Source: Fennellomyces sp. T-0311 (taxonomy: Eukaryota > Mucoromycota > Mucoromycetes > Mucorales > Lichtheimiaceae). Taken from it: a DNA stretch of 64,000 bases. Positions 1 to 64,000 of this stretch are shown piece after piece. Within the stretch, counting starts at the first letter, position 1. Every line of letters starts with the position of its first letter. Position numbers and translations under genes: made by a program. The stretch spans positions 558,001 to 622,000 of the forward strand of contig JALLLT010000022.1 of NCBI GenBank assembly GCA_025266875.1, read 5' to 3'. The notes below the pieces were generated by a model. That model did not search any database, was not told the DNA's origin, and saw only the letters and a list, made by a program, of their open reading frames with translations.

Positions 1-929
1 CAATACCTCTCCGCCAGAAAACGTACTAGCTAACTGGGCGAAACATATTAAAAACGGTAAACAATTTACCCGCTCCGCATCAATTGTGCGGGATATCAAA
101 CCAACCAGATATAAATCATGGATTTTTTTTCGCGTATGCATCCTTCCATTCTATCCATCCATCCATCCATCCATCCATCCGTTGGAACGTTAAACAGTAA
201 GTAATCTGCATCCACCCGGGATGTATATGTGTTTTGGAATAAGGATGATCACTATAAAATGGGAATCTCTCTGAAGAAGAATGAAAGAGAACACTATAGT
301 TCATGCGATACTGATATTCCACAAGCACATATTTTTCTGGTTGGGTTTTTGAGCCTCTCGGACAAGTAAACTCACCTATTACAGTTTTTTATACACAGTG
401 TTTATCGATCTTCCAACCAGGATGACAGGCTTTTTATGGTACGTTTGTGTTTCTGCTTTTGGCTTCGGGCAGGATGGGTACTTTTATGATGAAAATCGTT
501 TCATGCACCACGCATAAGGAGTATCTTGATGATAAAACAAACCTTCAGTCTTCAAACTGAAAATTACCCGTCCTGCCAGAAGTTTGATTGTTTTGATCAA
601 TTCGAATTGGCTTATATTGACATGCCTCTTACAGTTTCTAGGTAAATATTTCCGGCTCGTTAGCTAGCATTCTTTTGTCTTGCATACCAGCATGAGTAAT
701 AAAACATTTCCTATCAAAAACATGTCGTTGCCTTTATTTAAGTGATAGAGAGGGTAAACAGGTGACATTCTTATTCACTCAGAAACGTCAAATAAGGTTA
801 AAGTACCAAAGCTAAATGTGTTGCCATGGACACCGTTATGCATGGCAAAATATCGAAAGAGCATAATTGATAAGACCTCCGCCTTTGAATTGACACCTTT
901 TCAAATCTTGGATTCGACTTCTTCATTTC
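1..929. other. Intergenic DNA, no gene recognised
   Basis: AT-rich sequence with no convincing coding frame. The only clear structure is an ATCC microsatellite at 153-180. The right edge is the target site of the Harbinger transposon. Confidence 0.6.
153..180. repeat. (ATCC)7 microsatellite
   Basis: Seven perfect tandem copies of ATCC, directly readable. A likely length-polymorphic locus; no coding role seen. Confidence 0.95.
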
Positions 930-932
930 ACT

Positions 933-1012
933 AGGGGGTTTCAAAATTGAGCTGATTTTTGCGAGCTAGCTAGATTTTTGCGAGTTGAGAAAGATTTTGC
1001 GAGCTAGGTGTC
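933..1012 (+). repeat. Left inverted end with TTTTGCGAG subterminal repeats
   Basis: After the terminal inverted repeat the motif TTTTTGCGAG recurs about every 20-25 bp (near 956, 976 and 998), followed by CTAG or TTGAG. Regularly spaced subterminal motifs like these are usually binding sites for the transposase or its Myb-like partner; that role is inferred. Confidence 0.85.
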
Positions 1013-1035
1013 AACCTTAACCTCATTCTTTACAA

Positions 1036-2481
1036 ATGACTAAAAGAATCGCTAAATCTGCCGCCCGCTCGAAAGCTACAACACGTAATGTTAATGTGCG
1101 TGCATCCAGCGTAATGGCCAGTGCATCATCTGCCGAGATTCATGGCGATCGTGCAAATTGCCAAGGCAATGCTAAAGCGAACAAAGGTATCGTTTCCGAA
1201 TGCTCTATTGTTAGGAAGACCTTTGGCAAGATAAGATAAGTATTCTGATCGAGTGGCTTAAAAGACGCGGTGAAGCGCGTGAGGTTGATGGTTACGGTAC
1301 CTTCGGAAGAAAGAACGACGGAAGATGCCGATGAAGTTGAGGAGGAAGAGGAAGAGGAGGAAGTCAACGAAGAGGAGGACGAAGAAGGAGAAGAAGTGGA
1401 GGACGAAGAAGGAGAAGAAGTGGAGGACGAAGAAGGAGAAGAAGAGGAGGACGAAGACGAGGAAGAGGTGATCAAGGGTAGACGGAGTGGGGAAAAGCAG
1501 TATTCCCGGACCACTATCCAACACTATGAAGTGATGGTGGAGTTCCTTGAAGTAGAAAAGAACTTCAAGATTCTGTCCGGAAATGCGGCCGTGGGCAAGC
1601 CAAAAGGAGGCCAGAAGATAACGAAGGAAACTGCCTACGCTGACCTTGCAAAGTGCATCAATGAAAAGGTCAACGAACCGAACAATCACCCTTTGTGGGA
1701 TCAAAAAAGTGCCAGCAGCCGCATCAGAAACTACATCAAAAAGTTCAGAGATGAATACCGCGCTTCCAACAGCACTGGTTACGGTTTAGAAGCTCGCCAT
1801 ATCAAGGCTGGCTTAACCAAGATAGAAGAGCGGAAAAACTTCGAGTGCCCATTCTATGACCGCATGGAGGTCCTATTTGGAAGCAAACACAACGTCAACC
1901 CGATTGTAGTCAGAGAATTTGGTGTTGCTTCGTCTGCCCCTGCTCCTTCTACTAGTAGCTCATCATTGCCTTTCGGTGCACCTGCCACTATATGTTTGTC
2001 ACGCAGTGCTTCCAACGAGAGCGATCTATTAGAAGAAGTGTCAGGCGATGATGGCATTACCGTGGAAGAGCTGGACGAAATGCTAGGTGATGAGAGAGAA
2101 GACGTGGAAGAAGAAGACGAAGAAGATGATGAAGGAGACGAAGAAGAAGAAGATGATGATGATGACGAGCCTCCACCACGTACTAGAAAGCGAGATTTCG
2201 CTAGTACCTTCAATGAAGTAGAGGATGAGCGGGTTCGCATTGATAAGAGGCGTCTCAAACTGCAACAGAGACAGCATGAACTGGAGGAACGGAAGTTCAA
2301 TGCGCAGAAAGAGGAGCAATGCTTTCGAGCTAACTTGGACAGAGACAAGCTTGAGCAAGATTCCTACCTCCAAAGACTCAGTCTCAAAACCAAGCTTGTC
2401 ACTGACCTTCTTACGGCTGGATTGGAGGAGGATAAAATCAGAAACGTACTGAACACATATTTCAAGCATGATTTCCCGTAA
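1036..2481 (+). CDS. Harbinger companion protein, acidic with Myb/SANT-like region
   Basis: Likely partner that carries the transposase to the nucleus and binds element ends, as the Myb-like second protein does in other Harbinger elements. The main frame is open from 1265 to the stop at 2479-2481; the first ATG in it is 1288. A better model joins 1036-1186 to 1265-2481 across a 78-bp GT-AG intron that keeps frame and adds a basic N-terminus (MTKRIAKSAARSK). The protein has a long Glu/Asp tract near its start, then a folded region (about residues 105-220 of the spliced protein; YSRTTIQHYEVMVEFLEV, then WDQKSASSRIRNYIKKF) resembling a trihelix/Myb fold, a second acidic tract, and a C-terminal charged helix likely to form a coiled coil. 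It converges on the transposase gene, leaving 28 bp between stops. Confidence 0.75.
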
Positions 2482-2509
2482 GGAATTCTTACAACGTATA
2501 TTGTTTACT

Positions 2510-3724
2510 TCAATCTCTTCTATCCGAAATAAAATCATTGATGCTTTCTCGCCATTCCGACGCTGAAATATTGTCATTTAGCGATAACCTTTCCTCTTCA
2601 AGCGTCGCATGCCTAGTTTCCTTGAAAGGCCATTGGTCATTTTCTTGACGAAGAAAGTTATGTAGAATTGCTGTAACTCCAATAATCTGCACCACTTTCT
2701 TTTGATCTTTCTTTATCTTGATCTGGACATGCATTTGTTTCAGGCACTGCCACCTATTCTTGAGGATTCCAAAAGTGTTTTCGATGACAGCTCGAGCAGA
2801 AGCAATGTCTTCGTTGAACATTATGTTCCGTTGGTTTCCTTCAGTAGCAGGTCGTCGGTAAGGAGTGAGCATCCTGGTGCTCAAAGCATATCCGGCATCT
2901 CCTATCAAATACTCGCGCTCCGAGAAATAGGATCCTTCATGTTTCACCAGAGAAGTATCGTTGAATGCGGTCGAATCACTCACAGACCCCGGCCATCCTG
3001 CTTGCATGAACCGAATATTGCGACGATCATCACAGACAACCTGGACATTCAACGAATAGTTGCTTTTCCGATCGTAGTAGGTGCTCCCGTCAATTCCTGG
3101 CTTCTGGGAATAGTTGACGTGTGTACCATCCACAAAGCCAACAACATGAGGGAAGCCATGCTCTTCCTGAATCCGGGCAGCTATTTCTTCACGTTCACGC
3201 GCATCTGGCCAGGAGATATAGATGCTTCCCAGGGATTCGATAGCTCTAAGGACTCGTCCTGTATAGTGGGTAACAGAGCCAGTACTTATACCCCATTCAC
3301 GAGCGATATGTGCGACCGATGCGCCAGTGCCACCATGCGCCAAGGTCTCCAATGTAACTCCAAGTTGAACCCATACAGGGGCTTGCTTTCTCCCACCCTT
3401 CTTTCGGAAAACGGCATGATTCTCAATCATTGCGTGGAGCTTGCGAAATGATTTTTTGTTCATACGAACAATGTTCTTAAAATCCTTCGTATGCCACTGG
3501 AAGAAGAACCGCTTGTTTTCTGTCAACTTTGGAACTACTCTTGACGGGTTGAGATTGCGATGCGCGAGAATTCCTGATTTAATCCTGCACAATTCTCTGA
3601 TGCGTTCCCTTTCCTCCGCCTGACCCTTGGGATCATATGTCATTTGTCTTTCACGCTTCATGAGCAGCTTGATTGCATAGTCAATCTGCTGAAGGGTCCA
3701 TTGACGTTCAGAAATTTTTGTCAT
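2510..3724 (-). CDS. PIF/Harbinger DDE transposase
   Basis: A 404-aa, single-exon enzyme of the HARBI1/DDE_Tnp_4 nuclease family that would cut and rejoin the element ends. The catalytic triad is visible: D199 in GFVDGTHV, D276 in LIGDAGYAL, and E315 in ARAVIENTFGILKNRW. A helix-turn-helix (about 136-162, SVAHIAREWGISTGSVTHY) precedes the catalytic core. Length and motif spacing fit the family. No stops or frameshifts interrupt it, so it may be active. The ATG at 3724 lies about 170 bp inside the right inverted end. Confidence 0.95.
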   Translation of the reverse strand: MTKISERQWTLQQIDYAIKLLMKRERQMTYDPKGQAEERERIRELCRIKSGILAHRNLNPSRVVPKLTENKRFFFQWHTKDFKNIVRMNKKSFRKLHAMIENHAVFRKKGGRKQAPVWVQLGVTLETLAHGGTGASVAHIAREWGISTGSVTHYTGRVLRAIESLGSIYISWPDAREREEIAARIQEEHGFPHVVGFVDGTHVNYSQKPGIDGSTYYDRKSNYSLNVQVVCDDRRNIRFMQAGWPGSVSDSTAFNDTSLVKHEGSYFSEREYLIGDAGYALSTRMLTPYRRPATEGNQRNIMFNEDIASARAVIENTFGILKNRWQCLKQMHVQIKIKKDQKKVVQIIGVTAILHNFLRQENDQWPFKETRHATLEEERLSLNDNISASEWRESINDFISDRRD

Positions 3725-3767
3725 TGTTGGATTTTGTTATAAGAGAAAAAAGATAGGTAATTTGCTA

Positions 3768-3898
3768 GATGGACGTGTTTTGCGAGATGACCTATCTAGC
3801 ACCTCCGGAGATGCGAGATAGGATTTGCGGGCTGTCGGGCCCTATCTCGCAAAATTTTTGCTAGCTCGCAAAAATCAGTTTCAATTTTGAAACCCCCT
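3768..3898 (-). repeat. Right inverted end with GCGAG subterminal repeats
   Basis: Inverse of the left end. Read on the minus strand it shows TTTTTGCGAGCTAGC, then TTTTGCGAGATAGG, with further variants (GCGAGATAGG, TTTTGCGAGATGACC complements) out to about 3770. The right end therefore carries more copies of the motif than the left. Confidence 0.85.
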
Positions 3899-3901
3899 AC
3901 T

Positions 3902-4989
3902 ATGTCTCAGCAAAGATCAATTTGAAAACGCTCAGGGGCTCCATTGATCAACATTTGAGTTCAACATTCTTAGAAACGTATGCTCTAATATCCACCCAGC
4001 CACCAAGCTCAACCTGCGCAGAATCAAGGTCAAGCTCAGCAAAAGCGATGCTTTTCGTCGAATGACTGGAGTCAATGAGCACATTGCTAAGCAGGTTTCC
4101 AAGCTCTACAAGGAGAACAAAGACCTCCCGGGAACGCGTAAGATAGGTCATACGAAAAAGTAATCAGCAACGCGCTCGCAAAAGCGATGCATTTTATTCT
4201 CGATTGTCATGAGCGTGGATGCCCATTCACTGCTGGTCCTATTCAGCATCACTTTCTTGCGCACGGCAACCCAGACTATTGTGGCTCACTTGCCACGATC
4301 CAAAGCGATCTTATCGCTCAGGACACCGGTATGCAAAGGGACGACAGCAGCACGTCTTTAACGACACGGCGCAGAGTATGGCTTACATGAAAGTGTACCT
4401 GGGTCAATGCGTATCAAATCTTACATATAATGACAAACCACGGAATACGGGGGTTCCTTGAATGAATCATACTGCTATCTCAGTCAACGCGGCTCCATGA
4501 CTTGGTATAAGGTTGCAGGCAAAATAAATCAGAGTGGTCGAAAGCCTATGCTCATTATTCTAGGAGCTATTGCTGTGAGTTACGATCAATGGTGAGAGAG
4601 AAGCAGAAGTTGTCAATAACGTCAATATTTGGCCAGCCTACGGTAAAGCACATCTCGATCTCTCTGAAGGTATCAAGGAATGACCTGCATCCAACAGAGC
4701 GATGTGGACTGACCATCCATCATAGCCAGCTTACATGCGGCAACGTTGATTACTGTGGCCGATTTTTTTTGAGAATCTCTGCTGGAATCTGGTGGATCAT
4801 GACGGTGACTATACCATTCGTATGGAGAGTGCCAAATATCAGATAACCATTAAGCATAAGAAATCACGAATCGCAATGAAGACGGATGATACGTGTTAAC
4901 CGCTGGTGCACCGGTCCCATCAGGAAGCAAAGATATTTGATCTAATGAGAGGCGAGTATTTTTGCGGAGGGCGTTATGTATCAACTTTT
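3902..4989 (+). other. Decayed, unidentified coding remnants
   Basis: Protein-like fragments appear in different plus-strand frames: NEHIAKQVSKLYKENKDLPG (near 4075-4130), HFILDCHERGCPFTAG (near 4190-4240), GNPDYCGSL (near 4265) and GRKPMLIILGAIAVSYDQW (near 4540-4590). Stops and frame changes interrupt them. They do not match exon 1 of the Fanzor at 59.5-59.9 kb in my comparison. I do not recognise the family; this is most likely an old mobile element broken by mutation. Confidence 0.4.
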
Positions 4990-5745
4990 TTGAAGCCTCC
5001 AAAGCCTTTGAAACATCAGCCGACGCCCACACCGGCTCCATCGTCAAGAGATTGAGGAAGCTATCAAAGGAGCGGATAGCACGTAAAAAGCTACACAAAA
5101 AGTACAATACCTAAAAGAAAAAACTTTGGCCGTATCTATGACTGGATCCAATCATCCATCCTAAAAGGGCATTCCATGGACACGATTCTCAACTGATTCT
5201 TCAAACAGATTCAACAATATAAGGATTACGACCGCTTTTCAATTCTCGAGTGTGAAGGGGGATCATCTGCTTGAGGAGGTGCGGTGTTTCTTCCACTCGT
5301 ACACATAGGACGATATAATGGATGACCTGGACAGCGGTTGAGAAACCGATGACCAAGAAACCGACAACCAAGGGACCGACGACAAAGCGAAACGCACCAA
5401 GCGACTAAGAAAAGGGCATATCAAAATGCAAAACGGTTGCTTTTATGGAAACAATGACTTCTTCATTGCGTTCTATGTTACGAGAGGAAGTCGACTATGA
5501 TGGTTTCTTGAACCGATTCGAGACTGAGAAATTACAAGTCGGTCATCGGGTGGCAGACCTTTCGAACGGGATATCCGTGTCGACTGATACAGGGATAATG
5601 ATCTGACTGTGCGATACTGTTGTCGATGGCACGGTTTTCGGCATCTAGGCCCTTGTACCTAGTTTTGACTTCAGAACAGAGGCAAAAGCGAATGTCCCCA
5701 TGTCCGGATTTAGACAAGTTGGAAGATGCCCATCATTTGAACAGA

Positions 5746-6717
5746 AACGATCCCAAGAGACAAGGCCCCCATCCAAAGCGAAAAAAATGTACACACCCAG
5801 AGATGAGAAATTATAAAACAGACAATTCACTAGGGGATGCAGGTGAAGAACGGCTGTGACTATAAATATTACTGCTTGGAAACTGTGGGGTGTACATAAA
5901 ATTCCTCTAAGTCGCATTAAATTTATTCTCTCTTTCGCTCCTATTTCTCATTTTAACTCTTATCAGTAAGTCCAAACATTTGGATTTGTCAAAATAATAA
6001 TTTGTTTCCCTTAGATTGCAGATTTTTCTTTGTGAAAGTCGTGGTCGCGTGTAGGTTCGTCACCTAATCTTAGGCACTGAAGAAAGCTCATTTTTTTAGG
6101 TCTCTTATCGATTTGAATGCCATCAGTGTACGAATTGTAACGTATATAAGACTTTGAATCGTCTAGCAACATCATTTTGGTAATACTTTTGATTTAGGTT
6201 CTTCCTTTTTTTATTGGGATACAGTGGTCGCTTTATATAACGATACGATGGTGCAGCCCAAACTTTATCGTTATATCGAATTATCGTTATACAAAATATC
6301 GCTATATAAAGCGGCCACTGTATCATGGTAAGTACTGACAGAAATATTTTTGACCTCCGTACTATCACAATTACCTACTGTAGGATACGCGTCGTTTCCG
6401 TCCATCGGATGACATTATCAGTCAGAGAGGTGACGCGGCACTTCTTGGTTGACAATGCCAATACAATTCTGTAATGACTGGGATGGTGATTCAGACAGTA
6501 TCAACTGATCAACGTACTACAAGCACAGTTCGATGATCGTTAGTGGCTGGTTCAATGAGGTAGCGCTGCTTCCAAAGCACCTCTCTTTTATCACGTATCC
6601 CCCCCCCTGTGCAGAGTGATCTCATATGACTTTTGTTCCTTCCTAAAAAGGTGAATTATAAAAGGTAATCCCTTATTTGGGTGCCGGGATCTCTGGGTGT
6701 GTACGGTATTTCTAAAA
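5746..6717. other. Unrelated sequence inside the Fanzor pseudogene
   Basis: This stretch has no match to the intact Fanzor and replaces about 2.2 kb of its coding sequence. It contains a MITE at 6222-6320, a poly-C run near 6600, and no convincing gene. Confidence 0.5.
6222..6320. mobile_element. Pogo/Tc1-mariner-like MITE (99 bp)
   Basis: An almost palindromic element: left arm CAGTGGTCGCTTTATATAA, right arm its inverse with two mismatches over about 23 bp, flanked by TA on both sides (6220-6221 and 6321-6322). CAGTGG ends and TA duplications are typical of pogo/Tigger-type elements. It has no coding capacity and would need a transposase elsewhere in the genome. Confidence 0.88.
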
Positions 6718-7260
6718 AAAAGGCGGCAGCATTTGAAACCAAACATACCAAGCGACAAGAATACGACAAGGGGAAGGATGACGCTGGTACGAGGTACAAA
6801 GAGTCAAGGATGAGAGATATACAACTTCGGATCCTGTACCAAATGCTTGCAGCGCCTTGACGCCTTCAGCGGTCAATAACAAAGCTCACTTTCCATGGAG
6901 CCTATCGAGCAGTCAACAGTTGAATCAAAAAGCATGTTAGGATTGCGAACTCAAAACTAAGACAAGGTTTTGACTCCTGCGAGCACGATGCCGTTATTAA
7001 CACCTATGAAAATCGCTCCTCCAAGATATGCCCTGTGTGTCACGCGCCGACAAAACTGTCGAAACACCAAGTAAATGGCAAGCTCAAAGCAGCTAACGGC
7101 GTCATCAATCCCACGAACCCAGGTTATCTTCTGAGCCATGCGAATACCTACAGTCATGACTCGACAGAATCATCAATATCGCTGTGACCATTCTTTGAAA
7201 GCCATATCTAGCAACGATCCATCCAACCTACCCTTTTCCCTTTTCCCACTCCCATGACCC

Positions 7261-7319
7261 AGCACTAGGTACTTTTCACTCCCCCGCGTGACGTAGTTTA
7301 GAACGTCTGATTTTTTACG
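7261..7319 (+). other. Conserved 3' tail of decayed Fanzor copy
   Basis: Starts at the in-frame CAC TAG stop and ends with AGAACGTCTGATTTTTTACG, identical over its last 20 bases to the 3' tail of the intact copy at 55565. Similarity ends abruptly at 7319/7320, marking a probable element edge. Confidence 0.8.
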
Positions 7320-7920
7320 AATAATGTTTGGCGATTCTGGAGCAACATGAACAGGTGCATACAAGCTACGTATCAGATGAAAGCGATCCGGACGATGTCA
7401 TTATTAATAAAGTTATTATGCAATCGAACCGTACTGTCTGCTACCCACTGCTGTGGAATTCCCTTCGTGCATCTGATAATCACCGCATTATTGACGATAT
7501 CCGGCGTACTACGTATTATATGGAGGCGAGCGGGAGTTCACTCGAAAAAATGGTACCCTAGTTGGAACTTTAAGCCTAGACATGAAGCTAGACACATGTC
7601 ATACTAATCAGCATACACATGTGACATTTTTTCTACCTTGTAGAGTGGCCATATATTTTACCTAATGGAGCTGAGTTTATGTAGCTGCTTCTACGAACTG
7701 CGCGGATGGATGCATTAGGCATCATATCAAATATGGTCTTTGTGAAAGCAGCATTCCTGAGCGCATTGGTTCTAAACATAAATTTGCAGCTGCAAGCGTG
7801 ATCAAGCCCCTGATATACTTTACGCGTGCGATTTCAAATTGCTACGTATGACACTTTTCTTTGACATTGTTTGCACATATATGCACTATTTTCTTTTACA
7901 TATCGTTCAGTGCATTCGAC
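7320..7920. other. Intergenic
   Basis: No supported gene. Short open frames overlap in several phases and look random. Holds the presumed promoter of the downstream coiled-coil gene. Confidence 0.5.
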
Positions 7921-9367
7921 ATGAATCACTCATCTCGTTCTGTCGACGGTGAGGCACCGTCTAACAGTATTGGTAACACTTTATCTTCTAACGAAGGTAC
8001 ATCGAAGCCTAAAACCGCTTTATCCACATCTGAAAGTCCTCTTGCGTACAAAGAAACTCAGATATGAATTGTTGAAAACTTAGCAGTAATCTAATACATA
8101 CGTAATAGAACTTCAGATACTACGCCACCGAGTCAACGAGCTAGAATCGATCTTGGCTATGGAACCCCAAGAGCATGAATTTAGAGAATGGCTCGTCAAC
8201 AAGAAGCTGAAATTGGAAGAACGCGGTTCGTTAAAATACCTGAACTTGGCATGCATTGGCGTAAGCTGACGGCACGATTATACTGCATATGTAGATAAGC
8301 AGATATGGGACTTGGAAGTCGAAGTACAATCCTTGAATCAGCAACTTGATCAAGTAAATACCTCGCTCCGTCAGCAAAGCCTCAAAAATCATAGTTTGGA
8401 AACGCGGCTACAGAAAGAACAAGATGAAATGGAGGCGTACAGGGTCGTCAACATGAAGCATCAACAGCAGTTACTTACACTCACCGGGCAACTACGAGCC
8501 CAAGAAAAATCAAACTCATCAAATACCAATATACAAGAACATCTGGGACGAGGAGGCTCCGTAAGCCAAGAATCCGGCGATAATTGTAGCCGTAGTGCAC
8601 AGCAAGCGGCTATGCAGAAAGTTGAAGGTTATACAGACGAGAAAACTGAAGGTTTATTGGAAGCCTCGACAAATGATGTCCTTCTACGAGTGCTTTTAGA
8701 TCAGTTGAGAAGTAACAATATGGTTATTTCTAGTCTGCTGAACGAGAGATCGGCACAACCGTCCACTACAGAATATGAGCAACACTTTATCGACAGATAT
8801 CTGGAACGAAACATATTGTGGAACAATATGCTACTGAGCAACTCGAATATAAGTGGACCAGGAACCCGATCTTTGGACTGTCGTGATCACAAGAGAATTT
8901 CCAAGTACTGTGATACTGGGCTCCGGAGCGATAGTGATGGAGACGATAGTGCAATTGCTGACGAAGATAGCAACGAAATCAAGCGCACCGTTAGCGCAGC
9001 AAACAGGATCCAACAGTCGCTATTTGATGAACTTAAAGAAGCAGCCAAGGTCCCTACTCATGATCGAGCAACACAAACAGAAGTACAAATGGAAGATAAA
9101 GCACCACAAACAGGACCTCAGATCAAGGCAGCACAGGCAGAATACCCGGAACAGGACGAAGTAGCACAAACCAGGTTTCAGAATCGAGCTAGGGCAACTG
9201 ATACACATGTCCGAAAAATTCCATCGAGGTTCCCCAAAAGGACTATTAACATGTTGCCAGGCATCCAATATCATATGGGACAAAGCAATGCTACTGATGA
9301 AATACTAGCAATACCAGTTCTCGTTATCGACACACTTGTTCAAAATCTTTTCAAACGTAGACGTTGA
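7921..9367 (+). CDS. Coiled-coil protein of unknown function
   Basis: Not recognised. Probably three exons: a Ser/Thr-rich start at 7921 (MNHSSRSVDGEAPS), a helical exon from 8109 to about 8225 (ILRHRVNELESILAM, WLVNKKLKLEER), and a long exon from 8295 (DKQIWDLEVEVQSLNQQLD) to the stop at 9365-9367. The join 8225/8295 keeps frame and gives a continuous heptad-like helix. The first join is uncertain. Residues after the coiled coil are acidic, then come short imperfect repeats of the type QTEVQ/QTGPQ/QTRFQ, and a basic C-terminus ending KRRR. A structural or scaffold role is plausible but unproven. Confidence 0.6.
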
Positions 9368-9370
9368 GTA

Positions 9371-10195
9371 TATGTAAACGCCTCAAATACACTATATTCC
9401 ATTCGTTTAATGATGTCAAGAAGCGGAATGTATACAAGCCATCGAGCCGTGAAATTGCTTTGCTGTCACTTGATAGCCCCGCGCATCTATACAGACATAT
9501 TTGATTCTAGCGTAAGATTTATACCAGTGCATCATAACCTGCTTTTGGAGATGGTAATCTATGGCGTACGTACGCGTTCAGCACTGATGCAGGAGACTTC
9601 AATACGAGTTCGGATGTAAACGAACAGACAGGGCCACAGTGCTTTTATTTTTTGTATTTATCAATATTTAGGAAACTGGTGATATACATAGCCTTCTTGG
9701 ATGCGCACTATGTGTGTCAAGCAGATATGTAAGTAGAAAATCGTCACAGTCGTGGGGTGAAGTGAGCCACCAATCGTTGACAGCTAGGTGATCTGTTAGT
9801 TTCCATCAGGTTCGCACTCGAAGAATGAGCATCTGGTGATATGCACGTAACATTATTAGCAATATATTCCTCGGTTATTAAACGAATCAAGTGCTTGCAC
9901 ACGGCTTGGCCTGTATCTGATCAGCACAGTAGGAAGCGTTGCTCAAGACGTTGGGAGTGAAAGTGGGTTTGGCCAAGCTTGTATCACGTTATGCGTGGCT
10001 GGTAATACGCGTTTAGCCATTGAGCGACTGGAGTTCGGCAAGGTGCTGGCCTGTTTGCAATATGGTTAAACGTAAGTGCGAGTGGGTCTCGCTCTCACAT
10101 GCTTCGTTGAATCACAGACATATTTTTCACTGGAGCAAGTCCGCTGTGTATTTTTTTTCTTTCTTTGAAACCAACCACAACTCCCTCGGTTTACA
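9371..10195. other. Intergenic, no gene seen
   Basis: About 820 bp between two plus-strand genes. Only random short frames. Should contain the terminator of the coiled-coil gene and the promoter of the CID/RRM gene. Confidence 0.55.
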
Positions 10196-12699
10196 ATGAC
10201 AGATACTTGGGATCGCACACTCTTTGACAAGGAGCTCAAATCTATCTTGGACGCCAAATTACCCGTTTCTGCATCCAAAATACAGGCACTTCAAGCATTG
10301 GCCATTTCACATCCACAGGTAAAGAAAACAAATGTCGGCAAAAAACTGAAGGACAGGATTGGTAATGCGGGTTCACCCTATAGCATCACAATTACATTGT
10401 GCAATGCATTGTTCGGTTCATTGAAACGGCACCACCGGATTATCGACTGGCAGGTTTGTATGTGGTTGACGCTATATCACGGGCTGTACACAAGATTGTA
10501 CGAAAGAGCGAAGGCAGTCATAAGCCGGTGGAGGCGGAGGGATACTTGAGACGCTTTGGCATCGTGCTGCGGGAGGACTCGCTACTGGGATGCTTTGAGC
10601 CATGCTCAACAAAGGATAAGGTGAGAATTTTCCCTCTCTTTTTCACTCTTTATTGTGTCCTGCGAAAGGCTGTGGAGGGAGCATGGTTGTCAAAAAGGGA
10701 GCTGCGCGTCCCAGCGCGTTAATATTAAACGGGAAAGCCTTCTCGGCCGTGGCCCGCCTTCTCCTTCCTTCTTCCCTTGACACCTTTCTGCAGACCGGGT
10801 TTGTGCTCCTCCATAAGTGGCTCAAGCCATCGCCCGTCGCATGGGACAATGGACGCTTAATATTCTGTTATCAATAAAATAGGAAAAAGTCAAAAGAACC
10901 CTCGATATCTGGGAGCAGGGTGGCGTGTATTCCAAAGAACTGGTGGAATATATTAAACAGTCGTTCATGAAAGTTGCGGGTTCGACCGAACACGGCCGGT
11001 ATAATGACCTACCTGCTACCAACGTAGTAGATCAGACAAGTAAAGGTGCTTATTTTTTCTTATATCCAAATATAAAGCTTGCAAATATCAATCTGGGAGA
11101 CGGGGAGGATTGCTGTGATGGGATGCTGAGAGAGAAAGGAGACGGTATATACATACACGAACACGCCTTCTAAACCACATTGTTATTTACAGCTACTGCT
11201 CCTGCCATTGACGCGGAAACGCTGTTGGCCCAACTGTCCTCGCTCTCCAACGGAAACCTCGGTAACTTGACAACCAACATTGCTCCATCGCAACCAATGC
11301 AGCAACCACAAGATCGTCATGGCGACACTGCTGCTCTCCCACCTGCCTTGGCTCGATTATTTGGTATCAACGACGCCACGCCCGCGCCGCCTGTTCCACA
11401 GCAGCAAACGCCATCGCCTACCGCGCCGAGCTTCCCAATGCCTCTACCTCAGCAGACCAGCAAGACTTCTGCCGATCCTCGATTGAGACAACGATCTCCC
11501 CCGCCTCGCCGAATGGATCCACGCATTCAACAAGCGTCGGCCAACAATACACCTTTGGGAACACGTCATTCGCAACAACAGCAACAACAACAACAACCAA
11601 CGCGAACAAGACCTTCACGTTGGAATCAAGATTCTGCACCTGCCCCGCAGCATCATCATAATGACAACAGAAGAGATGGTTGGCATGAACCACCACCACC
11701 ACCACGAATGGATCATCGTCCTCCTCGAAGTCATATGCCCCCGCCACGTACATCTAGCTTGCCTGGCCCTATCTCGGACACGTCTTTGCCAAATGGAGCA
11801 ATTAAAGGTTTGTAGCATAAAAAACGCCACAAATATTAAGTCAACTGATGTACTGTTTTAAAAGTGTTGACGCGCACATTGTTTGTTGGTCCGCTTCCGG
11901 GATGGTTTGGCAAAGAAGATGTAGCCAATATTTTCGAACAGTACGGTGAATTACACAGCATTATCGTAAGTTACACTTCTCGGTTAAAGCGATAAACTGA
12001 TCCATATGTGTAATAGATGAGCAAAAAGATCAAAACACGGGTTAATGCCTTCTTAAAATATACCACGCGAGCAAGTTTAGAGGCAGCCATGCAAGATACT
12101 GCAAATCTTATGGTCGATGATGTGAAAGTTAAGGTAAAAAAAAACTGAGTATACTTTTTTCATGTGCGTATATTAACAACGAAAATTTGTAGGTTAACTT
12201 TGGATTTGGATTCGGACCTCGCAAACTATTCAACTATGACAGTGGTGAATCGATCATTCCTCTTAACGAGTTAACGGAAGATGAAAAGTCGAGTCTGGTG
12301 ACTGCACCCGTGGGCGGGTTCCAAGGTCTTTCTGTCCGTGATCAAATGATCATTGAAGAGCCTGAAGTGCAATATCGTCCTGAATGGAAAATGGATGAAA
12401 ATAGTTCTACTAGAACCAACAAGACCCGTGGTCCATCCAACAATGATCATCATAACCATCATTCAGGCCGTCATAAACGTAGGCGATTTGATTCGAACGA
12501 TGACCAACCAAACTGGACCGGTGGCGGTGGTTATTCACAGCAACAGCAACATCAGCATCCGATCTCCAATGTTCCGCCCAATTTCTTCTTTGATATGCAG
12601 CAACAACTTCAACAGCAAGAACAGCAAATGCAGCAGGAACAGAAGCAGTATCAGGATAATGGACAGGCGTATTATCAACACCATTACGATTACTCATAA
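10196..12699 (+). CDS. seb1: Seb1/Nrd1/SCAF-like CID + RRM RNA-processing factor
   Basis: Predicted to bind the Pol II C-terminal domain and nascent RNA and to act in termination and 3'-end processing. Seven exons fit in frame: 10196-10318, 10384-10620, 10883-11039, 11193-11807, 11865-11965, 12017-12133 and 12193-12699, giving 618 aa. Residues 1 to about 140 form the CID (HHNYIVQCIVRFIE, RLAGLYVVDAISR, VKRTLDIWEQGGVYSKELV). A Pro/Gln-rich linker with RMDPRIQQ-like motifs follows. An RRM begins near residue 381 (RTLFVGPLPGW, then VNAFLKYTTRASLEAA), followed by a GFGFGPRKLFNYDSGE segment typical of SCAF/Seb1 proteins. The tail is basic, then Gln-rich. Domain order and length fit Seb1 and SCAF4/8 better than a hnRNP. 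Confidence 0.9.
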
Positions 12700-12897
12700 G
12701 CTTAGCAACACAGAAAAAAGTATGTACTATATAGCATAAATAAAAAGTTTCAGCATTGCATGTCATCAAAACTTTAAATAGTCCTTGTTTTGTGTTCCTG
12801 TGTGTGTAACACATGCACCTTTATGGTTACAAAGGCTAAAAAGCGAGCCTTGCGGCCCTTTTCTCAACTTCTTTATCTTTCTTTTTTTTTTACTCAC

Positions 12898-15613
12898 ATG
12901 CGTCAATACCTTCCTGATGGCTACACATACGATGAAAGCAAAACACACCCTATTACGTTCAATAACCCGGATGGCAACAGATTAGAGATATGGCTGTTGG
13001 CAAGCAACGTGGTGCGGGTGAGACACACGCCATACAACAAACGCCAAGAAAATCATAGCGATGATGACCAAGAATCGACCCAAGCTTCCTTTTCCGTCAA
13101 ACAACAAGAGCCAAATCAAATGGAAATCGAGACACCTGAACTACGGATCGTGGTTGAGCTGCCAAGTCTGCGATTTCTCTGGTATGACAAAACCGAAAAG
13201 GAGCCTTTTGCAGAAGATTTGCCGAAGCGAGCTTATGCGTATGACAAAAATTCGCACGATGTGTACGATATCTGGCATTATCGGAAACGATACGATGATG
13301 ATGCGTACTATGGCTTAGGTGAACGCACAGGTCAACTCAATCTGGCCGGTCGACGATTTCGTCTCGAACGACTCGACAGTATGGGATACGACGCAGAGAC
13401 TCAAGATCCATTGTACAAGTTTAGCCCGTTCTATGTCACCTTGTCGAGAACCACAGGGCGCGCTCATGGTATTTATTATCAAAATTTCAGCAACACGACC
13501 GTGGATTTGGGTCAAGAGCTGGATGCTGCAAGTATCTTCAAACGTATCTTTCTTTTTTCAAGTTGCTCATTGTGCGATTATTAGATGTGGGGTAAATACA
13601 CTTACTACCATGCGGAGACCGGTCCATTGGACTATGTCATCATCTATGGACCATCTGTATCGGAAGTTGTACGTTCATTTGGCATTTTGATGGGTGGCCA
13701 GCGACATCTGCCTCCACGTTATTCATTTGGTTACCTTGCTTCCTCGATGGGTTATGCCGAGGCGGACGATGCACAAGCAAAACTTGAGAAATTCGCAAAG
13801 TTGTGCCGAAAACACGACATTCCTTGCGACGGAATGCACTTGTCATCCGGATACACAGTGACAGAAAGCGGTGACCGATGTGTGTTTACATGGAACTCGA
13901 AACGGTTCCCAGACCCGGAGAAAATGGCAGCCAAATTGAAAGCTGCAGGGATCCACATGTTTGCAAACATCAAACCATGGCTTTTGCACAATTCTCATCC
14001 TGATTTTGATTCCGTAAAGGAAGCCAAAGGACTTGTATGGGACGACGAGCAGGATAAACCAAGTACAGTATGGCAATGGAGAGCAGGGCGTTACACGATG
14101 GGTGAAGCAAGTTATGTCGATTTCACCAGCCAGGCTGGATATCAATACTGGAAAACCAAGTTAAAGTCGCAACTCGTGGATAAAGGGATTTTGCCATGGT
14201 TGGACAATAACGAATTCGCTATGTTGGATGATCAGCATACTTATGCTTGCGAGGTCGACCACGATTACCAGGATACTTTGGGTTTGTTCCCTCGAGTGCG
14301 AGGTCGAACAAGTGCTCGTGAGGCCGGAACTCCGTTGCAGACGTTGCTAATGGCTCAGGCATCGTATGAAGTGCTTCGTGAGGCAACGCCTACTATGCGA
14401 CCCTTTTTGATTACTCGGTCATCGGTTCCGTTTTGTCAGCAGCTGGTAGCACAGACATGGAGTGGTGACAATGATACGGATTGGAAGACCATAAAGTTCA
14501 ATGTTGCAATGGGTGTCGGTGCGGGACTGTGTTCTGTACCTTATGGGTATGGCCATGATGTTGGCGGGTAAGTATTATTAACATGTGCTCATTCCCATAT
14601 ATTGAAAAACTCATATACAGGTTTGCTGGTCCTAAACCTGATCCGGAGATGTTTGTGCGATGGGTACAGCAAGGTATATTTTGGCCACGTTTCTGTATTC
14701 ATTCTTACAATACGGACAACACAATCACCGAACCATGGATGGTATACTCAGTTTTTATTACGTATTTGGAATTTGAAATTGTTTCTAACAGGTGAGAGAT
14801 GGATAGTATCCGGAGGTACTACCGACCATTCGTGAGGCAATCCATTTCCGATACAAACTTATTCCTTATCTGTACACTCTGCATGTTCTTTATGCGTTCC
14901 GTAACCACGAGCCATTAGTCCGACCCATATTCTATGACCATCAGCACGATGTGGAAACATACGAGCAGCAATTCGAGTTTATGCTTGGTCCTCATATGCT
15001 TGTGGCACCTGTGGCGCAACCGAACGTCACACAGAGATCGGTCTACTTGCCACGGGAAACAGCGTGGTACCACTATCAATCTGGCAAATTCTTTGAAGGC
15101 GGGCAAACTGTGACTGTTGATAGCAATCTTACCGATGCCGCATCACCATTGTTTATCAAAGCGGGATCCATGGTCTGTTTCGGCAAGGTAATGAACAATG
15201 TTCATCAAGTACCAGATGACGAACGCCGTGTCCAAATCTTCCCTGACCGGTGGACTAAGAACAGCGAGAAACAACGTCGTACATTCACCATCATTGAGGA
15301 TGACGGCAAAACCTTGTATCACGAAATGGAAGGCAGAGCGTACACCGAAATACGAGTATGGATGGAAGCGGATGCAACGACGATCACTTGTGGACTTGAG
15401 ATCCTGAATGACGGATACTTTCCCGATTATACGGATATTTACGTCACTTGTCCAATTGCAAGTGAAACGCGTCGTTTGGTATTTGTCGATCCGGAATTCG
15501 GTACAATATCAATGCAAGATTGTAAGCGTATCGTAGAAGACGATACGATGCATTGTTACTATGGGATACCGTTGCGTTGGAAGAGAAAGCGACCTACTCC
15601 CGTATATAAATAA
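12898..15613 (+). CDS. GH31 family alpha-glycosidase
   Basis: A retaining glycoside hydrolase that likely removes alpha-glucose or alpha-xylose from oligosaccharides. Four exons, 12898-13527, 13585-14567, 14621-14741 and 14807-15613, give 846 aa. The GH31 core is clear: nucleophile D417 in LPWLDNNE, general acid/base D505 in TWSGDNDTDW, upstream YYGLGERTG in the N-terminal beta-sandwich, and RYKLIPYLYTL before the C-terminal domains. No signal peptide is visible after the ATG at 12898, so an intracellular enzyme is likely. The first intron must be GC-AG (donor GCAAGT at 13528) to keep frame; every GT choice runs into a stop. Substrate cannot be decided from sequence. Confidence 0.92.
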
Positions 15614-17174
15614 ATTCAATTTGACAAGTTTGATATTCCAGGTTGGGCATTGGAGATCTATAGTTAACATAAAAAATTACATCTTTACACCGAATCACGA
15701 ACGATTTAAAATGAACTACAAATAGAAAAACACGAAAAAAATGTAGTGATAATAGTTAGCACCATTGGTTAACCATTTAAAAGTAACTGCAGTACTTACC
15801 GCTGAGCAAGCCCAGCTCCCTCAATAAGGATCATGTTAGAGTGATTTTCCAATTCACTCCACGAGATGATACTTCACATAAAGCGAAGAAAGGTGGATGG
15901 CCATGAAACTGTATATTAGAATAAGCGGTCTTTTGAAACTGCTTGTTAATTTCGCTGTCGCCGTCGTCGTCAATAGCTGGGTCATATGTTTACGATCAGA
16001 TATGTATAAACGGTGAAGGATTAAAAACAGCCGTAGGTGCAGCACAAGGGCGAGAGAAGCAATGGAAGGATAAGAGACAAAAGGAGAACAAATCTGTAGG
16101 CTTTTAAATCAGTTGATTTGTTAAAGAGACGGGCACAGCTTTTTATTTCTAAAAATACACAGCTACACATAGTAAACAAATAAACCAAGATATTCCGATA
16201 TGCCCCTTAAGTCCCAATGCGCAAGCTGTAGACTAGATATAATAAGAAGTTTTGCCGTGTGCCTGAACTAAATACAATATGATTTGTACGTATCCAGCTG
16301 CTTGTCCTTTAGCTCGATGCTTTCATATTCAAATAGTAACAATGGCGTATGATATAGTCTAAATAGATTATTTCCGTAATTACATCTTTTGCTTGGGGAC
16401 ACACAACCAGATATTACGACATAACTATTTCCATTTCACATACGTATAGACAGATAGCTGCTAACCTATATATTACCATTTAGCATATGGACACAAAAGA
16501 GGATAATTAAAACTCAGTATAACAAAAGCAATGGCAACAAGAGTAACAGACAATCAAGGAGCATAGATTCAAAGACCCGAATACTGGGTACCTTTTCCAT
16601 GTTGACAAATTCATAAGCTGTGCTTCGACATTATCATCTCCGCCAAAATAATCACTTCCACTGCTTTGATCGTATCGCACGCCCAACTTTGATATTAATT
16701 TACGTACAAGAAGGCAGGTTACTATACATAGTCTGGATCCATGGAATAAGTCGAGGAATTTCGCTTTTGCGTCAGGAATCACTACAAGCCATGCACTTGC
16801 TTTTTGGTCACTGATCGCTGTATCAATTATCTCTGCCTCTTGTAAGGTCTCTGATACTTTTCTTTCGTCAACGCCTACATAACGTAATTTCAGCCTCCAC
16901 ATATCGCATGTGGGTCCACCCCTTATGTTTTAACTTAGTTCGTGCGTAGAAACAAACTGTTCGAGCATGTAACCAAATACCAGCAACAAGAGCGAAATCT
17001 GTCAAGACAAGACTGGTATGATTCGGCAATAACAGCACATTCTCTCCGTGTTTGGCGAAGTCGATACAATTAAGAAGCCAATCTATACAGAACAAGTACA
17101 ATGCAAAAAGTAGTTGCCAGAGCGGAGGTTAGGGTGAATATTTCAGTGACGAGAAGGGGACATCGATCTTGGAC
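15614..17174. other. Intergenic, possible minus-strand gene remnant
   Basis: Mostly AT-rich. Between 17101 and about 16560 on the minus strand two overlapping open frames (LLLPNHTSLVLTDFALVAG; then EIIDTAISDQKASAWLVV) look faintly protein-like but cannot be joined confidently and match nothing I recognise. No other signal. Confidence 0.4.
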
Positions 17175-18470
17175 ATGAGCGGATACGAATTAATTCACGC
17201 AGCACTGAACCATGTTGCGAAAAACAGCGTGCCTGGTATAGAGATATTTGCCTGCGCGTCCTCCGACCCATACTTTGGTTTGAAGAACCCTCGACATTTG
17301 GATCGTCTCAGCGTTGCTTTTAAATTTCAAGGCGATCAGGTCGAGATTCAATGTATGAGCATTCTTGGCATGTGGAAACGTGCCATTTGATGTAAATGCT
17401 GTTCGTTTAATCCGACATGTTAGGTCAGATCTTGTTTGACTCTAGCGACTATACCTTTGTTCCCGACATTATTGTTGATCCCGAATGGCATCAGCTTGGG
17501 GTTCCAGCGTTGTTTCCTAGCGAGTGGCCTATTCACGAAGAAGACTGTCTGCGCAATTGGCTAACATCGATATGGAAAATCTTTGACCACAAGGTAAAAA
17601 GTGGAGCCGAGATGAGGTTATTCACCTAATAAATGAGCAGATATTCGGTGATGAACTGGAAGAGGAGTATGAAGAACATGATGAACTTCAGAGCAGCCAA
17701 TCGTCCATTGTACCAGTAACCGCAGCAACGCCTACACCTGAGCCACTTTTAACAGCAGGCGATGCTCCAGATCAAGTCAGACCCAATGTATCATACGACA
17801 CGCCCATTCTCAGCTTCAGCGATCAAGAGGACACGATGGAGGTGGAGGAGCGATCACCCCTCGAACGGCGAGCATTTATCGAGCAATGGATATCAACAAT
17901 GCCAAAGTAAATTGCAATCTGCATAAAATTGGCAGACACTGATCTATCCGATAGCCATGTAATCCGCTTTGATGCTGAGCACTATGAATCTATCGCGCTG
18001 TACTTGACGGTGAAAATACCCGACTCCATATGGAGGGAGATGCAAGTACATCAACAAAAATCACTCCTTGACCTAGGTGACTTAGCAAGAGGAAAAGGCA
18101 CTGTCGGCAAACCCAAAAACAGCGCACCAGCGATTGTCCAATGTAAGCAAGCAGGCCCGAAGCCTTTTCGTACTCATATTTTTCCTGAATAGTGAAAATG
18201 GAAGAAAGCTTTCCGGATACGCCATTGTCAATAACGATCATATCCGCAGTTAACACGAACCAAGATAACAAAAATGAACCAGAACATATGCAATTTGAAA
18301 TGGGCATGAACCCGCGTTGGACGCTGGAAGACATGTGCCGGAAAGTACAGTACGTCATCTCTTTATACTATATGTTTCCAACGCAACTGACCTTTTTTCA
18401 CTATAGAGAGTCGTTAGTGGAAGAAATACCAAAGTTTCATTCGGGACTTTACCCCGAGGATTCCGCCTAA
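17175..18470 (+). CDS. BABAM2: BRE/BABAM2-like protein (BRISC/BRCA1-A subunit)
   Basis: Homologue of the UEV-fold scaffold BRE (BRCC45), which holds a K63-specific deubiquitinase complex. Six exons join in frame: 17175-17352, 17424-17593, 17641-17906, 17955-18142, 18193-18349 and 18407-18470, giving 340 aa (human BRE is about 383). The first half aligns with the BRE N-terminal UEV region: DRLSVAFKFQGDQVEIQ, then ILFDSSDYTFVPDIIVDPEW, then ECxxNWL-like helices. An acidic linker follows, then HVIRFDAEHYESIALYL and the late motif MNPRWTLEDMCRKVQESLVEEIP, matching the PRW...EEM..R segment of BRE. Assignment rests on these motif alignments made by eye; the fold family is likely, complex membership is inferred. 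Confidence 0.7.
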
Positions 18471-18586
18471 CCCTTCTTTGCATAAAATCATCCACCCCCT
18501 TGCTCTAATATTACCCTGCACAGACACTTAGCATAACCCTGTACAACATAGCTTCTCCTTCTTCAGCTTTTTTTCTAATTGCATAC

Positions 18587-18915
18587 ATGTCGGAAAAGAC
18601 GAATTCACCGACGCCGGTGAGGCCTCCTAATCCTGATGATATCTCCCCTATGCCAGACAATGGCCAACAGCGAATAGCTGCTCTCAAAAACCTGGGCGGC
18701 ACATTCAAAGAAGGAAAGCGCAGTGTTACCAAAATTGCCACACCCACTTCTTCGGATACTATACCCAGCTTCATGGACACAAAGCGAATCGAGGTAAGCC
18801 CCCTCCTGGGTGTGCGCATCTAACTATGCTAAGTTGCAATGAACAGGAATTATTGAAGCAAAAGACATCTAAGAGTTTGGAAGAGGCAGGACATGAAGCT
18901 TTAGCTGATCAATAA
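18587..18915 (+). CDS. Small conserved-looking protein, 91 aa
   Basis: Two exons, 18587-18793 and 18847-18915, with a canonical GTAAGC donor and CAG acceptor, join in frame. The protein starts Pro/Ser-rich (MSEKTNSPTPVRPPNPDD) and ends in a short charged helix (RIEELLKQKTSKSLEEAGHEALADQ). No domain recognised, no signal peptide, no membrane segment. Good splice signals and an in-frame join are the case for it being real. It converges on RPC34, whose stop lies 140 bp away. Confidence 0.6.
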
Positions 18916-19054
18916 AAAAACACTGAGTTTTTCCCTCTCGAGCTATAAAAAAAGAATGCAAATGTACAATGTTGATGGCAATACGGTTGGGGGGAGGGAG
19001 TGATGGGATATGATGCTTTGGGTTGTATGATTACTATAATACTTTTTCTTTGCT

Positions 19055-20306
19055 TTACCAATCCAACCATGTTTTAAAGTACTCGCAATTGCAGGGATTG
19101 ACCGGTCCATCCTCCACACAAAAATTGAACACCGGGCACTTTCCGCATGGTACTTCGGTCATTGCTTCAGTGGGTAGCCGACTGGCCGTCTTTCGCACAG
19201 CCTTATATGCCCATGGAGCTGATGCGTCGTCTCCTTCATCGTCACTCATGTCCTCATCAAATCCAGCAATGTATGGCAGCTTTTTCTCCACCATCCCGTC
19301 GTACACCAAGACATCCAATAAACTGCCAATATCCTTGACGGACAAATCGACCGATGAAATGCGTGATTCTGTGATAAAGCGTCGTACTTCGGCTGCAGTC
19401 GGATAGTGTTCGTATTCGGCGCTAAAGACTGCATCGCGAACTTGCTCATTGCGTGGAAAGCTCTATTATAAAGGAAATTAGGCACAGATCACTTGAATCT
19501 CTCTGTTTCACACACGTACTCGGGCTAGAATGTACTTGAGACATGCCGTCTTCAAACTTTCAATGAATTCCGTATCCAATTCCTGATCCGTATACCAAGC
19601 ACCACCAGTTACTTCACTGGATGGTGTCACATTAAACAGCATGTAGATTTTGCGTGTTGGGTACTGAACAAGATGTTGGGTTAGGGACATAGAACGAACA
19701 TTGTGATATACAGCTTACCTTGACGTGCTTGACGGCCTTGATTTCCTGCTTTTGTTCCAGCATCTTCAACGCACGGTTCATAACCGAAATATGCAGGTTG
19801 GTCTTCTTTTTCAGATCCTTGGTCCAGATGCCCTCGTTACCAGCGGCACGAATGGTATTGTATACGATACGCTGTTCATCATTCATGCGACTCGCCCTGT
19901 TCATACTCTGTTAGTCCCTCATTCACTCTAGCTTTTCTCTCTTTGCATACTTTTCGGCTTCTCGGAGATCGATTGCTCGGATCATGTTTTCACCATTAAT
20001 TACGACAACTTCAAGGGCGCTCTAACAATTGAATCAGCATTTCAAAGTGGAATCAAGCTATAGATAAATCGTACCTTTTTTAGTAAGGCATTCATAGCCT
20101 GATATGCTTCCTGCACACCCATTTCTGGTGGGCGATCGCTAAACTTGATTCCATCCTAATAAACCAGCCCTTAAATCAGCACCATCCATGAGAATTTAGA
20201 ATTATATAGATCTAACCTTGCCGGTGCTATGTGCATATTTGTAGAACTTCCATTCATCGTCGGCGAGACCGAACTTGTTCTCCCCTGCCGCAGTAGCGTC
20301 GCTCAT
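19055..20306 (-). CDS. RPC34: RNA polymerase III subunit RPC34/RPC6
   Basis: Winged-helix subunit of the Pol III-specific RPC82/34/31 trimer, which works in promoter opening and TFIIIB contact. At least six short exons read on the minus strand: MSDATAAGENKFGLADDEW (start at 20306), DGIKFSDRPPEMGVQEAYQAM, the winged-helix segments MNDEQRIVYNTIRAAGNEGIW and DLKKKTNLHISVMNRALKML, PTRKIYMLFNVTPSSEVTGG, and a C-terminal third winged helix. The end carries the RPC34 cysteine cluster, CGKCPVFNFC and NPCNCEYF, which binds an iron-sulphur cluster in the human protein. Order and length fit the family throughout. Confidence 0.93.
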
Positions 20307-20478
20307 TTTGAACCAAGAAAAGCCGCGCCTCTTTTTTTTTAAAGCTCTTCCTGCATTAAAGAATTTGCCACAGTGACGGCGATTTGGTAACCAGTTGTCA
20401 GGTGTAACCAGCTTGTTGCTTGGGGAAAAGTCTAGGATATCTTTCATCATTTATTGCTTGGTTTTATCACGGAAATGG

Positions 20479-22402
<1,924 letters not shown>

Positions 22403-22753
22403 AGCGTTTCAAGAAGTTTCAGGTTCAAGAAGCTCGCTTTCCAAAACTCAGCAAAGGGTCATGATTTGAACGCTTTTGGAAGGATCGGAAGAACGCGCGC
22501 AATGATATTGATCTGGTGATATTTCAGCACCAAGTTTGCATTTGCTTTCATAAGGTCCATCGTCTTTTGTGTCATCCGCTCGTCTTGGATCAGTATATTA
22601 TGCATAGAATGCAGTGGTAATGCATAATATCTGTAAATCGTATCAATTCCAAAAGTTCAAATATCATTATGCCTCAAGAATGACACACAATAATGATAAC
22701 GTCTTTTAAGCAAAAAAGTCCCATATATTTCCCAGTGTCTAAATAGCCATGAA
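22403..22753. other. Intergenic / promoter of the PFK-2 gene
   Basis: Short AT-rich spacer between the PFK-2 start and the stop of the F-box gene, both on the minus strand. Nothing else seen. Confidence 0.5.
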
Positions 22754-24281
22754 CTATGGCCTATCAAAGTGGTGAATTTGTTCCACTGGCGGCCATCTTG
22801 TAAACTCGAAAGTCAAATCCTCGACAGCAGTTCCGGTAGGGTTGTAATCCCTTCCCAAAGACGGGCAGACACCATCTTCTACATGCTGCAAAGTAAAATA
22901 CTTGAGGCTCGCCACGGTCTCCGTGATGAAGGACACACAATCTATTCCGATTGAACAATCGAATCCCAACCTCGATAATTGACGTGAATACGTCGTAATG
23001 AACTCGTGTAGCTTCCTCGCGCTAAATTGGTGGCCACCAACGACATGGAAGGTCGATAATTCGGAATAGTGCCGCTGCAATAACGTATCCAAAACAGTGT
23101 CGGTAACTCGTGTCTTGCGTTCGTTAAAGATCATAGGCATATCCCGATGGTATACAAAAGTTTCAAGAAGCGGCGCATGGGAAAGTACCAAGCAAATATT
23201 TTCTTCCAAATTTGACGTACTTATGATGGTTTTACCGGTGCCTCTGCCAATATGCAAATTGAGACATCGTAGGTTAGGGAACTGGTGAACAAGGAGTGAT
23301 GGCCAGCTAACCACTTTTGCTGGATAGAGGTTTCTAAAGTAGAGCTTTTCCAGTGAATGTCGATTGTCTTGAACTCCACGTCCGGGTATTCTTGTTGCCC
23401 AACTATTGACCGTGTATTTTTCGGTTACGGCAAGGACTTTGAGTCCCGAGGACTTTTTTTGTCGCTTCCCATGAGCTGGTATATGCATTGGTTCAGCAAG
23501 AATAGTATCGGCGGTTTGTTCATCGGTCATTGTTAGCAGCCGTAACTTTTTGAGAGTATGGGTACAGTATCGAAAAATCTCTTCGTGTCCAAGCGATGTA
23601 AAAGGATCCAGTATAATGTGTGTCAGATTAGGGCTCATGCCTATCAGTTGTTTTACATTGTACGTGTTGGTATCCCTTTCAAATCCGAGGTCGCGAAGTC
23701 GTAGTCGGATGTATGTTAGGTGGCGGAACATTGAGCCTTCCTTGAACCGGATTTCGCCAAGTGTTCGTCTTGTGAAACCACCACTGTCTGGGTAAATAAG
23801 AGATATCGCGGATAATTGTGAGCAAGTGTAAAGAATGACAGTCGCTAGTTTTTCCAGAGGCACTAATGCGTCTGTGAAGTTGATCCGTTTAAGGTTTGGT
23901 CCGATGACTTGCAATGCTTCTTGTAACGCAGAAAGATGTGCGTAATTTAACCCTTGAATTCCTATTTCATTCATTTAAAAAATGCTGTCTACAACCGTAT
24001 TTGATTACTTTACCCAGCTCTTCTATTGAATACTGAATCTTTCGAGACGAAGTAAAAATGAGACATCCTTGCAACCACGCTCGATTCATTTGCGCTCGCA
24101 ATAATTGCGTAGAGGAGTACGGATGGATTATTTCTCGAGCCGCTTTATCGGGTATTAACGATTGCACCAACAGACACCAGTCAGTGCATACTAATGCACA
24201 GGATATTGTATCGAGTTGTGGAAGGAACTGAAAAATATATAGCCAGATTTCGCTTGGCAGTGTCCCGTTTTTTGACGACAT
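22754..24281 (-). CDS. F-box protein with LRR-like repeats
   Basis: Probable substrate receptor of an SCF ubiquitin ligase. Exon 1 (24281-24014) and exon 2 (23961-22754) join across a 52-bp intron (GTAAAG...AATAG) to give 491 aa. Residues about 8-45 are an F-box (LPSEIWLYIFQFLPQLDTIS, then CALVCTDW) that would bind SKP1. The remainder has irregular leucine-rich repeats (NLKRINFTD, HLTYIRLRL, NLTHIILD, TLKKLRLLTM, NLRCLNLHI, SLKYFTLQHV), the usual target-binding module. Target unknown. Such proteins form large fast-evolving families in mucoromycetes, so orthology is unlikely to be simple. Confidence 0.85.
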
Positions 24282-27200
24282 GGAAGTTCACTGCCTTTGA
24301 TTATGACCAGTGCTTATTTCTACGCATAGACACGCAAAGGTCAACAGGTTTGAATCGAGTGATAGAGTGATCAATTGCTTCAAATGATCGCATGATAGCT
24401 TACAAAAAAATGAAAAAGCTCGGAAGAGAAACGAGAAAAGCCAAGCGAAAACTTGGGCGAATACAACGAACCAGCTCAGCCACGTGTAACGTCGCTCCAG
24501 ATATTAACGTATGTAAATGTGGTAAAAACTGCCCACATGGGAATGAAGACCAAGCTATACACCGAAGGCTTCCAGGTATTGTTCCCATTATTAAGTATGT
24601 AGCTGTGTTTTCTATATTCATGAAGAACGCTACTTATACAGTATACAAATGGGTGATATTATACAGCTATAGTATGGTACAGTATCATAGTAGTATCAGT
24701 ATTGGTTGTCGGGAAATGAGAGGTAGTAAAAGTACCACGCAATGCAGAAAAAATATGTTTTGCATTTTCTATAAATGGTCATTTATATATATCTCGGGTT
24801 CTGCACACATGCTGCAAATTCATGTGATTCAGATTCTTCAGCGTTCTGTAAGAGACACGATAGATTTGCGCTTTGTATGGTACAATCGAATTCCACAACC
24901 GAAAGTTGTTGCGTAAACATTTGGAAAAACTGATGCAGTTTTAGATGGCTAAAATCGTAGCAACCGGTGACCTAGAAAGTCTTAGCTTTGGACAATTATG
25001 CTCCAATGGTTCTAGAATGCCGTCTGTGACATGTCCTTTTTCAACGTAGCAACGCATGTCCATGGCTCGTCGGTACGTTGTAATAACTTTTCTTTACCAC
25101 TTTGTCTCTCTGATTATCTCACCATATTCATATCCAGCAAGTAAGTGCTCACTGTGTCTTCTGTCTACTCTATTTCTTAGTGCATTTTGCACATCTCTAT
25201 CTACTTCCTTACACGGACCCCCGAGGTCAGAATAAGATGGCTTTGACCCATATCCCAGGTTGACAGTTCTATCTAAGGACGAAACTGACGGACTGAAGTT
25301 GAGAGATCAAAGCTTCTAGAAGCTTTTTACTGAACAAACTGATAAATTATTTACTTTGTTGTTGATTGGTGTGGTGAAACAACAACAGATGCTAATAATA
25401 GAAGATGTTTCCTAGCGGATAACATATATCGGTTCAACATCATCACGAAATGTACTTACATAGTAACTATTCTACATGAATTAAGGATTACACCGGATGA
25501 ACGAATGAGATAAGCTCAATAGGACATGGGGTTGACTCCAATATAGCAATGCGCTCATTACACTGTAGGGTGTATGTCAAAGTCATCCTCAAATTCGCAT
25601 GATTAGAACAGAGGAAAAGATCTATACATCCTCTATCCATTCAGGCAATTCTGGAGACCAAACACTATCTCAACTGCCATCGCTGATTCAATACACGGGA
25701 AGATATAAAAGCATCGAGCGTTGCATTCAATAAAGCTTATCCAAAACTTCAAAGATACTTTTCAAAATCTCTTTATTCTTTGTGCGGTTTGATCCACCTC
25801 ATTTGAAATGGCATGTTTCCAATACTTTTCTTTATTAGAGCATAGTGTGTTTACATAGATACCGAACTGTCTATTAAAAGTGGCCAATCATGGCAATAGT
25901 CAATTGTTATGGCAAATTATGATTGCCGTGGCAATCTAGCAGTGACTGTTACTACGGTTATATTTGAGTAGAGCTACCAGATAATAAAGTTTGGAGTATG
26001 GCTAAGCAGCAACAATTAAATTACGTATATCCTATTTTCATATAAAAAGCATGAAGTTATCTGCGAGTTTGCAGCACACGGTTGTTGTTAACTTCCTTTT
26101 ACTGTATGACATCTGCTTCCATACACGGTACGGAATTGCTCTCTAACAGCAAAGTTTATACATAATAATTTTCGCTTACCATGGTTATCTGTAAAAGCTA
26201 CAGCATATGATGATACACAAAAGTCAGGTACTAGCAATGTTGATAGCTCCTCTCCTGATCTATGGAATTTTCTCACTTCTTTTTACGATGTTAACAAGTG
26301 CATAGTCTAGAAAATGTGAGTAACGCCTTTCAGTTGGTACGTGTCTGTATTATGACAGCATATGGCGTACAAAAGCTGTAATATGTTGGCCTAATTTTGG
26401 ATAGCTGCTCTCCCGCTGGTCCATCGGATGTTCTCATTTTTTACGGGGATGTTAACAAGCTCGCGATCTGGGAGATGCTTGAAGGGGGGAAGGTTGCAAA
26501 AATAGTTGGCTACACAGGTAAACATTGGATTGCATCTTGTTCATTTTTTTCTGCTCACTTCTAACACATATCATACTGTTTTACTTTGCTACTAGTTGGC
26601 TTGAGCCAGGTGAGAAATTGCAACATATGATGCTTTCTCCTTCGCTCCGACGATAATAATGTCATTTTGGGAAATCCCGGTACACAGACAAGCACGTACA
26701 TAAATACATATGCATCACCACAAGCCTAGTTTGCATGTAGCTTTTGGGAAGACCATTTTTAGTCTGAATGCGCAGTAATGAATGTCGACAGACGCGGAAA
26801 TCGATCCGTGGAGGGAGCAATCACAGATCATCAGTACGATGATGAGGTAAGAAGGATCGCCGCGATTGACGATCATCCGTAGCAAAGAGGAAAATCTATA
26901 TGCTACTTTAATCATCACGCATTAAGATACATTTATACTATATGATATCATCGTGACCGGCTTGATGGTAGAAAAAAAGTTATTAATCTTACATCTATTA
27001 ACAAGATGCGTGGATTTGCAACATGCTTTTAAAGAAGGAGCAGAAATGTACGGACCATTCATCTGAATGAATGCTCTTGGCTAAGGCAATTGAATGCATG
27101 CAGTTGATAAGGCTTAGATGATGTGATTAAAAAAAAAAAGTCGTCTTGTATTAAACTGTCAGAATTCAGTGAATAAAAAAGAGAGTTGCTATTAAAAAGT

Positions 27201-27388
27201 CGCTGCGCTCATGAGCAAGGCGACAAGATGGCAAGGAAAATAGTGAAGCAAGGGTTCTGTGTGAAGGGATATGTGTGTGGATGAGGTAACCTGAGACATC
27301 AGGCAGGGGTATACAGTGAAAAAATGTATATGTATATACGAGAAGGGGGAAATGGTAAATATGCACATGATAGTAGAGGGAAAAGAAT
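24282..27388. other. Large intergenic region, little coding evidence
   Basis: About 3.1 kb of AT-rich DNA. A 174-codon plus-strand frame at 24392-24916 is low in protein-like character and is not called. A diverged tandem duplication lies at 26200-26480, and one protein-like stretch (near 26416-26535) may be an exon remnant. No RNA gene recognised. Confidence 0.45.
26200..26480 (+). repeat. Diverged tandem duplication, two units about 155-160 bp apart
   Basis: Unit A (about 26200-26316) and unit B (about 26355-26476) share order of landmarks: CAGCATATG, ATAGCT(C/G)CTCTCC, TCTCA plus T-run plus ACG, then GATGTTAACAAG. Identity is moderate with small indels. Unit B also encodes an open stretch (VLIFYGDVNKLAIWEMLEGG) that is broken in unit A. 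Confidence 0.55.
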
Positions 27389-29642
27389 CTAGTTCCACCA
27401 GCCCAACAGACGCCACCAGCCGGTTCCAATAGTGAAGTAAATCACGAGATAGAAAAGAGCGAGCTGGAAGCCAATGATAAACCATTTAGAGCGAGACACA
27501 TAGCCTGGAGCATAATACATAGCAGCCATGCCTAAGTACAAAAAAAATTGATCAGCATGCACTTATAAATTTGCAACAGTTGTTTACTATAATTACCTGT
27601 AGAGTAGTTTGTCTATTTTAAAAAAAGAAAGATGCATCGAAACGCAAGATCAGTTAAAAGAAAGAGTGAAGCTGCAACTTGCATAGAAGATTCCTACCAT
27701 GCAACCACCGAGTGCACCAAAGTATGCCAAGAGAGCAGTCAGAATCATGGGCTGGGCTCCCAATGCATGACCCGCATCCAAAAAGGTGCCGACGAAAGCA
27801 ACGATATGCGCACTCAGCGAGGAGAACATGAAGGTAGTTAAAAAGTATGAAATAGCCAAGAAAGGCACAGGCGGCAGGCCAAACTGATCGATCATGTTAG
27901 AGATACGGTGACCCAGAAATGTCGATGCGCCGGCATCGGACAGTTGATGTGCCATGGTGATAAAGCCTCCAAGCCAGAACAGAGTGTCCCACTGTTATAA
28001 AAAAATATCTAAAATTAAAAAAATTTGCCTTGATTGGGAACAAGAGTGCTCCCACAAACAAAGATGCACATTACCGCACTGGTATTTTTCGAAATATCTT
28101 TCCATGTCAGGGTGCCCATGTGCAGGAGTGCAACGATTCCGATCAGTGCAACCAGCGTTGCATCTAGTTTTGTGTAACTCGAGGTCACCCACAGGCACAG
28201 GCACATCAGCAGAACCACACATAGTTGCTATGGAGGCTGGGGTAAGCATTCATTTTTTTTCGTGATCCTCAGGAGATATATAAAATGACGTTACCCATTC
28301 TTTGGCGGACATTGGGCCCATACGATCAAGTTCCGTTTGAGCATGCTTGACAATGCCATCATTGGGAAATTTCGAGGTTGTGTTGGAAATGTCAGTTGGA
28401 CTACTTGATTCTTCATCGTTTTGCTTCTTTTTGTCCGAAGAAAGGCCGCTAGCCCAATGCAAGAGAATAGGCAATGAAAGTGCACAAACAAGACCGGGAA
28501 CAATGCTGCCGGTTAACCAGGTCAAAAAGTCAAAGTTTACCCCTGAAAACAGTTGAGAGGATTTGACCAAAACAATCGGGTTCGCAGCCATGCCTGTACG
28601 TGTGTGTTAAGTTGGGTGGGGTCTGTATAAGCGAAATGACGTTATCAGTTTACCTGTTAAGTACATTGAAGCAGAAACCAAGTTGGCATGATTCCCAACC
28701 AGCATAAGATACGCACCGACTTTGGGGTCATGTGTGGGAGTTGAGCCGAGTGTAGTAGCTATCGCGTGGACAATGGGATGGACAATACCACCGCCACGCG
28801 CAGTGTTACTAGGCACCACGGGAGCCAAAAGGAGTTCTGTATGGGTTCCGTGTTACTTTGGTAACACTCCTCACTTTTTTTTGCCACAAAAGCCCCTCCT
28901 TTAAGTGTACCTGAAATGACAATGGCGTAGGCAAGACCCATGATACGCTTGCCAAACATCTTAATCATGAGTAGCGAGATTCGGCGGCCCAGTTGCGTGA
29001 CCTCGACGGCTTTGCCGAGATGAAATGCGGCAAAAATCAACCAAACGACCGAGCTGGAGAAGCCTTCAAGCGAATGATGGAATGATTCTTTGGCACCATT
29101 GCATTGATAGTCGTCGCCAGTCAAAGGATTCTCGCTTCCACAGAGCCGGCATTCAACTGAGTCACCTGTCAGCTTGTCTTCGCATTGGAACGAATGCGTC
29201 AATGACAAAAGGGTAAGCGCAGTCAAAACAAGCAATGAGGTATCCACAGATGTGGTAATGAGAGCAAAGATACAGCTATGTACATGGTATCAGCAAGAAA
29301 CGCTATTTATAACCTTTTGCATGTAGCAAGTGTGGGGCTTCATTTTATATACCTCACAAACACAGCAAGGATGCGAATGGCAGTCTGTGTCAAGTCTTCG
29401 CTAACAGGTGTACAAAACCAAATGATTGCACCGATTGCGATGGATGGCAAAAGCGTAGCTGGTTGGCTTTGAGTAATCTTTGACCATGGAATGCGCTGCA
29501 TGATGGACTTGTTCGAAGAGATTTCTCGATTGTTATTGCCGAGCAGAGCAGTACACTCATCTGTAGCGTTTGAACTTGAGTTCAATGCCCTTGCTGGAGA
29601 AGAGTAGACGTTGATGGTCCGGTAACGATTGCCTGTAGACAT
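27389..29642 (-). CDS. DASS/SLC13-type dicarboxylate or anion transporter
   Basis: Polytopic carrier of the divalent anion:Na+ symporter family, whose members move citrate, malate, 2-oxoglutarate or sulphate. Multi-exon on the minus strand. Start chosen at 29642 (MSTGNRYRTINVYSS), which follows an intronless soluble N-terminus; exons then encode a run of hydrophobic segments, e.g. VVWLIFAAFHLGKAVEVTQLG, MIKMFGKRIMGLAYAIVIS, LLLAPVVPSNTARGGGI (family signature with PSNTAR), VGNHANLVSASMYLTG, LDATLVALIGIVALLHMGTL, FWLGGFITMAHQLSDAGAS and a terminal FIIGFQLALFYLVIYFTIG. A charged loop (SSDKKKQNDEESSS) separates the two halves. Most like bacterial and plastid 2-oxoglutarate/malate translocators; substrate not determined. 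Confidence 0.87.
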
Positions 29643-32600
29643 CGGATCCGCCAAATTTCTGATACGGAGAAATGAAAAAAGTGAAAAAGGAAAAAAAAAT
29701 AGATCGAAAATTGCTGGGGCCAGAGATGGGGACCGTGTCTTATATACTGATCGAGACAGAGAGTTGGGAGTGAGTAAGAGAGAGGGAACTAAAACATGCA
29801 GGCAATAATTCGCTCTTTCTTTATAGTTGAAAAGAAGCGGGAATACATGACAAGATTGCTCCATTTAGGTCAAATAAGATTTTCGCTGCAGCAGCTGATT
29901 CGGCCAAATTGTCCTCTCTCCGGTGATACCTTTTTGTTGTTTTAGGCCTATTTCTAATAGCCTGTGCAGGACCGCCTATTGGTACTACAGGTGATTACTC
30001 GTGACAAAGGGCTGCTTTCTGTTCTCCGCCTTTTAACCAACAAGGTACGCAGAAAGATTTCGTGGGCAATGATGGCATCATAGGATTGAATATTGTGATC
30101 TCAGACTACTCACACGACGAAAAAAAGGTGAAATCTTTTATCCCTTTTGTGCATCTTACTTTTAAGGTTTGAAAAAGTGAAGTACTCTCTGTCTCTCTCA
30201 CACGATTTCTATGACGTGTATGCATACATGATGTATTGAGCATCCGCTCGTGCTTGCTGTGCTGTTTCATGACAAAGATACCATAGTAGGAGCTGTTAAC
30301 GCTTACCCCTGGAAGGCGTTGATCTTGGTCTGTCGCCAAGAGATGCAAGGAGTCAGGAAAAAAAAAGACTTGGGGAATTTTCGATATGGTTTACCATCAC
30401 ACGTATTCTCATGCCAAAATGTGACAGCCATCATTTTTCCCCGCAACACAATAATCATGGATTATGTGGGCGTCGTGATTATCAAATACTTATCAGGTGG
30501 CCCACCCTATAATACTTTTACGTTTACGGTTAATAAAAACTCTCATCCATGTTGATAATGACGGAGAAGAATGTGTGTCGGATCAACGCGACCTATGATT
30601 CATTTCGCATGGACGTGTACTCTCTCACACACACTTTTCGAAACGGATAATGTAAAACACCGCCCGCATATGTTAAGGAAAAAGATTGATTTTCATCGTT
30701 TCACAAAGCCTATTTTCCCCTCTTCCCATGATGGTAAATGGCACACGATTAGAAAGGAACCAATAGCATTCCGATGCATTTCACTGAACCCGAGGATGCA
30801 CGAATGTGTGTCGAATCATCCTTAATGTGATGGTTGATGCATCATATCTTTTAAAAGTGACCAAAGAAGCGGCATCACCCCCTGTTGCTTTGAGATGATC
30901 GACATAATGTTACCCGTAGATTATACATGGGGAAGTTTTTATCAACGTTCATACTAATGTACATCATATAATCTTTAGAGTAAGTGTAAGGAATATTAAC
31001 GTGGTGTTTACCCATCATAGAAAACAGATCGCGGTGTTACACAGGTGCGTCATAGCCACCGCTCATCTTGAATTACGATATATGGTATAGGGAGGAAACG
31101 GTAGGACAACGACGACAGGAGCCTGTTTTACGGGAAGAGAGACATTCTCTCCTTTTGTTTACCCCCGCTCAAAGAAAAGAGATATTAAAGAAAATCACGG
31201 AAAAGCCAAGAAAAAGCCCAAGAAAGCTTGTCCTTGCGCCAACGTGAACACAGATAGTTTCGATGTACTCCTTGTTTTTGATCTCGGATGAGCATTTCAT
31301 CCCTGCATTATTCGTATACGTTTGGCATCGTTACCGATTTATGCCTCATGGTCAAAACGCAACTTGATGATTGGATCGTCCATTGAATTCTATTTTCATT
31401 GTTTTGCATTTCGATTGCATTTTGCTTTAAAGTGCTATCTGTAACGTACTTTTGATGTTCAAGGTGAAATAATTGAAAAAAAGGCAAACGTGCGAGTTTC
31501 ATATCACAGGACCTTTATTTTTAATTTTTGACTTTCAGTCAAAATCTCGATAAACAAAGAACTATAGGCAATGTACATCTTCTATTTCTGATGATGCGTT
31601 AATGCAAAGCAATGCATATTGTATATGACACGGTGCATATTGCTATCAATAATAGAATTCCTTGGGGTTTTTTCTCAGGTTTTTGCATAAAGTACAGGTG
31701 CAGATCTATCGACAGTATACAGAAAAAGTATATTTTTCACCGTGCAGGTAAAGTAAACGTATCGGCAAGTTACTACCGCGTTGTTAAAGCCACTCAAGGG
31801 GGGACATGTGAGGAAGTACACAAAAGTCTATACTTTTACCATCTCGTGAATACCGCAAGAATGTTGACATTGATACTTTTCATACACACAGAGGTCGCTT
31901 ATTACATCGACTCCTCTATGAAAGTAACCCTATTTTGTTGATAAGTTCATCATGTGTGCATAAGGGTTGACGTAACTACATGCAGCCAGTTATCACTAGA
32001 TGGAAGCGAAAAAGGTTTCAGTGGTCGTGGTTGCACAGATGCACATTACAGTCCCAAGTTGCAGCGGTAGATGGATCTCAAGTACCGGGGAGCAGTGCAA
32101 CACCAATCAAAACATATGAATCGAGCGTCCTTTTTTTTTCTCTCATGTTCCATACAATATCATTCGGCGAGAGTAACAAAAATCTGTGATGCAAATGAGT
32201 GAATGAAACTTCACATTCTCCCCATAGTAACTTCACGTAAAGTGAAAGGTAATCACATCGGCGCCTTTCATTTTACTACGTAGGACAGGTATACTGATGC
32301 AATCGAATCGCCTATCGTTTTTTTTACCTAAGCACATAAACATTAACACCTAGTCAATGAAACGAATGGAAAGGGATGATGGGGTGCACGGATACGAAAA
32401 AAAAAGAACAACGACGCCTTCATCTAATAATAGCTGGCCTATCGGTCGTTTCGAATTGGCGAGACCATTGTGTGTAATTCACCGACATGTGAATATCTGT
32501 CGACCGTTTTATTGAATAAGGTAATTGCGATAAGTGTTACGACGAAGGGCCAAGCTCAATTTATCGGGCGTTTGATGTTTGGGAGTCTGGCCCGTCGGCG

Positions 32601-35600
32601 CAATTCCGGATGAGGTCCATGTACCCATTATGTAGAAGCTGTAAGTTACCCCGGAAGTTATTTGCTGAGCACCCTAAAACTGATTTAGTAAAACTTAAAA
32701 GACGTGACCCATGAACGTACCAAGGACAAGGAAAAAAAAGATCTACAGGCTTCTTGGTTAAAAGGTAACATATTGCTTTCCCCTTTATAGAATAATTATG
32801 TGGTATGTTACCCTGACTATTGACGAATTAAACATGATGATGGTTTTTTTCCCATTCATGAAGGACAAGATAACGATGCGTAAAAACAAACACTTCGCTG
32901 TTTCAAACTGTGTTCCCATGTTTTTTTCCACACGTTGATCTGTGCGTTATGGTGATGAAGCACTTATCGGAACAAGGTTTTATTTTTTTCAAAAATCATC
33001 TGACCAACGGAAGAGCAGCGATCAAAAAAAAGAACGCACAGATTACTTTGTTGCGTGGCGCTTTCATTATGGTTTTGAGTTGAGCCGATGGCAGAATTTT
33101 GCATCGGGTCGATCCATCGCAAGTTCCGGAGTCCCCATTTCCAGGGTAATATGCAACTTTAAAAAAATAGATCTTCTCACCGGCTTCCCGATGGGTTTCT
33201 ACCTATCCGTTCACCTGGTGACTTGTTACCAGAAAAAAAGGCGCGTCTTTTTTTTTATATTTATTTATAATAAAGGGCAGAAGGTGCATTGTTTACCACA
33301 ATAAGAGGCCCCCTCTCTTTTTCTAACCTGTGGAACTTCGTGGGAAACCATTTTTCCCATCGTGGCGATCATTAGGACAAGTGGTACCCTTCATTCCCGG
33401 TCCATGTAAACAGCACGAGAGAAAAAAAAGTGGAATCCCTTTTAAAGTATTTTCAAAGAAGATGTTGGGCACAGGAGATAAAAAGGATTTACGCCACGCT
33501 TTTTTGAGGAGTCATTGGAAAAATAGACGGTTTAGCTTGACATCTGACACGGAGCCAGCGATCCGTCACCCGTTGAGCCCAGGTTCGTCTGGGATCCAAA
33601 CTTTACGACTGTGTGCTACGCACAAGCTTCAAAAAACAGGCATATTAAATTTGCTAAGCTTTTTTAAGAAGGGCGGCATAACGCGAACGAAAAAGAAAAT
33701 TGCAGCAAATGGGCATGTTTCCAATGTGCAGAGCATGATGTTACAGTACGACCAAAATTAGTTACGGTAGAAAAAAAGTTTCAATTCATCAGCCAATGGT
33801 TTGTATGCATATGATGACAGTTTAGGTAAACACACGCCATTACATACTACGTATTTCAAAAAGAAAAAAAAATGTGTACAAAGTCATATATATTTTGGTC
33901 GATAATAATACAAATTGGAGGGGAAAATTACATACATAAACTTTTAGAAAGACTTAGACTCGCATATACAAAAACGCTCGTGAGTCTTTTTTAGAATACA
34001 AAAGAATAGTAGCCATGAGATGATAGATGCTGTTTTTTCGATAAAAAATGAAAGGATGCTTGGCGAAAGAAAAAGAAATGAGTGCTGAACTTTTTGGTTG
34101 GTGTTTTTCTCTCGTTTTGTTCCGTCTGCTTTTAAGATGGATTGTTTGGTAGGTATGAGGTTATCTTAGGTATGGACACAACTTTCTTTTGTGACCATAT
34201 TTTCCACACCACGTACTATTTTTTTTAGAGAAAACAAAAGAGTAAGTGATCGAGTTTCATATAAAAAAAAAAAGAAAGGGCGAAATATCACGTACCATTG
34301 GTCTCCAGTAAGATTAACTGGGGGAATGCCGGCAGTGCCATTAAGGGTGCCTGGAGAGGGCAGGCCTGATTGATGGTTCTTGTGTGAATGGAGATGGTAT
34401 TTACAGGCCATGGGAAGTAAGCAAAGAGAAAGAGAGAGAGAGAGAGATATTCTTTGGTTCCATTACATTTGTGAGTGACCTTTTTATATTAGATGTTACT
34501 ATTATACAAACAAATATCTTTCTACGTGTGTCAAAGTTTGTGTCGCGCAAAAAAAAAGGAGACCTCAAAAAAAAGTGTGAGAAATCCCTTCTTCCACTAC
34601 AACCACGATCTAGCCAGTAATCTGGAATCTATTTGTTGTGTATGTGCGCGCATTTCCCCCACTCCTCTGTTGCGATAGAAGCAAGAAAAAAAGCTTGTTT
34701 CTTTTTCGGACTTGACCGATTGTGCGATCAGGGCAAAAAAAAAAAGAAGCTAATGGGGGGTTTGTTACACTAAAGGACGTCGTTACTATGCAACACCCTT
34801 GCTGTCACTTTTTTTTTCGCCATGGAAGTGATCCGAAAAAAAAATTACCATATAGGCATCACCATCCGTTCAACATGTCAAAACAAGACAGGAGTTTTTC
34901 TCTCTCTTTCTTTCTTTTTTGGACACGGACTTGGCAATGTTTGATGGGGCCAAAATAATAAATTGTTGAGTCAAAACAGTTCTATTCCAGATCGGCGAGG
35001 CGATAATTTTTTTGTTCTCGAAAACCAAAAAAAAAAATAGAGGCGTCGGATCGATTTCCGTTAGCCTAACCCCCCAAAAGACGCCGACAGCTTGGGGTAT
35101 TATGTATCACCTTAAACAGTGCGCAAGTACACCCATTCCGCTTTGGTCCACGCTTTATTTGCTATTTTAGAAGGCCCGGATCAACACCGTTTAAACACAT
35201 CCTCTCCCCACCCCCCAAAAAAAAACTCCCAAATCGGCCACCGGCGTTTCAGCCAACCAGCTTATACTGCGTAACAAAAACATTTTGACTCTGGTCTTTT
35301 CACTTTCTCCCGATAACCTAAAGTTGTAAGAGGCACCTGTTGTTTTGTTCTGTTAGTGATCCTCGCGAATTGAGCATGGTGAAAAAAAAAGATAACGTCG
35401 TTTTACTTGAACATTTCCTTTTTCTTTCTCCAACCTTTCCCAAAAATAACCTAGTTGACAAGTAATAGACCGGGGATCACAAACTTTCCGGATAGACTTT
35501 TTATTGGAACGCCCGAGAGCAGTTCCCGTTTACCAACCCAGGAATGTACGACGTATTTGTTACGCCGAGCAGGTGAACTGTTTCAGCCTTTTTGTAACAA

Positions 35601-35780
35601 CACAAAGAAATAAAGTTGTTTTTTGAATCGATCAACATCCCGTGGATTCGGAAACTAACGCCAAATGGGATTTTATGTCCTAATCTTTTTTAGTTTATCT
35701 TTATATATTTTCATAATAATAAAAAAAAGATCTATTGGATATGGGCGCTCGCGCATTTTTGTGTGTACATGTTTTTTTTT
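29643..35780. other. 6.1-kb gene desert rich in poly-A/poly-T tracts
   Basis: No gene could be supported on either strand. Runs of 7-12 A or T occur every few hundred bases, and a (GA)n tract lies at 34431-34447. The 120- and 143-codon plus-strand frames at 32942 and 33330 lack any family resemblance and are lysine/phenylalanine-rich as expected from the base composition. Could hold long UTRs, regulatory DNA or noncoding RNA. Confidence 0.5.
34431..34447. repeat. (AG)n microsatellite
   Basis: Eight uninterrupted AG units, directly readable, within the gene desert. Confidence 0.9.
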
Positions 35781-36760
35781 CTATGCCGTATGTTCCAAGA
35801 GGAGAACAACAAACATTGCTAGCAGAATGCCCAGGACTGAAGCTGACGCAAATAATACGGATCCCCGGCTCGCAGGAAAGTAACCCTTACACATAGCATG
35901 TTGGGCATGGAAGTAACGAGCATTCCCAAAGTACAAAAATAAAATACTAAATGTTACAAAAATTGCGCCAACTGCCCGGCCCAGCTTCCGATGGTCCATA
36001 CCCGTTGTATCTCCCGGTGACAAGTGATACAGCTGAGTGATCGCTATAAAATATATAGAAAAAAAAGCAATAGGGTATTAATATTCTCTTTCCAGCATTG
36101 TTGACAAACAATAGAACGCCAAAATCTTTTTTTTTTCAAAGGAGAAAACGCATTACCAACTCCCACGGTTATCAAAGATAATGAAGTCCTAAGCCAGCTT
36201 AAATACGTCCTTTCATTCGCTAAACAATCAAAACAAACCATAAATCAATAAAAAAAAACTTGTGATGACAAATATTTTGGTGCCGCCCGTGCGCTACGAG
36301 GGGACCGTGTGTTTTCATTTTTGACAAACACGCACACTTTTTTTTTGTAATCTCCTTTTTTCTTCTTTTCTCCCTGGAAATAAAAAAGAAACTTACCAAG
36401 ATGATCGCGCGCCACACTTGCTGTATTCTCGAGCAAGAGAGACTGGGAGTATTTGGTATAGATGTTTGGAATTCTGTAGCGGAGGCTTATCCTTCGTCGA
36501 TCTTGGTGATCCTTCTCCGACCGATCGTAGTGCTCTGCAGCCGTGGTGCAGGAAATTGTATCTTCTCTGGCAGTGGGTGACATGGATGAAATGGCTGATA
36601 CGCAATCACCACGGTAATCTTCATGACGGTGGTGATCGTTTAATTTCATCGGTAGGCTGATATTTCTGTTTTTATCGTAAACTACGCTTGTGGGTGACCA
36701 TGATAACCGGTTTTTGGAAGACGAGCTGTTAGATTTTGTGTCAACCATTGTCGTTGCCAT
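35781..36760 (-). CDS. DUF202 (YidH/VTC1-like) membrane protein
   Basis: Three exons, 36760-36397, 36219-36157 and 36043-35781, join in frame to give 229 aa. The first 120 residues are a Ser-rich, charged cytosolic-type tail (MATTMVDTKSNSSSSKNRLS). The DUF202 domain follows: ANERTYLSWLRTSLSLITVG, the hallmark of the family, then two more membrane helices (AVGAIFVTFSILFLYFGNARY and VLFASASVLGILLAMFVVLL). The same domain anchors VTC polyphosphate synthase in vacuoles, but the SPX and catalytic parts are absent here. Precise role unknown. An upstream ATG at 36889 exists but would add a hydrophobic low-complexity stretch, so 36760 is preferred. Confidence 0.85.
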
Positions 36761-38697
36761 GGTATGAAGGGAGAAAGAGATGGGCGAAAGGACAACCTGG
36801 AGAAAAAAAAAGGGAAGGATGGAAAGAAAGAGAGAAGAGGGGGGCGGGGAGAATATGATGGCTGAAAGTGACAAAACCAATATATGCAAATCTCATTACA
36901 AGCGGCTGTATCCTGTATCCGACCATTTATCAACGAACGCATCTTATAACGTAACTTTAGCCCTTTGCTTGCGTCTGACATGTTCATCCAGGAGGGAAAC
37001 AGATCCGCTCATACGCCGATCACCGATATTTAGCCTGAAACGTACATTTCTGTGTATGCGTTTTGCATAATAATTCCAGTTCCTGCTACTGCCGAAAATC
37101 TGTCATATTGCAGAACCTTTTTTAACAAAATTTTTCTTTTTTTTCTCCTCTCTCTTTTTTTTTCTTTTTGAGAACTACTTATAAGCAGAGCTACTGATCT
37201 TTATCTCGCTGATCGTGGAAAAAAAAATAACATTGCTTGCTGTTCTTGAAGAGAAGGGGGGGAATAAAGAAGGGGGATCTTTAACTATTTAATCCCGCTT
37301 TGTTCAATGGCAAGCATGCAAGCTGGAATCCCCCGCATAATGATGCTACCTGTCCCGAAATCTTAAGCCCCCAGATACACAAGGCGGTAATTTTATCTAA
37401 CTATGTGATAGACACTAATCTGAATGACCCAAAAAATAATTAGGGAGATTTCATTCCAACAGCGAGAAAGTCTCTTTTTTGCAAAAGTATCTCCGGCATG
37501 GCTTTTTCATTCTGAGAGCAACTTGTACGTTTATGATGCGCGTTCTTTTTTTTACCAGGGACAAAAGAAGCTTTGAAAAGATAGTATTACATTACATTTA
37601 CCGCGACATGCATTCGTTTCCAACCACACTGACATTGTTATTTGTTGCCCACGTGCATGATCATTTTTCCAAACAAAACCCGGCGTTCAACGGCCTCTGC
37701 TCTCTTTACGCCGTGGCGCAACTGTGATGAAAGCCAAATGCACTGAGTCATTGGAAAGAAACGATGTATGCAAATGTAAAAGGTGTTTACAAAATATACT
37801 GCATGCAGATTTGTTGTTATTGGGTGGATTCATCACGCAATGCATCGCGTGTGATTGCGTCGTATTTACCGAGAGGGTCGATCTGTTTCGAAGGGAAAAA
37901 AAGTGTTTATCCAGGAGTAAGTGATTGGATCGGTTCGAAAGCACCCTAAACGGATTCATTTCTGACCATGCCATCGATTTTCTGGAAATGCTAACTTTAG
38001 ACTGATCTTCGTCGATCACCCTCGAGATCGTCCAGTTACACTTGCACTCAAAAAACTTGGATCCGGCGTCATCGTTTTCAAGTGCTGGCCCGTGCTCTCG
38101 TCACGTTGTTCTGGATTGTCGTTCCGTACGACAGAAGGTGTTTCAAGTGAGTCGCACTAAAAAGCTCGGCGATTTTTATTATGACTATGTAGCGTACGTG
38201 TCTGTAGTGAATGGCAATGACTCCTTTAGGAGATTATCATAGTACTAGATCTCGTGAATCGGTCTTTGTCGATTGGATCTACGAACAGGGTATATGTATA
38301 CCGCCGGAACAGTGAAACAGGCAACGGACATCTGTCTCTCCCCACGTGAATCGCGATGAATCCTGGTACGAGTGTTCTAGCACCCGAGCAAAGGTTGAAC
38401 AACCAGCGTCATCAGCAGTTGCTTGTGTTCCATGCTTGAAGCCGTGGCACAGAAAAGGTGCCTTATGAATAATCATGTTGGTAACATAGTAACTTAAAGA
38501 AAACCAGGAGGAGTACTGTTGATTATTCATCCATCAGCAATCCGTAACGTTGCATCATCATCGCTTATAAATCGGCTCGCTTGATGTCACACTAAGGTGT
38601 ACAGTAGCCAATCATTGAGTTCTTCCATGCAAGACTCGTCGGCTTACGGTATGATTACAAATATAGGTTGTTCCGCGCACGCGTATTAGAAAAACCC
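36761..38697. other. Intergenic, AT-rich, no gene seen
   Basis: About 1.9 kb between divergent genes (DUF202 and the glutathione transferase). Homopolymer-rich near 37130-37270. Nothing coding could be supported. Confidence 0.5.
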
Positions 38698-40066
38698 ATG
38701 CTTTCACGGTTTTTCTCTCATTCTCGACACTTTCGTTTACTTTATTGTTTGAATACAGTTTCTGTTCGCTCAATGACTTCAACTACTCAAAACGAGCAGC
38801 CCGAAATTCTCAAGTGGGCTTCCAAGGATGGCGAGTTTCGTCGCCAGCAATCCGTTTTCCGTGATAACATTAGCGATGCGCCTGGTGCCAAGTTTGCTCC
38901 TGAACCGTAACTTTCTTTATGCAAAAAAGCAAAGGACATAATAACTAATTTTCATATAGTGACCGGTACCATTTGTATGTGTCACTTGCGTGTCCATGGG
39001 TAACATGTTTTGACAAGTAAAAGGGGGAGGAAAAAACACTTACAGGGTTGAATAGGCTCATCGTACGCTGATTGTACGTGAATTGAAGGGGTTGCAGTCC
39101 TTTATTGGCGTGTCCGTGGTGGACTATTTGATGCTTGACAAGGGATGGTAAGTGGCGTGTTTTTTGCAAGTTGGAAAAAGCTTAAATCAACCCAACGGGG
39201 AAACCAGGAAATTTTCCACGCCTGAAGAGTGTCCTGGTGCGATTCCGGATAGCATCAACAATGCCTCGTATATTCGTGATCTCTACTTTAAGGTCAATCC
39301 CGACTACAGTGGTCGTTTCACTGTACCTGTACTCTGGGATAAGAAGCTTGGCACCATCGGTAAGTTTGCATAAGCACTGGGTTGCCATGGGAAAAAAGTA
39401 ACCATGTTTTTGCGTAGTGAACAACGAGAGTTCCGAGATTATTCGAATGTTCAACACGGCATTCAACAGTCTCCTGCCTGAAGATAAGCAGAAAGTGAAC
39501 TACTATCCGGAGAACTTGCGATCTCAAATCGATGAATTGAACGAGTGGGTGTATGATACCATCAACAACGGTGTGTACAAGTCAGGATTTGCAACCACGC
39601 AACAAGCCTGTAAGTAAAAAGAAAGGGGGGGTCGGATATTGGATATTAAGTTGTCAAACAGACGAAAACAACGTGTACCCGTTGTTCAAGTCGTTGGATA
39701 GAGTCGAAGAGATCCTGGCCAAATCAGACTATCTTGTGGCCAACACGCTCACTGAGGCCGATATTCGCTTGTTCACGACCATTGTTCGATTCGATCCAGT
39801 GTACTTTGGGCATTTCAAGTGCAACGCCAAATCGATCGAGAAGGATTACCCGCATATTCTCAAGTGGGCCCGTCGCATCTATCAGATGCCCGGAGGTAGG
39901 AGTGGTGGTGACACACACCGGGGCTTAGTTGACTCTTTTTATAGTGGCAAGCACGGTGAACATGGAGCATATCAAGAAGCACTATTACATGTCCCATCGC
40001 CAGATCAACCCTACGCAAGTGGTACCCATAGGAACCGGCCCCGATCTTTCCGTTCCCATCAACTAG
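38698..40066 (+). CDS. ECM4: Xi-class glutathione transferase (glutathionyl-hydroquinone reductase)
   Basis: Reduces glutathionyl-hydroquinones with glutathione; yeast relatives are Ecm4/Gto proteins. Seven exons (38698-38906, 38960-38999, 39056-39147, 39208-39359, 39418-39609, 39662-39895, 39945-40066) give 346 aa. The catalytic cysteine lies in [18 protein letters not shown]. Other family marks are [72 protein letters not shown] and the C-terminal [16 protein letters not shown]. Starting at 38698 adds [15 protein letters not shown], an Arg/Phe-rich likely mitochondrial presequence; starting at the internal ATG 38773 (MTSTTQNEQ) gives a 321-aa cytosolic form of normal family length. Confidence 0.93.
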
Positions 40067-40136
40067 GAAACATGATGTGTGTGTAGTTTCCCATTTCTTT
40101 TTTACTGATAAAAAGTGTAAAAAAAAAGAGCGTTGC

Positions 40137-40650
40137 TTATGCGCCTTCCGCTAAGGCTTCCATTTCCTTGTATTCGTTGACAGTAGCCTGGTATTTCTCC
40201 TCAAGGTCCTTGTTCTTCTTATCCCAGTCCTTGCTTTCTTGTTCCATCTTGTGTGCCTTTTTGTTGAGCTGTTCGGCGCGCAAGTCGGCCTCACGGAAGC
40301 TTTTTTAACAAAAAGTGAGTGCCAAGCTTTATATATCACACAAAAGAGAGAGAGAGATACGTACTTGTTGGTGGCCTCCTTTAATTCACCTTCAACTCTT
40401 TCAAGTTGTTCGTCCAGCAGACGGGAGCGGGAAGATTGGTCAGCAAGTTCATCGTCCTTTTCAGCGAGTTTCTTTTCTAATTCGTCGATCTTGGCTTGAG
40501 CTGCTGCAGCACGTTCCTCGTTTGTCTTGATTTCCTCGCGAAGAGCGTTCAGTTTCTAATCCACCCCAAAAAAAAGAGGCGTGTCAGTTTATGCAAGAGG
40601 AAGCCATCTCTCGACTGCTGCATTCCCCTTACCTCCTTGAATTTCTCCAT
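40137..40650 (-). CDS. TPM1: Tropomyosin
   Basis: Actin-filament-coating coiled-coil dimer needed for actin cables and cytokinetic rings. A tiny first exon (40650-40633, MEKFKE) with a GTAAGG donor joins 40555 (KLNALREEIKTNEERAAA); a second intron near 40360-40302 joins ATN to NFREADLRAEQLNKK. The protein of about 160 aa is one long heptad coiled coil and starts with MEKFKEKLNALREE, the canonical fungal tropomyosin start whose N-terminus is acetylated. It ends EYKEMEALAEGA. Length matches fungal tropomyosin (about 161 aa). Its neighbour TVP18 reads the same way about 160 bp upstream. Confidence 0.92.
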
Positions 40651-40806
40651 GATGTTTCTGATGAAAAAAAAAAGGTGACCAGCCCAGTTCGACACGCTCC
40701 GCTATTATACTTCTACGGCGTTTCAAATTGTCCGCGTGTCTCCATGTGTGTACTTCACCAAAATAGAGTGTGTAAGCGAGAGAGAGGCTTTATTCTTTTT
40801 TATGAC

Positions 40807-41584
40807 TTAAACTACGTTATCCACACCTGAGCCGCCGAGAAGTCTATGCAGGGTTTAGTGGCTGGGCATGATGGGGTGGCGGTGAATGCATTTTTTCTTT
40901 TTTTACCTGGAGCTGGCAAAGGCCTGACCCTTGACGGCGGCAATACCGTAGCAGATGGCAGCAAGTAGCAGCGTGACAGCTGCCGCAATCAGCGGACCGG
41001 TGTTGAGGATATTGGAGAGAAACATGACCACGGCAAACCTAATCACGCTTTGAATACCACTTGATTTACCTCCGAGTGTACGATGTGGGCTTACACGAGG
41101 TACATGACTGCGCGGAACCAGCAGTTCTCAAAGTAGCTGATAAAGTTGTCGCTGTGAGGGATTACGGTGAGTGTTTCTTCTCTCTTGGTTGCGCACATCC
41201 ATGCTTACAATTTCGGACTGGTAGGACATAGCCGCAGACAGAGAGGTATTTCGACAAAGAGCAATATCAGTGCAATCACCCTACATGTGCTTACTATTAG
41301 CTCCCACTCTCCAAGACCGTCGGTTCTACATATATACATACCATCCCACAATACTAAAGACGATGTGTGACATGAAGCCAACAATGCCCAGTGCGATCAA
41401 AACTGGATGCTTTGTTAGTCAAGAACGCATTGCTATCTCTTCCCCCTTAAACTGACGTATAATGGATGCTATGCCCAGCCTAGCAAAAAGGAGTTGGAAT
41501 GAGCCCGTTTCTTCAACCATCGCCATCCTACCATTGCGCATAAAGTGAAAAGTTGAGTGAAGTGAACTCGTTAAAGACACCCAT
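40807..41584 (-). CDS. TVP18: TVP18-like Golgi membrane protein
   Basis: Four-helix Golgi/secretory membrane protein related to yeast Tvp18 and animal Flower. Several short exons on the minus strand: MGVFNEFTSLNFSLYAQW (start at 41584), LIALGIVGFMSHIVFSIVG, a segment LFVEIPLCLRLCPTSPKL matching the conserved LFVEVPFLLKICP stretch of Tvp18, DNFISYFENCWFRAVMYLV, FAVVMFLSNILNTGPLIAAA, LLLAAICYGIAAVKGQAF and a last exon SSRLLGGSGVDNVV ending at 40807. Exon edges between about 41230 and 41520 are approximate. Function in yeast is poorly defined. Confidence 0.8.
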
Positions 41585-42127
41585 GAGTAAGAAAGACGCG
41601 CTGCGACGAACAGAGGAAGTTTTTTTCTTCTTCAAAAACGATGGAAAAAGAAAGGTAGGTTTATTCCGCTTAATGCAAATACAGCAAACAACATGGCACT
41701 TGGCATGTGGTCTGCCAAGTAAAAAAAAAAAAAAGCGCGCAGCACGCCATCGGCCGATTGATCAATCACTTTCCTATGCCCTGTTCGACGGTGTTCGCCA
41801 AGAGACGCGGGTTCTGGTCGACGGAGAGCGCCTCCCTGGGCTCTGCTTGACGTTTCCATATATGGCACACCGCCTCTCAATATTGTTTGTGCGACCCTCT
41901 GCGGTTGACCCTTGGGGAACCAGCTGTGTGATGGCAGTGGCTGATATGAAACCAGTGATGAAAAAGTGATGTTGGCCCGTCAACGTGTACGAGGACCGTT
42001 TTCTTTTTCTCTTTCGTCTCTAGTTGAACCGATACTCGCGAGCGTGCGGAGTGGCTATATTGTGGTACGTAAAGCGCGCTTGGGCAAGATTTTCCTCTTT
42101 TCACCGAGAACCGACGCGTATATCGAC
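41585..42127. other. Divergent promoter region of TVP18 and RFC1
   Basis: About 540 bp between head-to-head genes. Carries an ACGCGT motif 9 bp upstream of the RFC1 ATG. Short frames here look random. Confidence 0.5.
42114..42119. promoter_or_regulatory. MCB-like ACGCGT upstream of RFC1
   Basis: Palindromic ACGCGT ending 9 bp before the RFC1 ATG. In fungi this sequence binds MBF-type factors and drives G1/S expression of replication genes. Function here is inferred from motif, position and gene role. Confidence 0.45.
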
Positions 42128-45100
42128 ATGGGCGATCTGACCAGTTATTTCAAAAAAGTACCGTCAAAAAAGGTATGTCGATTCCATTCCTATAGACGAG
42201 TCAAAGCGTGTTCAATAAAGATCATTTAGAACGAACCAGGTAAAAAAAAAGTGCCCAACAAACAGGATAAAAATGACTTTCAAGTTTGCTTACATTGACC
42301 TTCAGAGTCAAAGTCAGCCTCGGGTCCCTCGACGTAAGCTTTCATTACGTTTGCAGTAGTGAGCAATGCTGATCAACTGCGCATAGAAAACCAAAGGAGG
42401 AAAAGCCAAGCAGTGCTGCGGCCACACCAGCTTTGTATGTGAAAAAAGACGCGCGTTGCGATAAAGGCTGATCCGTTTTTTGTTTTTTTAAAAAAAGGAA
42501 AAAACCAAAGGAAGAAAAAGCCAAGGCAGCCTCGTAAGTTGCAGCGCGGTGCATCGGGGCGAGGTACTGATCGTGTAAACAGAGAGGCAACGGCGGACAA
42601 GGCTGCCGAAAAGAAAGAAGAGTAAGCGAATCGGAGGGGGATAGCAGATGGGGGAGGCTAAAGATGGGTGCAGACCAAAAAAGAAGAAGCCTGCTGTCCG
42701 AAAGAAGCGGATCATTGAAGAAGACCAAGATTTTGAGGACGATTTCCAGGAAGAAGCACAGCCAAAGAACACACGAAAGCGCAAGATGACGCCCCCGCCA
42801 GCGGATGAAACCACGCCGCAACAAAAGAAGGGCCGGTAACGTTATTCTGAGGCAGTGAGACATCAAAAAAGCTTAACGGAGAGACGCTGCAGGAGCTTTT
42901 ACGAAATGAAAAAGAACCATGTGGGTCCCCAGGCATTGGGCACGCGACCTGAGCCGGTGGGCAACCCGAATTGCTTTGCAGGCATGGCGTTTGTTCAGTC
43001 GGGCGAATTCGAGACGTTGACAAAGGAAAAGGTCAAGGATCTGGTGATGCGATACGGAGGGTAAAAGAAAAAAGAATTGGTGATTGTCCGTGGATTTTTA
43101 ATGGTTCAACCCTAGTCGTGTCACCGGAGCCGTGAGTGGAAAGACCACATACTTGCTTCGTGGTCGTGATGCCGGTGAAACAAAGACAGCCAAAGCCAAG
43201 AGCCATGGTACTACGATCCTTGACGAGGATGGCTTTTACGCCTTGTTCGAATCCGCCAAAGAAAAACCACAGGAAAGCTTTGATGTTGCGCCACCCGCCA
43301 CGACCAAGAGCAAGGGAAAAGCAAAGGCCAAGGTTGAACAAAGCATACCAGCCGAGACCGTCAGTGGTCAGACCGAGTTATGGACCGACAAGTACCGTCC
43401 CAAAACCCTCAAGGACATTGTTGGTAACAAGGAGCTGGTTCGCAAGATCTCGGTCTGGCTCGAAGGCTGGTAACGTTTGAATTTCCCCTTCTCATCCAAC
43501 ACACCTATTGACTAAAATGGCCAGGCAAACGAGCTTCCACCAGGACTTTAAGAAGGGTGTACCGGACGATGACAATATCCAAAACTACCGCGCACTCCTT
43601 TTGAGTGGTCCGCCTGGTATTGGCAAGACAACAACGGCTCTTGTCGTTGCCAGAACGTATGGATATGAGCCCGTCGAATTGAATGCCAGTGATACGCGCA
43701 GCAGAAAGATCCTACAGGTAGCCGTTTCTTTTGTACAAGGAAAAAAAAACTGACATGTTGTTTACAGGAAAGCATCAATTCCATGATGGACAACAGAAGC
43801 ATGACCGAGTTTTACAACGGCAATTCGCAGGAATCTAAAGATTCTGTAGGTGGACATGCTAAAAGTCGAATGGAACGGCAGCTTATGTGTATTCGCTAGA
43901 TGGATTTGGTCGGTGCAAGGAAGGTCGTGCTTATCATGGATGAAGTGGATGGTATGTCCGGCGGTGATCGGGGTGGATCGGCCCATTTGGCTTCACTTAT
44001 CCGCAAAGCAAAGGTAATCTTGCATCACCATGATCGTTGGTGGAAACTCACGGAACAAATAGATCCCTGTGATCTGCATTTGCAACGATGTTCGCTCCGA
44101 CAAAGTCAAGCCGTTGCTTTCAGTATGCTACGATGCTCGATTCAAACGGTAAGTAAGGTTCTGCGATAAGAAGCAAAGGAGTACTCACCAACGCACAGGA
44201 CACCGGCCAAGCAATTGCTATCCAAGGTGATGACCATCGCTCATCGGTAAGCGTCTATCGTTCTTGAGCAGGCAGAGACAACTCACACCATCACAGCGAA
44301 AACCTCAAAGTCGAACCCAACGCTGTCATTCAACTCGTCGAATCGACCCACAACGATCTGCGTCAAGTCATCAATATCCTTTCCACGTACAAGCTGTCCC
44401 AAGATACGCTCAACTACGATCAAGCCAAACAACTGTAAGCTATCAATCAGCAGAAGGCATCCATGTACTGACAAGGGACTGCAGTGGTAAAACAAACGAT
44501 AAGAACGTCAAAATCAACCTATTTGATATGCCAAATGCGCTGTTCTCTCGCGCCAACTGGGCTGAAAAGTCGCTCAACGATATGATTGAAGTCTACTTTA
44601 ACGACTATGCTATGGCGCCTCTCATGGTCTATGTAAGTAGTTTTTTTTGCATGTGTCCATATGTGTGCGAGGATTAATGTATAAAAAATAGGAAAACTAT
44701 CTCAAATGCACACCGGCCAAGGCGAGCCAAGCATTCGCTGATCCAAACGAAAGAGCAGCTGACGAAATGGCTCTGGTTGCAAAGGCCGCAGAGGCAATTG
44801 CGGATGGTGACTTGGTCGACAATCAGATCTTTGGGTAAGTCGAAACGCGTAGCGAGACGGGAACGACTGTCTGACGGGAAAACATACAGCGGCGTCCAGC
44901 AGTTCTCGCTCATGCCAGTCCACTCGGTCATGTCATGTGTCCGGCCAGCCTACTTTATGCAGGGACATATACATGGCAGACTCATGTTCCCAGCGTAAGT
45001 CTTTGAATGAAACAGGCAGAGCAAGAGCTTGCTAACAATATGTGCAACAGGTGGATGGGACAGAACAGCAAGCGAAACAAATTCATGCGCATGACCAACG

Positions 45101-45636
45101 ACCTTCGGTACCGAATGCGACTTGGATCGAGCGCCAACCGATACGAGGTGCGACACGACTACATTCCCACGTTTGCCGATCGCATCTTTACGGATCTGAA
45201 GAACGACGCGACGGACGAGGCGATTGGTATCATGGACAACTATTACATGGACAGAGGCAACTTTGATGCGTTGAACGAAATCGTGATTGCTGCCAAACCG
45301 CCCATGAGCAGCCTCAGCACGGCGCAAAAGTCTGGCTTTACCAGAAAGTACAACGCGACCACGCATCCCATCATTTTCCATGCGGGCGGCCCCAGCATTG
45401 GCAAGACGGGAGAGGCTACGAAGGCCCAGGATGTCGAGGGAGAGTTCTTTGAGGAGGAGCCGGATTACGCCGCAGCTGATGTGTCTGAAGAAGAGGTTGA
45501 GGAGGATGAGTCGACCAGTGGCGATTCGTTGATCAAGGAATCCAAGAAGCGCGGCAACACCAGCCAAGGAGCTGCTCGCAACGTGAAGCGCAAGATAACC
45601 AAGGCAGAAAGCTCCAAGAAGCGCAAGACAAAGTAG
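42128..45636 (+). CDS. RFC1: Replication factor C large subunit RFC1
   Basis: AAA+ clamp-loader subunit that opens PCNA onto primed DNA in replication and repair. Many exons from 42128 ([15 protein letters not shown]). A lysine-rich N-terminal region ([20 protein letters not shown]) precedes a BRCT domain ([39 protein letters not shown]), [16 protein letters not shown], Walker A in [16 protein letters not shown], Walker B in [18 protein letters not shown], and the RFC1-specific C-terminal region ([20 protein letters not shown] frame, [31 protein letters not shown]). The tail is acidic, then basic ([16 protein letters not shown]), a likely nuclear signal. BRCT plus AAA+ in this order is diagnostic of RFC1. 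Confidence 0.94.
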
Positions 45637-45951
45637 CAGTTTTATTCGAGTTAGAAGAGAAAAAAAAAGAGTGTCAGCATCCAAAATCCCGAGGTTTTTC
45701 CACCCCTCTCATCAGCCATCACCCGCCACCAGCACGCACACTCTAATTGAAAAAATAAAACAGTCAATACAACCATCTCTCGGCGGCTTTTTTCGTCGAT
45801 ATCGCATTGGTTGCGGAGAGACACTTGCAAGCCTTCCGACACGATATGGCTTCATAGTGTAAAGAAAATAGTTATATAGTCACCTCCTTCTTTTTCTTTT
45901 TCTTTTTCCACTCGTCCGCCACACTTTTTCCCACTTTCCACTCATCCCCCT
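45637..45951. other. Spacer between convergent RFC1 and NRP1-like genes
   Basis: About 315 bp holding the 3' ends of both genes; T-rich CTTTTT repeats near 45885-45910. No gene. Confidence 0.5.
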
Positions 45952-48368
45952 TTAATACCCGCTTGTAGGGCCGCGCGCATGGGCTCCCGGGTTGCCCATG
46001 CCGCATTTGGCGCAGTGTGTTCGTTTCGCAAAGTCTGAAAGGTCCCTTCCATTAAACCAATGCTCGCACTTGCCCTGCACACGCCCACACACTTACTGTG
46101 AAATCCGCAAGAGTCGTTGGCGCAAATCCAGTCGCCCGCTAACCATGCCCACACACATCAGTATAACCAGTCTGTATGAGCGAAATAAAAAATACAATTC
46201 TACGTACGCTTCATTCCTGGGTTTGGAGGCATGTAGCCGGACGGCGCATGTCCCTGTTCGCTGTGTGGTTTGGCTGTGCTGCATTTTAAGCATTGGAATC
46301 GAGAAGCAAAGTTATGCGAGTTGCATGATGGGCTGAACGATAGTATTTAGACAAGGAAAGCATCATTTTTTTTAAAAAGCCCCGCTTACCAATACCAATC
46401 GCCTGGTCGAAAAGGGGCGTTGGCGCCACTAGGTGGGCCGTAGCCATAGTTACTGTTGGCTGCGGGAGGCTGGTGTTGCTGATAGCCACTCTGACCGTAG
46501 CCATAGTTGGAATCATAGCCGTAGCTTGGCTGTGCTGGAGGGTATGGAGGACGTTGGGTTGGGTTTGGATTGGGTGTTTGACAACGGAAACAAGAGGCTC
46601 TTGATGCGAAGTTTTGGAAACCACAAGCTGGATTGGGACAATACCAGTCGCCTGGTCTGAAAGTAATAGGCGGTCGGCCGTAGCTGGTGGACGGTGGTGG
46701 AGCCGGCGCCGCTGAGCCATGCTGGGGACGATACGTGCCGCACTTCAAACATTGAACGCGCGAGGCGTAGTTGTGGAAACTGCATTGGTAGTTGGGGCAC
46801 ATCCAGTCACCCGGAGTAAAGTTGGGTGGGTTCGCCACGGGGGGTGGCATGGGCGTTGGCATCGCGGGTGTGTGACTGGATTGCTGTGGTGCATTGGGGT
46901 TCTCGGTGTTGCATTTGAAACAGCTGCGCCTGGATGCAAAGTTATGGAACGAACAGCTGGGACAGTTCCAGTCTCCTGGACGCAAGGGGCGTGCTTTGGG
47001 ATGAGCAGGGAATGGGACGAGCATACTGCCTGCTGCTTCAATCACGCGTTCGCTGCTTGGTGACACCTCCACCGCTCGATCACCAAGACAACGACCGTTC
47101 AGTGATAGGGCTCTCATGGCATCGTTGTGCGCATGAAACACGACAAAGCCGGAAAGATTGGGCTTTGAGAAATCGCTTGCTTGAATCATATACGTTGCCG
47201 TTGGACGCAATCCGTTGGACGAGAACCAAGCTTCCAGTTCACCTTGAGTCACCTCAAAGGGCAAACCGGCCAAATGAACGACCTTGGACTCCTCCTTTTT
47301 GAACTGCTGTAAATCGGCGTTGGTATCGATGGCGTGAACAAACACATCCGGATGGCCAAAGTCGGTGAGGTATCGGATGACATTGACGGTTGTCAAGCAG
47401 GTGTTCAAGCCCGCCGAGCGATCCGTGACTCGATCCACGTGGAACGTATCGCAGAGGTCTTTGAGCGCCATGGATCGAACGCTGACTTCGCGATGATGCA
47501 CTTGCCAGCGTTGAATTTCTTGCTTCAAATCAAACATGCGACAGAAGGACAAGTAAGGTGGTAAGTCAATGTTCTTGTCACGGGCTTCGCGAGGCAATTG
47601 TATCCGCAAAGTCCATCCGCCATGCGTCACGAAGCAGAAGGACAGTTTGTGGGCTTCGATTTCGCGCTGAATGTAGTCGTCCAATTGGTTGATGGCATTC
47701 TGCAATGTGCCTGCCGACTCTAGGGTGTCGGTGGTGATGCCTGTCACTTGAGTGCAGTATTCGGTCAGCGGCGTTTGTTCCGGCTTGACGTAGATTTGCT
47801 CGGTGTGCACTACTTGCATTTTGGACGCATCGATCACGACAAACGATAATTCAATCACTTCGGAATTCTCCTGAAGAAAGCAAGAAATAAGCTTTTTGGG
47901 TCGATACAAACAAAAAACAAGCGCCCTTACCTTGGTCACCTGCACGCTGGAAGGGTTCCCATTGTTTTCGTCGCACGTGGCTGCCACGTTGAGCACAATC
48001 AACCGGTTGAAAGGAACTACCGTCTCGACCGCGCGTTTTGTTGTCGGTTTTGCTGCTGGCTCTTCGGGAGCAGTAGCAGTAGTGGTAGTACTAGTAGTTG
48101 TAGCAGCCTGTATCTCTTCCAATTCTGCTGATTCATTGGTTTCCTCTTGCTGTTTTTCCTCTTCAGGCATCTCAACGGGTGGTTCAGCCGAGACTGGCTC
48201 TTCAATGGTTGCAGTCGATTCAGCGGTACTATTCATGTCTGTGGTTGTTTTCTCATCATTGACATCTGGATCCAATTGCTGTTTCTTTGATGGGTCGGGC
48301 TGCACGGTATCGTCTTCCAAATCGTCTGCTTTGCGTTTGCGTTCGTTTGCGCCGAAAAAATACTCCAT
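45952..48368 (-). CDS. NRP1: NRP1-like protein: pseudo-exonuclease, RRM and RanBP2 zinc fingers
   Basis: Predicted RNA-binding protein related to yeast Nrp1, found in stress granules there. The N-terminus is acidic and basic low-complexity sequence with a likely nuclear signal (NERKRKADD). Next is an ERI1-type exonuclease fold (VIELSFVVIDASKM, YCTQVTGITTDTL, FVTHGGWTLRIQLPREA), but the acidic catalytic residues are replaced: LNVAATC where the family has D.E.TC, and HGGW where it has HGDW. An RRM follows (KVVHLAGLPFEVTQGELEAWF), then five RanBP2-type zinc fingers of the form GDWxCP...C..HNFASR..C..C; the last two lie beyond short introns and the stop is at 45952. An intron interrupts the fold near 47930-47873. 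Confidence 0.88.
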
Positions 48369-48583
48369 TGCTTTGGATTAATTAAAAAAAAAGGTAAAGA
48401 AAAAAGAAAAAAGGTTACAGAACGGTTGGACGCTCTCTCCGTCAAATGAAGAGTGGCTTGTGAGGTCACGTGTTTCGGGCAGGCTGTGCAAAGCGTGGTT
48501 GAGAGTGCCCTTTAATGCGCCAGGTCAAATAAGACGGGCGGCGCGTTTATTTTCTTGCTTGATCCGTCAATGGTCCTTGCCAA

Positions 48584-49344
48584 ATGGGACCTTTCCAATA
48601 TTTCCGGCGGAATGGCGGAAAGATATTACGAGGTGCTGCCTATGCCGTTCAATTCATGTGTTTCGCCCATGTGTTCAATCAATACGTAGCTGAAGCTACC
48701 TTTGTAAGTTTTATATCTCGCTGTTATTTTTTTTATTGCTTTACATGACGCCGAATGTCTGTATCAGTGCATGGGCCCTTCCATGCTTCCCAACTTTAAC
48801 ATGACTGGCGATATCGTGGCTGTTGAGCATATTACACCTCATTTCCGTGGTTATCGTATGGGTGACGTGGTCGTCTGCATATCGCCCGCTGCACCTGGCA
48901 GGGCCGTGTTGAAACGAATCCTTGGCTTGGTAAGCCATATATGCTTTACTATTCCAGGAACAATAATCTGAACAAAACTTGAATAGCCTGGTGATAATGT
49001 GTGTGTTGATCCAACAGCTGAAGAACGGAAGTATATCGATGTAAGCTTTTACCTTTCTTTTTCTTTGTTGCCAAAAAAAAAGGTGCCCCTAAATGACAGT
49101 TGCTAGGTGCCTGAAGGACATGTTTGGTTGATGGGAGATAATTTAAGTAATTCAACGGATTCACGTTATTATGGCCCGGTTGCCATGGGATTGATTCGTG
49201 GTCGCGTATTTGCTAGAGTAAGTTTTTACACCTGGATCCATCATAATAACTAACCCTCCCTTTCCTTTGGATTTAGCTTTGGCCAGAATGTCGTTTAGTT
49301 CCCAATGCACTCATCCCTGTAACCGCTGAAGATTACGCTAAATA
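48584..49344 (+). CDS. IMP1: Mitochondrial inner membrane protease subunit IMP1
   Basis: Signal-peptidase-like Ser/Lys protease that trims proteins delivered to the intermembrane space. Start at 48584 ([20 protein letters not shown]) gives the expected membrane segment ([21 protein letters not shown]); exon 1 ends at 48703 and exon 2 starts at 48768. The catalytic serine lies in [11 protein letters not shown] and the lysine in [13 protein letters not shown]. Box D/E motifs [20 protein letters not shown] and [17 protein letters not shown] follow. Five exons, all with GT-AG borders, ending at 49344. It is divergent from the NRP1-like gene with about 215 bp between starts. Confidence 0.93.
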
Positions 49345-50456
49345 GATCTGTATTAAAACTTTTAGCCGGTTTCCCAAAAGCGCGATTTAGAGTTATGGGA
49401 AGGGGCAACCTTTTACATTGCTCGGTGATTGGAAGGTGTGGCCGTTTGACAAGGTCATGCCGAATTGAATGGCATGCTGACTCTGTATTACAATGGATCT
49501 ATATCTCCGTCTTCCACATGTATCCTATATGTAGGGCATATAACTCGGTGCTATCGCATACCGTGACGTTTCGATGCCTTTGACAGCCTTGGTAGAAGGT
49601 GATGAGTTGTGCCTTTCTTGGCTGTCTACCTTTCCTATGACCCATCCAGCGGTTCGACGTGCTGTAGTATTTTTGTTCATTACAAAATGGCCAGATTAAA
49701 GTACTGCACTTTCTCATTTCCCTGGCAACTGTTACTTTAGGAATTCGAAATGTAATGGTCCATATAGATAGCTCGGTCCTATGGGTATCAAGCTTTCGTA
49801 AAACGACATTTGCCTGTCTTATTAACAGTGAATGGTTATACCAGCGCAACAAAAGTACCTTATCGATCATTGGTGTGATTATTTCCTTGTTCAAACAGTA
49901 CTGCCCTGCGCCGTTGGCTCGTGGCTAGTCATCTACAGTAATATCACCGGGTAAGAGTTCCGAGCACGAGAAAGATGATACTCAAGAAACCTTAGCTGAG
50001 TGATCTAGCCTTTGTGCCTTTCTGACCTTCAGTCAAAGTAGGCATAGGCCCTTTATTCGTTTCGTAGCTTGACAAGTCTTGCCACTGCAGTTGTAGGGAC
50101 AGCAAAAGGACATGGATGGCGGAAAGAAACAAATTTAGGTAATTTCGCACTCGCGTTACTACAGGTCGGTTGCGGTGTGGCTGGTTCGAGACCATGCATG
50201 GTATAATAAGCAAGCAAACAGGGTCCTGATCTCCGTGAATATCTGTCCATTTCTTTGACAACAGCTTGGTCCCCGCTTTCTGATCCATCAAAGACCTGCT
50301 CGAGTTTATATATAGAACGCAATCAAAAATAGCCTCCCAAAAATTATAAGAGGGCTGTGTCAATTGAGTAGCACAAAGAAAAATCGCGGCTTCGGCTATA
50401 AAATCGTGGAGGGTTCCCGCGTCCACAACCCTTCTTTTTTTTTTCCTTTAAAAGAG
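49345..50456. other. Intergenic, no supported gene
   Basis: About 1.1 kb. A 131-codon minus-strand frame at 49499-49894 and a 144-codon one at 49992-50426 have no recognisable domain and no splice partners. A poly-T stretch lies just before the glutaredoxin ATG. Confidence 0.45.
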
Positions 50457-51142
50457 ATGAGCTCATTACCTCGATCGATCCAGGATCTTGAAGCCAAAGA
50501 GCGTTACGGGTCTTCGCAGAGACACAGCCGGAGGGTTTCATTACGCGGTCGTGTGTTGTGCTGTGTTGGCATTCTTGTCATGGCAACAATTGCTCTTATG
50601 CTTCATTTTGGAGATGTTTCCAGGATAACTGCGTATAGTTTGCGCAAGGCAGGTTGGAGCGACCAAGGAGCCGCCATAGCAGCCATGGATGATGTACCGT
50701 TACCGGAACAACCACAATCGTTGGAGAAAGAGTTAGAGGGAATCATTCTGGAGCATCCACTGACCGTGTTTTCCAAGACATACTGCCCGTAAGTATAAAC
50801 GCTTGGTTGTTTTCTCTCTTTGCCCTTACACGAACCCCCAAAAGGTATTCTCGGAAAGCCAAGGAAATATTGAATGAGTACGATTTGAAAACGCCATATT
50901 TTGTGGTAGAGGTGGATTTGAGAGGTAGTTTATGCGGTTTTACTTTGGGATTTCAAGCTCATCCGGATAAATCATTAGAGGATGCTATGGATGTGAAACG
51001 GGTATTGGGTGAAAAGACGGGGCGTGACACATTCCCCAATGTGTTTGTCCATGGAACGAGCATCGGAGGAGCGAATGAATTGGGCCGCTTCCACCGATCC
51101 GGCAGACTCCGGGAGATCCTTGTGGAGAACAAGCTTTTGTGA
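50457..51142 (+). CDS. Membrane-anchored monothiol glutaredoxin (Grx6/7-like)
   Basis: Secretory-pathway glutaredoxin. After a charged cytosolic start (MSSLPRSIQDLEAKERYG) a single membrane segment (VLCCVGILVMATIALMLHF) anchors it as a type II protein. The thioredoxin fold begins at LTVFSKTYCP and continues after an intron (donor near 50789, acceptor CAAAAG at 50844) with YSRKAKEILNEYDL, making the active site CPYS as in yeast Grx7. TFPNVFVHGTSIGGANEL holds the cis-Pro loop and glutathione-binding GG. Between VVEVDLR and AHPDKS lies an 11-residue stretch, GSLCGFTLGFQ, which is absent from the usual fold and is bounded by GT...AG (33 bp); it is either an insertion or an extremely short intron. 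Confidence 0.9.
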
Positions 51143-51237
51143 TTGGTATTGTGTTGCAGTGTGAAACCAACCAAACTGTATATATTTCGAATAAAAGAAG
51201 AGACCGGGTTCCTTGGCACCGTCCGTCTCTTCCAGCT

Positions 51238-52374
51238 ATGTTTTCGCAACTGATATCTTCGCCCAAAGTGCTCGATATCGAATTACTTGAGCCCGTTGTC
51301 CATCTGCACGGCCGACGCGGCGATGCCGTCCTTCGAGGCACGGTGGGGATTACGCTTTCCAAACCCTACGTACTAAAGTCGCTTGTGCTCCTGTTTGAAG
51401 GCGAACAACGACTCGTACGCTCAGGCCAAAAGGTCACTCGACGATGCATTGCGCACCACAAATTAGTGATGTATCCTTCCACGCACGATGCACCATCCAT
51501 CTCGCTGCAGTCCGGCAAAAACCGGTTTGGTTTTGAAATGCAACTGCCACCCGGCCTTGCGGGCACCATCGAGTGCCACCGTATTCGTGTCGACTACAAA
51601 CTCACGGTATCTGCTGGATACCACCGCCTTGCTTCACCAGCGACCGTACAGAAACGTCAATTCACCAAACCCATCCAACTTGTCCGGCCCCCTTCTTCAT
51701 CCACCCTCAGTGTCCTGGTCAACGGCGAAAATATCGAATCGTGCGTAGACTCGCAGAAACAACACTCCCGCTGGTGTCAGTACAATATCACCATCGATCA
51801 GCGGGCGGTCGTGATGGGCCAAACGTTGCCTGTTACGTTGAGAATCGCGCCGCATCTCGAAGGTTTGCGTCTGGAACATATTTATACCCAACTTGTTGAG
51901 CGACGTCATATCCGCAATGTCAGCGGAAAGTGGGAGACCGATCGATCGGACCATATGCTGTTGCCGGTGGACAAGTCGGCGTTTGTCCCTGGCAGAGCGC
52001 AGTCGCTGCGTGAACCGTGGCAGGGTACGGTGTCGTATCACATTGCTTCGGTGATGGAAGGTGGATTGGTGCGCACGTGCAAACGCGAGAGCCCAGACTA
52101 TTACATTGATCACAGCATCATTGTGTCGTTTGTGGTCAGCTTCCCCGTGTTGGGCAGACACCGCGAAGTGCGGCGGTTCACAAAGACCATTGTGTTTGAA
52201 TCCGATATTGATATACTCGACCCGCTGTGTTGCACCAAGATATCCAGCCAGCATAACTGTCTACATGCATTGCCTCCCTATATCGAGCAAGAGGCGTCGC
52301 CGTCCGTTCCACATAACCATTTCCTGTCGCCACCCGCGACCCCGCCGCCCTATGACGATATCTGTGCTTCATAG
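51238..52374 (+). CDS. Alpha-arrestin (Rsp5/NEDD4 adaptor)
   Basis: Single-exon, 378-aa protein with arrestin N domain (VLDIELLEPVVHLHGRRGDA, LKSLVLLFEGEQRL, FGFEMQLPPGLAGTIEC, VDYKLTVSA) and C domain (YNITIDQRAVVMGQTLPVTL). The tail carries a PPPY motif at residues about 371-374 (TPPPYDDICAS) and LPPY upstream, the kind of sites bound by WW domains of Rsp5-type ubiquitin ligases. It likely steers nutrient transporters to endocytosis. The ATG at 51238 is the first within the arrestin fold. Its stop overlaps the FANCL stop on the other strand. Confidence 0.92.
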   Translation: MFSQLISSPKVLDIELLEPVVHLHGRRGDAVLRGTVGITLSKPYVLKSLVLLFEGEQRLVRSGQKVTRRCIAHHKLVMYPSTHDAPSISLQSGKNRFGFEMQLPPGLAGTIECHRIRVDYKLTVSAGYHRLASPATVQKRQFTKPIQLVRPPSSSTLSVLVNGENIESCVDSQKQHSRWCQYNITIDQRAVVMGQTLPVTLRIAPHLEGLRLEHIYTQLVERRHIRNVSGKWETDRSDHMLLPVDKSAFVPGRAQSLREPWQGTVSYHIASVMEGGLVRTCKRESPDYYIDHSIIVSFVVSFPVLGRHREVRRFTKTIVFESDIDILDPLCCTKISSQHNCLHALPPYIEQEASPSVPHNHFLSPPATPPPYDDICAS

Positions 52375-53682
52375 AACAGCTTCGGTAGTGATTTTCTGGA
52401 TATCCCACTTGGTATGAGCATAAGTTACCATTACACTTGTATTACATGTTACCTCGTTACAATACGGACACTTTCCAAAAAGAACATTGAAACTTCGTGT
52501 TGTTGCTGGGTTTGAGCGCAGCCACTATGCATTCACACCGTTAGCTGACCCTCTGCCGCCTATAGCGCTTGAATTCACATATACCTCGTAAATACACGTG
52601 GGATGAAACCCGCGGTTGCATTGATCGTTTGTGCAAATAACATCGGGAGTCAGCATGCCCATGGTCGGATGCTGGAGCTTGTATGAGTAGCAAATGGCGC
52701 ACTCAACGTCAGCAGACGTATCCATTGGGTCATGCTTGTCAATCTTAGCCATCAGCCGGTCACCAAGGATACGACGCAAATTTTGATACGGCGACTCGGT
52801 CTTGTTCCACCGATGGGCGTCCCACAAACGATGCAAGGCTTCAATATGTTTCTCGCTGCCAAAGAACCGTTTGGTTCTGAAACCTGCGCGGGGCTGTTTT
52901 GGGTACACCTCAAAGTGCAGCGAACAGTGGTTCGTCAGTGCGATTCGACGGCATGGATCCTTGCCGCTGGGTTGGTCCGGGTCGAGCACCCGTGTGTGGG
53001 TATCCAATTCATCCATGCATGCAAAGTAATCGCGGTACATTTCAAAGAGCTGCGTGTGGTGTTTGACCGCACTGCGCAGCGATGCAAACTTTGGTTCGTG
53101 TTCTTGTTTTGGTCCATCGGAGACGATTGTGGGTGGTAGAACTGGGTAGTTTGATGGAATATGCGCTTGTATGGTATGCACATGGCCGTTGTCAGTCAGC
53201 TGGAAGGTGATCTCGTTCATGTCTTTGCTCATGTCAGATATCAAGTGAAACCCGATTTCCTTAAGCTCATCCATGATGATTTTGTATCGTTTGACGCTGA
53301 TATGGCTTTTCGCTTCAACTGACTCGTTTTCTTCCTGCTTGGAACGTTAGCTCATCAGCGTCGTCTAGACCATATCCGCATACCAGTATGCCTTTGAGTT
53401 CGGAAAGAAGTAGCGTGATATCATCGTACTGGCTGAGACGATCCAAGTTGTTGATTCCTTGGAGTTTGTGCCTCAGTTCGGGGCTACCATAGATACAAGG
53501 TGCTTGCCCCTCTTGAGCCAAATGAACCTCCACCAAATATTCATTGCTCTATACAATTGTGAATGCCCGGCATTCAAAGACAATTGGCCGTTTCATTGGC
53601 TTACATGAACTGGTAGGAATCCACGAAACACTTTTCCTTCTCCATCCACCGGGGTGATGAGTGGAAAACGACGCAAGGCCAT
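52369..53682 (-). CDS. FANCL: FANCL-type E3 ubiquitin ligase (Fanconi anaemia pathway)
   Basis: RING E3 that monoubiquitinates FANCD2/FANCI during crosslink repair. Start at 53682 (MALRRFPLITPVDGEGKVFR) matches the N-terminal ELF region of FANCL. Then come SNEYLVEVHLAQ, a central URD/RWD domain (MDELKEIGFHLISDMSKDMN, IQAHIPSNYPVLPPTI, ACMDELDTHTRVLDPDQPSG, CRRIALTNHCSLHFEVYP, LWDAHRWNKTESPYQNLRRI) and a C-terminal RING: ECAICYSYKL, VICTNDQCNRGFHPTCIYE. Two further short exons complete it: WLRSNPATTRSFNVLFGKCP with YCNE, then KITTEAVL, matching the human YEWL...FGECPYCSKPI end. The protein shares a short divergent promoter with the SANT gene. Confidence 0.93.
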
Positions 53683-53705
53683 TGTCGAATAAAACAGAAA
53701 AAGAG

Positions 53706-53711
53706 ACGCGT
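53706..53711. promoter_or_regulatory. MCB-like ACGCGT between FANCL and the SANT gene
   Basis: ACGCGT 24 bp upstream of the FANCL ATG and 89 bp upstream of the SANT gene ATG; CGCGA and CGCG variants follow at 53723-53736. Suggests G1/S control; inferred. Confidence 0.4.
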
Positions 53712-53799
53712 TGGAATTTTGTCGCGAGAATTCGCGTTTTAATAACGTGACGAGTTTCACTTTTCAACGTTTCCTTTCTTTAATCGATTATATACCAAA

Positions 53800-54754
53800 A
53801 TGGCGAACAATGCTGAAAACAAGCCTAGAAGTATGACAGCCGGTGCACGCAATGTGCTGCGGTCCAATGACTCTGCTAGTCTTTGGAATTGTACTCTGTC
53901 ACCAGGTAAAGTTGGAAAACACAATGCAAACAGGCCGTTTTTGATGCTTACAGTTACTCAGGCTGGACACAGGATGAATCCGAAATTTTACGCAAAGCAC
54001 TTATTAAATTCGGCATTGGCAATTGGGCAAAGATTATTGAGAGTGGCTGCTTACCGGGTAAAACCAATGCACAAATGAATCTCCAGTTGCAACGATTACT
54101 AGGGCAACAAAGTACCGCCGGTAAGTGGGATCCTCCAGTTTTGTTCTCTATCGGCATAAACCAACTCCACGATAGAGTTCGCTGGCTTGCATATTGATCC
54201 AAAGGTCATTGGCGAACGCAACTCAAAAATCCAGGGTCCTCATATTAAGCGAAAAAACAACTGCATTGTCAACACGGGCGGTGAGTTCGATTTGTGTGCG
54301 AATGATTCTGGATGGCTGACACGGGATGAACAGGCAAACTATCGCGCGAAGAGCTTCGACAACGTGTCCTGAAAAACAAAGAAATGTATGTCATTTCTGG
54401 TTCGCGTAAATGTCATTTTCTCACCCATGCCCTTAGGTTTGAACTGGACGTGTCAGAATGGAAGGATATTGAACTGCCCAAAACTGAAGATGTAATTCCA
54501 CCGAGAAGGTTATCTGTATGGAGTTTAATTCCTCTTTTTTTTTCTTTTTGGTTATAGCCCGTGTTATTATTGGAAGCAAAGAAAGAGGAGCTGCGACATT
54601 TGAAGCAGCAGTTGGAAAAGGTACAGGCACGAATCGCTCAAATGCGAAGACTGCAACCTGCGCGCGTGGAGAAACTGCAGGTAAGGGCGGATGAGTGATG
54701 GCTATTTGTGTTACTGATGTCTGCTTATAGGAAGTGGTTAAAAATGAAGCATAG
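53800..54754 (+). CDS. SANT/Myb-domain protein
   Basis: Nuclear-type protein with one SANT/Myb repeat near residues 37-90 (WTQDESEILRKALIKFGIGN, WAKIIESGCLPGKTNAQMN). After introns come FAGLHIDPKVIGERNSKIQG, HIKRKNNCIVNTGG, KLSREELRQRVLKNKEM, FELDVSEWKDIELPKTED and a C-terminal coiled coil (LEAKKEELRHLKQQLEKVQA, RIAQMRRLQPARVEKLQEVV). Six or so exons with GT-AG borders; exon 1 is 53800-53905 and the stop is at 54752-54754. The IDPKVIGERNSK block looks conserved but I cannot name the family. Role in chromatin or transcription is inferred from the SANT repeat. Confidence 0.75.
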
Positions 54755-55149
54755 CAGAAAGCGCATACGTAATAAACTCGTTTTTTTCTCCACATGCATC
54801 GTTTGTAACAAAATAGAATGGCAAAATCCTAGAAACACTCGGATAGGGATTGCGAATCAAAGCGATAGCTTTAGCATGAACGATAACACATTTGCCCATT
54901 TTGGTTTTTGACTTTCAAGGCTTTATCATGCAATGCCAAACTGTTGAATACAGTATCTTTTCTTTGGACGTTTCTACCTTAATATGCTATACTTAATACA
55001 GGCGTCGTCAGGGGTCTTTTGATCGCGAGCAATGTTCCATGCTGCATACATACATATACGCCAATGTTCCTGAAGGGGGCGATTATGACGATCAAAAGGA
55101 ATATAAATAAAGGCATGTTTGAAAAAACTCTTCTACTCATCACAACACT
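54755..55149. other. Intergenic; promoter of the secreted protein
   Basis: Near the right edge TATAAATA lies at 55102-55109, 41 bp before the ATG at 55150, a plausible TATA box. No other feature. Confidence 0.5.
55102..55109 (+). promoter_or_regulatory. TATA box of the small secreted protein gene
   Basis: TATAAATA 41 bp upstream of the ATG, in an otherwise AT-moderate stretch. Consistent with a regulated, strongly expressed gene. Confidence 0.5.
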
Positions 55150-55401
55150 ATGATCAAGGCCACTCTCATCCTGCTATTTCTTGTCTTTGCGATAACCACT
55201 ATCGGTGCCGATGTCAAAGCTCTGGATGCCGAATGCTTTGCTATCCGTTATGTAACAAAGCGTGGATGCTGTCAGTCGTACCGAACCAACCCATGCAGTC
55301 CATCCCATCAAATGTGTGGCGCTACAACCCAGGCCGATGTTCAAAAGTATCTCAAGTGTTGCGCTCCCAAAGGCATCAAAAGTGCACTCGACTGCTTTTG
55401 A
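55150..55401 (+). CDS. Small secreted cysteine-rich protein, 83 aa
   Basis: Intronless. A clear signal peptide (MIKATLILLFLVFAITTIGA) precedes a mature part of about 63 residues with eight cysteines (AEC, GCC, NPC, QMC, KCC, LDC), enough for four disulphides. No family recognised; size, secretion signal and Cys content resemble fungal small secreted proteins in general. A function (surface, antimicrobial or host-related) cannot be read from the sequence. It converges on the Fanzor gene, and its 3' end is only 163 bp from the conserved Fanzor tail. Confidence 0.78.
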   Translation: MIKATLILLFLVFAITTIGADVKALDAECFAIRYVTKRGCCQSYRTNPCSPSHQMCGATTQADVQKYLKCCAPKGIKSALDCF

Positions 55402-55564
55402 TTGACGATACATCGAATGTCTTTGTCTTATCAAAGCTGAGGACGCGTTTGTGGTGATCCAATGTATGCTAATAAAGAATAGGGATGGCATATCTTGTTG
55501 AGTGTGTGAGATGGTCCTTGTCAATTGTCATGGAGATCAAGACGCGTGCCAATTTGAAAAGGCG

Positions 55565-55626
55565 CGTAAAAAATCAGACGTTCTATACTACTTTAAATCC
55601 ACCGTCACGGGGGAGACAAAAAGCAC
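55565..55626 (-). ncRNA. Candidate guide-RNA / right-end region of the Fanzor element
   Basis: The 62 bp after the Fanzor stop match the decayed copy at 7268-7319: GGT(A/G)CTTTT, TCCCCCG, TGACG, then identical AGAACGTCTGATTTTTTACG, after which the copies stop matching. In TnpB and Fanzor systems the guide RNA overlaps the 3' end of the gene and ends at the right boundary of the element. The conserved T6 (complement of 55568-55573) could also serve as a Pol III stop. Guide function is inferred; only the sequence conservation is seen. Confidence 0.5.
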
Positions 55627-58600
55627 CTAGCGCTGGTGTTCCGTCAATCGCTCCATGGAGGCAGCGAGTTGGAATGTTTGGTCGTGGGAGCGGGAGAAGG
55701 GTGGGATGGGTGAATTATTGTGAGATACAGCTTTCGAAAGGCCACTGACAGCGATGTTGAATGCTGCTGCTGCATCACGGTTGAAAGTATTCGCATGGTG
55801 GAGAGGACAGTCCGGATTCGTGCACCTGATGGCGCCGTTAGCTGTCTTGAGCTTTCCATCCACTCGGTACTTCTGCAGTTTTGTCGGTGCATGGCATTCA
55901 GGGCATGTCTTGGACGATCGATATTCGTTGGTGACGATGACGGTATCTTGCTTGCATGACTCGAGAGCCTGTCTCAGTTTTGCGTTCGCGCCTCTAGCAT
56001 GCTTCTTGATGCGACTGTTGACTGCATGATATGCGCCATAGAAAGCCAGTGTTGCTATCGATTGCTGAACGCGCCAAGATGTTGCAAGCTTTCGATGCAG
56101 GATAGAGTGACGGATCTCCCTCGTCCTTGACTCTTTATTCCTCCTGTTGCCGTCGTCCTTTTCCTTGTCGCGTTCGCGTCGATTTGTATGCTTTGTTTCG
56201 AACGTCGCAGCCTTTTTTATTGACGATGTATATTTTTTCGCTTTCGGTGGGCGTGTTGTCTGTTGCGGCGGTTGCTGCTCAGGTGATGGTGGTGAGGTGT
56301 ACCTTCGCACAACGCTCATCACGGCGTCAAAGGTGGTGGTAACCGCGGTTGCCGCGACAACTATCCCTGGATCGATCCCAATGACACCCAGCGGTTTCTG
56401 GCTGTTGAAGCTGTCAATGATCGTCTTCTGGATACGTTTCTATAAACACAGTGATAAGCATACATATAACGCGCCTTTGATCCAAGCGCTCTACCTGTTC
56501 TATTGTTTCTTGAGGCCGATCTGTTTTGTTCGATTTTAATGCTTGCATCCGAAACAGCTCGGCACGCAAATCCGCCAACTTCCTTTGCTTCAATGAGATG
56601 TCCTTTTCAAATTCCCGGACAGTTCTTCGCACCGCCCATAGCTTCGTGTAAACACCACGATCCCAATCCTTCTTCCCCTTGTTCTTTTTCCCGTTCCGGA
56701 ATGTACGACCTAGGTCTGCACGCTCGATCTCGTACTTATTGCACTTCTTGCGTACCGATGTGAGCTCGGTCTGTAGCTCCTTGACCTGTTTCTCCTTCTC
56801 TTCCAGAAGTTGTTGGTTGAGGTTTTGGTCGATGTTAGCCCTTTTCGACCCAGATTCCGCTGCTGAAGGGTGCGGCCTTTTCTGCCTGGCTGCCTTGATC
56901 GCCTTCTTCTTTTTTCGCTTTCGAGCCTTCCTGGCCTTTCCTTTGCCAGCCATTCCCTTACCAGCCTTGTTCTTTGCTGTGGAGAGCGTCACAACAGCCC
57001 TACCCTTTCCTTTGCGAACAGGAAGCACTTCCTCCGCACTGGAATCGGAGGAGCTAGATTCTTCATTTTGATCGGCGGACTGGACGCTGCTTGCTTCTTT
57101 CTTTGCTTGACTGGTATCGTTTGGGTCAGCGATCTTGTGACCACGACCAAGCACCCGGACCTGATACTTGTTAACATAGGTCAAACGGTGCTTGAAGACA
57201 AGGTTCTTGGTTTTGAGAGCTTGTGTTATCTTCGGTAAGCGGAAAAAAGCACCGAAAACGTCATCGCGCCTCTCTGGCAGGCCCGCCTCTCGTTTGCTGG
57301 TGACTTTCCCCTTGGCGTTGGTAGATGGGATCGTGTAAGTACCGGAGAATAATGTGTAAAGCACATCTGCTCCAATATGGATGGAGTGGTCTTTGTAGTC
57401 GACGTCTGGGACGATCGCCCAGCTATTCTGTTGTGGGACCACCAATTTAACGACAGCGTTTGTGATATAAGCCAGAAGGACGCATTCATGCACTGACAGA
57501 ACATCCGCTTCGTCGTCATCGTCGTCTTCCGCGCTATCGTCTTGATCTGGTTCGGGGTGGTAGTATGGTCGAACTGCGTTGGCGATTTCGGCAGCAGCCT
57601 GGCACTGCTTATCTGTTAGGTCGCTCCCCTTGTAGGCTGCATCGCAAATTGCTCTGGCAGACACCTGCTTGGAGGTGGTGGACAGGACTCGTTTGATAAT
57701 GGCTACCAGTGCTCGAACTTGACGGGTGGTAACTTCTTTTTCTTGGGCATCTACGCCAGACTCTTCCACTTCTTCCTCGTCGGCGTCGTTGGTCTTTGTA
57801 CTAATCGGATTGTCCTTGTCAAGATTCTTAGAAAGAGTGTGATCCTGTTTGTGCTTTTCTTTTTTCTCGGCTTCCTCTTTGTTACTAAGAGCTTTTGATG
57901 AACGAGACAGCTTGTCAAGCTTTTAGAATAACTCTGTTAGTGCGAAAGGTAAGCACACAAAAATTCTGTCGATTTACCTTCGCGACCCAGTTGTTTAGCT
58001 TTTCGAATAACATTTCGATCACAGCATCATCTCTTCCTCGAACAATCGAATTCTCAAGCTCTTTCCGGTGGTAATCTGCCTTACTCTTAGCATGTGCTAT
58101 GCTGATATGCCGATCCACGAGATTGCTGGCGTCTGTCTCCTCCTTTTTTCTCTTCTCAGCTGCAATCCGTGCGAGATAACGACGGACGCGATCTGGAGCG
58201 AGCCTCAGCCGAATGAGAGCAGTTGTTAGGACTCGGAGATCCCTGTCGTGGCGCTTCCGCGACCAGAGGTTGTGTGCAGCAGTCTTGAACTCCCGCAGAG
58301 CATTGTTCATGGCACCGTTGAAGGCAAAGTCATCCTGCTTGGTGACAGCACCAGTATCCTCGGTCGCCTTGCGCGATTCATGAAAAACAAATGATTCCAT
58401 CTTTTCGTTCACGCTTGAACCGACGCACCCTAAGCATAAAACATAACACGTTAATTGATGGAAACGGAAAGTGCACACTGCGGTGACGTACCTGACAGTA
58501 TGTTCGAGAAATGTTCAAACTGATACACGCGGGCATCTTCCAACTTGTCCAGATCTGGTGGTATAGGTGACACATGGACAGCCGTTCTCGCCTCTGGTCC

Positions 58601-59933
58601 GAAATCAAAACCAGGTACCAGAGCTTGGATATCGAAAATTGTGTCGTCGACAACAGTGCCGCACAGTCGGGCCATTCTTCCACTGGCGATCATATCAGTC
58701 AAAGCTGATACCCCGTTCGAAAGCTGTGCCATACACCGACCGACGCGCAATTTCTCGTTCTCCAATCGGTTCAAGAACCCGTCGTAGGCGATTTCCTCTC
58801 GTAAAATAGAACGCAATGAAAACGTCATAGTTTCTGTGAAAGCTGCTGTTTCGCGTATTGAAGTGTCTTTGTTCTTGACCACTTGGCTACCTTCGTCGTC
58901 GGTTTCTTGGTCATCACTGTTATTGGCTTCTTGATCGCTGTCCTGATCACCCATGACTTCGTCCCACGTACATGAGTCCAAGAAACCCTGTACTTCCTCA
59001 TGCAGCCGATACCCTTCGCTTTTGAAGTATTGAAATCGGTCGTAATCTTTATAGCTTTTTATCCGGTCAGCGAACCAGTTAGGAGCCACGTCCATGGGAT
59101 GCCGTTTTAGGATGGATGCTTGGATCTCATCATAGATGCGAGGAACATTTTTTCTTTTGTCGTGCTTGTTGTGCAGCTTTTCTAGCATCGTGACAGCTTT
59201 TTGCTTGCTTTCCGCTCCTTTAAATGCCTCTTCAATCTCTTGACGATGGAACCGCCTGACCCCGGCCTCAAACTCGCTGATGATCTGGTCTCGGGTAATA
59301 CCTGTCCGAGATATTGTCACCTCTTCGTTGTCCACGTCATCCTCATCATGGCCTGTAATCGTGGCTACAGTAGACGATGGTGGAGCTGGTGCGGGCGTTG
59401 GCTGACACTTTACCGGCTTCGGAGGCTTCAAAAGAAGTCGATATGAGTATATCATGACTTTAAATGGTTAATCAAAAGCCAACCTTGTACTCGAGCAAGT
59501 CGCAAAGTTGGAACCATTTGGTCTTCTCGCCAAGGTATGAGTCGGTATGCTGCAGCACACTAACAGTTGTCTTGCCGATCGGATTGATCACTTGCGCATG
59601 CTTTCTGGTGGAAAAGTAGAAAACACGCAGATCGTTTTGATGAGCAATGGCTATGAGCAACATCAACCCTTTTGCTTTAGTTGGTGGTGCGGTTCGCAAG
59701 AAAATGGTATGATCAGAGTCGCCGGAAAGCAGCCGTGTCAATGCCGTGGATTGGAGAATATCCATGCCGCTTCTTTTAAGGGCCTTGGTTGTTTTGCGCA
59801 GGTTCTCGGCACCGGGAACAAAGTTATGCAGATCACTGAAGGCGTTCTCGAGCCGGTTGGCTGAGATGGGTGGTGCTTCGATCTGTACCTCTTCCGAATG
59901 ACCAAAGATCTTCTGTACAAGCGTAGGATTCAT
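55627..59933 (-). CDS. Large Fanzor (eukaryotic TnpB-like RNA-guided nuclease), intact
   Basis: Predicted RNA-guided DNA endonuclease of a mobile element. Five exons join in frame: 59933-59484, 59425-58492, 58429-57978, 57919-56495 and 56439-55627, with GT-AG introns of 55-62 bp, giving 1,357 aa with no stops. The RuvC nuclease is in exon 5: D1110 in GVIGIDPGIVVAATA, E1259 in VIVTNEYRSSKTC, D1309 in FNRDAAAAFNIA, with a zinc ribbon C1266-x2-C1269 and C1293-x4-C1298 between the last two. The Glu sits just before the zinc ribbon, the rearranged position known in Fanzors. Exon 4 has a conserved wedge-like part (VLYTLFSGTY, LVFKHRLTYVNKYQVRV), a Lys/Arg tract (KARKARKRKKKKAIKAARQK; nuclear signal or RNA contact) and a coiled coil. 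Exons 1-3 have no recognised domain; the family is usually much shorter (about 500-800 aa). Confidence 0.92.
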
Positions 59934-59962
59934 AGTTGGAAAGAATGTGGTACAGCATGAAA

Positions 59963-59976
59963 CGCGAAACGCGAAA
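59963..59976. promoter_or_regulatory. Tandem CGCGAAA (SCB/E2F-like) motifs at Fanzor start
   Basis: Two adjacent CGCGAAA heptamers 30-43 bp upstream of the Fanzor ATG; read on the gene's strand they are TTTCGCG repeats. This matches the CRCGAAA box of fungal G1/S factors and E2F half-sites. Regulation is inferred. Confidence 0.45.
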
Positions 59977-60332
59977 AAAGAGACTCGATGGAAGCACGCA
60001 ACTGGGCGTGTATTTTATTTGGTACTTCCTTATTAAGTTAGGCTAACGTTGACATCCAAGCATTGTTACTTTCATTTGTAGTATCTATCATAATGGTCAA
60101 CCCTATTGGCCATCGCTATTGTCTCAGTATGCGAACGAGGCACACGCTTCATGTATGGTATGCACAGATCAACTGTTTCTGCACACGAAATGCTATCGGC
60201 AACCAATGATATGCATAGACGGCGCAACCCACCAGCTTCCGTTTAAGTAGAATATCTCGCAGTAAAAAGCGTGACAGACACCCAGCCAGCCGTATCGACC
60301 AATCCCTAAAGGCTGTTTCAAACGCCGTTAGA

Positions 60333-60376
60333 ACGCGTAAAAAAGGGTACGGAAACCAGTTTTCTTCCCGACGCGT
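60333..60376. promoter_or_regulatory. Two MCB-like ACGCGT motifs upstream of PMS1
   Basis: ACGCGT at 60333-60338 and 60371-60376, 65 and 27 bp from the ATG. Paired MCB boxes are typical of fungal S-phase genes. Confidence 0.5.
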
Positions 60377-60397
60377 CAAGCTGCGCAATAACCTGTC

Positions 60398-63300
60398 ATG
60401 AGTATTATATCAGCCATTGATAAGCAGACGGTGCATCGCATCTGCTCGGGTCAAGTTGTGCTTGATCTGGCCATGGCTGTCAAAGAATTAGTAGAAAACA
60501 GTGTTGATGCCGGTGCTACTGCGATTGGTAACACTCGACAGTACGATCCCAAGTCAGGCGGCTAATCGAGCGAATTATGAAATAGAAATCAAGTTTAAGG
60601 ACAGTGGCGTCGATGGATTTGAAGTCATTGATAATGGATCCGGAATCGCACCTGAAAACTATGAAACGCTGAGTGAGTGGTGTTTGCAAGGCACATATTA
60701 GGACTAGTTTCTGATACTGGCTGCGCACAGCCCTGAAGCATTATACCTCAAAGATCGAGCGGTTTGAGGATTTAGAGAGTGTTACGACGTTTGGCTTTCG
60801 AGGAGAAGCGTTGAGCTCGTTATGCTCATTATGTGAGCTTGTCGTCACCACGGCAACGAAGGAACAAGCACCGAGAGGCGTCAGGCTCGTTTACGATACC
60901 AATGGTCGCCTCGTTTCCCAAACGCCCGTCGCCCGCTCAGTACGGTTCTACTCATCCGTTTTTTATCTTCTTTACTGATAGATCAAACAGGTTGGAACGA
61001 CAGTGCATTTGGCACAGCTTTTCCACACGTTGCCAGTGCGTCAGCAAGAGTTCAAGCGCAATGCCAAACGGGAATATGGCAAGGCACTTTCCATTATTCA
61101 GCAATACGGTATCATTAGCAACAACATTAAGATCAGTGCAACCAATCAAGTGGGACGAGTGTAATGCATGCAAGCGCGAGTGTGTGTGTATCGGGTACTG
61201 ATGGATGCATGTCACTACTCTGTAGGCCTCAGAAAGCAATCGCTACCAATGGGAACAAAGCTGTGCGAGACAATATCCTGAATCTCTTTGGAGCTAAAAT
61301 ACTCACGCAAATCATGCCCTTCGAGGTCGCTTTGGATCCTCTGTTGGAACAAGTGCCCAACGATCATAATGAGGAGAGCAAGTAAGGTATTGGATTTTGG
61401 AGTTACTTTGCGTACTTAGATATCTCGCGTAGGGGGGCAACAGGAGTGATTCATGGATTTATATCAAAGCCAGAGTTTAAATGTGGACGAGGTAGTGGTG
61501 ATCGGCAGTACTTTTACATCAACGGCCGACCATGCACATTACCCAAGGTTCGTCGATGGTTATGGCGCGCATCATGACACAGCACAAACTGATCTAAATA
61601 TCTAGCTGGCCAAAGCGTTCAACGAACTTTACAAAAGTTTTGTCGCCAACGAATATCCTTTTGTTGTCGCTGACATTCGACTGGCTCCCAGTATGTCATA
61701 TGGATAGATTGATGAACTTTGCTAAATGAAGCATTATAGACAAGTATGATGTCAATGTCACCCCCGATAAGCGTACTATCCTTCTTCATGATGAACAGGC
61801 GATGATCACACACATAGTTGTAGGTACTCGTGGGATGGACATATTCTATTTGTGCTGAATAGAAGTTATGCAGGAGGACTTGAGGGAGCAGTTGGAACCA
61901 TCTCGATCCACGTTCGTTGCGACACCTTTTTCAATTCCTCAGTCCGACCAAGTTGATACTTCAATGTCGCCACCTGAACCTGTGCCATCTTCAAACGGGT
62001 CCGAATCTATCCACCCAACACGAACTTTTCGACCGATACCCAGAGATACATCGCCACCCATTCCTAGGACACATCTTGGAGTATCCATGCCACGTACTAC
62101 CCCGCCACCTATGCCACGATCCACTTCATCGCACGTACCACGATCCACTCCACCACCCATCCCACGACCCACAACACGATCTGAACGCCCATCGTTCTCC
62201 TCATTTGTATATTCTCCACGGCCAGAGTCTATCGGTGTGCGAAAGCGACAGGATATGAGTATTCAAGACTTCATGTCTAAGCGCAGAAAGTCATCAGCAG
62301 AAGATGCGTCGCCGAGAGCAACCGAAGTTACGGGTGATCCTATGGAGATGGTGGATGAGTTAGCAGAGGATGATGAACAGCCTAGAAGTGTCGATGGCCA
62401 CCAAACAGAACGTATCGAAAGAATGGAAGAAGTTGATGGAGTGGAAGGAGATATCACCGTCGATGAGAACGGAGTAACTGTCGTGAGAGTGATGCAAAAA
62501 GAGATAATGGGCATACCTGGCCCTTGGTTCACGCGAGATATAGAGGGAACAATCGACGTTCAACTACAGAGACTCAAAGTATCACTTTATGCAAAAGAAG
62601 ACGCATCAATGCCACAGATCAACACGTATACTCTGGAGGAAGCCAACTTGAGCAATGTTGACGATGACGAAACGGCAGTGGCGGCACTCCGGCGTGTTAT
62701 CAAAAAGACGGATTTTGCAAATATGAAAGTGATTGGACAGTTCAATCATGGATTCATTATTACTATGCTCGATGACCATGATTTGTTTATCGTGGATCAA
62801 CACGCGTCAGATGAAAAGTATAACTTTGAAACTCTGCAGCTGACATCAAAAGTCCAAGGGCAGCGACTGATCGAGTATGTGTGGGTCAGGAGACAAGAAC
62901 ACAGCTGATCTTTCATCGATAGACCACAAACTGTTGAGCTGACTGCTGCGGAAGAGCTGGTTGTCATGGAAAACCAAGAGATCATTCGTGCAAACGGCTT
63001 TGATGTGGAAATCGACGAAAGTAAGGAGCCCACTCAACGAATTCGCGTGATATCGCAGCCAATGTCCAATGACATCATGTTTGATAAAAAAGGTATGAGG
63101 GCGCTGGATCAGCCACGACAGTAGCTCACGCTTCTACAGACTTTGGTGAGCTTGTGTATGCCCTATCCGAAAGTCCCGGTCAAATGGTTCGCTGCTCTCG
63201 CGCTCGAAGAATCTTTGCATCCAAGGCGTGTCGTAAGTCTGTCATGATCGGGGATCCTCTCAACACTCGTAAAATGTGCCAAGTAAGGAAGTTTAAACCG

Positions 63301-63538
63301 GGACTGAGGCATTTTTTAACTGCTATACATAATAATAGATTGTCCGGAACATGGGCGACCTGGAACAGCCTTGGGTAAGACCAGTTACCTTTTGTATTGA
63401 TGCTGAGGCTGACATCCAACGCTGTAGAACTGTCCACACGGCCGACCGACGATGCGCCATCTTTGCAGTATAACGCCACGAGCAGCAAACACAAGAAGGA
63501 GGAGGCCGCTCGAGGTCAAAGGATCTTTGTTTGGATAG
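60398..63538 (+). CDS. PMS1: MutL-alpha endonuclease subunit PMS1 (PMS2-type)
   Basis: Mismatch-repair ATPase/endonuclease that nicks DNA with its MLH1 partner. About a dozen exons. The N-terminal GHKL ATPase is clear: [65 protein letters not shown] and [13 protein letters not shown], then [21 protein letters not shown] long Pro/Arg/Ser linker ([20 protein letters not shown] repeats) leads to the C-terminal domain: [11 protein letters not shown], the endonuclease metal site [29 protein letters not shown], and [12 protein letters not shown] near the end. These last motifs mark the PMS2/yeast Pms1 branch rather than MLH1. Last exon ends [10 protein letters not shown] at 63538. Confidence 0.95.
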
Positions 63539-63654
63539 TATGGAAAGGGAATCTGTGGATAAAAGGCAACTGTGCTGTGTGTTTTTTTACGGACAGCCCT
63601 CTAGTTTAAAAAATCACATGGATGTCCATTCTTATTTAACGCTTCTTTTTCACT

Positions 63655-64000
63655 ATGCTAAACACCATTCGACGGCTGCCCTTCATGGCAGTCGTATGGC
63701 TTGTCTTGACCACGTCAGCTTGGGCCCAGAATAGTCACTGCGAAACCGTTTGGAATCACTTTGTCGGCAGCAGCGAGCCTTCATGCTGCAACGCCACCTT
63801 TCAAGGGCTCAATGTCACTTGCAATGCCGAAAACGAAATAACAGCCCTGCGATACAATGCAATCAACACCAATGTCGAGTGCGACAATACGACTGTGTCA
63901 GTGCTATCGCCGCTGACAACGCTCGAGCACTTGCAGCTGAACTATTACGTCAACGAAACGGCGTGTCCGACGTTCTTTACGCTATTCGGGAACCTAACTC
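63655..64000 (+). CDS. Secreted or surface protein, 5' part only (LRR-like)
   Basis: Open from 63655 to the window edge (115 codons). A basic start and hydrophobic core (MLNTIRRLPFMAVVWLVLTT, SAWAQ) form a signal peptide. Mature sequence has paired cysteines (PSCCNATFQGLNVTC) like an LRR N-cap, several N-glycosylation sites (NAT, NVT, NTT, NET), and LRR-like pieces (EITALRYNAINTNVEC, PLTTLEHLQLNYYVN). Likely an extracellular leucine-rich-repeat protein; the rest lies outside. Confidence 0.75.
   Translation, partial: MLNTIRRLPFMAVVWLVLTTSAWAQNSHCETVWNHFVGSSEPSCCNATFQGLNVTCNAENEITALRYNAINTNVECDNTTVSVLSPLTTLEHLQLNYYVNETACPTFFTLFGNLT

What the first reader, a model, noticed from the sequence alone, without database searches (positions are those of the whole stretch)
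55627..59933. Intact, five-exon, 1,357-aa Fanzor RNA-guided nuclease
Five exons with short GT-AG introns keep one open frame and end with a full RuvC set: GIDPG, NEYRSSKTC, zinc ribbon and FNRDAAAAFNI. The family (TnpB/Fanzor OMEGA nucleases) is established; this copy, its length and its apparent integrity are read from the sequence. An undamaged copy beside a decayed one suggests recent activity.
Basis: partly seen in the sequence, partly recalled or inferred. Interest (0 to 1): 0.92.

Follow-up and report, generated by a model that had tools for sequence, protein, structure and literature searches.

The report
Giant Fanzor gene riding a Helentron
This is an intact, unusually long gene for a probable RNA-guided DNA cutter (Fanzor), carried by a fungal mobile element whose starting end matches that of rolling-circle transposons elsewhere in the same genome, which probably supply the machinery that moves it.

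Summary
Confirmed: a five-exon minus-strand gene (59933→55627) with four GT-AG introns encodes one 1,357-aa protein. A predicted Circinella umbellata protein (1,415 aa) matches it at 39% over 97% of its length, across every splice junction. The C-terminus is Fanzor1: the best three PDB matches are the three solved Fanzor1s (E 1.7e-6, 1.4e-3, 0.039), and E1259 and D1309 align with catalytic E541 and D606 of SpuFz1. The structure model failed (pLDDT 41). The protein is about twice the 600-700 aa quoted for most Fanzor1s; its first ~1,087 residues match no Pfam family above cut-off.

Beyond the finding: the gene fills a ~4.76-kb element with at least 15 near-complete copies in the genome (very probably Fennellomyces sp. 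T-0311), 3 with the frame intact; dN/dS 0.26-0.38. Its 5' end is that of Helentron-type rolling-circle transposons: nine loci with a related Rep/helicase carry the same 5' motif. All 15 scored insertions follow a C-preceded T-run. I read it as a Helentron-derived non-autonomous element carrying a giant Fanzor1. Nuclease activity, guide RNA and TAM are inferred. Recent mobility rests on the genome-wide copies.

The parts
55627..59933 (-). Fanzor1 gene, five exons, 1,357 aa
   Evidence: Conceptual splicing gives one open frame; full-length homologue P0007
59484..59933 (-). exon 1, residues 1-150
59426..59483 (-). intron 1, GT-AG, 58 nt
58492..59425 (-). exon 2
58430..58491 (-). intron 2, GT-AG, 62 nt
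57978..58429 (-). exon 3
57920..57977 (-). intron 3, GT-AG, 58 nt
56495..57919 (-). exon 4
56440..56494 (-). intron 4, GT-AG, 55 nt
   Evidence: same junction in deposited gene model P0005 of another copy
55627..56439 (-). exon 5, residues 1088-1357 plus stop: RuvC motifs D1110, E1259, D1309 and C4 zinc ribbon
   Evidence: PF07282 24.2 bits, below its 26.3 cut-off; SpuFz1 E=1.7e-6, PpFz1 1.4e-3, GtFz1 0.039
55574..60336 (-). mobile element (Helentron-derived, non-autonomous) containing the gene; flanked by T-runs
   Evidence: Boundaries shared by genome copies
60262..60336 (-). element 5' end, shared with RepHel-encoding Helentrons and with a second Fanzor element family
60329..60336 (-). 5' terminal inverted repeat GCGTTCTA (partner of the 3' repeat)
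55577..55587 (-). 3' inverted repeat TATAGAACGTC, only a few bases from the 3' end
60339..60344 (-). target T-run on the 5' side (CCC-TTTTTT); proposed to be the TAM
   Evidence: C immediately before the T-run in 15 of 15 scored insertions
55568..55690 (-). proposed omega-RNA region at the 3' end, overlapping the last codons; the guide would be the flank below 55568
   Evidence: Inference from Fanzor/TnpB logic; the fold of 55571-55690 is no more stable than shuffles (z -0.09); noncoding tail diversity 0.027 against 0.056 at third codon positions and 0.032 in introns
4979..7315 (+). decayed relative of the element with a closely similar 3' terminus (TAGAACGTCTGATTTTT)

Best explanation
The gene is an intact Fanzor1 of an unusually long lineage, carried as the only sizeable gene of a non-autonomous element derived from a Helentron (Helitron2-type rolling-circle transposon). 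Shown by sequence: the protein frame, its Fanzor1 C-terminus, the multicopy element, and a 5' terminus common to loci of the same genome that encode Rep/helicase proteins, at least one of them (C120) with a fused endonuclease. Inferred: those Helentrons move the element in trans, inserting it 3' of a C-preceded T-run. Inferred further by analogy to characterised Fanzor/TnpB enzymes: the element's 3' end is transcribed into an omega-RNA whose guide is the 3' flanking host sequence; the C/T-run on the other side acts as the TAM; and the nuclease cuts sites or alleles that lack the element, so that repair copies the element in or keeps it.
For: One 1,357-aa frame over five exons; homologue over 97% of the length; the best three PDB matches are Fanzor1s, with two catalytic residues aligned; 3 of 15 near-complete copies intact; dN/dS 0.26-0.38 in ten pairs of five copies, 0.29-0.36 among the three intact ones. 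Helentron: the 5' end matches C120 (76% over 79 of 84 bases), which carries Helitron_like_N, PIF1 and Exo_endo_phos domains; the 5' motif occurs at 36 places, 0 in the reversed control, and lies 1.7-2.3 kb upstream of the Rep domain, same strand, at 9 of 11 loci with a related RepHel; T-run target; of 12 copies with both junctions in hand, the 8 with exact 5' ends share 3-6 bases between the two junctions (the T-run, at most one more), the 4 with altered 5' ends share 7-14, the pattern published for Chlamydomonas Fanzor1 elements in Helitron2.
Against: No structural confirmation: the exon-5 model has pLDDT 41. PF07282 scores below its curated cut-off for this protein. With the full-length two-sequence profile the best PDB hit is SpuFz1 at only E 0.0063. 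NCBIfam's guided_TnpB does not match this protein. The 3' 120 nt show no unusual RNA stability. The element lacks the 3' palindrome and the 5' terminal hairpin seen in the C120 Helentron, and only the 5' end, not the 3' end, is shared with RepHel elements. The Circinella full-length homologue has K where E1259 stands. 12 of 15 near-complete copies are broken. No expression data.
Confidence: 0.72

Rival explanations
1. The Fanzor gene is a dead passenger: the element spreads by Helentron machinery alone and the protein no longer cuts.
For: 12 of 15 near-complete copies are broken; a deletion derivative (element positions 662-956) lies at four loci (C113b, C114, C124, C100b; two of them share their 5' flank); a Circinella full-length homologue lacks the catalytic Glu.
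Against: dN/dS 0.26-0.38 with three intact copies; the Glu is kept in this copy, in the second Fanzor family of this genome (P0003) and in P0001, P0002 and P0004.
Confidence: 0.2
2. The element is moved by a cut-and-paste transposase (hAT- or MULE-like) through its short inverted repeats.
For: Imperfect terminal inverted repeats of about 10 bp; in this copy 11 identical bases including the T-run stand at both junctions. Three published Mucorales Fanzor1 elements were assigned to MuDR with 9-bp TSDs.
Against: 8 of 12 copies with both junctions have no duplication beyond the T-run and at most one base; the T-run target is constant; the 5' end is that of RepHel elements.
Confidence: 0.05
3. The gene is a domesticated host gene.
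For: Frame intact, purifying selection.
Against: Many copies at different sites with transposon ends, most of the near-complete ones broken.
Confidence: 0.02

Closest known systems
Chlamydomonas CRe-1/2/3 Fanzor1 elements (non-autonomous Helitron2; Bao & Jurka 2013, PMC3627910: outline, sections 6, 8, 9 and passages read)
   Same: Fanzor1 as passenger; 5' end shared with RepHel elements; insertion after a T-run; no TSD at exact 5' ends, variable TSDs at altered ones; multi-exon gene
   Different: Fungal (Mucorales) host; the one partner examined (C120) carries an endonuclease, so is a Helentron; C precedes the T-run in all scored insertions; the 3' inverted repeat lies at the very 3' end without a following palindrome
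SpuFz1, GtFz1, PpFz1 (solved Fanzor1s; PMC10432273 section 5 and passages, PMC11423790 passages read)
   Same: C4 zinc ribbon, catalytic Glu before it, RD after it; sequence profile match
   Different: 1,357 aa against 600-700 aa quoted for most Fanzor1s; over 1,000 residues before the RuvC motifs without a recognised domain. PpFz1 is also from a Mucorales fungus, but its quoted extra is a ~100-aa insertion inside RuvC
Helentrons/HINEs (Thomas et al. 2014, PMC4067079: section 6 and passages read)
   Same: T-rich target, subterminal inverted repeats, partner with Rep, helicase and AP-type endonuclease
   Different: Carries a Fanzor gene; lacks the 3' palindrome, and its 3' repeat lies a few bases from the end instead of the 38-60 bp given for mite HINEs

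Membership tests
Fanzor1 | C-terminal motif D-X(125,275)-[TS][TS]-XX-C4 zinc finger-X(5,50)-RD (PMC3627910) | tested here: met
   D1110, S1262-S1263, C1266/C1269/C1293/C1298, R1308-D1309; gaps of 151 and 9 residues
Fanzor1 | Relocated RuvC glutamate just before the zinc finger | tested here: met
   E1259, with six residues between it and C1266; aligned with SpuFz1 E541, and D1309 with D606
Fanzor1 | Homology to characterised Fanzor1 proteins | tested here: met
   SpuFz1 1.7e-6, PpFz1 1.4e-3, GtFz1 0.039 (weak); next hit E 0.72
Fanzor1 | Pfam PF07282 over its cut-off | tested here: inconclusive
   24.2 bits on exon 5 and 22.0 on the full protein against a cut-off of 26.3; the six-frame genome search scores this place 26.6
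Fanzor1 | RuvC fold | tested here: inconclusive
   AlphaFold2 model of exon 5, pLDDT 40.9; no fold search could be run
Fanzor1 | omega-RNA from the 3' end | tested here: inconclusive
   Fold z -0.09; no Rfam match; no RNA data
Fanzor1 | RNA-guided DNA cleavage with a TAM | not testable with these tools
   needs biochemistry
Fanzor1 | Encoded inside a transposable element | tested here: met
Helentron/Helitron2 (non-autonomous) | Termini shared with a RepHel-encoding element | tested here: inconclusive
   5' end met; the 3' end was found only in Fanzor elements (22 of 22 places are also)
Helentron/Helitron2 (non-autonomous) | T-rich target, no TSD at exact ends | tested here: met
Helentron/Helitron2 (non-autonomous) | Asymmetric terminal inverted repeats | tested here: met
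   GCGTTCTA near the 5' end, TAGAACGTC near the 3' end
Helentron/Helitron2 (non-autonomous) | 5' terminal hairpin involving the 5' repeat | tested here: not met
   8-bp hairpin in the C120 Helentron; the Fanzor copies' typical 5' end folds otherwise
Helentron/Helitron2 (non-autonomous) | 3' palindrome downstream of the 3' repeat | tested here: not met
   Present in the C120 Helentron, absent here

The most novel reading that the evidence does not exclude
The Helentron target (C-preceded T-run) doubles as the Fanzor TAM, and the copies with TSD-like 5' junctions (this one, C139, C79, C102) are footprints of RNA-guided homing: the TAM-side end of a cut empty allele, with 2-9 bases of protospacer, was joined by microhomology to the element's 5' end while the guide side was copied exactly. 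The long N-terminal part would be an adaptation to work with the rolling-circle machinery.
Probability: 0.1. Interest if true: 0.85.

Novelty: new variant of a known kind. Interest (0 to 1): 0.52.

Why it matters
What Fanzors do for the transposons that carry them is open. Here an intact Fanzor1, its element and candidate helper Helentrons with open frames sit in one genome, with a recurrent target motif that predicts the TAM and a flanking sequence that predicts the guide, so the question can be tested directly. The lineage also extends Fanzor1 to about double its usual size, with conserved sequence of unknown function.

Tried and rejected
Cut-and-paste families (hAT, MULE) were considered from the short inverted repeats and the 11-base match between this copy's junctions; rejected because 8 of 12 copies have no duplication beyond the T-run and at most one base and the 5' end is that of RepHel elements. 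Canonical Helitron1 ends (TC...CTRR in window orientation) were considered; rejected because the base after the CTAA is not T and the C120 partner has an endonuclease and inverted repeats.

The homing-footprint idea was tested by asking whether altered 5' junctions are special to Fanzor copies. Exact TTTTTAGGCGTTCTA stands at 10 of 14 Fanzor-A places holding the 5' motif and at 2 of 10 RepHel places (C90, whose Rep domain lies 7.5 kb away, is counted among the ten). With the looser TTTNGGCG the same two RepHel places match. The other RepHel loci may simply have a family-specific end, which I did not read, so the contrast decides nothing; it gives no support.

omega-RNA folding gave nothing, Rfam nothing, NCBIfam nothing useful for this protein. 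Exon-wise Pfam scans gave a few matches below cut-off in the N-terminal part (best E 0.0088, DUF4611), not seen in the full-length scan. Two full-length protein searches found only the Circinella protein, each with candidates capped at 8,000. The far end of the flank shared by copies C114 and C124 was not reached. The automatic TSD scan missed this copy's repeat, so junctions were recounted. The second structure job and three tries at a fold search were never accepted.

Rows dropped before counts: in the 5'-flank count (15 insertions) C114 and C124 count once; C150b, C113b and C100a were left out (5' end missing) and C128 (T-run interrupted by G). In the junction count (12 copies) C103 and C100b were left out (ends in separate loci), C13, C104 and C128 (no 3' end), C150b, C113b and C100a (no 5' end). 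5' noncoding diversity values are not used, because two rows were non-homologous there. dN/dS was computed for five of the 15 copies, those without indels in the coding part.
Full report
WHAT IS THERE. The window is a stretch (C98:558001-622000) of a 45.6-Mb genome in 182 contigs. Two contig lengths (840,188 and 1,156,422) equal those given for Fennellomyces sp. T-0311 proteins found by homology, so the source is very probably that Mucorales fungus. On the minus strand, five exons from the ATG at 59933 to the stop at 55627 join through four GT-AG introns of 55-62 nt into one frame of 1,357 codons. Six combinations were tried, varying introns 1 and 3: two broke the frame after 152 codons, the others gave 1,351-1,357 codons.

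IS THE GENE MODEL REAL. A Circinella umbellata protein of 1,415 aa (P0007) aligns at 39% identity over 97% of the length, continuous across all four junctions. It is a predicted protein, so this is support rather than proof of splicing. One search lists 58 matching places in the genome (a lower bound). I examined 15 near-complete copies, this one included: 11 align along practically all of the element, 4 carry a large internal or terminal change; the 14 others are 93-98% identical to it in their main match. All keep GT-AG at every intron that they retain; 3 of the 15 (window, C139, C106) have the full 1,357-codon frame, 12 do not. Pairwise dN/dS among five copies without coding indels (two of them with a stop) is 0.26-0.38 (ten pairs), and 0.29-0.36 among the three intact ones (Nei-Gojobori counts in my own script): the lineage that made these copies was under purifying selection.

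WHAT PROTEIN IT IS. Only the last exon is recognisable: PF07282 at 24.2 bits, just below its cut-off. A profile from seven relatives (A1) searched against the PDB gives SpuFz1 (E 1.7e-6), Parasitella parasitica Fanzor1 (1.4e-3) and, weakly, Guillardia theta Fanzor1 (0.039), then a non-Fanzor chain at 0.72. A second profile (A2) gives the same order at 3.9e-4, 0.0093 and 0.026; the full-length two-sequence profile gives SpuFz1 at 0.0063 and a ribosomal chain at 0.55. In the SpuFz1 alignment E1259 falls on E541 and D1309 on D606 (numbers worked out by taking off 394 residues for the tag), which the papers name as catalytic (PMC10432273 and PMC11423790, passages). D1110 in GIDPG is matched by motif and spacing, not by that alignment. 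The published Fanzor/TnpB motif is met throughout. Residues 1-1,087 match no Pfam family in the full-length scan at E 1; exon by exon, a few matches below cut-off appear (best E 0.0088). PMC11423790 says that most Fanzor1s have 600-700 aa, so this lineage is about twice as long. The Circinella full-length protein has K at the position of E1259; P0001 (Circinella), P0002, P0003 (second Fanzor family of this genome) and P0004 keep E.

WHAT CARRIES IT. The element runs from about 60336 to 55574 (minus strand). Typical ends in Fanzor orientation: CCCTTTTT-AGGCGTTCTAACGG ... TATAGAACGTCTGA-TTTTT-flank. No other frame of 150 aa or more lies inside. The 5' end is shared with a second Fanzor family (for example C172) and with C120, where downstream on the same strand lie frames with Helitron_like_N (84.8 bits), PIF1 helicase (102 bits) and Exo_endo_phos (40.4 bits): a Helentron. 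Its ends look complete: 8-bp 5' hairpin, a matching 3' inverted repeat, a 3' palindrome, and a terminal CTAATTTTT; the 3' end is inferred from these marks, as I read a single copy. The 5' motif CGTTCTAN{0,2}ACGGNGTTTGAAA occurs at 36 places with none for the reversed control. Of 11 loci with a related RepHel (45% identity or more), 9 have it 1.7-2.3 kb upstream of the Rep domain on the same strand; C90 has it 7.5 kb away; C130 not at all. Only C120 was scanned for the endonuclease. C179 and C39 lie in frames of 1,796 aa without a stop, so candidate intact helpers exist. The 3' end of the Fanzor element was found only in places that also match the Fanzor query.

HOW IT INSERTS. In 15 of 15 scored insertions the T-run on the 5' side is preceded by C; positions -2 and -3 are C in 11 of 15 each. 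In the window, C precedes T-runs of five or more in 179 of 351 cases, so 15 of 15 is not background. Of 12 copies with both junctions in one locus, the 8 with exact 5' ends share 3-6 bases between the junctions (the T-run and at most one more). The other 4 (window 11, C139 13, C79 14, C102 7) have altered 5' junctions that repeat the 3' flank, T-run included, some with microhomology to the element. This is the pattern that Bao and Jurka describe for Chlamydomonas Fanzor1 elements in Helitron2 (PMC3627910, sections 8 and 9). Copies C114 and C124 share at least 2.88 kb of 5' flank but differ three bases after the 3' T-run. That would fit one-ended rolling-circle transfer with capture of the 5' flank, but a segmental duplication with that breakpoint is not excluded, and the far end was not reached. 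Four copies share the same 295-bp internal deletion (positions 662-956), as non-autonomous derivatives would; two of the four are C114 and C124.

HOW IT MOST LIKELY WORKS. Shown: intact frame, selection, element, shared 5' end, target motif. Inferred: Helentron Rep/helicase in trans mobilises it. Inferred by analogy to characterised Fanzors (SpuFz1 guide of 14-15 nt reading out of the element's 3' end, TAM on the other side; PMC10432273 passages): the 3' end makes an omega-RNA, the C/T-run is the TAM, and the nuclease cuts element-free sites to favour copying or retention. The 3' tail's fold is not more stable than shuffles (z -0.09), and its low diversity (0.027 against 0.056 at third codon positions and 0.032 in introns, 18 rows) is only mild support.

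MEMBERSHIP AND NOVELTY. As a protein it is Fanzor1 by the sequence criteria tested, except the Pfam cut-off; fold, RNA and activity are undecided or untested. As an element it works like a non-autonomous Helentron, but two structural marks (5' terminal hairpin, 3' palindrome) are not met and the 3' end is not shared, so I call it Helentron-derived rather than a standard HINE. Fanzor1 in Helitron2 and Fanzor1 in Mucorales are both in print (PMC3627910, PMC11423790). In the open-licence library, which lacks most subscription papers, 'Fanzor' with 'Helentron' gives 0 papers, with 'Mucoromycota' 0, with 'Helitron' 4, and none with Fennellomyces or Circinella. What looks new is the double-length lineage and its pairing with an endonuclease-bearing Helentron in a fungus.

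Noticed in passing
60339-60398: The element sits about 54 bp upstream of the ATG of a MutL-type mismatch-repair gene (start 60398; MutL_C match in 61859-62905), so it may lie in that gene's promoter or 5' leader; ACGCG motifs lie on both sides of the element.
   Followed up: partly
C124:311753-319100 and C114:354401-361743: Two copies share at least 2.88 kb of 5' flank but have different 3' flanks starting three bases after the 3' T-run; one-ended transfer or segmental duplication.
   Followed up: partly
element positions 662-956 (window 59387-59681): A deletion that removes intron 1 and 246 coding bases (a multiple of three) is shared by C113b, C114, C124 and, by its breakpoints, C100b.
   Followed up: partly
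L060 (C172:443600-448400): Second Fanzor element family with the same 5' end, a different 3' end and a shortened gene; C-terminus 40% identical to this protein.
   Followed up: partly
P0007 (Circinella umbellata): Full-length giant homologue with K in place of the catalytic Glu, yet a cluster of six member sequences.
   Followed up: no
2513-3736: Minus-strand frame with a DDE_Tnp_4 transposase domain (127.8 bits), about 1.2 kb from the decayed Fanzor relative.
   Followed up: no
55150-55401: Small frame for a probable secreted cysteine-rich peptide next to the element's 3' flank.
   Followed up: no
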